A stretch of DNA of 59,462 bases from Myxococcota bacterium (lineage in GTDB: Bacteria; Myxococcota_A; Polyangia; Polyangiales; Houyiibacteriaceae), in the NCBI GenBank assembly GCA_028284955.1, contig JANQQS010000116.1:1-59462 (forward strand), in the 5' to 3' direction. Numbering within the stretch: the first letter of the stretch is position 1; each line of letters begins with the position of its first letter. Shown piece after piece: positions 1 through 59,462 of this stretch. Position numbers and translations under genes: made by a program. The notes beneath the pieces are model-generated. The model did no database searches. It was given only the letters and a program-made list of their open reading frames with translations, and was not told the DNA's origin.

Positions 1-25
1 TCTTGGCGGGGGAGTTTGGGTGAAT

Positions 26-67
26 GGCTGGGATCGTATCCCAGCCAGAGGGTCTGGGTGCCAGACC
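26..67. terminator. Tandem hairpins downstream of the sulfatase-fold gene
   Basis: GGCTGGGA (26-33) pairs perfectly with TCCCAGCC (39-46), and GGTCTG/CAGACC (51-56/62-67) forms a second short stem. They lie just past the stop codon (91-93) of the leftward gene. There is no clear T-run on either side, so intrinsic termination is uncertain; an RNA-stabilising 3' hairpin is an alternative. The phrase CCAGACCTTCAA is also repeated (62 and about 86). Confidence 0.4.
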
Positions 68-90
68 TTCAAATTAAACAGCCCAGACCT

Positions 91-2529
91 TCAATCAGAA
101 TCAGGGAACTGTTCCAGACAGTCCATATACCCAAGCGCCACCAGCTGACGACAAAGCGTCGAGTCCATCTCTTCCTTGGCCTGGTGGCTCTTCTTTGTAC
201 CGCCGCCGAGCAGCCATCGGCCGCGATCGGTGGCGCCCAAAAACTGACCGCTAAGCACCCGCAAGTAACGCATCGCGATGGAATTTTTTCGCCCATCGAG
301 CTCGGTCTGTTCTTTGGGATCTTGGCCGAGATCGAACATCGTGTAGGTAAGATTGGCACGAATAATGAGCTTGTAGTCACCCGCGCGAATGACGCGGCGG
401 TTGTCTTGAAACTCGCTGAACGCGACGAACGGTCCGCGAGGCGGTTGCCCCGTCACGTGGCCCATCAGGCTGCGCCCTTCAAACTCCGCGGGCACGTCGA
501 CACCCGTCGCCTCGAGAACGGTAGGCCCGATGTGCATGGTACTCACTACGTCGGTAACTCGCTGACCTTCCGCAATACCCTTGGGCCATCGAACGATCAG
601 TGGCACATGCAGAAGCTCTTGGTACACCGAATGGCCGTGGCCCCATGAGCCGTGATCTTCCAATTCCTCACCGTGGTCTGAGGTCACCACGATGATGGTG
701 TTGTCTGCGAGTCCAAGCGATTCGAGCTTCGCCAAAAACTTTTTGAACTCGGAGTCGTGATAGCTGATCTCGCCATCGTAGAGCGCTTCGAGGCGCTTCT
801 TGTCACTCTCCGTAAACACTACTTTGGGGGGATTTCGCTTCGCGTCTTCGAGCAAAAGATGAGTGCGCCGATTTTTGATCTGCCCGTCATAGTCGTCTCG
901 GTCGTCATAGAGTTTGAGAAACTTATCTGGCGGATCGTAGGGCACATGCGGATCGATCGTCTGGATGTACGCAAAGAAACGCTCGTCTTTGTGCTGCTCG
1001 ATCCACGTCGCGGCTTCTCCGAATACGTTGCTCGCGTTGGTGTTCTTTCGTTCGCGAATATAGTTCGTGTAGTGGTGCCACCCTTGCTTGAAGCCAAAGG
1101 CATCGGACACGTAGCCGTTGGCGATGAAGCTCGCGGTTTGAAACCCAGCTTTTTGGTACACCTCTCCCAACGTGAGCACGCTTTCGGGCAGCTTCGAGCG
1201 ATCGCCTTGAGTCTGATGCGTGCTCGGGTGCAAAGAAGTCAACATGCTGGCGCAGGCAGGTTTGGTCCAGTTCTCCGGAGATTGCGCGTTTTCAAATACT
1301 ACTCCGGCACGCGCAACTTCATTGAGCGCGGGGGTGCGCACGCGGGTCTGGCGCCGATACGGTTTGAGTTTGTCGGCGCGTAGTGTATCGATGACCAGCA
1401 CGATGACGTTCTTGGCCGGCGCCTCCGGGGGGCGCGCTTTGTGAGGGGGCACTTCGACGCGAACGTCGCTCCAGATTGCAGCGTCGCGGCGTGCGCCCAT
1501 CTTACTTCTCGGCTCTACTACTAGACTGAGTCGCACGACGCGCCCAGCAAACGGCGCGAGCGAAACTTGCGACAGACCACCACCATCGGTCACCAGCTGA
1601 GAAAAAAGCTCAGCCGCCGCACCGACACTTGGATCGACTCGAACCTTCGCGGTAAGTTGGTTGCTCGTTTCGGTCGCTGGCGATACTCGGAACGTGAGTT
1701 TCGCGTTCGATGGCACTTCAAAGTGAAAGCTCGCCTGGCTCGCCTCGGGAAGACGAATTCCTTGGCGGTTCTCCCTCCCTTGTTTCACCTCGGAGACGAG
1801 TTCAGGGGCAAGTTCGTCGCTCTTCGATGCGCCTTCGGGCGCAATATGCATCGCAGAAATCGCGAACGAAACATCGTCTCGGCCAACTTTCCGGGTCGCG
1901 TCGCCGCGCAGCAGCAAATAGTTTTCGCCCTTCCGTATGCTCGCTTCAGGCGCCGCGATATCTACCGTCCGAAAGCCATCGTCGCCTTCACCAGGAGCCA
2001 CCGCCGCGCCTTCGAGCTCGTTCCCATTGAGAAAGGCCATCAAGCGCGTAGCTCCGATCGGCTTGACGCGCATGCGCAACCGAAGCGCCGTAGGCTGTTC
2101 CACAGGAAAGTAGATACGACCCATCTTGCCGAACTGAGAATAGGCTACCGATTGGTCTCGGCCGTCGCTTGCGAACCCGCTGTTCCAGTTTCCGTTGGTG
2201 TATTTCAAACGCGCGGTCGTCCCAAAACGAATGCGCAACCCTTGGTGGTCAAAGTCCGCCAAATGAGCCAGCGCCACCAAGTCGAGGTGGGTATGCCGTT
2301 GCGAGCTGGAAGGCGGTTGGGCGACGGGAGTATCGCTCGGAGTCGCCTTGGGTTCATTTGTTTCTTGCGTGGTTTCCTTCGCTGAGCTTTTGTCCGCGTC
2401 TTTGCCTTCAGGGCAGCCGGCAAGAGCCAACCCCGCGACCATCAGCGAAACGCGTCTTAGTGAAACGCGTCTCAGTGAAACGCGTCTTAGTAAAACACCA
2501 GGCCATGGAATACGCCGAAGAAGCTGCAT
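91..2529 (-). CDS. Sulfatase-fold (alkaline phosphatase superfamily) lipoprotein
   Basis: An 812-residue protein with a lipoprotein signal (LALAGC, Cys about 39), an acidic Lys/Thr/Glu linker, a beta-rich N-terminal half, and a sulfatase-type hydrolase domain from about residue 375. The metal-binding motif DTLRAD follows a hydrophobic strand, and TSDHGEELEDHG closes the site. At the nucleophile position it reads NWTKPACAS, so the residue is Thr rather than the Cys/Ser of C/S-x-P-x-R sulfatases; formylglycine cannot form there. A phosphodiesterase or phosphotransferase role on envelope material is as likely as sulfate-ester hydrolysis. It follows the GH5 gene by 41 bp and may share its transcript. 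The signal n-region holds three RRVSL repeats encoded by a 15-bp minisatellite. Confidence 0.8.
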   Translation of the reverse strand: MQLLRRIPWPGVLLRRVSLRRVSLRRVSLMVAGLALAGCPEGKDADKSSAKETTQETNEPKATPSDTPVAQPPSSSQRHTHLDLVALAHLADFDHQGLRIRFGTTARLKYTNGNWNSGFASDGRDQSVAYSQFGKMGRIYFPVEQPTALRLRMRVKPIGATRLMAFLNGNELEGAAVAPGEGDDGFRTVDIAAPEASIRKGENYLLLRGDATRKVGRDDVSFAISAMHIAPEGASKSDELAPELVSEVKQGRENRQGIRLPEASQASFHFEVPSNAKLTFRVSPATETSNQLTAKVRVDPSVGAAAELFSQLVTDGGGLSQVSLAPFAGRVVRLSLVVEPRSKMGARRDAAIWSDVRVEVPPHKARPPEAPAKNVIVLVIDTLRADKLKPYRRQTRVRTPALNEVARAGVVFENAQSPENWTKPACASMLTSLHPSTHQTQGDRSKLPESVLTLGEVYQKAGFQTASFIANGYVSDAFGFKQGWHHYTNYIRERKNTNASNVFGEAATWIEQHKDERFFAYIQTIDPHVPYDPPDKFLKLYDDRDDYDGQIKNRRTHLLLEDAKRNPPKVVFTESDKKRLEALYDGEISYHDSEFKKFLAKLESLGLADNTIIVVTSDHGEELEDHGSWGHGHSVYQELLHVPLIVRWPKGIAEGQRVTDVVSTMHIGPTVLEATGVDVPAEFEGRSLMGHVTGQPPRGPFVAFSEFQDNRRVIRAGDYKLIIRANLTYTMFDLGQDPKEQTELDGRKNSIAMRYLRVLSGQFLGATDRGRWLLGGGTKKSHQAKEEMDSTLCRQLVALGYMDCLEQFPDSD
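2447..2491. repeat. 15-bp coding minisatellite (3 units) in signal peptide
   Basis: Three near-identical 15-bp units, GAAACGCGTCTTAGT with one variant base, stand head to tail and encode RRVSL three times in the signal-peptide n-region of the sulfatase-fold lipoprotein. The extra arginines keep the n-region basic, so the array is tolerated by function. Confidence 0.85.
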
Positions 2530-2570
2530 CGACAGCGCGCTATCACGCGCCCTTTAAACACGCAACACGC

Positions 2571-3599
2571 TCATCTCGCAGTGGTTGGCGCAGCCGCCAC
2601 GAGGGCTTGCGCCTGGAGCGCTGGTTTTCCTTGCTCGTCCCACAGCCCGTAGCTCCGTTTGCCACCGCGGCCAAGGTCCCAATACACCGAACCGATGTCG
2701 TGGCGGGCGAACGCGTCCATCGCATCGCGCAGAAAAGCTCCCGCTCCCGATACATCGCGCCGTACGCCAAACTCGGTGATGATCGCCGGCATCTCGAGCC
2801 GAGCAGCATCGCGTGCAATTTGCTGCACGTGACGCTCGATCATCGCGCGGTCGCCGTAGTAGCCAAGCCCGAGCTCGATCGAAGGTGGATAAAAATGCGG
2901 CGCGTAGGCCAATCGATCACGCTGCGGTCGGCCTAAGCGCGTTCCGATGCCAAGGTTTACGGCTGACGCCGGCGGAACAAGGATCCAGGGCTTGGGGTCG
3001 CCTTCGCGAATCGCATCGATCCAGAGCTCGTAGGTCGGCGTGATCGAGCGTTCAAACTCAGCCGGCGTTTTCGACCCCCAAAACGGCTCGTTGATCAGCT
3101 CGTAGCCGAGCACGTCGACCCGACGCAGCCATCGCGCGGTGGTGTTCCACGCGCCCGCGAGCGCGCCGATGAGCCGCTCTTCGGTCCACAGGCAATCAAA
3201 CGCCCGCACGACGGAAGGGTCGAAGTAGTGCAAAAACCAGCCTTGCCGACGGCGACGAAATCTCTCGCACAGCGCGTCGTCGACGGTCCACCGCGGCGCG
3301 CCCACGAACCCAAACGATGCGCCATATACGTCTTGGTGCATGTCGATGATCACCTGCAGACCCGCGCGATTGGCTTGCTCGAGCTTGGCACATACCGCGT
3401 CGAGATAAGCTTGATCGTATTGCCCGGGCTCGGGTTCAATGGCGTCCCAAAACACCAGCCACCGAATGGTGTTCAGACCGAGCTCATGGTTCAGGCGAAG
3501 AAAATCGTCGTAGCCATAGGCGCACAGTCGGCTTGCGCAGCGCTTGGATTCGCCAGAAACGCTAACTCCTCGAACGCCGGAAAACGCAGAGTGATGCAT
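2571..3599 (-). CDS. Glycoside hydrolase family 5-like protein
   Basis: A 342-residue (beta/alpha)8-type hydrolase. The family-5 landmarks are present: LGLNTIRWLVFW near the N-terminus, DMHQDVYG, the acid/base Glu in ELINEPFWG and the nucleophile Glu in AIITEFG. The DMHQDVYG motif is typical of the endoglycoceramidase / beta-1,6-glucanase branch, so a glycolipid or glucan substrate is possible. No signal peptide is seen, suggesting a cytoplasmic enzyme. I chose the ATG at 3599 because it lies 1 bp after the sufT stop; an in-frame ATG at 3629 would overlap sufT. Its place at the end of an Fe-S operon is odd and may be only transcriptional convenience. Confidence 0.75.
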   Translation of the reverse strand: MHHSAFSGVRGVSVSGESKRCASRLCAYGYDDFLRLNHELGLNTIRWLVFWDAIEPEPGQYDQAYLDAVCAKLEQANRAGLQVIIDMHQDVYGASFGFVGAPRWTVDDALCERFRRRRQGWFLHYFDPSVVRAFDCLWTEERLIGALAGAWNTTARWLRRVDVLGYELINEPFWGSKTPAEFERSITPTYELWIDAIREGDPKPWILVPPASAVNLGIGTRLGRPQRDRLAYAPHFYPPSIELGLGYYGDRAMIERHVQQIARDAARLEMPAIITEFGVRRDVSGAGAFLRDAMDAFARHDIGSVYWDLGRGGKRSYGLWDEQGKPALQAQALVAAAPTTAR

Positions 3600-3600
3600 C

Positions 3601-4071
3601 TCAGAGCAAACCCAGTTCGAGCAGTGCATCCTCGCTCATGCGGTCTTTAGTCCACGGCGGATCCCACACCAGCTTGACGTGGGCCCGCGTCACGCCTTCC
3701 GCTTTCGCTGCGTTGTTCGCGACCTCTTGCACCAGCATGCCGGCCACAGGGCAAGCCGGGGCGGTCAACGTCATCTCGATCTCGACTTCGCCCGAAGCAT
3801 CGACGTGAATGCCGTAAATCAAGCCGAGGTCGTACACGTTCAGCGGAATCTCGGGATCGTAAACCGTGCGAATCGCGGCCACAACGTGGCCTTCAATGTC
3901 CTCGAGCGAAAGATCGGATGGCGGAGATTCGCATCCTTCCGCGAACGCTTCGTCAGCCGAAGGGTCAACGTTCCCGCCCGTCGCGGGTTGGCCTGCGATA
4001 GGGAGGCCCACGCGCGCTTTGGGCGCGGGGGCAATCTTATTCACTTTGAGATGTTCGATGTCGTCGGGCAT
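3601..4071 (-). CDS. sufT: SufT-type MIP18/DUF59 Fe-S assembly protein
   Basis: A 156-residue protein with a low-complexity N-terminal 75 residues and a C-terminal MIP18 (DUF59) domain. Conserved motifs are DPEIPLNVYDLGLIY and TLTAPACPVAGM, the latter carrying the family's reactive Cys. Such proteins act in Fe-S cluster maturation or transfer, and suf operons commonly end with one. Start ATG 4071 sits 10 bp after the sufS stop; an upstream ATG at 4158 would overlap sufS by 77 bp and encodes non-conserved sequence. The next gene begins 1 bp downstream. Confidence 0.85.
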   Translation of the reverse strand: MPDDIEHLKVNKIAPAPKARVGLPIAGQPATGGNVDPSADEAFAEGCESPPSDLSLEDIEGHVVAAIRTVYDPEIPLNVYDLGLIYGIHVDASGEVEIEMTLTAPACPVAGMLVQEVANNAAKAEGVTRAHVKLVWDPPWTKDRMSEDALLELGLL

Positions 4072-4081
4072 CGGAGATGCG

Positions 4082-5356
4082 CTAGCTGAACATCTTGGTG
4101 ATGCGGTGCAACGCGCGCACCAAGACGTCGAAATCTTCAGGGCGGGAATACAAGCCAATCGACGCGCGAGCCATGCCGGTCACGCCGTAGCGCTGCATGA
4201 GCGGCTGCGCGCAATGGTGCCCGGTGCGCAGCGCGATACCGTGAGCATCGAGCAAGGTGCCCATGTCGTGGGTGTGTACGCCGTCGATGGCAAAACTGAT
4301 GACGCTTGCCTTATTGGGTGCGGTGCCGAAGAAGCGAAGCCCTGGGATTTCGGAAAGCGCCGCCAGACCATGGGCGAGCACGCGCTGCTCGTGAGCCGCG
4401 ATCGCGTTCATGCCGAGCGCGGTGACATAGTCGACGCTCGCCCCGAGACCCACCACGCTCGCGATCGAAGGCGTTCCCGCTTCGAACTTGTAGGGCAGCT
4501 CGTTATGGGTGAAGCCGCGGATGGTGACTTCGCCGATCATGTCGCCCCCGCCCATCCATGGCGGCATCTCTTCGAGCAGCGCGCGCTTCCCGTAGAGGGC
4601 ACCCGTGCCGGTTGGCCCGTAGAGTTTGTGTCCGCTGAACACGTAGAAATCGCAATCGAGCGCCTGAACATCGACGGCGCCATGCACTACGCCCTGCGCG
4701 CCATCGACCAGCACCACTGCGCCGCGCTCGTGGGCGCGCGCGATCATGTCTCGAATGGGAAGCACGGTGCCGAGCACGTTGGACACGTGGCTCATCGCCA
4801 CGAGCTTGGTCTTGTCGCTGAGACAGGCATCAAACGCGTCGAGAGTGATCTCTCCGGCCTCGGTGACGGGCACCACCACGAGCCGCGCGCCAGTCTGCGC
4901 GCACACCATATGCCACGGCACCATGTTGGAATGATGCTCGAGCTCGGTCACCACGACCTCATCACCAGGACCGAGATTGGCGCGCCCCCAAGATTGCGCG
5001 ACCAAGTTGATGCCTTCAGTCGTGCCGCGCACGAACATGATTTCTTCCCGCTCGGACGCATTGAGCAGCGCCTGAACCTTATCCCGAGTTCCTTCGTACA
5101 CCGCGGTCGCGCTCTGGCTCAGCGTGTGCACGGCGCGATGCACGTTGCCGCAATGCTGGGCGTAGATCTGAGTCACCGCATCGATCATGCTTTGCGGCTT
5201 GAGCGCGGTGGCTGCGCTGTCGAGATAGACGAGCGGCTTTTTGTGGACGAGCTGGTGAAGCGCGGGAAAATCCGCGCGCACCTTATCCACATCGTACGCG
5301 CTGGTCATCGGTTGTTCAGCATGTTGGCGGGGTGCCGACTCAGTCGTCGTTTCCAT
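4082..5356 (-). CDS. sufS: SufS-type cysteine desulfurase
   Basis: A 424-residue PLP enzyme that releases sulfur from cysteine for the SufBCD scaffold. Visible features: LDSAATALKP near the N-terminus, TELEHHSN, VDGAQGVVHG (cofactor Asp and Gln), the PLP Lys in FSGHKLYGPTG, and the catalytic Cys in RTGHHCAQP. This is the group II (SufS/CsdA) pattern with a short, ordered Cys loop, in contrast to the IscS-type enzyme at 10.0-11.3 kb. No SufE or SufU is visible in the window. It is the fifth gene of the suf operon, 21 bp after sufD. Confidence 0.93.
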   Translation of the reverse strand: METTTESAPRQHAEQPMTSAYDVDKVRADFPALHQLVHKKPLVYLDSAATALKPQSMIDAVTQIYAQHCGNVHRAVHTLSQSATAVYEGTRDKVQALLNASEREEIMFVRGTTEGINLVAQSWGRANLGPGDEVVVTELEHHSNMVPWHMVCAQTGARLVVVPVTEAGEITLDAFDACLSDKTKLVAMSHVSNVLGTVLPIRDMIARAHERGAVVLVDGAQGVVHGAVDVQALDCDFYVFSGHKLYGPTGTGALYGKRALLEEMPPWMGGGDMIGEVTIRGFTHNELPYKFEAGTPSIASVVGLGASVDYVTALGMNAIAAHEQRVLAHGLAALSEIPGLRFFGTAPNKASVISFAIDGVHTHDMGTLLDAHGIALRTGHHCAQPLMQRYGVTGMARASIGLYSRPEDFDVLVRALHRITKMFS

Positions 5357-5377
5357 GACTCATCTCCCTGCCCGCGC

Positions 5378-6895
5378 CTATTCAGCCCCAAGGCGCGACT
5401 CCATTGCGGTGGCCACATAGGTTCGCGTCGGCTCGTCATCCACGAGATCGACGAGCGATTGCACGAATGCGCGCGTCAACATCGCTTCCGCCTCGTCGCG
5501 GGCAATACCTCGGGACTGAAGATAGAAAATCTCTCGTTCATCGAGCGACCCTACCGTGGCGCCGTGGCTGCACACGACATCATCGGTGTCGATTTCAAGA
5601 TGCGGCTTGGTATGCACCACCGCGTCGTCCGAAAGGAGTAGGTTGTGGTTTTGTTGGTGGGCCTCAGAGCGCAGCGCGTCGTGCCCGACGACCACAATGC
5701 CATCAAACACCGCGGTCGCTCGGCCATCGACCACCCCGCGATAGGTTTCGTGGGTCGTGCACCGAGGCGCCTGGTGGCGGACGGTGACGCGATGGTCAAC
5801 GTGTTCGTCTCCGGTTGCGTGATATGCGCCGTCGAGCACGCAGCGCGCGTCCTCTTCTGCGAAATTTACATTGAGGTCCACGCGGCTTAGTCGGCCGCCG
5901 AGGGTAAACATTCGGGATGCATAGCGGCTACGTCGACGTTGCTCGACGGCGACCGTCCCCATGTGAACCCCTTCGCCAGCGGGCGAGGCCGATTTTGGTT
6001 CCCCCGGGCTCTCCGCGTGAATCACACGCACGTGATCTACCTGCGCGCCTTCTTCGAGCACCCACTCCGCCACGGCATTGGTCATCGTGGGAGCCGCCGG
6101 CTCGGCTCCTTCCAGTTGCCCAATCTCCGAAGGTAGCCCGAGACCTTGAGGTAGCCCGGGCCCCAAGAATAGCTCGGTGACCGCGACTTGAGCGTTCGGC
6201 TCGGCGTGCACAAACAGGCGCGGATATACAACGTTCGGCGATTGCGACGGCGTCGTCAGGTAGGTCAGCCGGACGCGGGCCTGGGCGCCCTCGGGAACAT
6301 GAATCACCACCCCGTCGACAAAGCGCGCGAGGTTGAGCGCAGAAAAATGCTCCGGCGACGCGTGAGCGCCGAGGTGCTTTGCGACATTGTACTTTGTGAC
6401 GCTGGGTTTTGAGACGCTGGGTTTTGTGAAACGGTGTTGGGCGGCCGGTTGCTTCGTCTCTGAACCGCCGGCTTCTGAGTCACCGGCTTCTGAAGCGGGC
6501 GGCATCGAGGTAATGCAGCTCTTCAAACTGGAAACGAACTCGTTGTCGGCATCGGGAAGAAACGGAACTCCATCCACGACCCAAACATGCACATCGTCGC
6601 TACCCTGAGGCGACGGGATCGGAGCGAGTGGTAACTTAGGTGCTGTTTGGCGCGCAGCGGCATCGGTCGACGCAAACGGAATATCCGCGAGCATACGCAG
6701 CGGGGTGAACCGATACGCTTCGTGTTTCGGCCCTGGCATGCCCTCGCGAACAAAGCGCTTGGTCACTTCCCCGCGGCGTTTGGCAAGCCAGAGCGGTTCA
6801 ACAAATGCGTCAAAGGGCTGTCTCGAAAAGAGATCGCCGGCCGATTGCAGCGATGCCTTCGAACGCGCAGCCCTCGTCGATCGATCGACGCTCAT
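5378..6895 (-). CDS. sufD: SufD, Fe-S scaffold subunit
   Basis: A 505-residue SufB/SufD-family protein. The C-terminal half is well conserved (right-handed beta-helix region, then HNLLLSDDAVVHTKPHLEID and CSHGATVGSLDE). SufD forms the SufBC2D complex in which clusters are built. Its ATG overlaps the sufC stop by 4 bp (ATGA). The N-terminal half is longer than usual because about 40 residues of low complexity (EAGDSEAGGSE, then KPSVSKPSVTK) interrupt it, encoded by two 15-bp minisatellites. Confidence 0.9.
   Translation of the reverse strand: MSVDRSTRAARSKASLQSAGDLFSRQPFDAFVEPLWLAKRRGEVTKRFVREGMPGPKHEAYRFTPLRMLADIPFASTDAAARQTAPKLPLAPIPSPQGSDDVHVWVVDGVPFLPDADNEFVSSLKSCITSMPPASEAGDSEAGGSETKQPAAQHRFTKPSVSKPSVTKYNVAKHLGAHASPEHFSALNLARFVDGVVIHVPEGAQARVRLTYLTTPSQSPNVVYPRLFVHAEPNAQVAVTELFLGPGLPQGLGLPSEIGQLEGAEPAAPTMTNAVAEWVLEEGAQVDHVRVIHAESPGEPKSASPAGEGVHMGTVAVEQRRRSRYASRMFTLGGRLSRVDLNVNFAEEDARCVLDGAYHATGDEHVDHRVTVRHQAPRCTTHETYRGVVDGRATAVFDGIVVVGHDALRSEAHQQNHNLLLSDDAVVHTKPHLEIDTDDVVCSHGATVGSLDEREIFYLQSRGIARDEAEAMLTRAFVQSLVDLVDDEPTRTYVATAMESRLGAE
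6392..6500. repeat. Two adjacent 15-bp minisatellites inside sufD
   Basis: Units of the type GTTTTGAGACGCTGG (about 6392-6436) and TCTGAGTCACCGGCT (about 6459-6500), each three imperfect copies. They are in frame and expand a loop of SufD. The period of 15 bp is the same as in the arrays of the sulfatase-fold gene, hemB, iscS, flgH and the gene at 32.2-33.0 kb. Confidence 0.75.
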
Positions 6896-7686
6896 CGTTC
6901 AACCGATGCTCGTAGAGATTCGGCCTGGCTTGCTCCCATCGAACTGGCGGCGCGCAGGTCGGCGTAACCTTCATCTTCCAGCCGCTGCGCCAAACTGGCG
7001 TCTCCGGATCGAACGATTCGTCCGTCGAGCAGCACATGCACGTAATCCGGCACGATATGGTCGAGCAGCCGTTGGTAATGGGTGATCACCAGCATCGAGC
7101 GCTCCGGGCTGCGCAGCGCGTTGACCCCCGCGCTGACCACTTTGAGCGCATCGATGTCGAGCCCCGAATCGGTTTCGTCGAGAATCGCGAGCTTTGGCTC
7201 GAGCATCGCCATTTGAAAGATCTCGTTTCGCTTTTTTTCCCCGCCGCTGAACCCGACGTTGACGCCGCGCTTCATGAGTTCAGGGTCTAGCTCAACCAGT
7301 TTGGCTTTCTCTCGCGCGAGCTTCATAAACGCCGCGGCGCTGAGCGCAGAATGCCCATTGCGGGTTCGGTTGGCGTTCAGCGCCGCGCGGAGGAAGTGCA
7401 CGTTGCTGATGCCTGCGATTTCTACCGGGTATTGAAACGCGAGAAATACGCCCGCGGAGGCTCGTTCTTCTGGCGCCATAGCCAGCAGGTCGTGGCCGAG
7501 GAACGTGATCGCGCCTTTGGTCACGGTATAGCCATCGCGCCCGCTCAAGATGTACGAAAGCGTGCTCTTGCCGGAACCGTTGGGGCCCATGATGGCGTGC
7601 ACTTCGCCCGGCTGAATCTCGAGCGAGATGCCTTTGAGAATCGGCGTACCGTCTACTTCTACGTGAAGATTATCGACTTTCAGCAT
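6892..7686 (-). CDS. sufC: SufC, ABC-type ATPase of Fe-S assembly
   Basis: A 264-residue ABC ATPase. Walker A is GPNGSGKST, the signature region reads VGFSGGEKKRNEI, and Walker B is LAILDETDSGLDID, the SufC-specific form with D-E-T-D-S-G-L-D. It powers SufBC2D during cluster assembly. It lies between sufB (65-bp gap) and sufD (4-bp overlap). The sufB-sufC gap holds short repeats of GTCGGTCAT-type sequence. The C-terminal 25 residues after the usual end are poorly conserved in character. Confidence 0.95.
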   Translation of the reverse strand: MLKVDNLHVEVDGTPILKGISLEIQPGEVHAIMGPNGSGKSTLSYILSGRDGYTVTKGAITFLGHDLLAMAPEERASAGVFLAFQYPVEIAGISNVHFLRAALNANRTRNGHSALSAAAFMKLAREKAKLVELDPELMKRGVNVGFSGGEKKRNEIFQMAMLEPKLAILDETDSGLDIDALKVVSAGVNALRSPERSMLVITHYQRLLDHIVPDYVHVLLDGRIVRSGDASLAQRLEDEGYADLRAASSMGASQAESLRASVER

Positions 7687-7751
7687 CGGAGATTATTCCT
7701 GTCGGTCATTCTTGTCGGTCATCTCGATCGGCGGCCATCTCTATCGGGCGA

Positions 7752-9266
7752 TCAGCCAACCGCGCCTTCGAGCGAGACGCCAAGTAGTTTTTGTGCTTCC
7801 ACGGCAAACTCCATCGGCAGCTCTTTGAGCACTTCTTTGGCGAAGCCATTCACGATAAGGCTCACCGCATCTTCCTCGGAGAGGCCTCGCTGCCGGCAAT
7901 AAAACAGCTGGTCTTCGCCGATGCGCGATGTCGTCGCCTCGTGCTCCACTTTGGCGGATCGATTGCGCACGTCGACGTAGGGCACGGTGTGGGCGCCGCA
8001 TTCGCCGCCGATGAGCAGTGAATCGCACTGAGTGTGATTGCGCGCGCCCTTGGCGCCCTTTCGAATCGAGACTTGCCCGCGATAGGTTTGCTGGCCGCGG
8101 CCGGCACTGATGCCTTTGCTTACGATCGTAGAGCGCGTGCGCTTGCCGAGGTGAATCATTTTCGTGCCGGTGTCGGCCTGCTGACGATGATTGCTTAGCG
8201 CAACGGAATAAAACTCGCCGACCGAGTCGTCGCCCTTGAGCACGCAGCTCGGGTATTTCCAAGTCACCGCGGAGCCCGTTTCCACCTGGGTCCAGCTGAT
8301 CTTCGCGCGGTCGCCGCCGCACAAGCCGCGCTTGGTGACGAAGTTGTAGATGCCGCCCTTGCCGTGCTCGTCTCCGGGATACCAGTTCTGCACGGTGGAG
8401 TATTTGATTTCTGCGTCTTTGAGCGCGACGAGCTCGACCACCGCGGCGTGCAGCTGGTTTTCGTCGCGCATCGGCGCGGTGCAGCCTTCGAGATAGCTGA
8501 CGTAGCTGCCTTCGTCGGCGATCACCAGCGTTCGCTCGAACTGGCCGCTCTTCGCCGCGTTGATGCGGAAGTAGGTCGAGAGCTCCATCGGGCAGCGCAC
8601 GCCGGGCGGAATGTAAACAAACGACCCGTCGCTAAAGACCGCGCTATTCAGGGTAGCGAAGAAGTTGTCGGTGTAAGGAACCACCGAGCCCAGATACTTC
8701 TGTACAAGCTCAGGATGCTCTTGCACCGCTTCCGAGAACGAACAAAACAGCACTCCGACTTCGGCGAGCTTGTCGCGAAACGAGGTATGCACCGAAACGC
8801 TGTCGAACACCGCATCAACCGCGACACCAGCCAGAGCCGCGCGCTCGTGCAGAGGAATGCCGAGCTTTTCGTACGTTTCGAGCAGCTTGGGGTCGACTTC
8901 GTCGAGGCTCTTGGGCGCGTTTTCAGGCGACTTGGGCGCGGCGTAGTAGTGAATCGCTTGGTAATCGATCGGCTCGTAGGAAACCTTGGCCCACGTCGGC
9001 TCCGAAAGCTTGAGCCAATGCCGGTAGGCTTTGAGGCGCCACTCGAGCAGCCACTCGGGCTCATTTTTCTTCGCGGAAATGAAGCGCACGATGTCTTCGT
9101 TCAGCCCCGCCGGCGCATACTCTTGCGCGATGTCGGTGACGAAGCCGGCCTCGTAGGTACGGCTCAGTGCTTCTTCGATGGGTGCTTCTTGCGCAGACGT
9201 CTCCCGAGAAGCCGCGTCGGCTTGATCGGTGGTGTTGAGGACCGCGGCGGTGGATGAGTTCGACAT
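7752..9266 (-). CDS. sufB: SufB, Fe-S scaffold subunit
   Basis: A 504-residue scaffold on which [4Fe-4S] clusters are built. The strongly conserved C-terminal region is present: [43 protein letters not shown], and [19 protein letters not shown]. The ATG at 9266 is preferred; about 25 residues of Ala/Thr/Glu-rich leader precede the conserved ISRTYEAGF-like start of the family. The reading frame stays open further upstream into the regulator gene, but that extension is a shadow. Gap to the upstream regulator is 34 bp. Confidence 0.95.
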
Positions 9267-9300
9267 GATGATGGATAAAGCGGGTAAGGAGTTTTTCGAG

Positions 9301-9780
9301 CTAAGAACCGGCTCCGGATCGACGAGTCTGCTTTGCCTCGTCGCGCGACCGCGCGAGGTGCACCAAGCGCAAGCCTTGGGGGCGGGCCATGTCGGCCAGC
9401 GTGACGGCGGAGAGCGCCTGCTGCACCGCGGAGTTGATCTGCTGCCAGTTGGCGCGCACCCCGCAGCCATCTTCGTATTCGCAGCTCGTTCCCGCGTGGT
9501 CATCGCTGCACTCGGTCACCGCGATGGGCCCTTCGAGGGCGGAAACGATTTCGTGCACGGTAATCGTGTCGGCAGGACGCGCGAGCATGTACCCGCCGCG
9601 CACCCCGCGCGTTGAGGTGACCACGCCCGACCGACCGAGCCGCTTGAGTACTTTGCTCACCGTCGGCGCAGGAATGCGCGTCTCCTCGGCGAGCACGCTC
9701 ACGGGATGAGGCTCCGGGCACTCCGCAAGATGCGTCAGCACCACCACGCCATAATCCGTAAGCTTTGAAATTCTCAGCAT
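9301..9780 (-). CDS. iscR: Rrf2-family Fe-S regulator (IscR/SufR-like)
   Basis: A 159-residue Rrf2 transcription factor. The N-terminal winged helix ([38 protein letters not shown]) is followed by three Cys spaced C-x8-C-x5-C within [19 protein letters not shown], where IscR-like proteins bind an Fe-S cluster. It is first in the suf operon and a palindromic site lies about 30 bp upstream of its ATG. It therefore probably senses cluster demand and represses suf. The divergent iscS-type gene may be under the same control. Whether it is best called IscR or SufR cannot be settled here. Confidence 0.88.
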
Positions 9781-9809
9781 TTTTGAGGCACAGCCCTGTT
9801 GGCGATCAA

Positions 9810-9832
9810 ATAGGACTGATTTCGTCCTCTAT
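9810..9832. promoter_or_regulatory. Palindromic Rrf2/IscR-type operator
   Basis: ATAGGAC, seven bases, then GTCCTcTAT form an inverted repeat with one extra base in the right arm. Size, AT-rich centre and GAC/GTC half-sites resemble published type 1 IscR sites (ATA...GAC...GTC...TAT). It lies 30 bp upstream of the Rrf2 gene start and between it and the divergent iscS-type gene, so autoregulation of suf is the simplest reading. Confidence 0.6.
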
Positions 9833-9851
9833 CTAAAGCGAGGGGTAGGGG

Positions 9852-10010
9852 TTGTCAAGGTTGCGTGGTCAGGACCGGCATCCGGCTCAGGATCAGGATC
9901 GGCATCGCGGTCGGGTTCGGGATCGGTGTCGGTGTCTGGTTCGGCGTCCGCGTCGGGTTCAGGCTCAGCGTCGGTGTCCGCATCCGCGACGGCAGTCGCC
10001 GGCTGGCTGT
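9852..10010. repeat. Acidic-repeat tract, single orientation (tract A)
   Basis: A G/T-rich tract on the + strand built of hexamer-like units (GGNTCN). On the - strand one frame reads continuously as Ala-Asp-Ala-Glu-Pro-Glu-Pro-Asp repeats and ends at a TAG near 9834. It lies in the divergent intergenic region between the Rrf2 gene and iscS, and the + frame of iscS runs through it as Ser/Gly/Ala repeats upstream of the likely start. No gene can be assigned to it. Related tracts are at 12.06-12.47 and 13.38-13.66 kb. Confidence 0.7.
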
Positions 10011-10039
10011 ACGCGGCGAATCTGTCAGGTTCCTGCTGC

Positions 10040-11347
10040 GTGTCGACCCCGATTTACATGGACCACCATTCGACGACTCCGGTGGATCCGCGCGTGCTCG
10101 AGGCGATGCTTCCATTCTTCAGCGAGACCTTTGGCAACGCGGCGAGCCGAACGCGTCATGGCCAAGCGGCCGCCCGCGCCGTGGAGCGGGCCCGCGGGCA
10201 AGTTGCGGCGCTGATCGGAGCGCCCGTCGACCACATCGTATTCACTTCTGGGGCGACCGAAAGCAACCATTTGGCGATCCGCGGAGCCTTGGCGATCCAC
10301 GGAGCCGCGCACGCCGCATGCGACCGCGGGCAGCACATCATCACCCAAGCCACCGAACACAAAGCGGTACGCGACGTGTGTCGGCAGCTGAAGCAAGAAG
10401 GCTTTCGGGTGACCGAGTTGCCCGTGGATAGCAAGGGGCGGGTCGACCCGATACAGCTCGAAGGCGCGATCGACGCGGAGACCACGCTGGTGTCGATCAT
10501 GCTGTGCAATAACGAAATCGGCGCGGTCCAGGACATCGCGCGCATCGGTCGAATCACTCGGGCGCGAGGAATCACGCTGCATTGTGACGCCGCACAAGGC
10601 GCAGGCTATGTTCCGCTCGACGTGAACGCGTGCGGGGTCGATTTGGTGAGCTTGTCGGCGCACAAGATGTATGGGCCCAAGGGTATCGGCGCGCTCTACG
10701 TGCGCCGCAAAGGAGCAGGCCGCGTGCAGGTCGCGCCTCAGCTTGTCGGCGGAGGACACGAGTTTGGCCTGCGTTCAGGCACGCTCAATGTGCCGGGCAT
10801 CGTGGGCATGGGCGCTGCAGCTGAGCTCGCGATGCAAGACGGCACCGCCGAGGCGGGGCGTCTATCGACATTGCGCAATGCGCTTTGGCGTCGACTGCAG
10901 TCACTCGAAGCGATCCGATTGAACGGACCCGATGTCGCTGCGGCCAACGTGGCTAGCGGCAACGCGGCTACCCAAAGCACGACCATCGACCGCATAGGCA
11001 CCGACAGCAAGCGTACGGACGGCGCGGGTACGGACGCCAAACGTCATCCGGGGAATCTCAACGTCTCGTTTGCCTGCGTGCCGAGCGCGTCGCTGCTGGT
11101 CGCGCTGGCCGACATTGTCTCGGTGTCGTCAGGCTCGGCGTGCAGCAGCGCGACGCCCGAGCCGAGCTATGTTCTGCCCGCGATCGGCGCAGGCGAGTGG
11201 GCCAAGAGCTCGATTCGCTTCGGGTTGGGTCGAGGCACCACCGAAACCGATGTCGAGACGGTCGCCGAGGCGACGATCGATGCGGTGACGACGCTACGCG
11301 ATCGCTCACCCGAATGGACAAGTCGAACCAAAGAAGGTCAAGCATGA
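10040..11347 (+). CDS. iscS: IscS/NifS-type cysteine desulfurase
   Basis: A 435-residue group I desulfurase. Features in order: PIYMDHHSTTPVDPR at the N-terminus, SGATESNHLAI, AQGAGYVPLDV (cofactor region), PLP Lys in SLSAHKMYGPKG, HEFGLRSGT, and active Cys in SSGSACSSATPEP. The GTG at 10040 puts the conserved N-terminus at the start, although a Shine-Dalgarno sequence is weak; the frame is open upstream through repeats, which I exclude. An insertion of about 35 residues before HPGNLNVSF is encoded by 15-bp repeats. It is divergent from the suf operon and overlaps the HAD gene by 4 bp. It may supply sulfur for tRNA thiolation or Fe-S work. Confidence 0.9.
   Translation: MSTPIYMDHHSTTPVDPRVLEAMLPFFSETFGNAASRTRHGQAAARAVERARGQVAALIGAPVDHIVFTSGATESNHLAIRGALAIHGAAHAACDRGQHIITQATEHKAVRDVCRQLKQEGFRVTELPVDSKGRVDPIQLEGAIDAETTLVSIMLCNNEIGAVQDIARIGRITRARGITLHCDAAQGAGYVPLDVNACGVDLVSLSAHKMYGPKGIGALYVRRKGAGRVQVAPQLVGGGHEFGLRSGTLNVPGIVGMGAAAELAMQDGTAEAGRLSTLRNALWRRLQSLEAIRLNGPDVAAANVASGNAATQSTTIDRIGTDSKRTDGAGTDAKRHPGNLNVSFACVPSASLLVALADIVSVSSGSACSSATPEPSYVLPAIGAGEWAKSSIRFGLGRGTTETDVETVAEATIDAVTTLRDRSPEWTSRTKEGQA
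10939..11040. repeat. 15-bp minisatellites inside iscS
   Basis: Degenerate 15-bp units, AACGTGGCTAGCGGC / AACGCGGCTACCCAA and AAGCGTACGGACGGC / GCGGGTACGGACGCC, lie in frame within a surface-loop position of the desulfurase. The encoded residues are Ala/Asn/Ser then Gly-Thr-Asp/Lys-Arg repeats, absent from ordinary IscS proteins. Confidence 0.7.
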
Positions 11348-12063
11348 TGCCCGAAGGCGTGAACTCGCACGCGATGAGCGTAGAAGCGCTCGCGATCAAC
11401 ACGCGAAAGCTCATTATTTTCGACTGCGACGGCGTACTCGTCGACTCCGAAGACATCAGCGTAGGGGTGCTGGCAGAGTTTCTCGGCGACCTCGGGTGCG
11501 CGCATTCGTTCGACGAAGCCCGCGAGCGCTACCAGGGCGTGGCGTCGCCCCTCATCTTCGAAGACTTTTCGCAACGCACGGGCATTTCGGTTCCCGCCGA
11601 TGTCGAAGCCCAGTTTCGTGCGCGACAGTTTCAAGCGCTCGAAGTCGTCCGCCCTGTACCAGGAGCCGCCGAGCTCTTGCGGGCCTGCCCCATGCCTTAT
11701 TGCGTGGCTTCCAACGGCCCTCACGAAAAAATGGACGTCACCCTCGCCGCCTCGGGCCTCATGCCACTCGTCGCCGGCCGCATTTTCTCGCGCACCGACG
11801 TGCCCCGCCCCAAACCTCATCCCGATCTCTTTCTCCACGCCGCGGCAACCTTCGGCGTGCCCCCGGGCCAGTGCTTGGTCGTCGAAGACAGCCTGCTCGG
11901 CATTCGCGCCGCCCGCGCTGCCGACATGACCGCGGTCGGCTTCTGCGGAACCTCAGAGACTCCGCCGAGCGACTACCTTCAAGCCGGCGCCAGCGCCGTC
12001 GCACAGCATCTACCGGAGCTTACTGCGGCCATGACTTCTGGTGCTTCGAACACGGAGCGCTGA
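11344..12063 (+). CDS. HAD-superfamily hydrolase (phosphoglucomutase/GS1-like)
   Basis: A 239-residue HAD phosphatase. Motif I is IFDCDGVLVDSE, motif II VASNGPHEKM, motif III Lys in RPKPHPDLFL, and motif IV VVEDSLLGI. The cap is the small helical type near residues 30-95. Family members act on small phosphorylated metabolites; substrate unknown. Its ATG overlaps the iscS stop (ATGA). The TGA stop at 12061-12063 is followed in the same frame by about 60 codons of acidic Pro-Glu-Pro-Asp repeats (tract B), so either a former C-terminal tail was cut off or readthrough occurs. Confidence 0.88.
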   Translation: MMPEGVNSHAMSVEALAINTRKLIIFDCDGVLVDSEDISVGVLAEFLGDLGCAHSFDEARERYQGVASPLIFEDFSQRTGISVPADVEAQFRARQFQALEVVRPVPGAAELLRACPMPYCVASNGPHEKMDVTLAASGLMPLVAGRIFSRTDVPRPKPHPDLFLHAAATFGVPPGQCLVVEDSLLGIRAARAADMTAVGFCGTSETPPSDYLQAGASAVAQHLPELTAAMTSGASNTER

Positions 12064-12471
12064 ACGGAATCGGACGAATCGGACACCGATGCAGGCGCGG
12101 CACCAGAACCCGACGCAGATGCTGAAGCCGACGCACATCCCGAACCCGACACCGATCGAGACGCCGAAACCGACGCCGAAACCGACGCCGGTGCCGTACC
12201 CGAACCCGATGCGGTAGCTGATGCCGTTGCGGAACCCGTTCCCGGTTCCGGCGCTGATCCCGCCTCTACCCGATCCAGGTGCAGGGTCAGGTTCGGGTTC
12301 AGCATCAGCGTCGGTTTCAGCGTCGGGTTCGGGTGCCGGGCCTGGATCGGCGTCGGGTTCGGGTTCAGGATCAGCATCGGATTCGGGTTCGGCATCGGCG
12401 TCAGGTTCGGCGTCCGTTTCGGGTTGGGGATGTGCGTCGGCGTCGGGTTCGACGCCCGGTCCCGTTCCGCG
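12064..12471. repeat. Large inverted acidic-repeat tract between convergent genes (tract B)
   Basis: About 400 bp without a gene. The left half (about 12064-12230) is rich in GAACCCGACGC-type units and the right half (about 12280-12471) in the complementary GCGTCGGGTTC-type units, so the tract is a large imperfect palindrome able to fold into a long hairpin. Read outward from each flanking gene, it continues both in frame past TGA: the HAD gene from the left and hepT from the right, each as Glu-Pro-Asp-Ala-Asp repeats. It may serve as a bidirectional terminator; a mobile repeat family is another possibility. Confidence 0.8.
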
Positions 12472-12894
12472 TCAGCGAAGCTCTTCGAGCTGGCTCAAAG
12501 CCTGATACGCGCCCTGAAGATCCGCGAGCCGGTCTTCGATCAACGTCCACAACCGTGCTTCGTCAACCTCGACGTAGTCATGCACGATGATGTTGCGAAG
12601 ACCCGCGAGACCGTCGAGCTTCTTACCAAGCTCCGCAGGTACCACGCCCGCGGCCACGAGAGCCGGCAACACGTCGCGATAGGCCTGAGGAAGCTTAAGC
12701 CCGCGCCCGGCGAGAACATGATGGCCAATGTCAAAAATCGCTTCCGCGGCCACGTGCAGCGCTCGCTCCGCGGCAAGACGGTAAAGCGGTTGGGCGCGCT
12801 CGGCCGGAGAAAGCTCTCGCAGACGCTGAAGCTGGGTCAAGATATGCGCGAGATGCGCAAGACGCGCGCGCACCACTTCGGGGCTTACCGTCAT
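12472..12894 (-). CDS. hepT: HepT-like HEPN ribonuclease toxin (DUF86)
   Basis: A 140-residue all-helical HEPN-family protein. The RNase motif R-x4-H is present as RNIIVHDY, with the Tyr two residues after His that MntA modifies in characterised systems. It overlaps the upstream mntA by 4 bp (ATGA), the normal antitoxin-first order. In the known mechanism the MNT partner poly-AMPylates this Tyr and silences the RNase. The TGA stop is followed by C and then by an in-frame acidic repeat reading frame (tract B). Confidence 0.9.
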   Translation of the reverse strand: MTVSPEVVRARLAHLAHILTQLQRLRELSPAERAQPLYRLAAERALHVAAEAIFDIGHHVLAGRGLKLPQAYRDVLPALVAAGVVPAELGKKLDGLAGLRNIIVHDYVEVDEARLWTLIEDRLADLQGAYQALSQLEELR

Positions 12895-13304
12895 CGAGAT
12901 TCGCCTCTGGTCTCGGCGGACTGGGTCAACATGACCATGCGGTTTCGTTTCGCCTCATCTTCCGCACGAAAGCGGGTCGCGCGAACAAATGCCATCACCG
13001 CCGACTCATCTCGCTCCAGCACCAACCGTCCCGTTGTGATGACCTCCCAGGCAAGGGTAGCGGGCGCGGTGGTCAAATCGACCACGTCGACCTCGATGCC
13101 GACGGCGCGGCTCGCATGATCGCGTACCGCGGCACGCTCCAATCCGAGGCCGGGCACGCAGAGCAGCGCGAGGTCAATATCGGAGCCTGCGTGGTATTCT
13201 TCGCGCGCGTAGGAACCGAACAACCAAACGCCTTGTACTTCGCAGTCGCCTACTTCGGGAGTGGCGAGCACGGCGGACAGCGCTTGGTGGGCGATTGACT
13301 CCAC
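12891..13304 (-). CDS. mntA: MntA-like minimal nucleotidyltransferase antitoxin
   Basis: A 137-residue protein of the MNT (polymerase-beta-like) superfamily. The active site GSYAREEYHAGSDIDL (G-S-x10-D-x-D) is intact and a third acidic residue lies in VGIEVDVVDL. It partners the downstream HepT toxin and probably AMPylates it. Start ATG 13304 follows a 77-bp leader without a convincing promoter. The 4-bp overlap with hepT couples their translation. Confidence 0.9.
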   Translation of the reverse strand: MESIAHQALSAVLATPEVGDCEVQGVWLFGSYAREEYHAGSDIDLALLCVPGLGLERAAVRDHASRAVGIEVDVVDLTTAPATLAWEVITTGRLVLERDESAVMAFVRATRFRAEDEAKRNRMVMLTQSAETRGESR

Positions 13305-13381
13305 CCCCAGAGAATATCACGTCAATTGAAGCCATTACCCCCGACGGCGCACTAAATACCGTGAACGCGTAGATGAGGTTC

Positions 13382-13663
13382 TCAGCCGAGTGCCAAAGCC
13401 GAACCGGATGCAGAAGCGGGGTCTGAATCCGAGACTCGACGCTTAAACTGAGCAGATGCCGTGCCCGATGCCGACGTGGAACGCAGTCCTGATTCCGACG
13501 CTAACCCGTTTCCACCCGACCCGGTCGTGGGATCTGGATCGGGTTCGGCGTAAACGCCTGGTTTCGCATCGGCGTCGGGTCCTGGTTCGGACTGATGTTC
13601 GGCGGCGGCAACCGGTGCTACGTCGATCGCGACGTCAACCGAAGATCGTGTCGGCCACAATCC
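13382..13663. repeat. Degenerate inverted acidic-repeat tract (tract C)
   Basis: The intergenic stretch upstream of mntA holds a shorter, more decayed version of tract B. The left part reads on the + strand as Ala-Glu-Pro-Asp-Ala-Glu; the right part reads on the - strand as Glu-Pro-Gly-Pro-Asp-Ala-Asp and is in frame with the lipoprotein gene just past its TAG stop (13664-13666). No conserved protein and no clear promoter is seen in it. Confidence 0.65.
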
Positions 13664-14104
13664 CTAAGTCGGAGTGCTGAGATCAATAAAGATGGGCAGC
13701 GAGTAAACGGCGCACGCGTAGCTACCGTCGATGGATCGCCTGTATCCTTGTTGAAAATTGTACATTGTCCCACAAAGAATTTCCTTATCACTGTGCTCTT
13801 TGAAGAACTGACCTGCGTTTGTACCTTTGCACAGACCTATGTATGAATCCGCACGGTAGTTTTTGATGGATCTGGCAGCGCTGATCTGAGCCGAGTACTC
13901 AGCGTTCGCCTTCGGAAACTGGAGCAGAACGTTCGGAGTCAGCGGGAGCACAGTGCAGCCCTTTGCGCTTTGCAGTGCTTTTTCGTCGACCTCCGTATTT
14001 GACTCCGCGACGTCCGCGGCGCAGCCGGCAAACGAAGCGAAGGTGGCCCATAGAGCGACCAGTGCAATTCGCTTGGCGAATGTGTGTTGATTGTTTGCGT
14101 TCAT
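13664..14104 (-). CDS. Small secreted lipoprotein of unknown function
   Basis: A 146-residue protein with a lipoprotein signal (ASFAGC) and an acidic leader after the Cys (AADVAESNTEVDEKA), as in several neighbours. The mature part has five further Cys, which suggests disulfides outside the cytoplasm. I chose ATG 14104 rather than 14119 because GGAGAAG stands 8-9 bp before it. I do not recognise a family. The upstream DNA carries three 14-bp repeats of GTTGAACGAGTGCG type (about 14122-14165). Confidence 0.65.
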   Translation of the reverse strand: MNANNQHTFAKRIALVALWATFASFAGCAADVAESNTEVDEKALQSAKGCTVLPLTPNVLLQFPKANAEYSAQISAARSIKNYRADSYIGLCKGTNAGQFFKEHSDKEILCGTMYNFQQGYRRSIDGSYACAVYSLPIFIDLSTPT

Positions 14105-14347
14105 CGTTCGCTTCTCCATCGCTGAACGAGTGTCGTTGCATGGGTGTCGTTGAACGAGTGCGTTTCGATTGGTAGGGCAATGTGGTACCCCGATCCGGCG
14201 AATGACGCAAACCGCTGCGCCGTCGCAATGGCCGTTGTTCGCTGCCGAGATGTTTCGATTGTGTATCGGGTCTCTCGGTTTGTTTGAACGACTATCGCGA
14301 TTTGAGGACGCTCTCTCCTAGGCTCGCGTTGTCGAACTTAGTGCGTC

Positions 14348-14813
14348 TCAAAACAACGCGCCGTTCCAGAGGTCTTCGAGAAACCTTTCATAGGAGAGCA
14401 CGCGGGTTCCGTCGTCGAGCGTTCGCGATTGGCTTTCCAGCGAAACTACGATTTTTCGTCCGATCGGCCCGTGTTCGGATTCTAGTTCGCGCTCGAGCCG
14501 CAAAGCGCGAAGTGAACGCCGCGATTCTCGTGGAGCCAATGCACCTCATCGAGCAGCGCAGGCGCCTTCTACACTTCATCGATCACGCAAAAACATCGAT
14601 CACGCAAAACCCAAACCCGAGCTCGGCCTGCTCTTCGCGCAGCCGCGAGGGCTGAGACACGTAGCGCTCAAACGTATCCGCGCGCAGCAAATCCACCCAA
14701 TACTCTCGCTCATAGGCGGCGCGAAGAAGGGTGCTCTTGCCCGTTTAGCGGGGGCCCCAGAGAAAAAACGTCTGCGTTCCTGGAGCCGGCAGACTCAACA
14801 ATCGTTTGAGCAT
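14348..14813 (-). pseudogene. Remnant of an AAA+ ATPase (DUF4143-type ATP-binding protein)
   Basis: Reading leftward from ATG 14813 the frame gives LKRLLSLPAPGTQTFFLWGP, then the Walker A site as R-stop-TGKS, then AYEREYWVDLLRADTFERYV. The Walker B region is broken by a tandem duplication of about 17 bp (about 14573-14608) that shifts frame, after which IDEV, KAPALLDEVHWL and HFALCGSSARK follow in another frame. The middle of the gene is then deleted, and the family's typical C-terminal end (TLDDGTRVLSYERFLEDLW) closes it. Stop, frameshift and deletion together make it clearly dead. Confidence 0.8.
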
Positions 14814-14973
14814 CTACTTCAAATATTCATGCATATTCGAAGTAGTGCCGCAAGTTTGCAGTTTCTATGTTGGCCTCGAATCCGCTCATTGAGCGCACAG
14901 CTCCACAAACGTAGACAAATAAATGCAATGCGGATGATTGGCACGAAGTTCGCTTACACGTTTCGCACTCACT

Positions 14974-15630
14974 ATGTATTGTTTCAGTTTGATTTCAGGC
15001 GCGCGGAGGAGTGCGCTCGCGGTCACCGTCGTCGCGGCACAAGCGGGCTGTGCCGCTCAGGTTTCGGACAGCGAAGTTGACTGGGAATCGGAAGCACAGC
15101 CCAAGCAGTTCTGCGAACAGTATCCGTGCAAGAGCCCCGAGCAAATCCTCTTCGAAGCTATCGCGCTCGCGGCCTGGGGGGTATCGCAGGCAGCCGGCTA
15201 CATCGTGGAACGCGCGGAGGATGGACATCAGTTCGTAATCACCGTTGGGGGTGCCTCGTACCGCGTCACGAAAGAGTTCGTGGAACGGTTGACCGCCAAA
15301 ACGATGACCAAGGAAAAGATAAAACAACTGCGATTCACCGCACGACGAGCGTTGCAAGCAATCGTTGAGAAAATCACCGGAAAGGCGACGGGTTGTTGGA
15401 GCGCCAAGTTTACTTTCGGCGGGATTGACCTCATCGTGATCGCGATCGTGCAATCAGCGTTGAAAGAAGCATGCAAAGAAGTCTTCAACGCGGCTGGTGT
15501 TGACCCCGGAAAAGCCTGCGACGATCCTAAGATAGTTCGGCGTCCGTGGCGCAACTGCGCTGGCAAACCGCTAACCGTGCGTGGATATTTGCAGCAGTCG
15601 GGAGCTTCGAAAGCCATCCCAATCTACTAG
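14974..15630 (+). CDS. Predicted lipoprotein of unknown function
   Basis: A 218-residue protein with lipobox AQAGC and the acidic leader AAQVSDSEVDWESEA. The mature part has two Cys in CEQYPCKSPEQI, a basic central helix region, and a hydrophobic segment IDLIVIAIVQSAL near residue 150. I do not recognise a family. The ATG at 14974 was chosen because it gives a reasonable signal peptide; a TTG at 14938 is possible and no ribosome binding site is decisive. It resembles the gene at 17418-18434 in general plan. Confidence 0.6.
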   Translation: MYCFSLISGARRSALAVTVVAAQAGCAAQVSDSEVDWESEAQPKQFCEQYPCKSPEQILFEAIALAAWGVSQAAGYIVERAEDGHQFVITVGGASYRVTKEFVERLTAKTMTKEKIKQLRFTARRALQAIVEKITGKATGCWSAKFTFGGIDLIVIAIVQSALKEACKEVFNAAGVDPGKACDDPKIVRRPWRNCAGKPLTVRGYLQQSGASKAIPIY

Positions 15631-15702
15631 CAGGCAACGCGCATCTTCCGACCATTCGATGCCCCGTGATCAGTCCCGCAACTGGATGATGTCCTCGTTC
15701 TA

Positions 15703-17139
15703 CTAGTCGAGCTGAACATAGATACCGCGTCTCCAGACGTCGCCGAATTCGTCTTGGGCGAGGTAGATTCCGGCGAAGTTGGGCTGGCCGGGCTTCGCGA
15801 CGCCCTCGGCGATAGAGAGCTCAAAGGTCTCGGGATCAAAACGAAACGCGCGCTGCTCGGGGGGACGGGCGGAGAAGGCCTCGGGGAGAAAGGTTTGCAA
15901 GGTGGGAATGTCGCTGGGCACGTGCTGTGGCCAATGCTCTAGGAGCGCGATCGCAAAATGGCGTCCGATGACCGTTGCGGGAAGCGTGATGGGTCCGGGG
16001 TCGGTCGGAGCATTCTCGCAGTTTTGTGCTGCCTCTGGAGGCAGGCTGTCTCCGAACGCTTGGTTGAGCACTTCGCACGCCACCGAGGAGCGCAAAGATA
16101 TCGAACGCACGGCGTCGCGACGACTCCCGTCAGCCACTAGGTAGACCCTCGACTCGGTCGAGACACCATGCAGCACGTACCGGCCGTTGAGTTTTTCAAC
16201 AATCGGCCCGCCGCTGTCACCGTCGCAATGTTCGACGCTGTTTTTGGTGATGAAGACCTTGTGCAGCGGCGTCTTGTCGAACTCGGCGGGCTCTGGCCAG
16301 ATCCCGGCTGACGACGCGGAAAGCTCATCGGCGAAACCGACGGGAATCGCCACCGGGCTCGTCGGACGGTCGGCCGCTGGTTGGCCTGTCTGTTCTTCCG
16401 TGCCGCATTGCCGATACCCTTGGCCAATCACAAACATCTCAGGCTCAGGGGATCGCAACACCAGACGGTCCGACGTGATGTCGCTCTCGTCCTTTCCGAC
16501 GTACTCGAAGCTCTTGTGGGTCGCAAAAGGCACGATTGTGTTCGCTTGGATGGGCGCTGGATTGTCCACGGTGAGGATAGCGATGTCGTCGAGCAGATTG
16601 AGCGCGTTTCTGGCGTCGCCGGTCGTCTCCTCGGTCGCCGGGAGGACGCCCCCTCCCGTCCACGTCGAGGCCAGCGTCCACGTGGCGACCGAGGCGACCG
16701 CGTCGGCCCCGAACGACGCAGAAACCGCGCTCTTGCGCATCATCGGAACGCTCGAATACGGAATTCCGGGCACGCTCGTGGGACGACCTTTCGCGTCCGC
16801 GAGAGCCGAAACAATGCCTTCGTGCATGCGCGATAGGTCGCCCCAAACGTATGCGCTCTGAACCGTGGCGGTATCGTTCGGGACCAAACAGTGCGCCACG
16901 GTCAGCACCTTGTTCTCAGCGATGCGTACGCCGCCGCAGTGCCACTGGTAGTGGCCCAGGCTGTCGATGCCAAATGCGGTAATTCCCACTACGAGGTTCT
17001 GTTCTTCCGCGATGGCGAAACGAGCCTGCTGGGCGCTCGAAGCTTCCGACTTGTTTGACACGTCGGCCGCATTAGAAGGTTCCGCAGCACAAGCTCCGAC
17101 AAACGCAAACATCAACCCGAACCAAACCAAACGTCGCAT
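15703..17139 (-). CDS. Trypsin-like serine protease lipoprotein
   Basis: A 478-residue S1-family (chymotrypsin fold) protease anchored by a lipoprotein signal (VGACAAE, Cys about 17). The triad is visible: His in HCGGVRIAENKVLTVAHC, Asp in NLLDDIAIL, and Ser in CDGDSGGPIV. The Asp six residues before the catalytic Ser suggests trypsin-like cleavage after Lys/Arg. About 120 residues follow the protease domain with no known fold. Start ATG has AAAGGA upstream. It is convergent with the lipoprotein at 14974-15630. The window also encodes a serpin, the classical inhibitor of this protease class. Confidence 0.85.
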   Translation of the reverse strand: MRRLVWFGLMFAFVGACAAEPSNAADVSNKSEASSAQQARFAIAEEQNLVVGITAFGIDSLGHYQWHCGGVRIAENKVLTVAHCLVPNDTATVQSAYVWGDLSRMHEGIVSALADAKGRPTSVPGIPYSSVPMMRKSAVSASFGADAVASVATWTLASTWTGGGVLPATEETTGDARNALNLLDDIAILTVDNPAPIQANTIVPFATHKSFEYVGKDESDITSDRLVLRSPEPEMFVIGQGYRQCGTEEQTGQPAADRPTSPVAIPVGFADELSASSAGIWPEPAEFDKTPLHKVFITKNSVEHCDGDSGGPIVEKLNGRYVLHGVSTESRVYLVADGSRRDAVRSISLRSSVACEVLNQAFGDSLPPEAAQNCENAPTDPGPITLPATVIGRHFAIALLEHWPQHVPSDIPTLQTFLPEAFSARPPEQRAFRFDPETFELSIAEGVAKPGQPNFAGIYLAQDEFGDVWRRGIYVQLD

Positions 17140-17417
17140 CGGGAATCCTTTCCGCGAAGCTCGACGCTTCGCGTCCGTGCACCACGCGGTGATGCAAAAT
17201 CAGATCCAGCGCGCGCTTGTTCTGCAGCATCGGACGATGTCCGGAGTATCAAGTTGTATTTCCGGCGTATGTTCGAGGCGAAACGAGGAGTTACGTGGCA
17301 GGGTCACGACCACCTGGTGTCGGTAGACCCCCACGCGAGCGACGCATCGTTCCGCGACGACGTTGCGGAAACGATCTGGTAGCACTGGCACAAAGTCTGC
17401 ATGGCGCTTCGCGTTTC

Positions 17418-18434
17418 GTGACGTACTCTGTATTCCGCTCTTTATCGTCCGCCGCGTGGATCGCCATATTCGTTTCGGCGTGTGTCGCACAGGTCGAACG
17501 CGACGAGGCAGCGGAGGAGAAATCCACCGCGTCGGTGTCAATACCTGTGAGCTACGCGTGTATCGACGGCGCCTGTGTCGCGATCCTGGCCAAGAGCGTG
17601 GGAGGAATTGCGTTGATTGGTTCGGTGCTCGCGCTCGGCCATCAGGCTGGGGTCGAAAACGAGAAACGATGGTCCTGGCAGCTGTGGGAGCGAACCCGAC
17701 ACGCGTTTCGCAGGATCGCTGATTCCGCAGGGGCGGCGAACGTCAACTACTACCGCACGACGCTCGTCGTAAGCCGGGGCCTCGTAAACCCGACCAAAGT
17801 CCGGTTCACTTCCTACTTCGCGATCGCTCACGAAGAGCTTGGTCTACACGTCGGCTTGCTCGATACATCCAAGCGATTGGTTGCCCAGATGTGCAACCTG
17901 GTTACGTCCCAAGAGCCGCTCCTTTGCGGTTTTGAGGCTCGACCGGTCACCGAATCGATGTCGCCGGGCTCGTGGTTCGCCGAGCGAGCACAGAAAAACG
18001 ACGCGTCCGGGGTTGTAGAAGAAGGCTTAGAGCTCAACGCGGTCGTTGGCTTGGCGTTTCGCGGGGAACAAAATCTTGCCGTTCGAGCCACGACCGGCCC
18101 TCAGAAACCCGCCGATCTCCTGGTGCAGAAGGCCACCGAGGGCCTCGATCTGAGCAAGGCGGGCCGCAGAGCGTGCTTCAAAATGCGCGGCATCGTAAAC
18201 TATCTCCGAAGGACGCTGCTGCGCATTGGTGTTCCTCGTCGCGTGACCGAGAAAGCGTTATTGCGTGTGTGGAATCGCGCATCGCGAATCATGCGCGAGA
18301 AGTACAACATCCTCTGCCCACCGTACCAACCACTCGAGCCTTTGTGCGCCCCGCCCATAAATCACAAGACGGATCGTAGCGGATCAGTGTGCGGAGAGGG
18401 TTCCGGGGCCGCTCTCGGCACAACTTCTCGGTAG
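17418..18434 (+). CDS. Predicted lipoprotein of unknown function
   Basis: A 338-residue protein beginning with a hydrophobic signal and lipobox VSACVAQ, followed by the acidic leader VERDEAAEEKS. A short Gly/Ala-rich hydrophobic stretch (SVGGIALIGSVLALG) comes at about residue 60. The C-terminal third is basic, with Cys residues at the end. GTG 17418 is the start that places the signal peptide at the N-terminus; no good ribosome binding site supports it. I recognise no family. The 278 bp upstream (17140-17417) show only weak open frames and no clear gene. Confidence 0.6.
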   Translation: MTYSVFRSLSSAAWIAIFVSACVAQVERDEAAEEKSTASVSIPVSYACIDGACVAILAKSVGGIALIGSVLALGHQAGVENEKRWSWQLWERTRHAFRRIADSAGAANVNYYRTTLVVSRGLVNPTKVRFTSYFAIAHEELGLHVGLLDTSKRLVAQMCNLVTSQEPLLCGFEARPVTESMSPGSWFAERAQKNDASGVVEEGLELNAVVGLAFRGEQNLAVRATTGPQKPADLLVQKATEGLDLSKAGRRACFKMRGIVNYLRRTLLRIGVPRRVTEKALLRVWNRASRIMREKYNILCPPYQPLEPLCAPPINHKTDRSGSVCGEGSGAALGTTSR

Positions 18435-18461
18435 CATTCTTCAACGCAGCTGGGCCGCGGC

Positions 18462-18875
18462 TTATGCGGTTTGCGCGAAGGGGCTGGTCTCTTTGACCTG
18501 GCTCTCTTCTTCTTCGTCGACTTCGGTGTCGCGGTCGCCAGGGGCGGAGCCGGTCTGGCCGTGAATGACTCCGCCGCGGTCGACTTCGAGAGTTTGAAAG
18601 CGCGCGTCGCCTTTGACGACGCCGCTCGAAAGGATGTGGAGATGGGTGCGGGCTGCGCAGGTGCCTTCGACAGTTCCCGCGACGGCGACGGTTTCGGCCA
18701 TCACTTCGCCTTTAACGTAGCCGTCCGGCCCAACCGAGACTTGCCCTTCTGCTTCGATGTTGCCAAGCACTTCGCCATCCACATGAAGCGTGGTGCGTAC
18801 TTTGAGGGTGCCCTCGACGACGTCTCCGCGCCCGATGATGGTGGGCCCTCCGGTTTCTTGCTTCTTCCCAAACAT
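18462..18875 (-). CDS. Bactofilin (polymer-forming cytoskeletal protein)
   Basis: A 137-residue bactofilin: a short N-terminal tail (MFGKKQETGG), a beta-helix core of repeating strands (IIGRGDVVEGTLKV ... LHVDGEVLGNIEA ... VKGEVMAETVAVAG), and an acidic C-terminal tail. Bactofilins polymerise without nucleotide and scaffold cell-shape, pili or envelope enzymes, notably in myxobacteria. ATG 18875 is preceded by a strong AAGG ribosome binding site; an upstream ATG at 18962 is not needed. Confidence 0.9.
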   Translation of the reverse strand: MFGKKQETGGPTIIGRGDVVEGTLKVRTTLHVDGEVLGNIEAEGQVSVGPDGYVKGEVMAETVAVAGTVEGTCAARTHLHILSSGVVKGDARFQTLEVDRGGVIHGQTGSAPGDRDTEVDEEEESQVKETSPFAQTA

Positions 18876-19043
18876 CCTTACCTCACCCCCTTTGCCCGCG
18901 TTGCCTGGCTTTGCCCGAGACCCATGCCCGGCCAGGTCTCGAGCATCCGAGCCTGCGACCACATCATCTCAGTGTAGCTTTCGTATGTAAAATTGCAATG
19001 TAAACTGAACGAGTGACGACTGATTGTGCAAGTTTCGTTCAAT

Positions 19044-21091
<2,048 letters not shown>

Positions 21092-21168
21092 TTGACGCTG
21101 GCGACCACGGCCGCTCGTGCGGCGTTGGCGCGATGCATGCGGCCAATCATATATGCGATACATGACGC

Positions 21169-22128
21169 ATGGAGTTTGGTCGGGTCGCAGACGTTTCGGG
21201 AATCGACTTCTCGCTGGCGGACGACGCATTCTTTCCGAGGGCGCGATTTCTTTCTAGGCCCTCAGCGCGGCGGGATGCGCGTGTGTACTTGGGATGCGCG
21301 GTGTGGGCAGATCCGTCGTTTCTATCGACCGTCTACCCCGCTCATACTCCGCGGAGCAAGATGCTCGAAGCCTACGGCGCGCAGTTTGGCGCCGTAGAGG
21401 TCAACAGCAGTTTTTATCATGTGCCGCCTGCGCACACGATCTCGCGGTGGTGCGAGGTTGTCCCAGCAGCGTTTCGGTTTTGCCCCAAGCTGCCGCGCGC
21501 GATTACCCACGCAGCCCCCGGCGCGCTGCAGGGCGCGGGGAGAGACGCGGCCACGGTGCGCGCCGAGTTTTCCAGCATGCGCGAGGCGCTGAACGCGTTT
21601 GGTGACAAGCTCGGCGTGACCTTTGTGCAGCTGCCGCCGTCGCTCGGCCCGCAAGACAAGCGCGTCGTCGCGCAACTCGTGGCGCGGCTGACCACGCAGC
21701 TGGTTTCCGAACAAGGCGACCCACATCGCTTCGCGCTGGAGCTTCGCCACCCGGATTGGTTTCACGACCGCGCGCTGTTCGGCCGGCTTTCTGAGTTCTT
21801 GCATGAACAAGGAATCGGGCTCGTGATCACCGATACCGCCGGCCGGCGAGACGCCGTGCACATGGCGGTACCCGTTCCCCATGTCTTCATTCGATTCTTG
21901 GGAAACGGCCTGCACGCATCCGACTTTTCTCGGCTGGACGCCTGGGCAGACCGGCTGGCTCAGTGGCTCGATGCTGGCGTTCGCGACGTATCCATGTTCA
22001 TCCACCAACCCAACAAAACCCACGCCGCAACGTTGATCCAGCACATGACGAAGCGTCTACGTGGGCTATCGAAGGTATGGGTGTTTGAACCGCAGCCCAT
22101 CGAGCCAGTTCAACGCTCGTTGTTTTAG
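21169..22128 (+). CDS. DUF72 family protein (YecE-like)
   Basis: A 319-residue TIM-barrel-like DUF72 protein. Family landmarks are VYLGCAVWADPSFL, EVNSSFYHVPPAHTISRW, FRFCPKLPRAITH, LRHPDWFHD and an Asp-rich barrel end with VPHVFIRFLGN. Biochemical function of the family is unknown. The first 38 residues precede the usual family start and may not be translated; no internal start is clearly better. It ends 23 bp from a convergent lipoprotein gene with no obvious terminator between them. Confidence 0.82.
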   Translation: MEFGRVADVSGIDFSLADDAFFPRARFLSRPSARRDARVYLGCAVWADPSFLSTVYPAHTPRSKMLEAYGAQFGAVEVNSSFYHVPPAHTISRWCEVVPAAFRFCPKLPRAITHAAPGALQGAGRDAATVRAEFSSMREALNAFGDKLGVTFVQLPPSLGPQDKRVVAQLVARLTTQLVSEQGDPHRFALELRHPDWFHDRALFGRLSEFLHEQGIGLVITDTAGRRDAVHMAVPVPHVFIRFLGNGLHASDFSRLDAWADRLAQWLDAGVRDVSMFIHQPNKTHAATLIQHMTKRLRGLSKVWVFEPQPIEPVQRSLF

Positions 22129-22150
22129 GACCGGAACGGGAAAATGCGCG

Positions 22151-23578
22151 CTACAGACGGTGCACGATGCCGCTGGCTCTGCTCCAATCCATGAGAGGCC
22201 GGGCTAGCTCTCGAATCTGGAGCACGAATATCGGGTTGATCAGGTCTCTCCGTTCATGCTCTTTCGCCTTCACTTGAACATCAGGAGGAAAAGCGCTCAG
22301 GCGCGCCAGATACTGACACCGTGCTTGTTGAATGGATGTCGAACTGCTCTTCAATTCCGCCCGTTTCTCAAACAGCACGTGGGGCAAGTGAGATACGGTA
22401 TTGATGTTCCCCCCAACGTGGACCCGAGCGTCTGCGGAACCGCGCTGGAGCCGGTATGCCTCGCCATCAATGCCAAACTTGACGCGAGGTGTTGTGGCGC
22501 CCGAATGAACGTCGACCACGAACTTCGTCATCACCGCCAGAGCCCATATCGCCGCTTCATCAAACTCATGCCCGACGAAGGTGCGAAGCTCATAGCCCAC
22601 AAGGCTTTTGTCGAATTCTTCGTCTTCGTTTTTTCTTCTGTACGCGTTGACTCGGAAACCCACCGCCTGGTACTTCGTCTCCCAATAGCCCAGGCTCCAC
22701 GGAGCTCCGCCCGATGAAACGTGGCGGGTGGCTCTTTCCGCGAGCACTGCAGACCCAGGCGCGATATTTCGGTTAATCTCGAAGTCGGTCAATATGGATC
22801 GGGCGTAGTTCACGCTGGAAGACATGACCATAAGGCCCATGAACTCGTCGGCATTCAGCCACAACGTCACGACATCTTCAGCCTGGCGTTGCACCATCGG
22901 GTTCGCCGCATCAAACACCACATGATATTGAATCGAAATGTGGCGTTGAAATCGCGCGCGCAGCGCATCGCGCAGCTCGATCAACGAACGCAAGCTTTGT
23001 TTCGGCAGCGCGCGCAGCTCAGCTTCATCTTGGTCTTGCCCGGCGATGAGCCCCGCGAAGATGGGATCTTGGCTTGCAAGCTTCCCCTTACCGGCCCACT
23101 CCGGCCCGTAGCGGGCAAATATCGCGGCGGCTCGCTGCTGCGGGCTCATTGACGCCCATTTAGACAGTGAGACGTGAGGCGGCCGAATGATCTCATGATA
23201 CAGGGTGGCCAGCGAACCGTCGCAGCCCGGCGTGGGTGTTGCTAAGCACTGGTTGGATCGACGAAGTGAGCGAAGGGGAATCTCACCTTCGATGCCAAAC
23301 GTAATCCCCGAGTGCTCCTTGTTCATGAACGACTCAAACTGCGCCTTGCGCATGCGGTACACGCGTTCGAAGTGTTTTCGGAGTCGTCTTGTCGTATATC
23401 GCTGAACGGGCGCCGCAGGGTCGAACGCGGCAATCGGACTGCCGCCGAATAACTGCTTTTCACTGGTCTCCCGGGCCGATGGAGCAAGAGCGTCGCACGC
23501 CGTTAGAGCGGCGGAAGCGCAGAGGAAAAGCGCACGCGCAGTCGTCGGATTAAGTTTTATTGGCGAACAGTACAGCAT
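22151..23578 (-). CDS. Large predicted lipoprotein of unknown function
   Basis: A 475-residue protein with lipobox ALTAC at about residue 28 and a Ser/Glu leader. It contains a basic segment RRLRKHFERVYRMRKA, then IEGEIPLRSL, and an acidic/hydrophobic core including YHEIIRPPHVSLSKWASMS and YELRTFVGHEFDEAAIWAL. I do not recognise the fold. Part of its coding sequence for residues about 40-77 (23351-23461) is copied in decayed form at 26285-26390, which shows that a paralogue once existed nearby. Confidence 0.65.
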   Translation of the reverse strand: MLYCSPIKLNPTTARALFLCASAALTACDALAPSARETSEKQLFGGSPIAAFDPAAPVQRYTTRRLRKHFERVYRMRKAQFESFMNKEHSGITFGIEGEIPLRSLRRSNQCLATPTPGCDGSLATLYHEIIRPPHVSLSKWASMSPQQRAAAIFARYGPEWAGKGKLASQDPIFAGLIAGQDQDEAELRALPKQSLRSLIELRDALRARFQRHISIQYHVVFDAANPMVQRQAEDVVTLWLNADEFMGLMVMSSSVNYARSILTDFEINRNIAPGSAVLAERATRHVSSGGAPWSLGYWETKYQAVGFRVNAYRRKNEDEEFDKSLVGYELRTFVGHEFDEAAIWALAVMTKFVVDVHSGATTPRVKFGIDGEAYRLQRGSADARVHVGGNINTVSHLPHVLFEKRAELKSSSTSIQQARCQYLARLSAFPPDVQVKAKEHERRDLINPIFVLQIRELARPLMDWSRASGIVHRL

Positions 23579-23707
23579 CGCGGATCGTATCTACGAAGAT
23601 AGGCAGTACAGCACGCGGAACGCAATGCAACTAGCCGACCTCGCAGGCTTCGTTTATCGCCAATTCGCGCTATTGATGATGCATCTCGAACGTCTTAGCC
23701 TTCGCTC

Positions 23708-24127
23708 ATGTCAGACACGGTATTTACCAAAATCATTCGCGGCGAGATTCCCTGTCACAAGGTGTATGAAGACGAGCTCGTGCTTGCGTTTCTTGATGTG
23801 AATCCACTGAGTCGCGGCCACGTGTTGGTGATTCCCAAAGAAGCGGTGGCCACGGTAGACGCGCTTTCGGATGAATCTGCGGCGGCGATTGGCCGGATTT
23901 TGCCGCGGCTTTGTCGCGCGCTCAAAGATGTGACCGGAGTCAGCGATTACAATATTTTGCAGAACAACGGCGCGGCGGCTCATCAGGCAGTGTTTCACGT
24001 GCACTTTCACATTATTCCCAAGCCCAGCGAACACGAGGGGCTCGGCATTCGCTGGCCCGCCTCGACGCTCGACTCCGCGGATGGAGCGAAGCTAGCGGAA
24101 GCGCTTCGAGCGAATGCGTCAGGTTAG
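23708..24127 (+). CDS. HIT family protein (HINT-like nucleotide hydrolase)
   Basis: A 139-residue histidine-triad protein. It begins MSDTVFTKIIRGEIPCHKVYED and carries the triad motif FHVHFHIIPK, with AFLDVNPLSRGHVLVIPK upstream, all standard for the HinT branch. These cytosolic enzymes hydrolyse AMP-amidates or related adducts. The gene stands alone and converges on a PIN toxin gene after 43 bp. Confidence 0.92.
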   Translation: MSDTVFTKIIRGEIPCHKVYEDELVLAFLDVNPLSRGHVLVIPKEAVATVDALSDESAAAIGRILPRLCRALKDVTGVSDYNILQNNGAAAHQAVFHVHFHIIPKPSEHEGLGIRWPASTLDSADGAKLAEALRANASG

Positions 24128-24170
24128 ACAGCACGCCGACCAGCCACCGCGATGACGAACAGTGCAAGCG

Positions 24171-24557
24171 TCAAACAATGCGTATGGGGTAGCGCTTCAT
24201 CACCGAGTCGACGGTTGCTACCGGCCAGCCTTGCACAATTGCCTCAGCAACGAGCAAGCGGTCGAACGGATCTCGATGCACGCTCGGCAGCTGGCCCAGC
24301 ATATAGATAGCATCGTCACTGATCGGGCTTTTGCTCAGTCCCATGGCTGCGACGCATCGCGGAATCAGTAGTCTTGGAGGCTCGGGCAAAGGTAGCTTGC
24401 CCAAATCATGTTTGATCTGCATCTCCCAAATCGACGCTTGGTGAAGCACCCAGACATGCTCTTCCCGGCTCATCATCCGGTGAATCGACTCGGGTAGCCT
24501 TTTGTCGCCGCGCGCAGCCCAAACGAATATCTGGGTGTCGAGCAGTATGGCGCTCAT
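24171..24557 (-). CDS. PIN-domain ribonuclease toxin (VapC-like), module 1
   Basis: A 128-residue PIN protein. The acidic residues are visible: LLDTQIFVWAA (first Asp), SIWEMQIK (Glu), DPFDRLLVAEA (Asp) and TVDSVMKRY (last Asp). This is the branch paired with Phd/YefM-type antitoxins. Its ATG overlaps the antitoxin gene by 4 bp. It probably cleaves RNA when free of the antitoxin. Confidence 0.9.
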   Translation of the reverse strand: MSAILLDTQIFVWAARGDKRLPESIHRMMSREEHVWVLHQASIWEMQIKHDLGKLPLPEPPRLLIPRCVAAMGLSKSPISDDAIYMLGQLPSVHRDPFDRLLVAEAIVQGWPVATVDSVMKRYPIRIV

Positions 24558-24793
24558 GTCCCGTAGAAATCTTCTTCGAACTCATCGAGAGGCGCATTAA
24601 AGTCGTCCGGGAGTTCGGGCCACTCCGGCACTACGCCGAGTCGAACTTTGCGCGCCGGCCCCAATCCGCGGAGTGAACGAAGCTCCGCGACCGGAGTGTT
24701 GCGTTCTGCGATCACCACCCGGTGGCCCTTGCGAACCCGCTGAATATAGCGACCTAGGTGAGCCTTGGCTTCGCTTAGATTGATGTAATCCAC
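24554..24793 (-). CDS. Phd/YefM-type antitoxin, module 1
   Basis: A 79-residue antitoxin with the typical N-terminal DNA-binding part (YINLSEAKAHLGRYIQRVRKGHRVVIAERNTPVAEL) and an acidic, flexible C-terminal toxin-binding end (DEFEEDFYGT). It precedes and overlaps the PIN toxin. Its 5' half exists again as a decayed copy at 26389-26505. Confidence 0.88.
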   Translation of the reverse strand: MDYINLSEAKAHLGRYIQRVRKGHRVVIAERNTPVAELRSLRGLGPARKVRLGVVPEWPELPDDFNAPLDEFEEDFYGT

Positions 24794-24799
24794 TGAAAC

Positions 24800-24817
24800 T
24801 AGTCTAGTATAAGACTA
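24800..24817. promoter_or_regulatory. Putative operator/promoter of PIN module 1
   Basis: TAGTC and GACTA form a 5-bp inverted repeat around eight AT-rich bases, 7 bp upstream of the antitoxin ATG. On the - strand the centre includes TATACT, a good -10 box. Binding by the antitoxin-toxin complex would autoregulate the module, as usual for such systems. Confidence 0.5.
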
Positions 24818-25031
24818 TTTTTAATCAACTTCGCGGGGCGATTGTGGAGTACTGACCCCATCGCGAGTCGCAGGGGAATATGTTTCTGAGGCTTCGTCTG
24901 ACGTCCAGTGGCGATCTTATAGAAAACGTTAGGTTGTGGGGGTGACGACGGGAGCAGTCGGTGGCCCGATATGTGCACGATGCGTTGTTGATCGGGCGAT
25001 GTTTGCGCGGTCCGAGGGAGGAGTATCGTTC

Positions 25032-26210
25032 ATGTCGTACTTGAAGATGGGGCTGGTCGCGGGGTTGGCCATCGCAGGCTGTGTGGCGGCAGGGGAATCT
25101 GGCGAGGACGCCACGGAGACGAAGAGCACCGGGGTTGTCCGCGCATACGATGTTTCTCTCGGCAACGATAAGCTCGCGACAAAACTCTATGAACACGGGT
25201 GCGACGAAACGAAAAACTGCGTGCTGGGGGCTTCGTCGATCTACACCGGCCTCGCCATGTGGGACGGCATCGCCAAAGCGGATGACCCCGAATCGAACTC
25301 AGTGCCGAGCTGGCTCGGATTCGTGGACGGGACACCCGACGCGTTCGCACAGAAACTCCCGTCTTTGAACGTCGACGAAGGATTCAAGTCGGTGGTCGCG
25401 GCGGCTTGGTTTTCCAACCGGCAGGCCAATACGACCCATAAGGCGCTGCTGACGAAATACCAGGCAGAGCAGCATCTCGCGTCGGGCGCTGCCGCGATCA
25501 ACGAATGGGTTTCAAGGAAAACCAACAATGCCATCAAACAGATCACGCGCACTGCCGAAGCGGGACAAGATGTGCTCGCCACCGCCTCGTATTTCGAGGA
25601 CGCGTTTTTGCATCCCTTTGATGAGTGTCTCACTCAATCCCGTCCGTTCGGCGACTCCACTGCGGAGATGATGACGCGGACCAACGAAGACACGACGTGG
25701 TTCACCTACGCTCCCGCTGACGGGAAGCAACCAGAGACCGTGGCCCTCGACTATCGTGGCGGCGCCCAGCTCAAGATTTTTCTCGCCCCCAAAGGAAGTA
25801 CAACTCCACCTTCGCTCAAGGGTGCCAACATCGGCTTTCCTCGAGGGAACCGGGTCAAGGGTACGGTGACGATGCCTCGGTTCACCGTGGGCAGTACGAA
25901 CGCACCAGGGTCGTTCAACATCTACCAAGCCTTCGAGAAATCGAACATCAACGTGCACGCAGTCCACACTGCGCTGATTCACGTAAACGAAAAACATACC
26001 ACCGCTGCATCTGCATCCGCATTCGCTACGCGTGGCCCCCCACCCGAAGAGCTAAATATCGTGATCAACCGCCCATTTGCCTTCGCCATCACGGTTGCCG
26101 ATACGACCATGTTCGTCGGCCACGTAGTTCGCCCGGAATACGACACTACGTTGGACGCGGACCAACAATCCCCGACCTGCTCCGATACCGCGACGCCAAA
26201 CGGCGTTTAG
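25032..26210 (+). CDS. Serpin-family protease inhibitor lipoprotein
   Basis: A 392-residue protein with a lipoprotein signal (LAIAGC) and acidic leader, then a serpin fold. Recognisable serpin elements: AAAINEWVSRKTNNAIKQI (helix F region), the hinge VNEKHTTAASASAFATRG with small residues as in inhibitory serpins, and the closing strands INRPFAFAI and MFVGHVVRP. The reactive loop is HTTAASASAFATRGPPPEE, so the scissile bond probably lies near Ala-Thr-Arg-Gly; an Arg there would target trypsin-like proteases. ATG 25032 has a strong GGGAGGAG ribosome binding site. Inferred role: surface-anchored protection from own or foreign serine proteases. Confidence 0.85.
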   Translation: MSYLKMGLVAGLAIAGCVAAGESGEDATETKSTGVVRAYDVSLGNDKLATKLYEHGCDETKNCVLGASSIYTGLAMWDGIAKADDPESNSVPSWLGFVDGTPDAFAQKLPSLNVDEGFKSVVAAAWFSNRQANTTHKALLTKYQAEQHLASGAAAINEWVSRKTNNAIKQITRTAEAGQDVLATASYFEDAFLHPFDECLTQSRPFGDSTAEMMTRTNEDTTWFTYAPADGKQPETVALDYRGGAQLKIFLAPKGSTTPPSLKGANIGFPRGNRVKGTVTMPRFTVGSTNAPGSFNIYQAFEKSNINVHAVHTALIHVNEKHTTAASASAFATRGPPPEELNIVINRPFAFAITVADTTMFVGHVVRPEYDTTLDADQQSPTCSDTATPNGV

Positions 26211-26259
26211 GATTCGTTGAGCCTTCGGTATTCGCACGGTCTCAGGAACTCACCGCGCC

Positions 26260-26279
26260 TCAGGAATCCGCTGGGCCTC
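26260..26279. repeat. Left 20-bp direct repeat flanking PIN module 2
   Basis: TCAGGAATCCGCTGGGCCTC here is identical to 27193-27212, on the far side of the second toxin-antitoxin module. A second degenerate unit lies just left of it (about 26241-26258). Confidence 0.8.
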
Positions 26280-26280
26280 C

Positions 26281-26545
26281 ATGCCATGCACGTGCTTGAA
26301 GTGTTTTCGGAGTCGTCTTGTCGTGTATTTCTGAACTGGCGCCACGGGGTCAAACGTGGCGATCGGGCTGCCGCCGAACAACTGCTTTTCCGCGACCGGG
26401 GTGTTGCGTTCTGCGATCACCACCCGGTAGCCCTCGCGAACCCGCTAAATATACCGACCCAAGTGAGCCCTGGCTTCGCTCAGATTGATGTAGTCCACAA
26501 AGGCAAGTCTATTGTACAGCTAGCCTTGATCAACTCTTCGCCGGG
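26281..26545 (-). pseudogene. Chimeric decayed duplication (lipoprotein 5' part joined to antitoxin 5' part)
   Basis: Positions 26285-26390 match 23351-23461, the 5' part of the large lipoprotein gene, with scattered substitutions. From 26389 onward the sequence instead matches 24684-24842, that is the N-terminal half of the module 1 antitoxin plus its promoter. The junction falls at TTTTC/CGCGACC. The antitoxin part has an in-frame stop (CGCTAA region on the complementary strand reads TTA for CAG-like codon changes) and no start-to-stop frame survives. The right end runs into the 3' end of the PIN gene of module 2. Confidence 0.75.
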
Positions 26546-26916
26546 CGAAATGTTATGAGTTCAAGCTCGTTCAGCATCTTGTAGTGCTTTGCGTTGGCGG
26601 TGAGCAACGGCAATCCGAGCTCGATGGCGGTTGCACCGATCAGCGCATCCGCTAGGCGCAGTGCGTGCGCATGGAAGTGTTGTTCGACGAAATACACCGC
26701 GCGCGAGGATATTTCGCTCGTCACATGAACGATGTCTGCGTTCCAAGCACGAACCCCAGCCCGAATTGCGCGGAGCTCAGCTTTGGATCGCGCTCCCTGC
26801 ACGAGCTCCATGTATGTCACCGCGGAGATGGAAAAACCGCGTCTCGAATCGAGCTTCTTTCGAGCACGCGAGTCTCCTCGCATGTACCAAATCAATACGT
26901 CGGTATCGACGAGCAC
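26530..26916 (-). CDS. PIN-domain ribonuclease toxin (VapC-like), module 2
   Basis: A 128-residue PIN toxin beginning MLVDTDVLIWYMRGD (first Asp), with SAVTYMELVQGAR (Glu), LRLADALIGATAIE (Asp) and LLTANAKHYKML (Asn replacing the last acidic residue, as in many VapC proteins). It starts 2 bp after the antitoxin stop. It is a different PIN branch from module 1. The module is bracketed by 20-bp direct repeats. Confidence 0.9.
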   Translation of the reverse strand: MLVDTDVLIWYMRGDSRARKKLDSRRGFSISAVTYMELVQGARSKAELRAIRAGVRAWNADIVHVTSEISSRAVYFVEQHFHAHALRLADALIGATAIELGLPLLTANAKHYKMLNELELITFRPAKS

Positions 26917-26918
26917 GG

Positions 26919-27143
26919 CTAGCCAAATCTACGTTTGCGTTTCTCATCAACATACTCTTCCGGAGAGATGTCGTTGTCGGCCCACAGCCCGAAAAGCGGG
27001 TTCGCTTCGTCTTTCGGTTGCCGAATGGGGATCAGCTTTGCGCGAGGTTTGCCTCGATGGGTAATCGTAATTTCCTCACCCCGGTCGACCGCATCAAGCA
27101 CATCTTTGGTGCGCAAACGAAGATCTTTTGCCGAGCGCTTCAT
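26919..27143 (-). CDS. Phd/YefM-type antitoxin, module 2
   Basis: A 74-residue antitoxin with MKRSAKDLRLRTKDVLDAVDRGEE and ITHRGKPRAKLIPI, the prevent-host-death DNA-binding pattern, followed by an acidic toxin-binding tail. It lies immediately upstream of its PIN partner and 9 bp downstream of a strong palindrome. Confidence 0.88.
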   Translation of the reverse strand: MKRSAKDLRLRTKDVLDAVDRGEEITITHRGKPRAKLIPIRQPKDEANPLFGLWADNDISPEEYVDEKRKRRFG

Positions 27144-27152
27144 GACATCTGA

Positions 27153-27174
27153 GTATACACTATAAATTGTATAC
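27153..27174. promoter_or_regulatory. Palindromic operator of PIN module 2
   Basis: GTATACA and TGTATAC (7-bp perfect arms) flank an AT-rich eight-base centre containing TATAAAT/ATTTATA. It sits 9-10 bp upstream of the antitoxin start, the usual place for the antitoxin-binding site that overlaps the -10 element. Confidence 0.65.
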
Positions 27175-27192
27175 TTTCACATTCGCTGGCCT

Positions 27193-27229
27193 TCAGGAAT
27201 CCGCTGGGCCTCAGAATTCGCTGGGCCTC
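27193..27229. repeat. Right 20-bp direct repeat plus a second unit
   Basis: 27193-27212 repeats 26260-26279 exactly. It is followed by a variant unit CTCAGAATTCGCTGGGCCTC to 27229, so a short local array of 17-18 bp period stands between module 2 and the Fe-S protein gene. Confidence 0.8.
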
Positions 27230-27234
27230 GCGGC

Positions 27235-28332
27235 TCAAACGTCGAGCACATTGAGGCCTTGGCGATGTTTGTCGCGGTTGAGCGACCAAGTGTTTTCGAG
27301 TTTGAGCACCCCGCGGGGGCAGACGTGGGCGCACATGCCGCAGCCCACGCATGACGCTCGGGTGAAGCTTTGGTTTTGCTGGGCGTAGCTGCGCACGTCG
27401 ATGCCCATTTCGCAGTAGGTCGTGCAGTTGCCGCACGAGATGCACATGTCGTCTTTGACGCGGATTCGGTAGCGACCGAGCTTTTGAATGAGGCCGAGCA
27501 TGGCCGCCATGGGGCAGAAGTTACGGCACCATACGCGCGGGCCGAAGAGCGGATAGAACCCTACCCCCACCACCCCGGCAAGGATGGCGCCGACCACAAG
27601 GCCATACCAGCTGCGAAGTTCTCCCGCGAACGCATGAAACGTGGGGTATTGATTGCCGATGGCAAAATCGAGGCCGACCGCGGCAGTCGTCAGCACGGCC
27701 AAGAACATCACGCTGTGGACCGAGACTTGCTCGAACTTCCATGAGCGCGTGGAGGTACTTGTGAGGTGGCGCCAGGGGTCGCCAAAGGTGTTGGCCAAGC
27801 CGCCGCAGCCGCAGACCCACGAACAGTACCAGCGCTTGCCGAAGAAATACGCGAGTACCGGCATCGCGAGAAGAGACGCAAGCGCGCTGTAGGCGATGAT
27901 GTAGATCGGGAACTGGGAGATATCGCTCGGGTAGAGGTATTCGATTTTCAGCGGCCAAATATAGCTGAAATAGAAATCACGCTCGCCGAAGAGATGCATC
28001 ACAAACGGCAACGAAAACCCGAGCAGAACCTGCACCGTGATGTTCACCGCGATACGAATGCGGTTGTAGCGGCTGTTGCCGTGGTGGCGAAGGTAGTAGG
28101 CGCCCCCGAAGACCATGCCCACGCAGTACAAAAAGCCGTAGAGGTACCATCGGTTCTCTAAGCCCATCGCGGCTGCGATGTCGTCAAACCAGGTGACCCC
28201 GAGTTTGTCTTGAAAGTAGAGAATCAAATAGAAGGCGAGCAGCCCAATCGCAGCCACATAGCCCATCGCGCCGCGGCTTCGGTAGCCTTGGCGGTACGTC
28301 TTCATCAAGCCGTTTTGACCTTGTTGATCCAT
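27235..28332 (-). CDS. Membrane-bound 4Fe-4S protein (NapH/CcoG/NosR-like)
   Basis: A 365-residue integral membrane protein with about six hydrophobic segments, cytoplasmic Cys motifs WYCSWVCGCGG and WCRNFCP, and a C-terminal pair of 4Fe-4S clusters, CISCGNCTTYC and CVGCGMCAHVCP. Proteins of this type pass electrons between the quinone pool and redox partners. The FAD oxidoreductase gene lies 34 bp upstream on the same strand, so the two may form one electron-transfer unit. The gene has no haem motif. The donor and acceptor are unknown. Confidence 0.85.
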   Translation of the reverse strand: MDQQGQNGLMKTYRQGYRSRGAMGYVAAIGLLAFYLILYFQDKLGVTWFDDIAAAMGLENRWYLYGFLYCVGMVFGGAYYLRHHGNSRYNRIRIAVNITVQVLLGFSLPFVMHLFGERDFYFSYIWPLKIEYLYPSDISQFPIYIIAYSALASLLAMPVLAYFFGKRWYCSWVCGCGGLANTFGDPWRHLTSTSTRSWKFEQVSVHSVMFLAVLTTAAVGLDFAIGNQYPTFHAFAGELRSWYGLVVGAILAGVVGVGFYPLFGPRVWCRNFCPMAAMLGLIQKLGRYRIRVKDDMCISCGNCTTYCEMGIDVRSYAQQNQSFTRASCVGCGMCAHVCPRGVLKLENTWSLNRDKHRQGLNVLDV

Positions 28333-28366
28333 GCTTTCCTCTACTTACAACCACCTAGAACGAGCG

Positions 28367-29821
28367 CTAAGAATAGGGATAGGCCGTCGGGCCTTTGATG
28401 TACGGGTTCGGCGCAGGGCCTTCGAGCGCGTTCGCGCCTTCGGTAGCGGCGAGCGCAGAAGAAGGAATACTCAGCGGCGGAACAAACTCGGTATCGAACG
28501 AAGCGCGGCGGAGATTCTTCAGCACCCATCGAAGCGCGCGGCGCTCTTCGATCCATTGCAGCAGCACTGCGTGGTCCCAGCGGCGGCCGAGCAGATTGAA
28601 TCCGATCACGGGATCTTTGTCGGTTCCTGCGCCGCGGGTCACGATTCGGGTCGTGCTGCGGACGCGGCCTTGTTCTTCGAAAAACCAGTTGTGCTCGCCT
28701 TCGACGTTCATGTTGACGAGCCCCGCGGTGGTGTACTCGATGTCCATGAGCTTCGCGGAGTTGTACCAAAGCCCGCGTCGGTATTCGGCCGTGTCGCCGA
28801 GGAGTCTTCGGCCGGCTACGCGACCTTGGTCGCGCGACGTGTACCAAAGCTGCTGGGGACGCCGCGACCCGTCGAACCAGCCTACCGCCGCGCAATCGCC
28901 AGCCGCGAAGACGCTCGGGTCGCTTGTGGTCAGCTGATCGTCCACCACGATGCCGCCGCGCGCATCCAGCTCGATCGATGACTGCGCGAGCCAGCTGGTA
29001 TTGGGCACCACGCCAATCGCCACAACAGCTAGGTCCGCTGGGTATTCGCCCTGGTTGGTCACGATGCGCTCGACGCGCCCGTTGCCCTGGAACTCCTTCA
29101 GATCATGCTCGAGCAAGACCTCGACGCCATGAGACGCCATTCGATCGGTAATCCACTTGGCTTCGCGCGGCTCGATGGCCATCGGCCAAAACCACTCCTC
29201 ACGAATAAAGAACTTCGGCCGCAAGCCCGCCGCAACCATTACCTCTACCGCTTCGATGCCAATGAGCCCGCCACCCACGACGGCCGGGGCCTGAGCGGAG
29301 CCGCCTCGCTCTCCCAAAACCGTCTTGCGCACGCGATAGGGAGAATCATCAGAGCTTCTTGGAAGATGCTCCTCGGGACGCGGAGGACGACTTACGCTGG
29401 GCCCGCCGTGGAGTTCGGCTTCCAGCCATTCGAGATCCTGCAGAGTGACGAAATGACCAATGCCGGGCAGGTCTGAGCCGGGCCATGGCCCAGGACGCGG
29501 GCGCGAGCCGCACGCGATGAGCAAGCGATCGTAGGAAATTGCCGCTTCACCCGACAACGCGACCTGCTTGTTCGTGACATCGACGCCCACCGCGCGCGCA
29601 CGGACCCGCTGAAATCTCAGCCGTGCGTAAAGATCGCGCTCGTAGGGCTCGATATCTTCGTGTTTCATCTGACCACAAACCACCCACATCAGCGCGGTGC
29701 GGGAGAAAAAGTGGTCCGATTCTTCGCTGATGATGGTGACGTTCCAATCCGGCTCGCGTTTTCGTACGGTAAGCGCTGCTTCGACGCCGGCCACGCCGTT
29801 GCCAATGATGACGATATTCAT
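28367..29821 (-). CDS. FAD-dependent NAD(P)H oxidoreductase
   Basis: A 484-residue pyridine nucleotide-disulfide-type flavoprotein. FAD-binding motif IIGNGVAGVEAALTV at the N-terminus, GSRPRP after the first beta-alpha unit, NAD(P)-binding AVVGGGLIGIEAVEV, and the second FAD site SVFAAGDCAAV. There is no CxxxxC redox disulfide. An insertion of about 40 residues (PSVSRPPRPEEHLPRSSDD and on) separates the two nucleotide domains and resembles the low-complexity insertions in other genes here. The C-terminal 140 residues may bind the partner. It probably feeds electrons to the membrane Fe-S protein downstream. Confidence 0.85.
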   Translation of the reverse strand: MNIVIIGNGVAGVEAALTVRKREPDWNVTIISEESDHFFSRTALMWVVCGQMKHEDIEPYERDLYARLRFQRVRARAVGVDVTNKQVALSGEAAISYDRLLIACGSRPRPGPWPGSDLPGIGHFVTLQDLEWLEAELHGGPSVSRPPRPEEHLPRSSDDSPYRVRKTVLGERGGSAQAPAVVGGGLIGIEAVEVMVAAGLRPKFFIREEWFWPMAIEPREAKWITDRMASHGVEVLLEHDLKEFQGNGRVERIVTNQGEYPADLAVVAIGVVPNTSWLAQSSIELDARGGIVVDDQLTTSDPSVFAAGDCAAVGWFDGSRRPQQLWYTSRDQGRVAGRRLLGDTAEYRRGLWYNSAKLMDIEYTTAGLVNMNVEGEHNWFFEEQGRVRSTTRIVTRGAGTDKDPVIGFNLLGRRWDHAVLLQWIEERRALRWVLKNLRRASFDTEFVPPLSIPSSALAATEGANALEGPAPNPYIKGPTAYPYS

Positions 29822-29857
29822 AGGACGCGGGAGAGTATGCTCAAAACCCGGGCTGCG

Positions 29858-31069
29858 TTACAACGAAAGCGCAGCGTCGGGCGAGCGCTTTGATGATACG
29901 GATGCGTCGGTCTCCGTGACGCCCGCGTTTGTTCTAGGTTCAGGCCCGGGTCCAGGTCGAGGTTCAGGTCGGGGGGCGCGGGCGTCGACCGCCGCGTCGC
30001 GTGGCGTTTGGAGTGCCGCCGCTCCGTCCGGAGGGGGTTGCGCGGCATCGGTGCCGCCGTCTCGCTCGGCACCAGGCTCTACGAACGCTTCGTCGGACGA
30101 AATCAAAAGCTGCTCGGGGGTCATCGGAATGAGATCGGGAACGGTGGCAATGCTTACTAGGGTCGGCGCTTGATGTTCGACCGCCACGCGCAGCCAATCG
30201 CTGAATAGCGCATTCATAGGCTTGGACATCGAATGCTTGACTCGTGGAAACCCGCGCCACTGCACATCAAGACCAAGCGTTTCAAGCTTGAGCACGAGCG
30301 CATTGGTCCAGCGATAGGGCACGATAAGGTCGGCTTTGCCGTGCATGGCTTGAATCGGCGGATACGGCTTGGTGGGGTCGAGCGCTGGAGGCACCAAGTG
30401 TGGCGGCAGCCAACCCGCGAGGGGGAACGCGTGTCCGACGACTTCGGGATGAAGAAGCGCGAGCGCAAAGGTGAGGATACCGCCCTGCGAAAACCCGTTG
30501 ATAATGGGCTCTCCGCGCGTAGGTCGCGTCGCCAGTACAGTTTCGATGAGATACGCAAGCTGAGCCGCGCGCTCTTTGATCCACACCCCAAGCTCGCTGT
30601 CTTTGCTTTGCGCGGTGCGCACAGGAAACCACGTAAAGCCGCGACCGGCTTTGTCGGGCGCGCGCGGGGCGATGATGCGCATGGGAGCGCTCACGCCAAA
30701 GAAAGGACCCCCGGGCACCCGGGGACGATCGCCGCGTCCATGAATCACTACCAGCAAGGGAAGCTCCGCGTCCATCGCCACATCGCCGAGCACAATTTCG
30801 AGATAGTAGAGGCCGGCGAGATATTGTTCCTCGACTTGGACGCCGGGAGCGTCTTCGGAAGACAAACCCGAGGAAATCTCCGAAAGCTGCGCCGAGGTCA
30901 TGACCTGTTTGTCCTCGTCTCGACCTCGCGTGGTGGCGCGTAGCTCAATGTCAAGGTCGACGGGCGCGGTGGGTGGCCACGAAACCTCGAACGAGTCTAC
31001 GACGCCGCTGCAGCTCGGGTCGCTAAGGCTGAACCACGCCACCACCAACACGCCGAACAGCGAGGTCAT
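29858..31069 (-). CDS. Alpha/beta hydrolase (carboxylesterase/phospholipase-like), probably secreted
   Basis: A 403-residue protein with an N-terminal hydrophobic segment (LFGVLVVAWFSLSDPSC), then an alpha/beta hydrolase domain: LPLLVVIHGRGDRP, nucleophile Ser in INGFSQGGILTF, Asp in MHGKADLIVPY and His in RVKHSMSK. The fold is of the acyl-protein thioesterase / polyhydroxybutyrate-depolymerase-like kind. The C-terminal 70 residues are low complexity with Pro-Glu-Pro/Arg-Pro repeats, encoded by a tract like those at 9.8-13.6 kb. ATG 31069 was chosen; the frame is open much further upstream but overlaps the divergent cytochrome gene. Confidence 0.78.
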   Translation of the reverse strand: MTSLFGVLVVAWFSLSDPSCSGVVDSFEVSWPPTAPVDLDIELRATTRGRDEDKQVMTSAQLSEISSGLSSEDAPGVQVEEQYLAGLYYLEIVLGDVAMDAELPLLVVIHGRGDRPRVPGGPFFGVSAPMRIIAPRAPDKAGRGFTWFPVRTAQSKDSELGVWIKERAAQLAYLIETVLATRPTRGEPIINGFSQGGILTFALALLHPEVVGHAFPLAGWLPPHLVPPALDPTKPYPPIQAMHGKADLIVPYRWTNALVLKLETLGLDVQWRGFPRVKHSMSKPMNALFSDWLRVAVEHQAPTLVSIATVPDLIPMTPEQLLISSDEAFVEPGAERDGGTDAAQPPPDGAAALQTPRDAAVDARAPRPEPRPGPGPEPRTNAGVTETDASVSSKRSPDAALSL

Positions 31070-31296
31070 CCGCGCGCTGAAAGAGGGCCAGCCGCTGCGG
31101 GGCGCGGCGATCGTTCGTTTCGTCGATGAAGTCAAAACGATGGGGCCGCGCGGGCGAGAACCCGTCGGGCGGCTCGACAGCAGTAGCACTCGAGGCCGAC
31201 AATGTCTTCTCGGCCAGCATGCGCCACGCGCGGTTGTCGAGATCGATCCACCGGCTCCCTCTTGTCGCGACGCACGTCGCAGGGCACGATTCGCGC

Positions 31297-31776
31297 ATGG
31301 TTTCGCGAACTGGTGCGATTTATGCCGTGTTGCTGACCGTTTGTGCCATCGGCGTCGTCGCCGGATGCGGGGATGAATCAAAAGCGCGACGGGAATGGAC
31401 GGCGGCCGATCATGCCCATCCTCCCCAAGCACAGGTCGACCCCGAACGGGTTCCGCAGCAGCGGAGCCGCCAGGGGGCCGGAGCATCGGCGCCTACGTTG
31501 GCTCAAGCCGCCCGAGCGCTCTGGAAACTCAGCTGCGCCGGATGTCACGGCGTAGACGGCGAAGGGCCCAGCGCGCCAACTGGCGGCGTTCAGGCGCGCG
31601 ACCTGCGCGACGCCGATTGGCACGAGGCCACCACCGACGATGAGATCGCAAAAGTGATTCGCGCAGGCCGAGGCGCAATGCCGGCGTTTGGCAACCGATT
31701 GCCTGAAGAAGCGATCACTGCGCTAGTGATGCACGTGCGGAGCCTTCGCGCGGCTAAGGATCCTGCCGAGCAATGA
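31297..31776 (+). CDS. Cytochrome c lipoprotein
   Basis: A 159-residue protein with lipobox VVAGC, a Gln/Pro-rich linker and one class I cytochrome c domain. The haem motif is CAGCH and the distal Met is in GRGAMPAFGNRL. It is likely an anchored periplasmic electron carrier. ATG 31297 gives a good signal peptide; the longer open frame upstream is not needed. Its 3' end overlaps the convergent DUF2721 gene by 23 bp. Confidence 0.85.
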   Translation: MVSRTGAIYAVLLTVCAIGVVAGCGDESKARREWTAADHAHPPQAQVDPERVPQQRSRQGAGASAPTLAQAARALWKLSCAGCHGVDGEGPSAPTGGVQARDLRDADWHEATTDDEIAKVIRAGRGAMPAFGNRLPEEAITALVMHVRSLRAAKDPAEQ

Positions 31777-32215
31777 GCTGCTGGTAGTGGTCGCGAAACA
31801 CGCCGAGCAGCAATCGCGATTCCGCAATCAGGCCGACCGACGCAAAGACGACGAGAAAGACCCCGACGCAGGTCATCGTCATCAGCATGAGCCGCCCATC
31901 ATGACCGCTCGCTTCCGCTAAGCCACCGATCAAACCGGCCAATGCAAATAGACCCGAGGCGCCGTAGAGCGACACCAACGCAGCGCGCAAGAGCCGGGCG
32001 CGACGCCACAAGACATCCGCCGTACTGCGGATGGATGATCGATGGGCATGGCCAGATCCGTGAACGCGGTCGGTGTGAGACGAATGGTGCTGCTCGTGCA
32101 AGTAGTGATGGAACTCGCCGTGAATCTGGCCGAACCGATTCGCAGTGGACATGATCAAAAGGCCCACGCCGGGGAGCAAAACGAGCGGGGTGACCCACAT
32201 CACGCCTTCAGTCAT
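31754..32215 (-). CDS. DUF2721-like small membrane protein
   Basis: A 153-residue protein with one N-terminal hydrophobic segment (VTPLVLLPGVGLLIM), a His-rich loop (HHYLHEQHHSSHTDRVHGSGHAHR) that could bind metal, and two C-terminal membrane helices. The helix pattern LTMTCVGVFLVVFASVGLI and the closing SRLLLGVFRDH are typical of DUF2721. Function of the family is unknown. It overlaps the cytochrome c gene tail to tail. Confidence 0.7.
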   Translation of the reverse strand: MTEGVMWVTPLVLLPGVGLLIMSTANRFGQIHGEFHHYLHEQHHSSHTDRVHGSGHAHRSSIRSTADVLWRRARLLRAALVSLYGASGLFALAGLIGGLAEASGHDGRLMLMTMTCVGVFLVVFASVGLIAESRLLLGVFRDHYQQLIARQDP

Positions 32216-32242
32216 TGGCCCAGCTCCCGCACGGATTGTCGA

Positions 32243-33037
32243 TCAGTCCGCGGTCGCAGGAACGATAGGCGATTTCGCAGCGCCGAGTTCGTCGTTGACG
32301 TGTTGTGCCCGCTGCTCAAGCGCACGTAGCTTCGCTTTGAGTTCAATGCTTCGCGATTGTTTGCGCGACAGGTTCGGCCGTCGTGGAGGCCGGACGCGAC
32401 CGCCCGTGCCGCCTTCGCGATTGGAGTCTCCAGCTTGTGAGGGTCCACCGGTTGCACGGTCCGGATCTTCCAGCTTGGGGCTTGGAGGATCCGTTTCTTC
32501 ATATTCCGCCCACACCGCCGCGACCTGTTTCTCAAGATTGGTTCGCTCTTTGCGGAGCACCCCGATGCGCTGCTCCACTCGTTTGAGTTCGCGCGCGGCC
32601 CATTCGCGCATGGGCGCGTCTTCGGCCACTTCGGTCAAAAAGCGAAGCACCAGCTCTCGCTGTTCGAGCTGTCCTTGCGACGCGAGGGCGCGGTCCAAGT
32701 AGCGTTCGCGAAGCTTGAACCGCTGCTCCGTGACGGTAAGGTCGTGCTGTCGCCGCGAAACGAAATACTGGGTCACGCCCAGTGCGGTGGTCGGGGCGAT
32801 GGTGACGACCGCGGCAACGAAGGTCAGGAACGCCCCATCGCGCCAAATCGGTCGCTCCGCTCGAGGTCCGCCCACCGAGGCAGAATGCGCCTGGGCAGAA
32901 TGCGCCTGGGCAGAGTGCGGCCCGGCCGGAGCTCGACCCGACGCGTGCACCCCATCCGCCATGGATTCGGGCGCCTGAGACGGTGACGCCCCTGGGGGTG
33001 GTGTCGCAGGAAGTCCCACAGCGAAGCACTTTATCAT
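32243..33037 (-). CDS. Membrane-anchored coiled-coil protein
   Basis: A 264-residue protein with a low-complexity N-terminus (three HSAQA-type repeats), one membrane helix (FLTFVAAVVTIAPTTALGVTQYFV), a coiled-coil region rich in Arg/Glu/Leu (about residues 95-165), a Pro/Asp linker, and a second coiled coil ending ALEQRAQHVNDEL. The repeats come from a 15-bp minisatellite at 32880-32924. ATG 33037 is preferred because the longer frame upstream is antisense to the methyltransferase gene. No known family. Confidence 0.65.
   Translation of the reverse strand: MIKCFAVGLPATPPPGASPSQAPESMADGVHASGRAPAGPHSAQAHSAQAHSASVGGPRAERPIWRDGAFLTFVAAVVTIAPTTALGVTQYFVSRRQHDLTVTEQRFKLRERYLDRALASQGQLEQRELVLRFLTEVAEDAPMREWAARELKRVEQRIGVLRKERTNLEKQVAAVWAEYEETDPPSPKLEDPDRATGGPSQAGDSNREGGTGGRVRPPRRPNLSRKQSRSIELKAKLRALEQRAQHVNDELGAAKSPIVPATAD
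32880..32924. repeat. 15-bp coding minisatellite (3 units)
   Basis: GCAGAATGCGCCTGG occurs twice in direct succession, followed by GCAGAGTGCGGCCCG. The units encode HSAQA repeats in the N-terminal part of the coiled-coil membrane protein. Confidence 0.85.
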
Positions 33038-33061
33038 GAAGCGATCGCGATCGGAGCTAAA

Positions 33062-34366
33062 GTGGTCGCAAATCGATCCGATGTCTCGAATATGGGACCG
33101 TCTTCTGTATCTCGATCCGTCTGCCCAGCATGCCACTTCGGCGTCGCGACTCCGTTTCTGAATGGCGGCCATCAGCCGCTCGCCACCCTCGCGTGGCCGT
33201 CTTCGGCGACTGAGGCGCAAGCCATGAAACGATTGCCGCATACGTTCGTGCGATGCGGGGGATGTGGCCATGTCTACAACACCGCGTTCGACTACGCGGA
33301 GATTCCCTACGGCGATCATCCCAACCGCATGTTTAACCGCGGACCCATCTGGAGCGCGCATCTCGATCGCGTTCGCGAGATTATCTGGTCGCAGACGACG
33401 CGAGAAGACCCCGTGGTGGTGGAAATCGGTTGCGGCGCGGGCGAGTTGCTGGGCGCCCTCCACCAGGAACGCCCGCGCGGCACCTACGTCGGGTTTGACC
33501 CCCACGCGCCCGTCAATACGGGCGGACCTGGCGACTCGAATGGAACAAACAATGAAGGCGGACCTGGGGTCACGTTTCGGAGAGAGTTCTTTGAGCCCGA
33601 GCAGCATATCGCAGAGCTTCGACCCGATATCATCGTCGCGCGTCACGTGCTCGAGCACATTCTCGACCCACTAAGCCTCGTTCAAGCAACCCACGTCGCC
33701 GCCGCGGTAGAAGGCAGCCCCTGCCGGCTCTTTGTCGAGGTTCCCTGCATCGACCGATGTTTTGATACCGGGCGCACCGCCGATTTCTTCTACGAGCACT
33801 ATTCGCACTTCACCACGTCGTCGTTTACCGCGATGCTCCATCATGGCGGCTCCGACGTGGAGTCGATCGAGCATGGATACGGCGACGAAGTGGTCATGGG
33901 GGTGTGTTCGCTGGGCAGCCAGAGCGTGCACCGACGCCTTCAAGAAACCGAGCGCTTTCATGAGCGGTCCGCGAAAACGCGACGAACCGTGCGCCGACAG
34001 CTCGATCGCCTCTACGACCGCGGGCTTCGGGTCGCGCTCTGGGGAGGCACGGGAAAGGCGGCGATGTTCATGAACACGTTTGGTGCCGACGCAAATCGGT
34101 TTCCCTGCGTGGTCGATTCCGATCCCGACAAGGTCGGCACGTTCGTGCCAGGGACAGGGCAAGAGATTCGGTTTCGGGATGAGCTTCGGGCCCGTCCCGC
34201 CGATGTGATCATCATCACCACGCAGTGGCGAGCCCGGGAAATCGTCGCCGAAATCGAGCGATGCGAAATCTCCTGCGGGTCGATCTTGGTGGAGCACGAT
34301 GGGCGCCTCGTCGACTACCATCGCGACGCTCATCCCTACGCGCGACGCGCCAAAGCTGCCGCATGA
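33062..34366 (+). CDS. SAM-dependent C-methyltransferase, zinc-binding type
   Basis: A 434-residue three-domain methyltransferase: an N-terminal zinc-binding part (CPACHFG and CGGCGHVYN), a central class I SAM domain (VVEIGCGAGELLGAL, then DIIVARHVLEHI), and a C-terminal Rossmann-like domain (VALWGGTGKAAMFMNT ... VVDSDPDKVG). This layout belongs to sugar C-methyltransferases of the NovU/TylC3 kind. A Gly/Asn-rich insertion (GGPGDSNGTNNEGGPG) interrupts the SAM domain. Its stop overlaps the next gene's ATG, so the two are coupled. Start is uncertain: GTG 33062 or an ATG ten codons on. Confidence 0.85.
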   Translation: MVANRSDVSNMGPSSVSRSVCPACHFGVATPFLNGGHQPLATLAWPSSATEAQAMKRLPHTFVRCGGCGHVYNTAFDYAEIPYGDHPNRMFNRGPIWSAHLDRVREIIWSQTTREDPVVVEIGCGAGELLGALHQERPRGTYVGFDPHAPVNTGGPGDSNGTNNEGGPGVTFRREFFEPEQHIAELRPDIIVARHVLEHILDPLSLVQATHVAAAVEGSPCRLFVEVPCIDRCFDTGRTADFFYEHYSHFTTSSFTAMLHHGGSDVESIEHGYGDEVVMGVCSLGSQSVHRRLQETERFHERSAKTRRTVRRQLDRLYDRGLRVALWGGTGKAAMFMNTFGADANRFPCVVDSDPDKVGTFVPGTGQEIRFRDELRARPADVIIITTQWRAREIVAEIERCEISCGSILVEHDGRLVDYHRDAHPYARRAKAAA

Positions 34367-36306
34367 GTCGACGGTCGCCGGCTCGCCACGTCGCCGCGCG
34401 CAAGCTCCACGCTGGAGCCAAGCTTCTCAAGAACGGGCAACCAGAGGATGCGCTTCGCTGCTACACGGAGGTGCTCTCCAAAAACCCAAGCAGCAATGTG
34501 GCCCTCCTGGGATTCGGCAAAGCACTCCTTCAGTCGGGCGACCCGCGCCGCGCGCTTGGCGCACTAACCAAACTGCTCGAACGGGACCCGACATCGCTCC
34601 CCGGTCTAGTTGCGCTAGCGGCAGCTCAAAAACAGCTTCAGCGCCCTGAGGAAGCTGCGGCATCGCTCGAGCGCGTGCTTCAGCGAAAACCCTCCCACGC
34701 CGAAGCGCACTATCGACTCGGAGGGGTGCTTCTCGAACAGGGCAAGCTCGTCGAAGCGATCGATCGCTACCGCAACGCGGCGTCGCTCGAGAAGAAAAAC
34801 GCGCACTACTGGTACGCGCTGGGTCATGCGTTCGCTACCGCCGGCCAGGTTGATGACGCGGAGCACGCGTACGAACGGTCGCTCACGCTCAACGGGAACC
34901 AATGGCACGTCCATTGGGCCCGCGCCCGCAATGTGCCCTTGGTGCATCGCGACACCCATGACGTCGAAGAAAGTGCTCGCCGCGCGACGCAAGGGCTGGG
35001 CGCTCTTGCCGAACGCGCGCAATCGCTTACCCCTGCTTCGCTCGCCAAACTCAGCGCAGGAATCTTGGACAACTTTCACGTTCACTACCTCGGCACAGAC
35101 CCGCTTTCGATCCAAAAAACGCACGGCGCACTGGTTCATCGCGCGATGAGCGCTGCGTTTCCTCAATGGTCGCAGAAGCTCGCGCCACGAGTCGTCGATG
35201 GCCGCATCCGCGTAGGGTTTGCGTCGTCGCATATTCGCAATCACACCGTGCTTCGACTGTTCGAACGCTGGATGACGGATCTAGATCGCGACGAGTTTGA
35301 AGTCTTCGTGTATCAGCTTGGCGCCCGCGTCGACTCGGATACTCAGCGCATTCAACACGCGGTCGAACATGTTCACTACGAGCCGGGAAACGTTGGCGCC
35401 CTGGCGAGCAAAATCTCGGACGACCAGCTTCATGCGCTCATTTATCCTGAGGTCGGCATGGACCCCCACGTGCTTCGCCTTGCCGCGCTTCGTCTGGCTC
35501 CCGTGCAGGCGATGTCCTGCGGTCACCCGATCACCAGCGGGCTGCCCACCATGGATGTGATGCTTTCGGGTGAGCTGGTGGAAACCGAAGACGCGGAGCA
35601 GCACTACACCGAAGCATTGGTTCGGCTGCCCAATCTGGGTCTTGCCCTCAGCGAAGATCCATCCCTCGCGAGCGATCTATCCCATGCCGACTTCGGCGTG
35701 GACGATGCATCGGTGGTGTATCTCTCCGGGCAATCGCTGTTTAAGTATTTGCCGCAGCACGATGACGTCTTTCCGCGCATCGCGGAACAGGTGCCGCGAG
35801 CGAAGTTTGTCTTCATCGCCAACAAATCGGAAGACGCCACGACACTCTTCCAAACGCGCCTGCAGACCGCGTTTTTGGCGCGCGGTCTGAGCGCCGACGA
35901 CTTCTGCATCGTACTGGCGAGGCAACCCCGCGACCGTTTTCAGGCGCTCATGGAAATCTCCGACATCTTTCTCGACACCTTCGAGTTTGGCGCCGGCCAA
36001 ACCGCGATCGAAGCGATCGGCCGAAGCCTCGTTCCCATCACCTGCCCCGGAACGCTGGCCCGCAGTCGGTACACGGCTGCTGCGCTCAAACGCATCGACG
36101 TCACCGACACCATCGCATCCTCAAAAGAGGACTACATCGACCTTTGCGTGAAACTCGGACACGATTCCGACCATCGAAACCAACTGCGCGAAGCGATCAC
36201 CGCACAACGCAGTCGCCTATTCCATGATGAAGAGGCGATGAACGGATTTATCCGCTTCCTTCGCGACGCGGCTGAGCCCGAACCACGCTGCAACCCTAGC
36301 GGGTGA
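34363..36306 (+). CDS. TPR protein with O-GlcNAc-transferase-like (GT41) glycosyltransferase domain
   Basis: A 647-residue protein. Residues about 10-200 hold five TPR repeats (for example EDALRCYTEVLSKNPSS, AEAHYRLGGVLLEQGKLVEAI). From about 270 a GT41-like catalytic region follows: RIRVGFASSHIRNHTV, YPEVGMDPHVLRLAALRLAPVQ, SCGHPITSGLPTMD, and a donor-site end with FEFGAGQTAIEAIGRSLVPI. Such enzymes glycosylate Ser/Thr of proteins. With the coupled methyltransferase and a flagellar operon 2 kb away, flagellin or pilin glycosylation is a reasonable inference. No glycan-synthesis genes are visible. Confidence 0.85.
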   Translation: MSRRSPARHVAARKLHAGAKLLKNGQPEDALRCYTEVLSKNPSSNVALLGFGKALLQSGDPRRALGALTKLLERDPTSLPGLVALAAAQKQLQRPEEAAASLERVLQRKPSHAEAHYRLGGVLLEQGKLVEAIDRYRNAASLEKKNAHYWYALGHAFATAGQVDDAEHAYERSLTLNGNQWHVHWARARNVPLVHRDTHDVEESARRATQGLGALAERAQSLTPASLAKLSAGILDNFHVHYLGTDPLSIQKTHGALVHRAMSAAFPQWSQKLAPRVVDGRIRVGFASSHIRNHTVLRLFERWMTDLDRDEFEVFVYQLGARVDSDTQRIQHAVEHVHYEPGNVGALASKISDDQLHALIYPEVGMDPHVLRLAALRLAPVQAMSCGHPITSGLPTMDVMLSGELVETEDAEQHYTEALVRLPNLGLALSEDPSLASDLSHADFGVDDASVVYLSGQSLFKYLPQHDDVFPRIAEQVPRAKFVFIANKSEDATTLFQTRLQTAFLARGLSADDFCIVLARQPRDRFQALMEISDIFLDTFEFGAGQTAIEAIGRSLVPITCPGTLARSRYTAAALKRIDVTDTIASSKEDYIDLCVKLGHDSDHRNQLREAITAQRSRLFHDEEAMNGFIRFLRDAAEPEPRCNPSG

Positions 36307-36349
36307 ACATAGTTGGCAGGTTGGCACAAATCGTGCTGATTTGTGAGGC

Positions 36350-37303
36350 ATGCCACGGTCAACATGCCCCACCCGCTCACCCCAGCATCTGGGAATCCTC
36401 CACCTTTTCGGGGCGTTTGCGCTCTCGATTCCACTCGCTGCCTGTCAGGCCGCCGTGGATTCTGGCGAGGGAGCTGAGGACAAAGCAGCCCTCGAGGGCG
36501 AGCAATCCTTCCCTGGCATGGTGCGTAAGCGCTTTGGTTTGCTCCCCGGGAACACCGACCGATTTCGGCACCAGCAACAGGCTCATACCCCCGACGGTTG
36601 GAACTTCGCGGATCGTGCGCACCTCCAAGCAGCGTTGGACATCGCGGAAGCGTACATAACATCGCGTGGCATTGCCGGCGAAACGGTGGCCCAAATCCGC
36701 GATCGCCGCGTTCTCGATGTTACCTGCGACCACGCAGTGGGTGGCCCGGATGTCCTTGACGGCGTTGAACCGGAAGACTGTCTGGTGTTCTACCGAGTGA
36801 TCAGCAAAGTCACTGTCGAACGAAAGAAGGAAGCTGAGTCGGGAAGCGCAGCGTCATCAGAAATCGCCTCTGGCTTCGTCACGGTTCGTATCCACATCCA
36901 GGATCTGACCGTCAGCGTGCGCAGTGACGACCCAAGGATCACGTTGACCGGACAAGAGCTCTACGGACCACTCCCTTCTGACCGAGAGGCGCGCGAACAA
37001 CTGGAGATGTATCGAGAGCTGTATGAAGAAATAGAGATGGCACATGCCAACGGCTTCTCGCCCGACGATGTGCACGCTCGCAGCGCCGAGGATTTGTTCA
37101 CGTCCCTTAACACCCAGGTATTTTCTGACGGCGAAGATGAACACTTTATCGATGTTGTTCATCTCAAGCGGCCAGAGAAAGAACACGGCGTCGTTGGCCG
37201 TGCTCCCCACCTCATCGCAACGGTCTCGAAATCGACATCTGGCCTGAGCGAATCGTCATACTTCGCCGTCGCCGCCGGAACGGAGTCGATTGCGTCCAAC
37301 TAA
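36350..37303 (+). CDS. Predicted lipoprotein of unknown function
   Basis: A 317-residue protein with a signal ending in lipobox PLAACQ (Cys about 32) and the acidic leader AAVDSGEGAEDKAALEGE seen in sister lipoproteins. Two Cys (VTCDHAV and EDCLVFY) may pair. The rest is mixed alpha/beta with a strongly charged middle. No family recognised. Start ATG 36350 is 44 bp after the glycosyltransferase stop; the same transcript is possible. Confidence 0.65.
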   Translation: MPRSTCPTRSPQHLGILHLFGAFALSIPLAACQAAVDSGEGAEDKAALEGEQSFPGMVRKRFGLLPGNTDRFRHQQQAHTPDGWNFADRAHLQAALDIAEAYITSRGIAGETVAQIRDRRVLDVTCDHAVGGPDVLDGVEPEDCLVFYRVISKVTVERKKEAESGSAASSEIASGFVTVRIHIQDLTVSVRSDDPRITLTGQELYGPLPSDREAREQLEMYRELYEEIEMAHANGFSPDDVHARSAEDLFTSLNTQVFSDGEDEHFIDVVHLKRPEKEHGVVGRAPHLIATVSKSTSGLSESSYFAVAAGTESIASN

Positions 37304-37312
37304 ACGCAGCCC

Positions 37313-37400
37313 GCGATCGATTGACCCACGGTCGACTGACCCGCGATTGATTGGTCCAATATCGACTGGCTCGCGATCGACTGGCTCGCGATCGACTGGG
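37313..37400. repeat. Intergenic 15-bp minisatellite (about 6 units)
   Basis: ATCGACTGGCTCGCG occurs twice exactly (37361-37390) and continues as ATCGACTGG; three degenerate units of the GGTCGACTGACCCGC type precede. The array lies between the convergent lipoprotein and pilT genes, so the 15-bp period is not imposed by a reading frame here. Confidence 0.85.
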
Positions 37401-37406
37401 TAGCGC

Positions 37407-38516
37407 TTAGCGCGTCACTTTGAGGTTACGCACCAGGTCTTTGGGGCTTCGGGCGGCGGCGCGCGCGGTATCTACACTGACGGCTCCGCTTTTCACCAGC
37501 TGCAGGAGCTGGGAGTCGAAGCTGTAGGTTCCGTGCTCGTGGAGGCCTTGGTCGAGCACTTGGGGCAGTTGGCGAAACCGGCTGGGTTCGCGGATGCAGT
37601 CTTGCACGGTGCCGCTATTGCGGAGGATTTCGGTGACCAGAATGCGCTCGCGTCCGCCGCGTTGGGCCACGAGTTTTTGCGATACAATCGCGGTGAGAGC
37701 ATCGGCGATGCGGGCGCGCGCGGCGCCTCGAAAATCGGGCGGGTAGAGGTTCATCATGCGGGTAATGGCGCCGCTGCTGTCGGACGAATGAAGCGTAGAA
37801 ATCACCATATGACCTGATTCGGCCGCGCTGAGCGCGACATCGAACTCATCGAGGTTTCGAATCTCTCCGAGAAAAATCACGTCAGGGTCTTCGCGCAGCG
37901 CGCCCGTCAAGCCGTGCCCAAAGCTATCCACATCGCGGCCGACCTCGCGCTGAGAAAAGGTCGAGACCTCATCATCGAAGAGGTATTCGATGGGCTCTTC
38001 GATGGTCACAATATGCTTCGGGGCTTGGCTGTTGATGAACTGCAGCATCGACGCGATGGTGGTCGATTTCCCGTTTCCGGTGGCGCCCGTGACCAAGACT
38101 AAGCCCCGCTCGGCGAGCGCGATCTGCTTGACCACCGGCGGCAGCCGAAGCGCGGCGGGCTCGGGCACAGGGTGGCGAATATGCCGAAGCACCAACGCCG
38201 GGGTCCCTCGTTGATGGTACACATGGCAGCGAAAGCGGCCCACTTGCGGCACTGCGCAGGCAAACTCGACTTGTCGACCGCCGAGGCGATCGGGAGGCAC
38301 ACCAGCCCAGAGGCCCAGCGTCGTGATCGCTTCGCGAACGGTGGAGGTTTCGAGTTCCGGATGTTCGAGCGGGCAGAGCTCGCCTTCGACGCGAACAAAA
38401 GGCGGCACGCCGGAGCGCAAATGGATATCTGAAGCCTGAGCCGCGAGGCTTCCTTTGATGATGCGCAGGGCAATTTTCAGCCCCGGACTGACCTCGGACT
38501 CGGCAACTTGCATCAT
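37407..38516 (-). CDS. pilT: Type IV pilus retraction ATPase PilT
   Basis: A 369-residue secretion ATPase. Walker A GATGNGKST, Asp box TIEEPIEYLF, Walker B VIFLGEIRN, His box STLHSSDSSGAI, and a PilT-type ending close to ARSPKDLVRNLK. PilT depolymerises pili and powers twitching. I place the start at ATG 38516, which overlaps the csrA-fliW stop (ATGA), rather than at 38567, because the preceding 17 residues are non-conserved and inside the other gene. It is therefore the last gene of the flagellar operon and translationally coupled to its regulator; no other pilus gene is in the window. Confidence 0.92.
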   Translation of the reverse strand: MMQVAESEVSPGLKIALRIIKGSLAAQASDIHLRSGVPPFVRVEGELCPLEHPELETSTVREAITTLGLWAGVPPDRLGGRQVEFACAVPQVGRFRCHVYHQRGTPALVLRHIRHPVPEPAALRLPPVVKQIALAERGLVLVTGATGNGKSTTIASMLQFINSQAPKHIVTIEEPIEYLFDDEVSTFSQREVGRDVDSFGHGLTGALREDPDVIFLGEIRNLDEFDVALSAAESGHMVISTLHSSDSSGAITRMMNLYPPDFRGAARARIADALTAIVSQKLVAQRGGRERILVTEILRNSGTVQDCIREPSRFRQLPQVLDQGLHEHGTYSFDSQLLQLVKSGAVSVDTARAAARSPKDLVRNLKVTR

Positions 38517-39253
38517 GACTCGTTCTCCGCTCCTTGATGTTCTGCTCGTCGATTCTTCATGGGGCACGGCTCGCCAGAATCGACCGTCAAAGGATGGCGC
38601 ACGCTGAGTACTTCCGTCTTCCCGCTTACCCCCGCGCTTCGAATCGCCTGGGGATCCAAAATCACTTGCACCCCTCGGCGCGACTCCAGGCCAATCACCA
38701 GCGGCGCGGCCAGATTCACGGTGGGTACGCCGCCGTCGGCAGGTGCGGTGACGATCGCGGCCACCGCAAGCTCGGATTCGCCGCTACCGGCGTCGCCATC
38801 ATCGCGACCGCCGAGTCGCGACGCGATCCGCGCGGCTTCAACCGGGAAATTAGGATCGACCGTGCATGCATCCACCGCGAGCAAGCGTATGGAGGGGTCG
38901 ACGATCGAAACCAGCGCCCGAACTCGATCTGCTTCGCTCGCCTGCTCGCCGCGCAGCGGCTCATTTAGTTCGCACACCACGAACCTTCGATGGTTGGCGA
39001 GCCCAAAGAGCCCGTCGGGAAATGTGATCACCGCGCTTTCGTCGACAGGCGGCAAGCTAAAGCGTTCCTTGCCACGGCTCGCCATCTGGTTTTCGGCTTC
39101 AATGCGGTCGATGAGCTCGCCGCGATGAACCGAAAGCTCACGCGGAGCCCGGATTCCGATTCGCACCCGCCCCCCGTTCACCGATACAACCTCCACCTCA
39201 ACTTCGGAGCCGATAACGATGCGTTGTCCTGCGCGACGGGTGAGGGTAAGCAT
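38513..39253 (-). CDS. CsrA-FliW fusion protein
   Basis: A 246-residue fusion. Residues 1-57 are a complete CsrA: MLTLTRRAGQRIVIG, VRIGIRAPRELSVHRGEL, with the RNA-binding Leu4/Arg44-type positions present. After about ten linker residues, 68-225 form FliW: ITFPDGLFGLANHRRFVV, LVSIVDPSIRLLAVD, TVNLAAPLVIGLESRRGVQVIL, SVRHPL. About 20 polar residues end it. CsrA represses translation of target mRNAs; FliW binds and inhibits CsrA until flagellin takes FliW away. Here both are one chain. It lies 2 bp after flgL and overlaps pilT. No frameshift is needed to join the two halves. Confidence 0.93.
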   Translation of the reverse strand: MLTLTRRAGQRIVIGSEVEVEVVSVNGGRVRIGIRAPRELSVHRGELIDRIEAENQMASRGKERFSLPPVDESAVITFPDGLFGLANHRRFVVCELNEPLRGEQASEADRVRALVSIVDPSIRLLAVDACTVDPNFPVEAARIASRLGGRDDGDAGSGESELAVAAIVTAPADGGVPTVNLAAPLVIGLESRRGVQVILDPQAIRSAGVSGKTEVLSVRHPLTVDSGEPCPMKNRRAEHQGAENES

Positions 39254-39255
39254 AG

Positions 39256-40131
39256 CTATCCTTGGGCCAGCCCGGCGGGGGGCAGTTGAGCTGCGATCTG
39301 AACCGCGGTTTCAAGCGCCGACTGGGCCCGCTCGAAATCCAAAAACGCGTCGACCGGGTCCGCGCCGATCTGTTCTCCTTGGCGAATCGTCGCTAGATCG
39401 CGGGTCCGCGTGGCGACTTGATGCGCGGTTTCGAAGGCGCTCATGCGAGCCCCCACTTCGACGCGCGCTTCGACGACTTGGTCATGCACGAGATCGATGG
39501 TGTCGATCGCGGTTTGAATCGCGGGCACATCGTCCGACGCCAGAGCCGTCACAATCGCGTCGAGCGTGGCCAGCACATCGGTCGGTGTACCGACGCCAAA
39601 CGCCGTCGACCCCGACACGCCAACCCCCAAACGAACCCCCACGCCGACCTCGACCTCGCGAACGCTGCCGTCGCCGAAATACGCGCCGGTCGCATCGAAG
39701 GGCGGGCTGTCGTCCGGGTATCCTGCGAACACGTAGCTTCCGCCCGACTCGGCGTTGCCAAGCGCGACGATACTTTGCCGAAGTTCATCGACCTCTCGAG
39801 ACATCGCGGCGCGTTCGCTCGCGGTGACCGTCGCGGTGGCACCGACAAGCGTGATCTCTTTGACCCGCCGAACGACCTCCGCGACATCACCCAGCGCAGA
39901 ATCGGCTACATCAATCGCCGCCCGACCCGCGTCGATCGCGCGCAGATGGCCTTCGGCGCGCACCTCTCGGCTTCGCGCCTGCCGCGCCAGACTCGTCGCC
40001 AGCGGGTCATCCGACGGCTTGAGCACGCGCCGACCGGTTGCGGCTCGCTCCTGGGTCTTCGCGAAATCGGCGCGCGCTCGCGAGAGCTCACGTCGATTGA
40101 GATTGTAGATCATGTTGTCGGAAACTCTCAT
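39256..40131 (-). CDS. flgL: Flagellar hook-filament junction protein FlgL
   Basis: A 291-residue FlgL (HAP3). The flagellin-like N-terminus (MRVSDNMIYNLNRRELSRARADFAKTQERAATGRRVLKPSDDP) and C-terminus (FLDFERAQSALETAVQIAAQL) pair to form the D0/D1 coiled-coil bundle; the middle is variable, including a Val/Gly-rich stretch. It links hook to filament with FlgK. It follows flgK by 4 bp and precedes csrA-fliW by 2 bp. Confidence 0.93.
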   Translation of the reverse strand: MRVSDNMIYNLNRRELSRARADFAKTQERAATGRRVLKPSDDPLATSLARQARSREVRAEGHLRAIDAGRAAIDVADSALGDVAEVVRRVKEITLVGATATVTASERAAMSREVDELRQSIVALGNAESGGSYVFAGYPDDSPPFDATGAYFGDGSVREVEVGVGVRLGVGVSGSTAFGVGTPTDVLATLDAIVTALASDDVPAIQTAIDTIDLVHDQVVEARVEVGARMSAFETAHQVATRTRDLATIRQGEQIGADPVDAFLDFERAQSALETAVQIAAQLPPAGLAQG

Positions 40132-40135
40132 GCCA

Positions 40136-41527
40136 TCACCGCAAGTTCATGAGTTCGCCGAGCATCTCGTCCGCTGTCTGAATCACGCGCAGCGATGCTT
40201 GATAAGCTCGTTGAAACTGCGTCAAAGAAACCATTTCTTCGTCTACCGAAACGCCAGAGACCCCTTCGCGAAGCGCGGTCACTTGTTCGAGAGCAGCCCC
40301 CGCGGCCTCCTCTTGGCCGATCGCAACCTGCACCGCGCTCGCGCCGGTTGCGATCAATGACGCGTACGCATCGGTGACCGTGGCGGTGCCCCCAAGCGCG
40401 ATCGGTGCTTCGCTCAAATCGAGAAGCGCGAGCGCGTTTCGGTTGTCGCCTGGGGTTGCTGTGGCGTCGGCAGCTGCGCCGATGGCATCCGGAAGCCCTG
40501 CAACGTCAGCAGAAATTCCGATGCTCTCCGCAGCGCCGGCTGCGGACGCAAGCGGCTCGAAGATGTTTCGTCCGCTGGCCCCGTCGAGGCCGACCCCAGC
40601 TGCGTGCGCCGTGTTGTACGCAGCCGCAAAATCAAACGCCAGCTGGTCGAGGGAATCGCGCGCATCGGAAAGCGCTCCGTCGCGCGCATCGATCAAACCA
40701 CCGATGATGCCTGAGCCGATCGTCGCGGTGATATCCACCACCGCCCCGGCGGTCGTGCGATAAATCTGGGTATCCCCCGACGTGGGATCGATCGATGTTT
40801 GAAGCCCTTCGACGTGACCATCGGGAGAAACGAGCGGAAGGCCGCCCGAGAGCAACAGCGAGATCGTGCCGTCGCCTTCGTCGAGAACTTTCACCGGAAC
40901 TTGTTCGGCTACATCGCGCACCAACTGGTCGCGCCGATCGCGCAGATCGCTGGCTTCCCGACCTCCGAGCTCCGACTGAGCAATTTGTACGCCCAAAGAA
41001 CCGATCTCGTCGAGCCGGTCGTTGAGCTCGGCAACTTCTCCTTGAATGCGCTCATTCAGATCGACGCGGCTTTGCACGAGTTCTCCGGCCGCGACATGGA
41101 ACGCGTCTGCGACCTGCTCGGCTCGAGAGAGCAGCGTCACTCGGGGTCCCGGGTCGCTGGGGTACGCCGCGAGGTCAGCAATCGCGGAATGAAACGCGTC
41201 GATGGCGTCGCCGAGGTTTCCCGCGCCATCTGAGAAAATAACATCGAGCACGCCGAGTGCGCCGGAGCGGGCGGAAGCTTCGCCCTGAAACGACTGAGCA
41301 CCGAGCATGCGCCGCTCGAGGAACTGATCCACCACGCGGCGCTGTCCAACGGCTCGCGCGCCGTTCCCGGGCTCTGGTGGACCGCCAACCGGCTGAATGT
41401 TCGCGATGCGGCGAGAGTACCCCGGCGTATTGACGTTGGTGGCGTTGTTCGAAGCCACATGCGAACCGAACGACTGCGCGGTCATCCCGTTTCGTCCTAC
41501 GCCCAAAATGCCGAATAGTGTACTCAT
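40136..41527 (-). CDS. flgK: Flagellar hook-associated protein FlgK
   Basis: A 463-residue FlgK (HAP1). N-terminal STLFGILGVGRNGMTAQSFG, the rod/hook motif NNATNVNTPGYSRR, and the C-terminal SVDEEMVSLTQFQRAYQAS with IQTADEMLGELMNLR are all diagnostic. Size is at the short end of the family. It caps the hook before FlgL. Gap to flgN is 21 bp. Confidence 0.95.
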   Translation of the reverse strand: MSTLFGILGVGRNGMTAQSFGSHVASNNATNVNTPGYSRRIANIQPVGGPPEPGNGARAVGQRRVVDQFLERRMLGAQSFQGEASARSGALGVLDVIFSDGAGNLGDAIDAFHSAIADLAAYPSDPGPRVTLLSRAEQVADAFHVAAGELVQSRVDLNERIQGEVAELNDRLDEIGSLGVQIAQSELGGREASDLRDRRDQLVRDVAEQVPVKVLDEGDGTISLLLSGGLPLVSPDGHVEGLQTSIDPTSGDTQIYRTTAGAVVDITATIGSGIIGGLIDARDGALSDARDSLDQLAFDFAAAYNTAHAAGVGLDGASGRNIFEPLASAAGAAESIGISADVAGLPDAIGAAADATATPGDNRNALALLDLSEAPIALGGTATVTDAYASLIATGASAVQVAIGQEEAAGAALEQVTALREGVSGVSVDEEMVSLTQFQRAYQASLRVIQTADEMLGELMNLR

Positions 41528-41548
41528 CGCGCTCGGTACAACCCGCCC

Positions 41549-41896
41549 CTACACCCGCCCGTGAAGCCTTCGTCCGGGAATCGAACGTGACGCTTCACCG
41601 CGTTGGCCGTAGCTTTGGGGGCTCGCAGCGCCGAACGTGCCCTGCAGACACTGCGCGAGCAGTTGCATGAGACGAATGTTCTCCTGGGCCATGCGCTGAA
41701 TTTCTCGCCGCTCGTCAGCGGGCTGCGGCCGTTTTCGCAACGCGGCGAGCACGGCCTTTTTTGCTACTTGGAGCTCTTCCAGCGCGTGTACATCCGCGCG
41801 ACGTAGGGCGTCGCGCTCGAGATTCAGCAACTCCAAGAAGCGTTGCGACTCCGTGGTGGATGCAGATGCAGGGGCCCTATCCGACTGAGAGCTCAT
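41549..41896 (-). CDS. flgN: FlgN-like flagellar export chaperone
   Basis: A 115-residue helical protein with heptad-like Leu/Ala spacing (RFLELLNLERDALRRADVHALEELQVAKKAVLAALRKR). Sequence alone is weak for FlgN, but size, helical character and the position between flgM and flgK, its export clients, support the call. The C-terminal 20 residues are basic and low in order. It starts 1 bp after flgM. Confidence 0.65.
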   Translation of the reverse strand: MSSQSDRAPASASTTESQRFLELLNLERDALRRADVHALEELQVAKKAVLAALRKRPQPADERREIQRMAQENIRLMQLLAQCLQGTFGAASPQSYGQRGEASRSIPGRRLHGRV

Positions 41897-41897
41897 C

Positions 41898-42161
41898 TCA
41901 GACTTCTTCTACCAGCATGCGTCGCGCGATTTTCAGAGGATCAATTTCGAACGTGCCGCTCTGAATGGCTTCTCGAAGACGACTGATTCGATCCTGGTCC
42001 GGAACTTCCGGCCCCTGCGCGTCCATCAACGATTGCGCCACGGGTGAAAGCGTGACGCGTTCTTGAGGCGCTGCGGTGCGCGCGGGTGCGGCACCACGCA
42101 CATGTGCGGAACGGTGGGTTTTCTCTACGGGCACGGGTCTCGCTGGGCCATGAACCTTCAT
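41898..42161 (-). CDS. flgM: FlgM-like anti-sigma-28 factor
   Basis: An 87-residue protein whose C-terminal half has the FlgM pattern (DRISRLREAIQSGTFEIDPLKIARRMLVEE), the part that binds sigma-28. The N-terminal half is basic and unstructured in appearance, as needed for export. It would hold late flagellar genes off until the hook is finished. It overlaps the flgJ-type gene by 4 bp. Confidence 0.85.
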   Translation of the reverse strand: MKVHGPARPVPVEKTHRSAHVRGAAPARTAAPQERVTLSPVAQSLMDAQGPEVPDQDRISRLREAIQSGTFEIDPLKIARRMLVEEV

Positions 42162-43438
42162 GGTTTTCCCTCCACATAAATCATCGGTCGCTTACCTTCG
42201 GAACTTGAGGTCAAAAATGAACCCCTCGAACGCAATTCGGATGGGTCGGCATCGAGCACCGACGGGCCGGCCGCTCTCGAAAGAGGTATTTCATTACGAA
42301 AACCGGTTTTGGGCGTTTTGAGCTCGATGATTTCGATGCGCGAGAGCCCGTTGCGCGCGCCTTTGGCGGCTCCCCCGGCGTGGCCCACTCGATTCCAGAC
42401 GCGCCGGGTAAGATGTTGTGCGCCTCCAGTGCGCGCCTCCCACCCATCAAACACCACGCGCTCGGGCCGACCGCTGTCGTCGTAGCGTACTTCGTGCACG
42501 CGCTCGATGACCGCCATGTGCCCCGCGTGCCCTTTGCTTCCGCTCCCGGTCAGCAGGAACGCGCGCTGGCCGGCGCGCGTCGCGGCATCGAGCGATTCGG
42601 CCGATTCGCCGGTCACCACGCGGCCCCAGTCGCTGGAAAGCACACCGTCAGCCGCGTCCTGTGTCACTCGATCCGGATCGGGATAGCCCAAGCCGCGTCG
42701 ACGAGCGGTCAGCGGCACCTGAAATCCCGCCCGGCGAACCACCTCAAACGCGAACAAGTTGCATTTGTAGCTCCCATGAAACCCGGCCGCGTCTCGTACA
42801 TTGAATCGGGCCACGCCGCCGTCTACCCGGAGCGAGACATCGCTCGAGAGGTCGCCAGGCTGGAGCCGGCCGTCGCGCCCCCATCGAACGGCAGCGCCGC
42901 CCTGGACCATGTCGCCGGCGGCTTCACGCAACGCTTTGGTCTTTCCGTAGGTAGGGTCGAGCGCCGATAGCTTGAGCGTAGAGAGATGTTCGCCGGGACC
43001 GAGCGGAATCGGCGCTGCGGTCGGCATCCCTCTTTTTGAGAATGCGCCGTGTATTGAACGATCAGAGTTTGGCGCCAAGATCTTGGCCGGGCTTCCTTTG
43101 GGCGCGAGCGCGCTCTCGAGCATGTCGGCGACGCCTACCCCGCCGTTTCGAGTCATCGCGGAGGACATCGCTTCGTCCATCATGTGCAGATACATGTTGC
43201 CGCCAGGCCCGGACCCGCCCAGGGCGCCGCTCTTGATGGTGCGCCGCATGGTTTGCCAGAGCTGCTGAATCAGAAGCCCTTCAAACTGTTGAGCCGCGTC
43301 TTTTAAACTCGGCGTCGACGCCTTACTCCTAGAGAGAGACTGGCTCCCAGGAAGAGACTGGCTCCCAGGAAGAGACTGGCGCGTCGAAGCGGGTTCGAGC
43401 CCGGGGATGTTCGCGGCGCCAACTGCGGGAACGGTCAC
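42158..43438 (-). CDS. flgJ: FlgJ-type rod protein with C-terminal cysteine-peptidase-like domain
   Basis: A 426-residue protein. Residues about 43-110 are the FlgJ rod-binding domain (LKDAAQQFEGLLIQQLWQTM and MDEAMSSAM). The C-terminal domain is not a glucosaminidase: it shows KCNLFAFEVVRRAGF with Cys226, and GHAGHMAVIERV with His304/His307 about 80 residues on, the Cys/His order of CHAP/NlpC-P60-like amidases or peptidases. This domain would open peptidoglycan for the rod. The N-terminus holds SLPGSQ repeats from an 18-bp array (43335-43380). It overlaps flgI and flgM by 4 bp each. Confidence 0.85.
   Translation of the reverse strand: MTVPAVGAANIPGLEPASTRQSLPGSQSLPGSQSLSRSKASTPSLKDAAQQFEGLLIQQLWQTMRRTIKSGALGGSGPGGNMYLHMMDEAMSSAMTRNGGVGVADMLESALAPKGSPAKILAPNSDRSIHGAFSKRGMPTAAPIPLGPGEHLSTLKLSALDPTYGKTKALREAAGDMVQGGAAVRWGRDGRLQPGDLSSDVSLRVDGGVARFNVRDAAGFHGSYKCNLFAFEVVRRAGFQVPLTARRRGLGYPDPDRVTQDAADGVLSSDWGRVVTGESAESLDAATRAGQRAFLLTGSGSKGHAGHMAVIERVHEVRYDDSGRPERVVFDGWEARTGGAQHLTRRVWNRVGHAGGAAKGARNGLSRIEIIELKTPKTGFRNEIPLSRAAGPSVLDADPSELRSRGSFLTSSSEGKRPMIYVEGKP
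43335..43380. repeat. 18-bp coding minisatellite in the flgJ-type gene
   Basis: AGAGACTGGCTCCCAGGA occurs twice in direct succession and starts a third time. It encodes SLPGSQ repeats in the N-terminal linker before the rod-binding domain. Confidence 0.85.
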
Positions 43439-44589
43439 TGTATCTCCACGTCGGCTTGCAGGGCCCCCGCGGTGCGGAGCGCTTGAAAAATCGCGATGAG
43501 GTCGCGCGGACCAGCGCCCAGCGCGTTGAGCGCTGAAACAACGTCAGCCAGACTGGCTGAGTTTGGAACGACGCGCAGCGCTCCAGGAGCTCCTCCCGGG
43601 CTTTTCACCTCAGCCTGAACCTCGGTTTCGGGAACCACCGCGGTATCTCCGTCGCCTAGTGCTTGCGGTTGCGATACCGCAAAGCTTTCTGAAATCTCGA
43701 CGGAGAGGCCGCCCTGCGCGATGGCCACCTCAGAAATCCGCACCCCCGACCCAAGCACCACGGTACCGGTGCGCTCATCGATCACCACGCGGGCCGGCGC
43801 GCTGGGCTCCACGTCAAGCATTTGTACCGCCGCCACCAGCCCCACGGGGTCGCGACGAAAACGCTCCGGAACCCATACGCGAACCGTTCCACTGTTGGGC
43901 GCGGACGCGACCCGAGCTCGAAAATGACTGTTGATGGCAGACACGATCCGCTTGGCGGTAACGAAGTCGGGCGTGCGCAAGCTGAGCTCGATATTGTTTC
44001 CGCTCACCATGCGCATCTTCACCGGTCGCTCTACGATCGCGCCGTTCGGAATTCGGCCGGCCGTGACGTGGTTAAGGCTGACTGAGCTACCGCTCCCGCC
44101 ACTCGCCGAAAACCCGCCGATCACCACCGGGCCTTGGGCTGCAGCGTAGACTTGGCGGTCTGCACCCATCAATGGCGTCTGAAGCAAAGTGCCGCCAAGC
44201 AGGCTCTTCGCGTTGCCAAGCGACGATACGGTCACGTCGATTCGAGTGCCGGGGTTTGAATGCGGCTGCAGGCTCGCGGTCACGATCACTGCCGCAGCGT
44301 TCTTGGTTTGAATGGTTGCAGGGTCGAGCGTGGCTCCGAGACGACGCAGCATCGCCGCAGTGCTCTGAATCGTAAAGCGGGCCTGACCGGTGTCTCCAGT
44401 ACCGTTTAATCCGACTACCAACCCGTAGCCAATGAGCTGGTTCTGGCGAATGCCTCGCACCTCGCAGAGCTCTTGAATGCGAGCGGCTTGGACCGGGCGA
44501 GCGGGGCACGTTGTCAGTACGAATGTCGCGGCGGCCAACCCGGCCGCGTATCTCCTTGCACAAGACATCAGAGGAACTGCACAAAACAT
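43435..44589 (-). CDS. flgI: Flagellar P-ring protein FlgI
   Basis: A 384-residue FlgI with an N-terminal signal sequence and the strongly conserved ELCEVRGIRQNQLIGYGLVVGLNGTGD, NAAAVIVTASLQPHSNPGTRIDVTVSSLG and DLIAIFQALRTAGALQADVEIQ at the C-terminus. It forms the periplasmic P ring around the rod. Its presence with FlgH shows a diderm envelope. The start overlaps the flgH stop region by 1 bp. Confidence 0.96.
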   Translation of the reverse strand: MFCAVPLMSCARRYAAGLAAATFVLTTCPARPVQAARIQELCEVRGIRQNQLIGYGLVVGLNGTGDTGQARFTIQSTAAMLRRLGATLDPATIQTKNAAAVIVTASLQPHSNPGTRIDVTVSSLGNAKSLLGGTLLQTPLMGADRQVYAAAQGPVVIGGFSASGGSGSSVSLNHVTAGRIPNGAIVERPVKMRMVSGNNIELSLRTPDFVTAKRIVSAINSHFRARVASAPNSGTVRVWVPERFRRDPVGLVAAVQMLDVEPSAPARVVIDERTGTVVLGSGVRISEVAIAQGGLSVEISESFAVSQPQALGDGDTAVVPETEVQAEVKSPGGAPGALRVVPNSASLADVVSALNALGAGPRDLIAIFQALRTAGALQADVEIQ

Positions 44590-45395
44590 CAGAAAGGCCT
44601 CACTTTAGAAAGGACGCGAGAAAGCCATCCTTGCCGCTGATTGTCACTAAGCGCGCCTCGCCCCGTGAACTCCACTTGCGCATCGGCCACCAGGCTCGAG
44701 CGAACCGAGTTGTCGGTTTCAATATCCGAAGGCCGGACGACGCCAGAGATGTAGACGTGAAGCTCTTCGTCGTTGATGAGAATCACCTTGGTCCCTTCCA
44801 CGAAGAGGTCGCCATTCGGGAGCGCACGTTTCACCCGCACCGCGACCGTGCCTGCGACCCGGCCTCCGCGAGACGTTTCTCCGTCGCCCGCGAAGCTATG
44901 GTCGCTCATCAGCTGAAGTAGAGACGAAGGGTTGATGTCGGGATGAGCCGACTGCAGCGCGGTCATGAATCCGAGTAGATTGGGAATCCCCGCCGTATGG
45001 TCGGCCTGGCGGTCGAGCGCGGTTCCTGCATCTCCGCTGGCGCGCGCGGTTTCGTCGATGCGCACTGTCACGATGTCGCCCACGCGACTGGCGCGAAAGT
45101 CTGAAAACAGCCCCTTGGTGGCATCTTGCCAGAGCGAACCTTCCGACACCGAGGAAGGCGCGCGTTCGTAGTCGCCCGGCCGATAGTTGCGCGCCCGTTC
45201 GGCCTTCGGCTGAATATGGCGCGGCGTGCACGCGGCGAGACATGCGACCGACGAAAGACAGAGTATCGAAAAGACATACGGTATCGGCAAGACACGCGGC
45301 ATCAGCGAACGAAACATCCGTCTGTTCTCGAGGCAGTGACTCGTAGGGCGACGATTCGTAGGGCAACGATTCGTAAGGCGGATCGCGGCGCTCAC
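44589..45395 (-). CDS. flgH: Flagellar L-ring lipoprotein FlgH
   Basis: A 268-residue FlgH. The lipobox is CLAACTP, followed by GSLWQDATKGLFSDFRASRVGDIVTVRIDETARASGDAGT, then LFVEGTKVILINDEELHVYISGVVRPSDI and SDNQRQGWLSRVLSKV, all family hallmarks. It forms the outer-membrane L ring. ATG 45395 overlaps flgA by 4 bp; ATG 45317 would give a more normal signal peptide. The extra N-terminal residues (RLTNRCPTNRRPT) come from a 15-bp array at about 45338-45380. Confidence 0.94.
   Translation of the reverse strand: MSAAIRLTNRCPTNRRPTSHCLENRRMFRSLMPRVLPIPYVFSILCLSSVACLAACTPRHIQPKAERARNYRPGDYERAPSSVSEGSLWQDATKGLFSDFRASRVGDIVTVRIDETARASGDAGTALDRQADHTAGIPNLLGFMTALQSAHPDINPSSLLQLMSDHSFAGDGETSRGGRVAGTVAVRVKRALPNGDLFVEGTKVILINDEELHVYISGVVRPSDIETDNSVRSSLVADAQVEFTGRGALSDNQRQGWLSRVLSKVRPF
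45338..45380. repeat. 15-bp minisatellite at the flgA/flgH junction
   Basis: Three units of the form GACGATTCGTAGGGC with small changes lie where flgH begins. In the flgH frame they encode Arg/Pro/Thr-Asn repeats ahead of the signal peptide. Confidence 0.75.
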
Positions 45396-46096
45396 TGAAT
45401 CACCTCGACCGTACGCCCATCAACCACCCGCGCGCGCAACGCAATGCCGGTATGACTGCGTACTCGAATCACGTCGCCCACGCGGCCAGGCTGTTGGGCT
45501 TCGCCAGACACGGCGGCTTTGACATTGCCCACCACCGCAACCACACGCACCCGCGCACCAGGAACGACCGCCGGAGGAGGACAAGAAAGCCTCGCCCGCA
45601 CGGGGAGCCGTCGTTCGACGCCGCCGACCCGCAACCGCAACATTCCGCTGGTCGCGACTCCTGAACCTCGAGGCCGACGCATATCCGCCGCAACCTGCAC
45701 GCGGCCCTGCGGCAGCGTGACCGCGCCGGGAACCCGCACGTCGTCTACCGTGCATGGAGCAAGCGCCTGCGCCACCGCAACGCGCGCCCGGGCGCGAATG
45801 GTGTCGCGATCGAGCTCCTGAGCGCCTCGCTCGACCACAGTGCGCCGGGGAATCGAAAGCCCGCGAACGCTATGCCCACCCTCTTTGAGCGCGGCCAACA
45901 CCTGGCTGCGCCGAACCACCACGCTATGCCCCGGAGGCGGGGCGCTGGCTACCTCGACGCGGCCAAGCGGCGCGCCCTCCAGCGCAGGAATGATTTCGTG
46001 AAGCAGAATACGATCGCGCGTTTGTTCTAAAGACGCATCGGCATCGACCGAAGCAGGAAACAAAACAAACCACAACATCGCGAACAACAACCGCAT
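45392..46096 (-). CDS. flgA: Flagellar P-ring assembly chaperone FlgA
   Basis: A 234-residue FlgA with signal peptide MRLLFAMLWFVLFPASVDA and a C-terminal SAF-like domain ending GRVGDVIRVRSHTGIALRARVVDGRTVEV, as in the family. FlgA helps FlgI build the P ring in the periplasm. ATG 46096 gives a family-like length; the frame is open to 46234, but a sigma-54-like promoter at 46168-46184 falls inside that extension. It is the first gene of the operon. Confidence 0.88.
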   Translation of the reverse strand: MRLLFAMLWFVLFPASVDADASLEQTRDRILLHEIIPALEGAPLGRVEVASAPPPGHSVVVRRSQVLAALKEGGHSVRGLSIPRRTVVERGAQELDRDTIRARARVAVAQALAPCTVDDVRVPGAVTLPQGRVQVAADMRRPRGSGVATSGMLRLRVGGVERRLPVRARLSCPPPAVVPGARVRVVAVVGNVKAAVSGEAQQPGRVGDVIRVRSHTGIALRARVVDGRTVEVIQ

Positions 46097-46167
46097 CGCG
46101 AACGGCAGCCGCGGCAAACGTGTAGGTCGGAACGAGTCAAAGGAACCACGCATACTCGCGCTCAGAA

Positions 46168-46184
46168 GAGCACGGACCGTGCCA
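46168..46184 (-). promoter_or_regulatory. Candidate sigma-54 promoter of the flagellar operon
   Basis: Read on the - strand, CTGGCACGGTCCGTGCT matches the -24/-12 consensus TGGCAC-N5-TTGC except for one base (GTGC for TTGC). It lies about 70 bp upstream of flgA ATG 46096. Sigma-54 control of hook and basal-body genes is common. The same bases form a small palindrome GCACGG/CCGTGC, so chance is possible. Confidence 0.45.
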
Positions 46185-46312
46185 GCGGTTTTTTCGCGTG
46201 TTTTCCCCGATACGACCGCCAATACGTCAAACAACCGTCGCGTTTCCGTGAAGCAGGGACAAAATCGTGGCGGCAGCCCGCAGCCCTAGGAGGCTGGCAG
46301 TACAACGAGTCC

Positions 46313-46496
46313 GGCCCGGGGAGCGCGCCTTTGCCTGTGGGGACGAGGGGCTTGCAGATGCGGCGCCGTCTCAAGACTGAATGCCAGATCCCCGCGCCGC
46401 GCAAGCCCCTCTCGGCGCTCGTGCCAACCGGGGTTCCGGCCTATTGGCCGGTTGGCACGAGCGACGCCCCACAGGCAAAGGCGCGCTCCCCGGGCC
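46313..46496. repeat. 184-bp nested palindromic element with perfect 30-bp terminal inverted repeats
   Basis: Positions 46313-46342 and 46467-46496 are exact reverse complements over 30 bp. Inside are two more perfect stems: GAGGGGCTTGC (46345) with GCAAGCCCCTC (46401), and CTCGTGCCAACCGG (46418) with its complement at 46448-46461. No protein is encoded. It stands between flgA and the RES gene, and its right end touches the RES stop codon. No target-site duplication is evident. It could be a miniature mobile element, a structured RNA or a strong terminator. The rest of the 46097-46495 gap holds only the promoter candidate. Confidence 0.85.
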
Positions 46497-47791
46497 TACT
46501 GGGATGTGGTTTGAGTTTCAAACTCGTAGTCGACTCCGCGCACTCGCCTATGTTCGATGGCGGAAGTATTCATGTTTACCGAGTGATCACTGAACAGAGC
46601 AAGGTTCCAACACTCGTTGGCTGATTTTTGCGATGATTCGTACGCGACACCATCGATGCCTTCGCTCGCCAAAAGCCACTGACAAATAAACTGACTTAGC
46701 AGGTATTCACCCGGCGCACTGATGTTGTCACACGGACGGGCGAAATGCTGCCCAATGTGTTCTCTAAACGCATTGTGGTCGTTTACATACTTATAAAACC
46801 GGTTGAACTCCTCGTCCGTCGCACAAAACGGGATCAGAGGGTCGATTGAACGCCTGAAATCTGCGACAAATACGTCCCGGCGAAGCTCGAACGTGGCGAT
46901 AACGACTTCGTTGCCCACACACGGGCGGACCTCAGCGGCGGCGACCTCGGGCGTCGACGCTAGGTAGAGAAAAGGCTGTCCGGAGACATTCGCTCGCTGT
47001 GCCCTTACGTGTTTGGGTGGTGGTGCGCTCATATGTTCCCGCTTAATTTGGGATCGCTCGAGATCAGCCGCTTCAGGGAACGGAACGATACGCGCTCTGT
47101 AGAAGCTCTGGCCTTTGGGCAGGCGAAGTCTGACATTTGCTATCGATTGTCGAATTCGAATGCAAGCGTTTCGTACGGTCTTGTCCGACTTGTCGTTCAG
47201 TAGTTTGGCAAACGTCGTCGAATGCCCACGTCTGTCGACAAGACTCCGGAGTAGTTCGATCGCGTCGGGCAACGAAAGGAGGTGAGGTGCGACAGCCCAA
47301 ACCTCCTCTCGATCGAAATGCTCAAACATACCGTCATCGTTCTGTGTCCAATCCTCTGAACGACGTGACCATTCTGGGTCCAAATAGCCTGGGCCGTCTT
47401 CGAAGAAGTCGTCAGGATGCATTGGATACGGCGAGCTCGCGTCATCAATAAAGCTTCCCAGAAGGGCATCGTTAGAGCCGCCGTCGAAAAAAATTGGACC
47501 GAAATCTTCCTCAATCAAATGGGTCAAGTAGCTCGACTCCGCTTGCTTCAGAAAATCGAGCGGTAGTTCCATTTCGTTGGTCGGCACGTACTCGTGGTTG
47601 ATCAATCTTTGAAAGACATCGCGCAGCTCCTTCGCAGCGAGATAGTAGCCACCGGTCGATTCACAGTGACAGCAGGTGATCCCAGGTCGCTCGGCACCTC
47701 GTTGGCGTACGATTGCTCCAAGGTTCGCTGCTTCTTCAGAAAAACACTTGCTGCAACACTCTGATTCGTTTGAGTACCCGCGGGAGCCCAT
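46496..47791 (-). CDS. RES-domain toxin with N-terminal zinc-ribbon/HEPN-type domain
   Basis: A 431-residue protein. The N-terminus has Cys pairs (ECCSKC and ITCCHC) like the HEPN/RES N-terminal domain, then an acidic helical region. The C-terminal RES domain shows QSFYRARI, QPFLYLASTPEVAAAEVRP, YLLSQFICQWLLASEGIDGVAYESS and NLALF, the Arg-Glu-Ser pattern of this family. Characterised RES toxins degrade NAD+. A dedicated antitoxin is not obvious; the unknown genes upstream are candidates. ATG 47791 removes an unconserved 17-residue extension. The stretch 46.5-48.6 kb looks less GC-rich than its surroundings, suggesting recent arrival. Confidence 0.8.
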   Translation of the reverse strand: MGSRGYSNESECCSKCFSEEAANLGAIVRQRGAERPGITCCHCESTGGYYLAAKELRDVFQRLINHEYVPTNEMELPLDFLKQAESSYLTHLIEEDFGPIFFDGGSNDALLGSFIDDASSPYPMHPDDFFEDGPGYLDPEWSRRSEDWTQNDDGMFEHFDREEVWAVAPHLLSLPDAIELLRSLVDRRGHSTTFAKLLNDKSDKTVRNACIRIRQSIANVRLRLPKGQSFYRARIVPFPEAADLERSQIKREHMSAPPPKHVRAQRANVSGQPFLYLASTPEVAAAEVRPCVGNEVVIATFELRRDVFVADFRRSIDPLIPFCATDEEFNRFYKYVNDHNAFREHIGQHFARPCDNISAPGEYLLSQFICQWLLASEGIDGVAYESSQKSANECWNLALFSDHSVNMNTSAIEHRRVRGVDYEFETQTTSQ

Positions 47792-48135
47792 TTGCGTAAC
47801 GCTACTATAGTTTCCAGATCTGCAGCATGGAAGACTCGACAACGTCTCCCCGCTTCATTCAACACACTGTCTCTTACATTGACGCGACCGCCAGGCTCAC
47901 GTTTCGGGGGGATTTCGAAAATCGCAAGTTGCCCTCCGTTCCCACACGAGATCAAAGATGCCTCTCCGGAGGTACCGAGAAGGGTGGACCTAGCGCGAGG
48001 CTCTGAAACAAACGCAGCAAAGTGAAGTGCATCTTTTAACTTAGCTTGTGAAGCGGCACCTGAACGACTGCGGCGAAGAGTTTTGATTCGATGAGTCCAC
48101 GCTATCCAAGTTCCCTGTGATTTCTGCGCGACCAT
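47602..48135 (-). CDS. Uncertain ORF overlapping the RES gene
   Basis: A 177-codon open frame beginning at ATG 48135. The first 115 residues look protein-like (FAAFVSEPRARSTLLG, GNGGQLAIFEIPPKREPGG), but the last 60 run through the start of the RES gene in another frame. It may be a real gene that ends in a frameshift, or not a gene. It fills the space between the RES gene and the upstream unknown gene, where an antitoxin would be expected. Confidence 0.3.
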   Translation of the reverse strand: MVAQKSQGTWIAWTHRIKTLRRSRSGAASQAKLKDALHFAAFVSEPRARSTLLGTSGEASLISCGNGGQLAIFEIPPKREPGGRVNVRDSVLNEAGRRCRVFHAADLETIVALRKWAPAGTQTNQSVAASVFLKKQRTLEQSYANEVPSDLGSPAVTVNRPVATISLRRSCAMSFKD

Positions 48136-48156
48136 TTGGGGGCTGTGACAACGGGT

Positions 48157-48567
48157 TCATTTTTGGTTCGTATTGTCGATCCCTTCGTGATTTTGTGCAG
48201 CGGTATTCGCGGGGTATTCGGCGAGCTTGGTTTGGAGATTGCGCACCACTAGACAGTGCCAACCACGCCGACACGCGAGTCTTTTGGCCACAAGTGGCGC
48301 GAAGGAGCTCATCACCTCTTCTTGAAGAACGCGATTGTCGTCTGCGTAGCCAGTGAGCGATACCTGAACCCCAAATCGAGACAATGGTAGCTCCGCATCG
48401 TCTTCCAAATCGGGTTTGGCGATCAACGCTATGTGAACACCTCCCAGCGTACCCTTCCACAAGCCTCGTTCCTCTGACTCGAGAACTATGCCTTCGTTTG
48501 CAAGGTCAACGAGAACATCGTTCGCAGACCGCGCGCCGTCTATAAGAATGCTGATGTTCAGAGCCAT
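48157..48567 (-). CDS. Hypothetical protein upstream of the RES toxin
   Basis: A 136-residue protein of alternating strands and helices (LNISILIDGARSANDVLVDLANEGI, GGVHIALIAKPDLEDDAELPLSRFGVQVSL) with a hydrophilic Asn/Gln-rich end. No family recognised. ATG 48567 is chosen over 48582 on the basis of a hydrophobic N-terminal strand. Same strand and similar composition as the RES gene suggest a common origin. Confidence 0.5.
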   Translation of the reverse strand: MALNISILIDGARSANDVLVDLANEGIVLESEERGLWKGTLGGVHIALIAKPDLEDDAELPLSRFGVQVSLTGYADDNRVLQEEVMSSFAPLVAKRLACRRGWHCLVVRNLQTKLAEYPANTAAQNHEGIDNTNQK

Positions 48568-48632
48568 ACGCCGATCTTTCAAACCCGCGAGTAACGTACT
48601 GCGTTAATCATGTGTTTGCTTACACCGTCTAA

Positions 48633-48780
48633 GTGATTCGGAGTTTTCGCGACAAAGCGACGGCGTCTCTCTCTCACGGTAAGAATAGTAAAGAGGCTCG
48701 TGCGACACCGAAGGCGGTTTGGCGAATTTCGCAGCGCAAGCTTGACGCTTCGCGGCGATCTGGCGATCTAGGATCGACAG
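48633..48780 (+). pseudogene. higB toxin remnant
   Basis: From GTG 48633 the frame reads (M)IRSFRDKATASLSHGKNSKE, then PKAVWRISQRKLDASRRSGDL, which matches the start of HigB-type (RelE superfamily) toxins (IRSFRDKGTEDIF..., LWRVARRKLD). The C-terminal half with the catalytic residues is missing: the sequence runs directly into the higA start at 48785. A deletion within the toxin gene is the simplest explanation. Confidence 0.7.
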
Positions 48781-48784
48781 CCAG

Positions 48785-48990
48785 ATGATTCCAAAGAACC
48801 GACCTCCAACCTCGCCGGGCGACATGCTGCTGGAAGAGTTTTTGAAGCCACGCGAAATGACTCAGAAGGAGCTGGCTGAGAAGATGGGTCCAGCGTGCAG
48901 AGTGTGAATCTGATCATCAAGGGCAAGCGCGGAGTGACCGTGGATACAGCGATTTTGCTGAGCCGAGTATTTCGGAACTCACGACAGTGA
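48785..48990 (+). pseudogene. higA antitoxin remnant (frameshifted)
   Basis: ATG 48785 begins IPKNRPPTSPGDMLLEEFL and EMTQKELAEKMG, the HigA/VapI HTH pattern. A one-base loss near 48890 brings an early stop; the next frame continues SVNLIIKGKRGVTVDTAILL, the recognition helix region, and ends at TGA 48988-48990. Together with the truncated higB it forms a dead toxin-antitoxin locus. Confidence 0.8.
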
Positions 48991-49170
48991 AGACGCCGTG
49001 AGCAGTCGCTCAACCTAGCGGTTGGCACCGAACGGCTACTGTCGCTCGAGATCTTGCGACAACGTTTCGACATCAGCCTCCTGCCGCGCGCGGCTGCCTA
49101 CATACCCTGCTAACGCGGCCCGAGCTCGCTGTCCTTGCGCTGCCGCGCTCGACAGCGCAGGCTCGTGGCC

Positions 49171-51630
49171 ATGGCGAGTGACCGGATGGACGAGGTGAGC
49201 GCGGCAAAGCCACAGGTCACCACCGAAGCGCTCTGCGCCCACCCACAGCTCGCGGCGCTCATGCCGCTGCTCTACATTGTCTGGGCCGACGGTGAACTAC
49301 AGCAAGAAGAACGAGAGGCTCTGCTGCGCGGCCCGGCACAACACCTGGGTGAATCCGAGAAAAGCACGCTGCAGAGCTGGCTCGATCCAGCGGCACCACC
49401 GAGCGCTACCGAAATGCTGCGCCTCTACGAGCACATCTGTGCGGCATCGGCTCGCTTGGGTGCGGCGACCCGCGCGTCGCTGGTCGACCTCGGGCTCGAT
49501 CTCTTGCGCGCGAACTCCGCGGGCACAGGTGACGCCGAGGCCACCGGTCGGGCGTTGGCGGAAGTGGAAGATGCTCTCGGCCTACACGGCGCCGACCTGG
49601 CGCGGCGTCTGTTCCGACCACGACCGCCGGTGCTAACGCACTTTGCCGAAGCGCCCCCGCCGTTTGCCATCGCTGACCTCACTGAAGTTCTCGATGGCCC
49701 GTACCGACAAGACTGGCAGTGGGTACGAGAGCAACTGCAGCGTGGCTGCTTCCGCTACCGGTACGACCTCGGCAAGGAACGCTATCGCGAGCAGGTCAAA
49801 GAATGGCTGCTCGAGCTTGCCCAGGCAGGCGTCGGCCAACTCAGCCTGCCCACGCAGTATGGCGGCACCGGTCGAGTCGACCGCTTCATCAAAGTCTTTG
49901 AAGCCCTAGGGATGTTCGACCTCAGCTTGGTGGTCAAAGTAGGGGTGCAGTTCGGCCTCTTCGGTGGTGCTATCGCGAACCTGGGCACCAGTTCGCACCA
50001 TCAACGCTACCTAGCCGCCATCGGCCGCGCCGAGCTGCTGGGGGGCTTCGCCATGACCGAGCTTGGTCATGGCTCGAATGTGCGCGAGCTCGAAACGGTG
50101 GCCCGCTACGACGCCGAACGTGCTTTCTTTGTGCTGCACTCACCCAGCGTCTCCGCTCGCAAGGAGTGGATCGGCAATGCCGCCGTGCACGGCCGCATGA
50201 TGGTGGTCTTCGCGCAGCTCGAAACGCTCGGTGTCAACCATGGCGTGCATGCCTTTGTCGTCCCGGTGCGTGACGAGGAAGGACGACTACTACCCGGGGT
50301 TTACATTGAAGACTGCGGTCACAAAATGGGACTCAACGGCGTCGACAACGGCCGCATTCGTTTTGACCACGTGGAGGTGCCTCGCGAAAATCTTCTCGAT
50401 CGCTACGCGAGCGTTGAGGTCAGCGGACGCTACAGCAGTCCGATCGCTGACCCCGGCAAACGATTTTTTACGATGCTCGGCACCTTGGTGGCGGGCCGAA
50501 TCTCCGTGGCGTCAGCGGCGGTAACGGCGTCAAAAAGCGCGCTTGCCATCGCCGTTCGCTATGGGGCCTTGCGCCGACAGTTCGGCCCAGCCGGCGGCGA
50601 CGAACGCTGCGTCCTCGACTATCTGAGCCACCAGCAGCGCCTGCTGCCCCAGCTTGCCACCACCTATGCCCTGCACTTTGCGGTGCAAGAGCTGCAGCAA
50701 GACTACCGCAAGCATTTGGAGCAGTCTGCCGTTGCATTGCCGGAAACCACTGCATTGTCAGAGGCCGACGCACGTACGCACACGCAACGGAGCAAGCGCC
50801 TCGAAGCCCATGCCGCCGGCCTCAAAGCGCTCGCCTCCTGGCACGCGATCGCCGCCGCCCAAGCTAGTCGCGAATGCTGCGGCGGCATGGGCTTTCTGAC
50901 CATCAACCGCATCTGCCAAATCCGCAAAGACATCGACGTCTTTGCCACCTTTGAAGGGGACAACACGGTGCTGCTCCAGCTGCTCGCCAAAAGCTTGCTG
51001 ACCGATTACGCCGAGGAGTTTCAAAGTGATCTTGTCGGCACCTTGCTGCGCGAGCTCGGACGGAGCGCAGTGGCCAACTTAAACGAAGCCAATCCGATCA
51101 ACGCCCGCCGCATTGATTCGGAACACTTGCGCGACCTTGACTTTCACCGCGCCGCCTTACGCTTTCGGGCCGAACATCTCTGTCAGAGCGCAGCTCGGCG
51201 CCTCAAAAAACGTCTCGATGACAAAATCGAGCCTTTTGTCGCGTTCAATGAAGTGCAAGACCATCTGCTAGCCTTAGCCACTGCGCACATGGAGTGCGCG
51301 ATCTATGGTGCCTTCCACGACGCGGTGAACGCGCTCGCAGAGCAAGCAAAAGTGGCGCCCGCATTGGTGCACAACTTCCGTACCTTGTGCGCTTTGCATG
51401 GGGTGGCGCGGCTGTATACGAGACGCGCTTGGTTCCTGGAAAACGGCTATATCGAAAGCCGCAAAGCCCGCGCCTTGCGCAAGGAGCTGGCCAGCCTGTG
51501 CACAGAGCTACGGCCGTTGGCCGTTGCCCTCGTCGACGCCTTCGGGATCCCCGAGCAGGCCTTGGCCGCTCCCATCGCTTTTGAAAACTATCCCGACGGC
51601 CTTTCCTCACTTCCAGCGCAGAGCGTTTAG
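49171..51630 (+). CDS. Acyl-CoA oxidase/dehydrogenase with N-terminal TerB-like domain
   Basis: An 819-residue protein. Residues about 20-135 resemble a TerB-type helical domain (AALMPLLYIVWADGELQQEEREALL). From about 160 it is an acyl-CoA oxidase: GGFAMTELGHGSNVRELET (flavin site), RKEWIGNAAVHGRMMVVFAQL, GVYIEDCGHKMGLNGVDNG, and the catalytic Glu in FATFEGDNTVLLQLLA. It would open fatty-acid beta-oxidation using FAD. The long C-terminal domain fits peroxisomal-type oxidases. ATG 49171 is preferred over 49135. The 180 bp upstream hold no clear gene. Confidence 0.85.
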   Translation: MASDRMDEVSAAKPQVTTEALCAHPQLAALMPLLYIVWADGELQQEEREALLRGPAQHLGESEKSTLQSWLDPAAPPSATEMLRLYEHICAASARLGAATRASLVDLGLDLLRANSAGTGDAEATGRALAEVEDALGLHGADLARRLFRPRPPVLTHFAEAPPPFAIADLTEVLDGPYRQDWQWVREQLQRGCFRYRYDLGKERYREQVKEWLLELAQAGVGQLSLPTQYGGTGRVDRFIKVFEALGMFDLSLVVKVGVQFGLFGGAIANLGTSSHHQRYLAAIGRAELLGGFAMTELGHGSNVRELETVARYDAERAFFVLHSPSVSARKEWIGNAAVHGRMMVVFAQLETLGVNHGVHAFVVPVRDEEGRLLPGVYIEDCGHKMGLNGVDNGRIRFDHVEVPRENLLDRYASVEVSGRYSSPIADPGKRFFTMLGTLVAGRISVASAAVTASKSALAIAVRYGALRRQFGPAGGDERCVLDYLSHQQRLLPQLATTYALHFAVQELQQDYRKHLEQSAVALPETTALSEADARTHTQRSKRLEAHAAGLKALASWHAIAAAQASRECCGGMGFLTINRICQIRKDIDVFATFEGDNTVLLQLLAKSLLTDYAEEFQSDLVGTLLRELGRSAVANLNEANPINARRIDSEHLRDLDFHRAALRFRAEHLCQSAARRLKKRLDDKIEPFVAFNEVQDHLLALATAHMECAIYGAFHDAVNALAEQAKVAPALVHNFRTLCALHGVARLYTRRAWFLENGYIESRKARALRKELASLCTELRPLAVALVDAFGIPEQALAAPIAFENYPDGLSSLPAQSV

Positions 51631-51734
51631 GCTTAGGCAATTGGTGGCCCGGACAGTACGGCAGGGGCGGCTAAGCTTCTCTTCAGACGCCCTGGCCTTC
51701 TTACCATCGGCGACACGCACCGTGCTACCAAGTA

Positions 51735-51866
51735 CTTGAAATCATGGAGCGCTCCAGAAAAACGCAAAAGTTGGACAAAGACTCCGCGAACGTGTTGCGC
51801 GACTGACTCGAGCAGTCGCTCAGAATCAAACTTTTGCACTTTTCTGAGCAACCCAACGATTTCAAG
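51735..51866. repeat. 132-bp imperfect inverted repeat with inner hairpin
   Basis: Arms of 41 bp (51735-51775 and 51826-51866) align without gaps: nine outer bases CTTGAAATC are identical and the inner 21 match at 18. A further stem GCGACTG/CAGTCGC sits in the loop. It separates the convergent acyl-CoA oxidase and AbiEii-like genes and could act as a bidirectional terminator. Nothing else is seen in 51631-51903. Confidence 0.7.
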
Positions 51867-51903
51867 AGCTTGGACCCGCGGTGCGTGTCACCGAGATGAA
51901 TGC

Positions 51904-52884
51904 TCACTCGGCACCTGGGTCAAGCCCGTGGTGCTTGCGAATGTTTTGGGCCTTCCAAAGGAGCCCAGGGTGGGAACGGATGATGACTTGAAGCGTTTCG
52001 TCATCGGTCAATAACTCGGGTTCGATTTCGCCGTGGCCATTCAAGCGGTCGAGGAACTCGCGTTCGTGTGGTTCGGAAGGCAGCACGATGGAGAGCATAT
52101 CCCTGCATTCGGTGAGCAGGCGGCGCGTCCACGAATCGATGTCTGTTCGTGTCGGCGCAACGTCGCCTCGAAGCATCGGAACGAGTTGCTGGTCCACCTC
52201 CCCGGATTCTGCGTTCACGTCATCAAGGGAAACGTTCCGCCAGTCGCGCCGATTGATGCCGCCGTAGACAACGAATCCCGTTCGCAGGCGTGCACGGTCC
52301 ATTCCTCCACGCTGCAAGAGTCGGTGTGCATCGAATAAATCCCGACTCGCGTTGCGGGCAAAGAGTGCAGCCAGTTTGCCAACGGCCAGCTCATGAAGAT
52401 CAAGAATGGGGACTTGCTTCGCGGAGAACGAGCCCACGGTTTTGGAATCCGCCAACTTGGGCGGCCACAGCGGTGTCCGCAACATGAAGTTCAGGTCGAT
52501 CTCCAGCGCGGCGGAACGCCCCGACGTAGTCGTATACGAGAGCCGCCATTTGCCGCCCGCATGGTCGGTGGGCAACCGTTTGATCTGCAGCCCCAAACGG
52601 CCACAAACAGCTTGTAGCGCCTGTTCAACTTGTGGGCGCTCCTTGAGCATCGCGTCACGATCGGCTGCGCCGATGTAGTTGAGGTCGATATCCACGGAAA
52701 GGCGCGGAACATCAAAGACGAAAAGGTTGAGCGCAGTTCCACCTTTGAGAGCGACACGCGACTTGAGAAATGGGTGGCTTCGTAGTGACTCCAACAGCTC
52801 GGTCAGGCGAATGACCTTCTCGAGGCGATCCTTTTGAAAACCCGATTTGACGGCCTCACGCACCAGTTCTCGCTCTGTTAGCAC
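51904..52884 (-). CDS. AbiEii-like nucleotidyltransferase toxin, module 1
   Basis: A 326-residue protein of the AbiEii/AbiGii family. The nucleotidyltransferase motif ALKGGTALNL is followed by VDIDLNYIG (metal Asp pair), then a conserved EIDLNFM strand, and DLHELAVGKLAALFARNASRDLFDAH typical of the family. Such toxins add nucleotides to tRNA or other targets in type IV/II-like systems and abort phage infection. The GTG at 52884 overlaps the TAG of the antitoxin gene (TAGTG), coupling them; an ATG at 52902 is possible. Confidence 0.88.
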   Translation of the reverse strand: MLTERELVREAVKSGFQKDRLEKVIRLTELLESLRSHPFLKSRVALKGGTALNLFVFDVPRLSVDIDLNYIGAADRDAMLKERPQVEQALQAVCGRLGLQIKRLPTDHAGGKWRLSYTTTSGRSAALEIDLNFMLRTPLWPPKLADSKTVGSFSAKQVPILDLHELAVGKLAALFARNASRDLFDAHRLLQRGGMDRARLRTGFVVYGGINRRDWRNVSLDDVNAESGEVDQQLVPMLRGDVAPTRTDIDSWTRRLLTECRDMLSIVLPSEPHEREFLDRLNGHGEIEPELLTDDETLQVIIRSHPGLLWKAQNIRKHHGLDPGAE

Positions 52885-53684
52885 TAGGCAACTTCCTCCC
52901 ACGCTCGTTCCAGGACTCGTTCGGGTACGATGAGATTCCAGCCTGGGACGAATCGGCCGGACTCGCGCTTGTTGTCGAGGTAACGAGCCTGCGCAGGCGC
53001 TTGCGAACGCAGCAATTCGAGGTGTCGATCTTCGACCATGAGCGCATCGCGGTGTTGCTCCAAGTAAAACCCGAGGCGCGCTACTGTTAGGGATGAACCG
53101 AGCTTGAACGCGTAGTCGGTGACGACGTTGAGATCGAAGAATTCAATCATCTGAAGCGAACGCCAGATTTCTTCCCAACCCCCACACTTTTCTGGCGCAT
53201 CGAGGACATCCACAAGAGTCCTTTCCAGGGTCGCAGCTCGAATGACGCCGCCAGCGTGTCGTTTCTCTACGACGCCACCACCAAACTCTGGGAGAGAGCG
53301 AACTGCGGTCGGTGCTTGAACCGGAATAAATTCCATGTCCCCAAACGACAGTGGGCGCACCCGCGCGGCGGTTAGATAATGAAAGCGCTGCCAAACCGAG
53401 TACGCCCTTCCATGAAATTGCAAAGCGGCGTGGTAAGCGACAACGGCATCGTCTGTAAGCTTGGAAGCGATGAGGTAGGGATCAACACTTGCGTCATCGG
53501 CTCGGAGTCCGGCAGGCACCGCCGCGTAGAGACCGCGCCGAACTCGCACCAGTCTTCCGGCGCGCAGATGCTTCGCAAGAAGGTTGTTGCTGGTCCGCTC
53601 ACTTCTACCGGTTGCCGTGTGCGCATTCACGAACTCTGCATGCGTGAATACCGGATAGTCTGCGAAAAAGTCGATGGATCGCAT
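52884..53684 (-). CDS. AbiEi-like antitoxin/regulator, module 1
   Basis: A 266-residue protein with an N-terminal winged helix (FFADYPVFTHAEFVNAHTATG, NLLAKHLRAGRLVRVRRGLYAAVP), and a C-terminal AbiEi domain (LTDDAVVAYHAALQFHGRAY, ATLERTLVDVLDAPEKCGGWEE). These proteins repress their own operon and neutralise AbiEii. ATG 53684 fits; a longer frame to 53744 includes the operator. Its composition is less GC-rich than that of the Fic/AbiE module next to it. Confidence 0.88.
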   Translation of the reverse strand: MRSIDFFADYPVFTHAEFVNAHTATGRSERTSNNLLAKHLRAGRLVRVRRGLYAAVPAGLRADDASVDPYLIASKLTDDAVVAYHAALQFHGRAYSVWQRFHYLTAARVRPLSFGDMEFIPVQAPTAVRSLPEFGGGVVEKRHAGGVIRAATLERTLVDVLDAPEKCGGWEEIWRSLQMIEFFDLNVVTDYAFKLGSSLTVARLGFYLEQHRDALMVEDRHLELLRSQAPAQARYLDNKRESGRFVPGWNLIVPERVLERAWEEVA

Positions 53685-53708
53685 TTGTTGCTTCCGCGCG
53701 CAGAAATC

Positions 53709-53723
53709 ACTACCAAAAGTAGT
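53709..53723. promoter_or_regulatory. Putative AbiEi operator, module 1
   Basis: ACTAC, five bases, GTAGT: a small inverted repeat 25 bp upstream of the AbiEi ATG, next to AT-rich sequence (TAATTTTAT) that could serve as a -10 region on the - strand. AbiEi proteins are known to bind inverted repeats upstream of their own genes. Confidence 0.45.
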
Positions 53724-53834
53724 AATTTTATCGCAGATTAGCAAGTCGATATCGTTTGATGTGCACCCGCACTCGACAAACCGACGTTCTCATGAACTAC
53801 CGTCGGTGACACGCAGTCGAGGTCTCCGCGGCGA

Positions 53835-53945
53835 GAGCGCGGGCGGGTTTGTGGTTCACGCACCGAAGGGTGTGCGGGTTGAAGGACTCGATGTCCACGA
53901 GCTCGCGACTTTGATCCGTGCGCGACTGGCAGCGGGGACGGGCGT
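53835..53945 (+). other. Possible IS66-type accessory ORF remnant
   Basis: The + strand encodes GFVVHAPKGVRVEGLDVHEL and ATLIRARLA, which resembles the C-terminal end of IS66-family small accessory proteins (TnpA). No start, no inverted ends and no transposase follow. It lies in the 250-bp gap between module 1 and fic, where an insertion scar would not be surprising. The rest of this gap shows no gene. Confidence 0.3.
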
Positions 53946-53996
53946 CACGTGCCTTCCTGCTCAGCGGAGATCGTGGCCGCTTCTTCCGGTCGTCAC

Positions 53997-55163
53997 TCAC
54001 GACGTCACCTCTGTCCCCTCCCGGAGATGATCGAGGTACTGCTTGAACACCACCGCCCGGTTCTTCTTGCGGTCGTCGAGAGCGTGCAGCACCTCGGCTG
54101 CCTCGAGCACTCGCAGCGCCTTCGTCGCCGCAGGCCGCGAACACTCGAGCAGGTTTACCGCACGGTTCACCGTGACGACCGGGTGCTGCGGCAACAGCTC
54201 GAAGAGCCGGAGGCTGAAGACGGTCGCGTCGTCACGGGCGAGGAGCCGCTCGCGCGACTCGCCGACGATGGCATGGAGGCGCCGTGCCGTGGCGATCGCT
54301 TCCTCGGCAACCGTGGCGACGCCTTCCAGGAAGTACGCGAGCCAGCCCTCCCAGTCGCCTTCCGTGCGGACGGCGCCAAGGCGGCGGTAGTACTCCTGGC
54401 GGTGCACCTTCAAAAAGAGACTGAGGTAGAGGAGCGGGCGCGAGAGCAAACCCCAGTGGCGAAGAAGCAGCGTAGTCAACAAGCGTCCAAGGCGGCCATT
54501 GCCGTCGAGGTAGGGGTGCAGTGTCTCGAACTGCACGTGCAAGAGGCCGACCCTGACGAGTGGCGGCAGGTCGCTGTCACCATGGATGGCACGCTCGAAC
54601 TGGCTGAGCAGTTCACCGAGCCGGTGCGGCGGCGGTGGGACGAAACTCGCGTTTCCCGGTCGTGTGCCTCCGATCCAGTTCTGCGACCGCCGCACCTCAC
54701 CGGGCTGCTTCTGGGCACCTCGGGCCCCGGCGAGCAGTCGGCGATGAGTCTCCGACAAGAGGCGCATCGAGATGGGCAAGCCAGTGTCACTGCCGAGCTC
54801 GTCCCACGCGAAGCTGAGCGCGTCGACGTAGCCGCAGACCTCCTCGACATCGGCATCGACTGGTGCCTCTCCCGATGCCTCGACCTCGAGCAGGTCCATC
54901 AAGGTGGCCTGTGTCCCCTCGATCTGGGCGGAGAGAACCGCTTCCTTCCGGACGAAGGCGTAGACGAACCACTCCACCGAGGGCACGAGGTCGCCGGCGA
55001 GGTCGAGCAGGCGCACCTGCTCCCTCGCCCGGGCAAGCAGCGGCGCAAGGTCGCCGTCCAGGTCCAGCGGTGGATCACCGGGCGGCAGCGGGAACGGGAT
55101 GAAGGCGCTGACTTCCTCACCGGTCACGGTGCTTCGCTCGTACTCTCCCGCCTGCCTCTTCAT
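53997..55163 (-). CDS. Fic-domain AMP-transferase with N-terminal inhibitory motif and C-terminal winged helix
   Basis: A 388-residue Fic protein. The inhibitory helix motif S-x-x-x-E-G is at residues 78-83 (SAQIEG), N-terminal to the core, making it a class II Fic. The catalytic loop is HPYLDGNGRLGR with His216 intact. The C-terminal 70 residues (LPQHPVVTVNRAVNLLECSR, ALRVLEAAEVL) look like a winged helix. Fic enzymes AMPylate target proteins; in class II proteins the N-terminal Glu blocks ATP until relieved. Upstream is an array of palindromes at 31-bp spacing, which this winged helix could bind. Confidence 0.9.
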   Translation of the reverse strand: MKRQAGEYERSTVTGEEVSAFIPFPLPPGDPPLDLDGDLAPLLARAREQVRLLDLAGDLVPSVEWFVYAFVRKEAVLSAQIEGTQATLMDLLEVEASGEAPVDADVEEVCGYVDALSFAWDELGSDTGLPISMRLLSETHRRLLAGARGAQKQPGEVRRSQNWIGGTRPGNASFVPPPPHRLGELLSQFERAIHGDSDLPPLVRVGLLHVQFETLHPYLDGNGRLGRLLTTLLLRHWGLLSRPLLYLSLFLKVHRQEYYRRLGAVRTEGDWEGWLAYFLEGVATVAEEAIATARRLHAIVGESRERLLARDDATVFSLRLFELLPQHPVVTVNRAVNLLECSRPAATKALRVLEAAEVLHALDDRKKNRAVVFKQYLDHLREGTEVTS

Positions 55164-55175
55164 CGTCCACCCTGG

Positions 55176-55280
55176 GAAGCGTTCGCTTCACGTTGCCGGC
55201 CAACAATAAGCGATCGCTTCACTTGAAGCCATCAAAAGCAGCGATCGCTTCATGTGGCTGCCGTGGAGGTAGCGATCATT
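55176..55280. promoter_or_regulatory. Operator array: four AGCGATCGCT-type palindromes at 31-bp spacing
   Basis: Palindrome centres fall at 55182.5 (GAAGCGTTCGCTTC), 55213.5 (AAGCGATCGCTT), 55244.5 (AGCGATCGCT) and 55275.5 (AGCGATCATT, degenerate). The spacing is exactly 31 bp each time, close to three helical turns, so all sites face the same side. The array begins 13 bp upstream of the fic start. It suits cooperative binding by a repressor, plausibly Fic's own winged helix. Confidence 0.7.
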
Positions 55281-55357
55281 CGATAGATGTGCCCGAGCGC
55301 GGACGCGACTGGACGGTGCTTGGCGAATGGCCGGAGTGGGCTTGGGAACAGCCGGCC

Positions 55358-55412
55358 GTTGTCCAGAATCTCATTGTTGCACGACTCGAACAACAGAGAT
55401 AAACTGGACAAC
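55358..55412. promoter_or_regulatory. Putative operator upstream of AbiE-like module 2
   Basis: GTTGTCCAG (55358-55366) and CTGGACAAC (55404-55412) are perfect 9-bp inverted repeats around an inner TTGTT/AACAA pair (55374/55389). GATAAA near the right arm could be a -10 element. A third GTTGTCC follows at about 55423. The site is 38 bp upstream of the AbiEi-like ATG and fits autoregulation. Confidence 0.55.
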
Positions 55413-55450
55413 ATGGCCCATCGTTGTCCCGATCGGACGTGTTGCCCAAG

Positions 55451-56473
55451 ATGTACAACATGGCTTCTGCAGACAACCACCTGATCGCCAGCGCTTCCCG
55501 CGTGTTGCAGGAACGCCTCCCTCCCGGGTGGGCGATTGAACGTGTCGCAGCATCGAGCCACGCGCCGCGGCTCCGCATCTCCTCGAAAGACGGAGTCTCG
55601 CGCGAGCTCCCCGTGTCGGTGCTCTCGCGACCCGATCCACGGACGGCAAGGCAGATCCCCAAGGAGCGCCCGCTGCTCGTCACCGCTCCCTACCTCTCGA
55701 GAGGCGTCCGCGAAGCCATCGAGGACGAGGGGGCGAGCTACGTCGACCAGACTGGCAATGTGCGTGTGGTGCTCGACGAACCCGGACTCTTCATCGTGAC
55801 GAGCGGCGCCGAGTCGAACCCCTGGCCGGAGGAGCGCCGCTTCACGTTGCGCGGAACGAAGGCCGGGCGCATCGTGTGTGCCCTCGCACACGCGAGGCCA
55901 CCCATCGGCGTGCGCGAGCTCGCCACCGCTGCAGACACCGATCCTGGTTACGTCTCACGCCTGCTTGGAATGCTCGACCGCGAGGCCATCGTCGACCGAA
56001 CCGGCCGTGGTCGGGTGGAACGGATTGACTGGCGGAAGCTGCTGCTGCGCTGGTCCGAAGAGGCACCGCTAGAGAGCCGCACCACCGCGAGCACATGGCT
56101 TGCCGCACGCGGGCTGAAGAGTCTATGGGACAGCCTGCGCCGTGCCGACATTCCGTATCTCGTCACCGGCAGTGCCGTGGCCACGGGCATCGCTCCCGTT
56201 GCGCCCACGCGTCTCGCCTCCGTCTACGTCGAAGACCCAGAGAGCGCTGCGAAGGTTCTGGGGCTCCGGGCGGCTGATGCCGGAGCCAATGTCGTGCTCT
56301 TGCAGCCCGAGGACGACTTACTCTTCGAACGCGCCGACGAACGAGACGGGCTGCGCACCGCCAAGCTCCCGGTGGTCGTGGCCGACCTGCTCTCCGGCCC
56401 CGGACGCTCGCCTGCGGAAGCCGAGTCGCTGATGGACTGGATGGCCGCGAACGAGGAGGTGTGGCGTGGATGA
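55451..56473 (+). CDS. AbiEi-like winged-helix regulator/antitoxin, module 2
   Basis: A 340-residue protein. An N-terminal part (RVLQERLPPGWAIERV) precedes a winged helix (ARPPIGVRELATAADTDPGYVSRLLGML, VDRTGRGRVERIDW) and a C-terminal nucleotide-transferase-like accessory domain (IPYLVTGSAVATGIAPVAPTRLASVYVED). It looks like the type IV antitoxins found beside nucleotidyltransferase toxins. The stop overlaps the next gene by 8 bp. Start could be ATG 55451, 55460 or TTG 55424; 55451 is closest to the operator spacing. Confidence 0.75.
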   Translation: MYNMASADNHLIASASRVLQERLPPGWAIERVAASSHAPRLRISSKDGVSRELPVSVLSRPDPRTARQIPKERPLLVTAPYLSRGVREAIEDEGASYVDQTGNVRVVLDEPGLFIVTSGAESNPWPEERRFTLRGTKAGRIVCALAHARPPIGVRELATAADTDPGYVSRLLGMLDREAIVDRTGRGRVERIDWRKLLLRWSEEAPLESRTTASTWLAARGLKSLWDSLRRADIPYLVTGSAVATGIAPVAPTRLASVYVEDPESAAKVLGLRAADAGANVVLLQPEDDLLFERADERDGLRTAKLPVVVADLLSGPGRSPAEAESLMDWMAANEEVWRG

Positions 56474-57293
56474 GCTCTACGTGATCGCGCGCCGGGTTTT
56501 GCTCGATGCTCTCGACGCCCTCGGCAAGCACCGTGAAGCCACGATCCTCGTCGGTGCGCAGGCGATCTACCTGCACACCGGGGACACGGACCTTGGCGTC
56601 GCCGAGTACACCACCGACGCCGACCTGGCCTTCGACCCGGACCTGCTCGCAGAGATCCCACCGCTCGAACAGGCGCTCGAGGGCGCTGGCTTCCACGGCT
56701 CGAGCAGTGCCATCGGCATCTGGAAGACCCGATGCCGAACGTCTACATCGCTCGACATCGACGTCCAGGTGGACCTGCTGGTTCCGACGACGGTCAGCCC
56801 TGGCACGGGTCGACGCGCGGCACGGTTGCCCGGACATGGTGTCAACGCTGCGCGCAAGGTCGATGGACTCGAGGGAGTGCTCGTCGATCTCGGCAAGCAC
56901 GACATCGCCTCGCTGGAGCCCGCCGTCGATGCCCGCGTCGTCCGGGCGAAGGTCGCGGGCCCCGGCGCACTACTCGTCGCGAAGGTGTTCAAGATCCATG
57001 AGCGCCGCGGCTCGGCCCGCGCGAACGACAAGGACGCTCTTGATATCCTCCGCGTCCTCCAGGCCGTCCCGACGGAAGACCTCGCCCGGCGCCTCACGTC
57101 AATCCTCGGAGATGAACGGAGCGCGGCGACCGGTGCGCGCGCGCTGGAGCTCTTCACCGACCTGTTTGGTAATCGGGGTAGCGAAGGCGCCGCGATGGCG
57201 GCGCGCGCCGCCCAGCCTGTGATGGACGCGGACCAGGTGCGCGTCACCTGCGAGGCCCTCGCGGGCGACTTGCTCGAGGTGCTCAAGCCATGA
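56466..57293 (+). CDS. AbiEii-like nucleotidyltransferase, module 2
   Basis: A 275-residue protein with the nucleotidyltransferase motif TILVGAQAIYLHTG and YTTDADLAFD (Asp51, Asp53), a third acidic strand DIDVQVDLLVP, and a helical C-terminal half containing KVFKIHERRG and NDKDALDILRVL. Genes of this kind pair with the preceding winged-helix protein as toxin-antitoxin or abortive-infection modules. GTG 56466 overlaps the upstream stop. The toxin activity is inferred from family and context only. Confidence 0.78.
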   Translation: MDELYVIARRVLLDALDALGKHREATILVGAQAIYLHTGDTDLGVAEYTTDADLAFDPDLLAEIPPLEQALEGAGFHGSSSAIGIWKTRCRTSTSLDIDVQVDLLVPTTVSPGTGRRAARLPGHGVNAARKVDGLEGVLVDLGKHDIASLEPAVDARVVRAKVAGPGALLVAKVFKIHERRGSARANDKDALDILRVLQAVPTEDLARRLTSILGDERSAATGARALELFTDLFGNRGSEGAAMAARAAQPVMDADQVRVTCEALAGDLLEVLKP

Positions 57294-57546
57294 AACTCCC
57301 AGAGCCCAGGCCGACGCCGTCTCGCCCCGCGGCTGCCGACGACGAAGCGCGTCCTTCTCTTCGAGCCCGTGCCTCAGGACGCGACGTCCGGCGTGTCCGC
57401 GTTCTTCAGCACCTGGCCCAGGGAAGAGACCGACGCCGAGCTTCTGGCCTTGCTCGCCGAACTCGACGCTTGATACGCGATCTTCGGCGAAGAGGAGCGA
57501 CGGCGCACAACTCGTTGACCCGGCCGCGCAGCGTCGGCGATCATGA
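57294..57546. other. Degraded accessory sequence after AbiE-like module 2
   Basis: No intact gene. An ATG at 57290 overlaps the upstream stop but its frame encodes Arg-rich, non-protein-like sequence. In another frame 57333-57473 reads LPTTKRVLLFEPVPQDATSG and then VSAFFSTWPREETDAELLAL to a TGA, resembling the acidic C-terminal end of small PIN-partner antitoxins. This looks like a fragment that lost its start. Confidence 0.4.
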
Positions 57547-57804
57547 GCCATAACGGTTCCGAAGAAACTCACCGGCCTGTTCTTAGGCGCCGGTGCGTCA
57601 TACGAGGCCGGCATGCCGCTGGTCTGGGACCTGACGAAGGAGCTGACCAGGTGGCTGACGCCTGAGAAGCTCCGAACGCTGAACGGATCCTGGCGTTCTC
57701 AAGGCGGCGGCCACCCCGATTCCCAGAAACAAACCGGGCACACCTCATATGTTCCAGGCGGAGGCTCTGAGAGTGAGCGCGAGCCACAGCATGGGCATTT
57801 GTAG
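57547..57804 (+). pseudogene. SIR2-like protein, N-terminal fragment
   Basis: The frame reads KKLTGLFLGAGASYEAGMPL then VWDLTKELTRWLTPEKLR, the NAD-binding start of SIR2-like defence proteins (G-A-G-A-S motif). No start codon lies upstream in frame before a TGA at 57544. After about residue 45 the sequence becomes Ser/Gly/His-rich and ends at 57804, so the remaining domain is lost. It is probably the remains of a phage-defence NADase gene. Confidence 0.6.
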
Positions 57805-57837
57805 CGCAGTGGGTTCATCTAGACAGCCATTTCTGTC

Positions 57838-58128
57838 CTACCGGCGAAGTAAGTTTTCCGCCAGGAGCCTCAACACCGCCGCTAGGCGTTCCAAATCAAT
57901 TGCGCTCATCACCAGTCCTCCAGTGCTGAGCTTCTTGAGCGCCGAGATATCGTCTTCTAGGGAACCTACGGCCGGCTCGGGTTGCTTGCTGAAATCTGAC
58001 CAGTCGTCGCTCAGAACGTTCCGGTAGTAGTCGAGATCCCCGCTGTCAACGCTTTCGAATCCTTCGCTCCGAAGGTGCTCAAACGCGAGGTTGAGGCATT
58101 GTTCGAGCTCTGCCAGAGAAATTCTCAT
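57838..58128 (-). CDS. Hypothetical small acidic protein
   Basis: A 96-residue acidic, helical protein (MRISLAELEQCLNLAFEHL, LYYRNVL-type centre, ERLAAVLRLLAENLLRR). No family recognised. It is last in a chain of five small genes on the - strand (59.4 to 57.8 kb) and 72 bp from its neighbour. Size, acidity and context recall immunity proteins of polymorphic toxin systems. Confidence 0.5.
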   Translation of the reverse strand: MRISLAELEQCLNLAFEHLRSEGFESVDSGDLDYYRNVLSDDWSDFSKQPEPAVGSLEDDISALKKLSTGGLVMSAIDLERLAAVLRLLAENLLRR

Positions 58129-58200
58129 ACTTGCATGCCGTCGTTTTCCGGAAACACAAGGAGCATAGGTTCATCGTGTGTTCCCGAAAGTCCACTACGC

Positions 58201-58599
58201 TCACGTTGGTGTAGCGCCAGCTATCTCTAGCTTTGGTTCTGCCTTGGTGACGATATCTATACAGTCGTCGGATGTGAATATCGCGAAGTGTTTTAGCTCG
58301 ATCTCATCGAGTACTCCGTCACTCTCGGCGCGTAGCCATTCGACCCAATGTGAGTTCTCAACGACAAGCATGGAAGCTTTCGGCCAGTTCTCGGAGCGCC
58401 AGGTGCGATGCCTGTAGCTCTCGTCGATGTTCCGATAGGCGACGACCTGATCAAATGAAACTTTCAGGCCGACGGTGCCGTCCTCAGCTCGTAGCTGGAT
58501 GACCAGGCCGTCATGTTCATCTCGAAGGTCTTCGACCACAACATGGGCTGGAATTTCGTCGCCAACGACATTCCATGCCCGATATTTCTGAAGGCTCAT
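58201..58599 (-). CDS. Hypothetical protein
   Basis: A 132-residue acidic protein of mostly beta character (AHVVVEDLRDEHDGLVIQL, VGLKVSFDQVVAYRNIDES, HFAIFTSDDCIDIV). The plan suggests a small beta-sheet binding protein, as in many immunity proteins. No catalytic motif. It lies 27 bp after the upstream gene of the chain. Function unknown. Confidence 0.55.
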   Translation of the reverse strand: MSLQKYRAWNVVGDEIPAHVVVEDLRDEHDGLVIQLRAEDGTVGLKVSFDQVVAYRNIDESYRHRTWRSENWPKASMLVVENSHWVEWLRAESDGVLDEIELKHFAIFTSDDCIDIVTKAEPKLEIAGATPT

Positions 58600-58626
58600 C
58601 GCTCCACGTGTCGTCGTAGGCGCGGA

Positions 58627-58980
58627 TCAACGCTCTTGGGTGATCGCAAACTTCGCCTCTTCATAGTCTTCTTGTGCAGTTGTGTCTCCATCGAAAAACC
58701 TTTCCCAAAACCCGTCGTCCGACCAGGATGTCGGCATTAGCTGCAGGGGAAGATTTCCTTGTCTTACGACGATCCACGCCGCGGGAATGCTGGGATCGAC
58801 AATCTCGAAGAGATCGGCTTCGAAGAGCGCAGGAGTTTCGTTGTCCTCCGACTCAATTCGGTACCAACTCGCTCCGTTGCTCGTCGCTTCGACAGCGAGG
58901 ACGAAATACGGTCGGCTCTGCTCCAGCCAACCACGTACGTTTGGAGCGTTTGTTGCCTTGGGCTTCAAAATGACTTTCAT
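58627..58980 (-). CDS. Hypothetical protein, immunity-like
   Basis: A 117-residue protein: VILKPKATNAPNVRGWLEQ, YFVLAVEATSNGASWYRIES, ALFEADLFEIVDPSIPAAW, then SWSDDGFWERFFDGD. The regular strand pattern and the Trp-rich acidic end resemble small immunity-type proteins, but I cannot name the family. ATG 58980 overlaps the upstream stop (ATGA); the longer frame to 59082 is an overlap artefact. Confidence 0.6.
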   Translation of the reverse strand: MKVILKPKATNAPNVRGWLEQSRPYFVLAVEATSNGASWYRIESEDNETPALFEADLFEIVDPSIPAAWIVVRQGNLPLQLMPTSWSDDGFWERFFDGDTTAQEDYEEAKFAITQER

Positions 58981-59228
58981 TGCCAATTGTCCGCGACAAG
59001 GATTCGTTGCAACCCCTCTGGTTCGTTGCGCTTCAGTGCCTCGTCGACGTCGCGACGCGTGTAGCAATCGAGTTCGTGGCACGTTGGCGGCATGGGTCGT
59101 TGGCGGCAGTAGAGGTTGAGTTGGCTTGCGAAGTCGGTGTCGGGTTCAGGTTGGGTTATCAGCCGGCAACCTTGGCATCTAGTCGGAGCTGCTGCCTCTT
59201 GCGGCCGAGGTATGTTCGCGGACTTCAC
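58977..59228 (-). CDS. Hypothetical Cys-rich small protein, possible toxin-domain fragment
   Basis: An 83-residue frame starting at GTG 59228. Six Cys (CQGC, YCRQR, PTCHELDCY) and a charged end (YTRRDVDEALKRNEPEG). It overlaps the preceding gene by 50 bp and the next by 4 bp, so it may be a real coupled gene or the C-terminal end of a broken, longer protein. No family recognised. Confidence 0.4.
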   Translation of the reverse strand: MKSANIPRPQEAAAPTRCQGCRLITQPEPDTDFASQLNLYCRQRPMPPTCHELDCYTRRDVDEALKRNEPEGLQRILVADNWQ

Positions 59229-59442
59229 AACGCGCGCCGATGCGAGCAGCGGCTGCGGCGAAGGCCGCTGCTTCGCCCTTGTGCTCAAAACCAACGACGA
59301 CTTCTCCGTATTCGGCAAAGTCATCGAGGACTTCCTTCGATGCACGGAGCCCCACACTGCAGAGCTCCTGGACGATTTTCGCGAAAGAAATAGGAAGAAC
59401 GTCTTGTTCTTCCTTCCAGCCGATTACGCGTACTTGAAACAT
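59179..59442 (-). CDS. Hypothetical small protein, L7/L12 C-terminal-domain-like pattern
   Basis: An 87-residue protein (VRVIGWKEEQDVLPISFAKI, LRASKEVLDDFAEYGEVVVG, AAAFAAAAARIGARCEV). The beta-alpha-alpha-beta-alpha-beta pattern with a Lys/Ala-rich second helix resembles the ribosomal protein bL12 C-terminal fold, which recurs in unrelated small proteins. ATG 59442 has GAGGA at the right distance, and is preferred over 59460. It is the first gene of the chain visible here; upstream sequence lies outside the window. Confidence 0.6.
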   Translation of the reverse strand: MFQVRVIGWKEEQDVLPISFAKIVQELCSVGLRASKEVLDDFAEYGEVVVGFEHKGEAAAFAAAAARIGARCEVREHTSAARGSSSD

Positions 59443-59462
59443 GCTTCCTCGTTCACCCATAG

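Follow-up and report, generated by a model that had tools for sequence, protein, structure and literature searches.

Introduction

In the known flagellin circuit, CsrA is blocked allosterically by FliW until flagellin binds the latter, and the CsrA so freed represses flagellin translation (PMC7652899, PMC6070490). About one FliW is present per CsrA dimer in Bacillus subtilis, where this ratio is held by translational coupling (PMC6529632); in Campylobacter jejuni a CsrA2-FliW2 complex is observed, and Ala at V51 or N55 of CsrA weakens FliW binding (PMC7829508). The accepted model requires FliW to leave CsrA in order to bind flagellin. Here we describe a gene in which the two proteins form one chain, such that FliW cannot leave, and which thus offers a direct natural test of whether dissociation is needed or a change of shape alone relieves CsrA. 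The original prediction of this fusion knew of no characterised example, and we found no description of a natural CsrA-FliW chain in the literature searched, a body of work outside which lie two key 2016 PNAS papers and a 2011 paper.

Results

A csrA-fliW fusion follows a run of flagellar genes

The fusion gene lies at 38513-39253 on the minus strand of the window (the whole 59,462-nucleotide stretch analysed here) and encodes 246 amino acids in a frame that is free of stops from its ATG start to its TGA stop, with a typical CsrA N-terminus (MLTLTRRAGQ); the fusion is found in 13 genomes. Immediately upstream is flgL (39256-40131, minus), whose stop is 2 bp ahead of the fusion ATG, and which itself follows a flgA-flgH-flgI-flgJ-flgM-flgN-flgK run (40136-46234, minus) assigned by Pfam, flgN scoring under the gathering cut-off. 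The FlgJ-like protein of this run (42158-43438, minus) has a rod-binding domain at residues 63-108, and its long C-terminal part matches nothing in Pfam. Downstream, the ATG of a gene for a PilT-like T2SSE ATPase (37407-38516, minus) overlaps the fusion stop (ATGA), an arrangement that joins it to the flagellar operon and may link flagellar with pilus or other motility genes.

The CsrA domain comprises residues 1-57 (39083-39253, minus) and includes the RNA contacts R6 and R44 as well as the FliW contacts I51 and N55; PF02599 matches residues 1-52 with 71.1 bits against a cut-off of 27 (E 7.5e-20). Residues 58-75 (39029-39082, minus) form a junction that is devoid of the canonical N-terminal R-F-G signature of FliW and, in the structure model, still lies over the beginning of the FliW fold. 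PF02623 (FliW) then matches residues 76-202 (38648-39028, minus) with 53.3 bits against a cut-off of 25 (E 3e-14). NCBIfam agrees, the CsrA equivalog scores being borderline (NF002469, 73 against a cut-off of 73; TIGR00202, 68.1 against 70.1) and the FliW scores falling under the cut-off. The AlphaFold2 model of the fusion, built from a 70-row alignment, has a mean pLDDT of 84 and a pTM of 0.75. Its FliW part matches the solved FliW 5dmb_A with a Z of 14.5 over 137 residues (61-227), so that the fold match reaches to about residue 227, and its CsrA part matches the CsrA chain 1vpz_B (Z 4.9, residues 1-53) along with other CsrA/RsmA chains. The C-terminal tail (residues 228-246; 38516-38572, minus) is of low confidence, with pLDDT mostly <50. 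The CsrA helix 45-59 ends at residue 59 and the FliW fold starts at 61-64, leaving almost no free linker in the model.

CsrA and FliW had been predicted to occupy one uninterrupted frame between flgL and pilT, and this holds: alignment to the two families returned Pfam matches above the curated cut-offs and fold matches for both domains, and the frameshift or stop between them that could have undone the prediction is absent, the fusion being common to 13 genomes. On profile and residues the N-terminal part is assigned to CsrA/RsmA, for which homodimerisation and RNA binding are predicted, and on profile and fold the C-terminal part is assigned to FliW, with putative flagellin binding. A hidden internal start that would yield a separate FliW was rejected, since the internal ATG, GTG and TTG codons present in the fused genes include none that is common to all or has a clear Shine-Dalgarno (SD) sequence before it.

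The fusion is the sole copy and a lineage trait

The source genome (6.07 Mb, 96.6% complete) holds a single CsrA match and a single FliW match, and both are the fusion gene. A survey of the order Polyangiales, in which the fusion profile was run against 184 genomes and the frames were checked, gave 13 full-length fusions distributed over families f1, f2, f3, f6 and f10; in each of these genomes the fusion is the sole match, and separate csrA or fliW copies are kept in 0/13. Separate copies elsewhere in the genome, which could have shown the fusion to be dispensable, were thus looked for and not found. The sister families f12 and f7 have csrA and fliW as separate genes. No further full-length fusion occurs outside the clade among 379 genomes of the phylum Myxococcota, and a genome contig scan with two short exact peptide patterns, which is not exhaustive, turned up fusions in Myxococcota only. 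The 13 fused domains group together in a 62-row FliW tree (support 98/95, recovered in 98% of bootstrap trees), and a single origin is therefore well supported for this lineage trait. The search for other single-chain cases and their spread, suggested with the original prediction, hence ends in 13 Polyangiales genomes and one clade. Within the family of the source genome flagellin is present in 5/34 genomes, exactly the five with the fusion, and flagellin together with FliS is present in 13/13 fused genomes.

At three loci (L155:409-1323, L156:1154-2059 and L023:3908-4756) csrA and fliW share one frame with a single stop codon between them; such loci plausibly depict the stage that preceded fusion, and in L155 and L156 the RFG strand is intact. 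A second fusion in G455/G456, hinted at by equal open-frame lengths, proved false, as one in-frame stop divides the genes. A few Myxococcota genomes (G303, G370) carry two separate FliW genes.

The joint of the fused protein is rebuilt

R6 and R44, which bind RNA, are present in 13/13 fused proteins, and the FliW-contact positions I/V51 and N55 are each kept in 12/13. The exception at CsrA position 55 is L131 (genome G006), where Ile replaces Asn. In this protein the FliW contact may have moved, and the flagellin leaders of its genome retain CsrA-type sites despite the loss of N55. The NLxAP and GxQ core of FliW is invariant across fused members that are only about 43-53% identical to the 246-aa protein. 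The RFG signature of the first FliW strand is found in 0/13 fused proteins and the WLQS signature is changed to xLVS, both signatures being observed traits of nearly all separate FliWs compared and not a formal definition of FliW. We considered whether the first FliW strand itself had been lost and rejected this, as the structure match still covers the region and only the sequence signature is gone. The joint varies in sequence and length, with 20-27 residues between position 55 and the conserved F of FPxG in FliW. With family signatures rewritten and so short a joint, the fusion is more than two intact proteins joined by read-through: its joint has been rebuilt.

Flagellin mRNA leaders carry predicted CsrA sites

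Ahead of the start codon, both flagellin genes of the source genome (G000, contig C154) have a perfect GGA-loop hairpin, GGAUC-UGGAU-GAUCC and CCGAGUC-GGGAU-GACUCGG, respectively, which is followed by a second site, CUC-AAGGAA-GAG, a small hairpin that holds the SD GGA. A GGA hairpin of at least 5 bp at -60 to -19 occurs in 17/30 flagellin leaders of the fused genomes, against a mean of 1.9 in dinucleotide shuffles, none of 300 shuffles being as high; about 13/30 leaders are without a perfect GGA hairpin of this length. The upstream regions of 123 other ORFs are not enriched (6 GGA hairpins, 4.8 expected), and the SD hairpin pattern is present in 26/30 flagellin leaders of fused genomes versus 0/123 control ORFs. 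When 24 leaders were aligned, the two-hairpin structure named above had 80.5% of cells paired and showed compensatory changes, its covariation score being 0.229 against 0.121 for shuffled alignments (0/500 shuffles as high; sliding controls far lower). The alignment was partly anchored on GGA, omitted six leaders without a clear hairpin and included related sequences, and these figures therefore support the structure but do not prove it; an automatic fold of the same alignment recovered the SD hairpin only. An RNA covariance model run on five whole genomes gave 14 matches with E <0.05, all at flagellin leaders and in or near the training set, and the weight of this search is the absence of other strong matches among the 150 candidates scored per genome. 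Taken in silico, the flagellin leaders of fused genomes would carry two-site CsrA targets, one of them over the SD.

Sister Polyangiales with separate genes have a GGA hairpin in 1/29 and an SD-GGA hairpin in 0/29 flagellin leaders. In other Myxococcota with separate genes the GGA hairpin is found in 11/18 flagellin leaders against 1.1 expected. Its occurrence there and its lack in the sister group suggest that the two-site leader is probably the ancestral state, the fused lineage having retained it and the sisters having lost it. The f12/f7 flagellin leaders (L207-L236), nearly devoid of GGA hairpins, in many cases have CUCC-AAGAA-GGAG, whose stem would bury the SD, together with stem-loops further upstream that have AUGA loops. 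It is possible that CsrA control has been replaced by another device in these Polyangiales.

Discussion

A proposed single-chain, flagellin-gated repressor

On balance the fusion is probably a translational repressor that inhibits itself and is gated by flagellin, a variant of the Hag-FliW-CsrA switch in single-chain form. The fused chain would homodimerise via its CsrA domains, and the CsrA dimer would bind two leader sites, one being the GGA-loop hairpin, some 25-50 nt ahead of the start, and the other the SD-GGA hairpin. At low cytoplasmic flagellin, the attached FliW would dock near helix 45-59 (I51, N55) and keep CsrA off the RNA, such that flagellin is translated. When flagellin builds up, with the hook unfinished or export stalled, it would bind the FliW domain, which would undock yet stay tethered, and CsrA would then stop flagellin translation. 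The residues and leaders support the CsrA output of this scheme, and autoinhibition and release by flagellin are our inference.

As the fusion is the only copy, no free CsrA or FliW would exist unless the chain is cut. Since FliW cannot leave the fused CsrA, inhibition would have to act in cis or between dimer partners, and flagellin would have to undock a tethered domain, in a role presumably largely dedicated to flagellin. That release must occur as a change inside a single chain or dimer, as predicted, follows from a covalent fusion that is the sole copy. The covalent link was also expected to fix a 1:1 ratio; the fused chain is indeed so built, but the ratio itself is not new, CsrA2-FliW2 being known in C. 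jejuni, and the new element is that partner exchange is ruled out. More tentatively, flagellin may serve as co-repressor in a flagellin-FliW-CsrA-mRNA assembly, a one-protein circuit that would sense nascent flagellin on the mRNA encoding it and in which CsrA could no longer regulate other targets. If this were true, a global partner switch would have been turned into a dedicated flagellin circuit.

The main rival to the gated repressor is a rewritten FliW that no longer inhibits, which would make the chain a constitutive CsrA repressor with FliW as a flagellin-binding or folding module. The rewriting of RFG and WLQS in the fused clade means that binding of flagellin or CsrA may have changed, and the FliW scores of the fusion are weaker than those of the separate FliWs of the phylum. 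The invariance of NLxAP and GxQ in members so divergent argues against such a loss of function, however, as does the retention of N55 and I/V51 in 12/13 proteins, which would be needless if FliW made no contact; we regard this reading as unlikely, but one to be reckoned with. Feedback could also be local and co-translational, FliW gripping the N terminus of nascent flagellin while the CsrA domain attached to it occupies the mRNA under translation. In the known system FliW needs no more of flagellin than residues 1-72 for binding (PMC6070490), and in the fusion both activities reside on one chain, but sequence cannot tell this version from the gated repressor, and we give it a rather slim chance.

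The variable joint might alternatively be read as a place where the chain is cut after translation into ordinary CsrA and FliW, the fusion merely equalising their amounts. A modelled helix that nearly meets the FliW fold speaks against this, and the alignment shows no conserved cleavage motif, making cleavage very improbable. Relatives do have adjacent csrA and fliW in the same order, and in some cases only one stop interrupts their common frame; this is the setting in which an assembly or sequencing artefact could merge two genes; the fusion is nevertheless carried by 13 independent assemblies with a joint rewritten in a clade-specific manner, and an artefact or frameshift is thereby refuted and hardly conceivable. 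The gated repressor remains our preferred reading. The fusion moreover lends itself, as a ready-made soluble unit, to structural work on the flagellin-bound and RNA-bound states, and the sister lineages with separate genes, having probably lost the matching flagellin mRNA sites, provide a clean comparison.

Comparison with known systems

The B. subtilis Hag-FliW-CsrA system (PMC6529632; review PMC7652899) resembles the fusion in protein families, in the two leader CsrA sites and in the N55 contact. There, separate FliW and CsrA molecules change partners through titration, the ratio being about 1 Hag : 1 FliW : 1 CsrA dimer, whereas the fused chain brings two FliW domains to each CsrA dimer and allows no exchange. 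C. jejuni CsrA-FliW (PMC7829508, PMC4894983) shares the V51/N55 contacts, and its CsrA2-FliW2 complex has the stoichiometry built into the fusion, but csrA and fliW are separate and non-adjacent and the antagonist dissociates. The flgJKLMN-csrA-fliW operon of Geobacter sulfurreducens (PMC13407953) has the same site in a hook-junction flg operon, with csrA followed by fliW, yet makes two proteins from two genes. Sister Polyangiales f12 and f7 have the csrA-fliW order and residues R44/N55, but the genes are separate, often far apart, and their leaders are nearly devoid of the GGA (1/29) and SD-GGA (0/29) hairpins. Measured against the Hag-FliW-CsrA partner switch, the fusion departs from it in the separate, exchanging molecules, being one chain with no other copies, and agrees with it in the two predicted leader CsrA sites, one over the SD, in both source-genome flagellin genes and most of the clade, as well as in the Asn at CsrA position 55, which is present in 12 of the 13 fused proteins with L131 as the exception.
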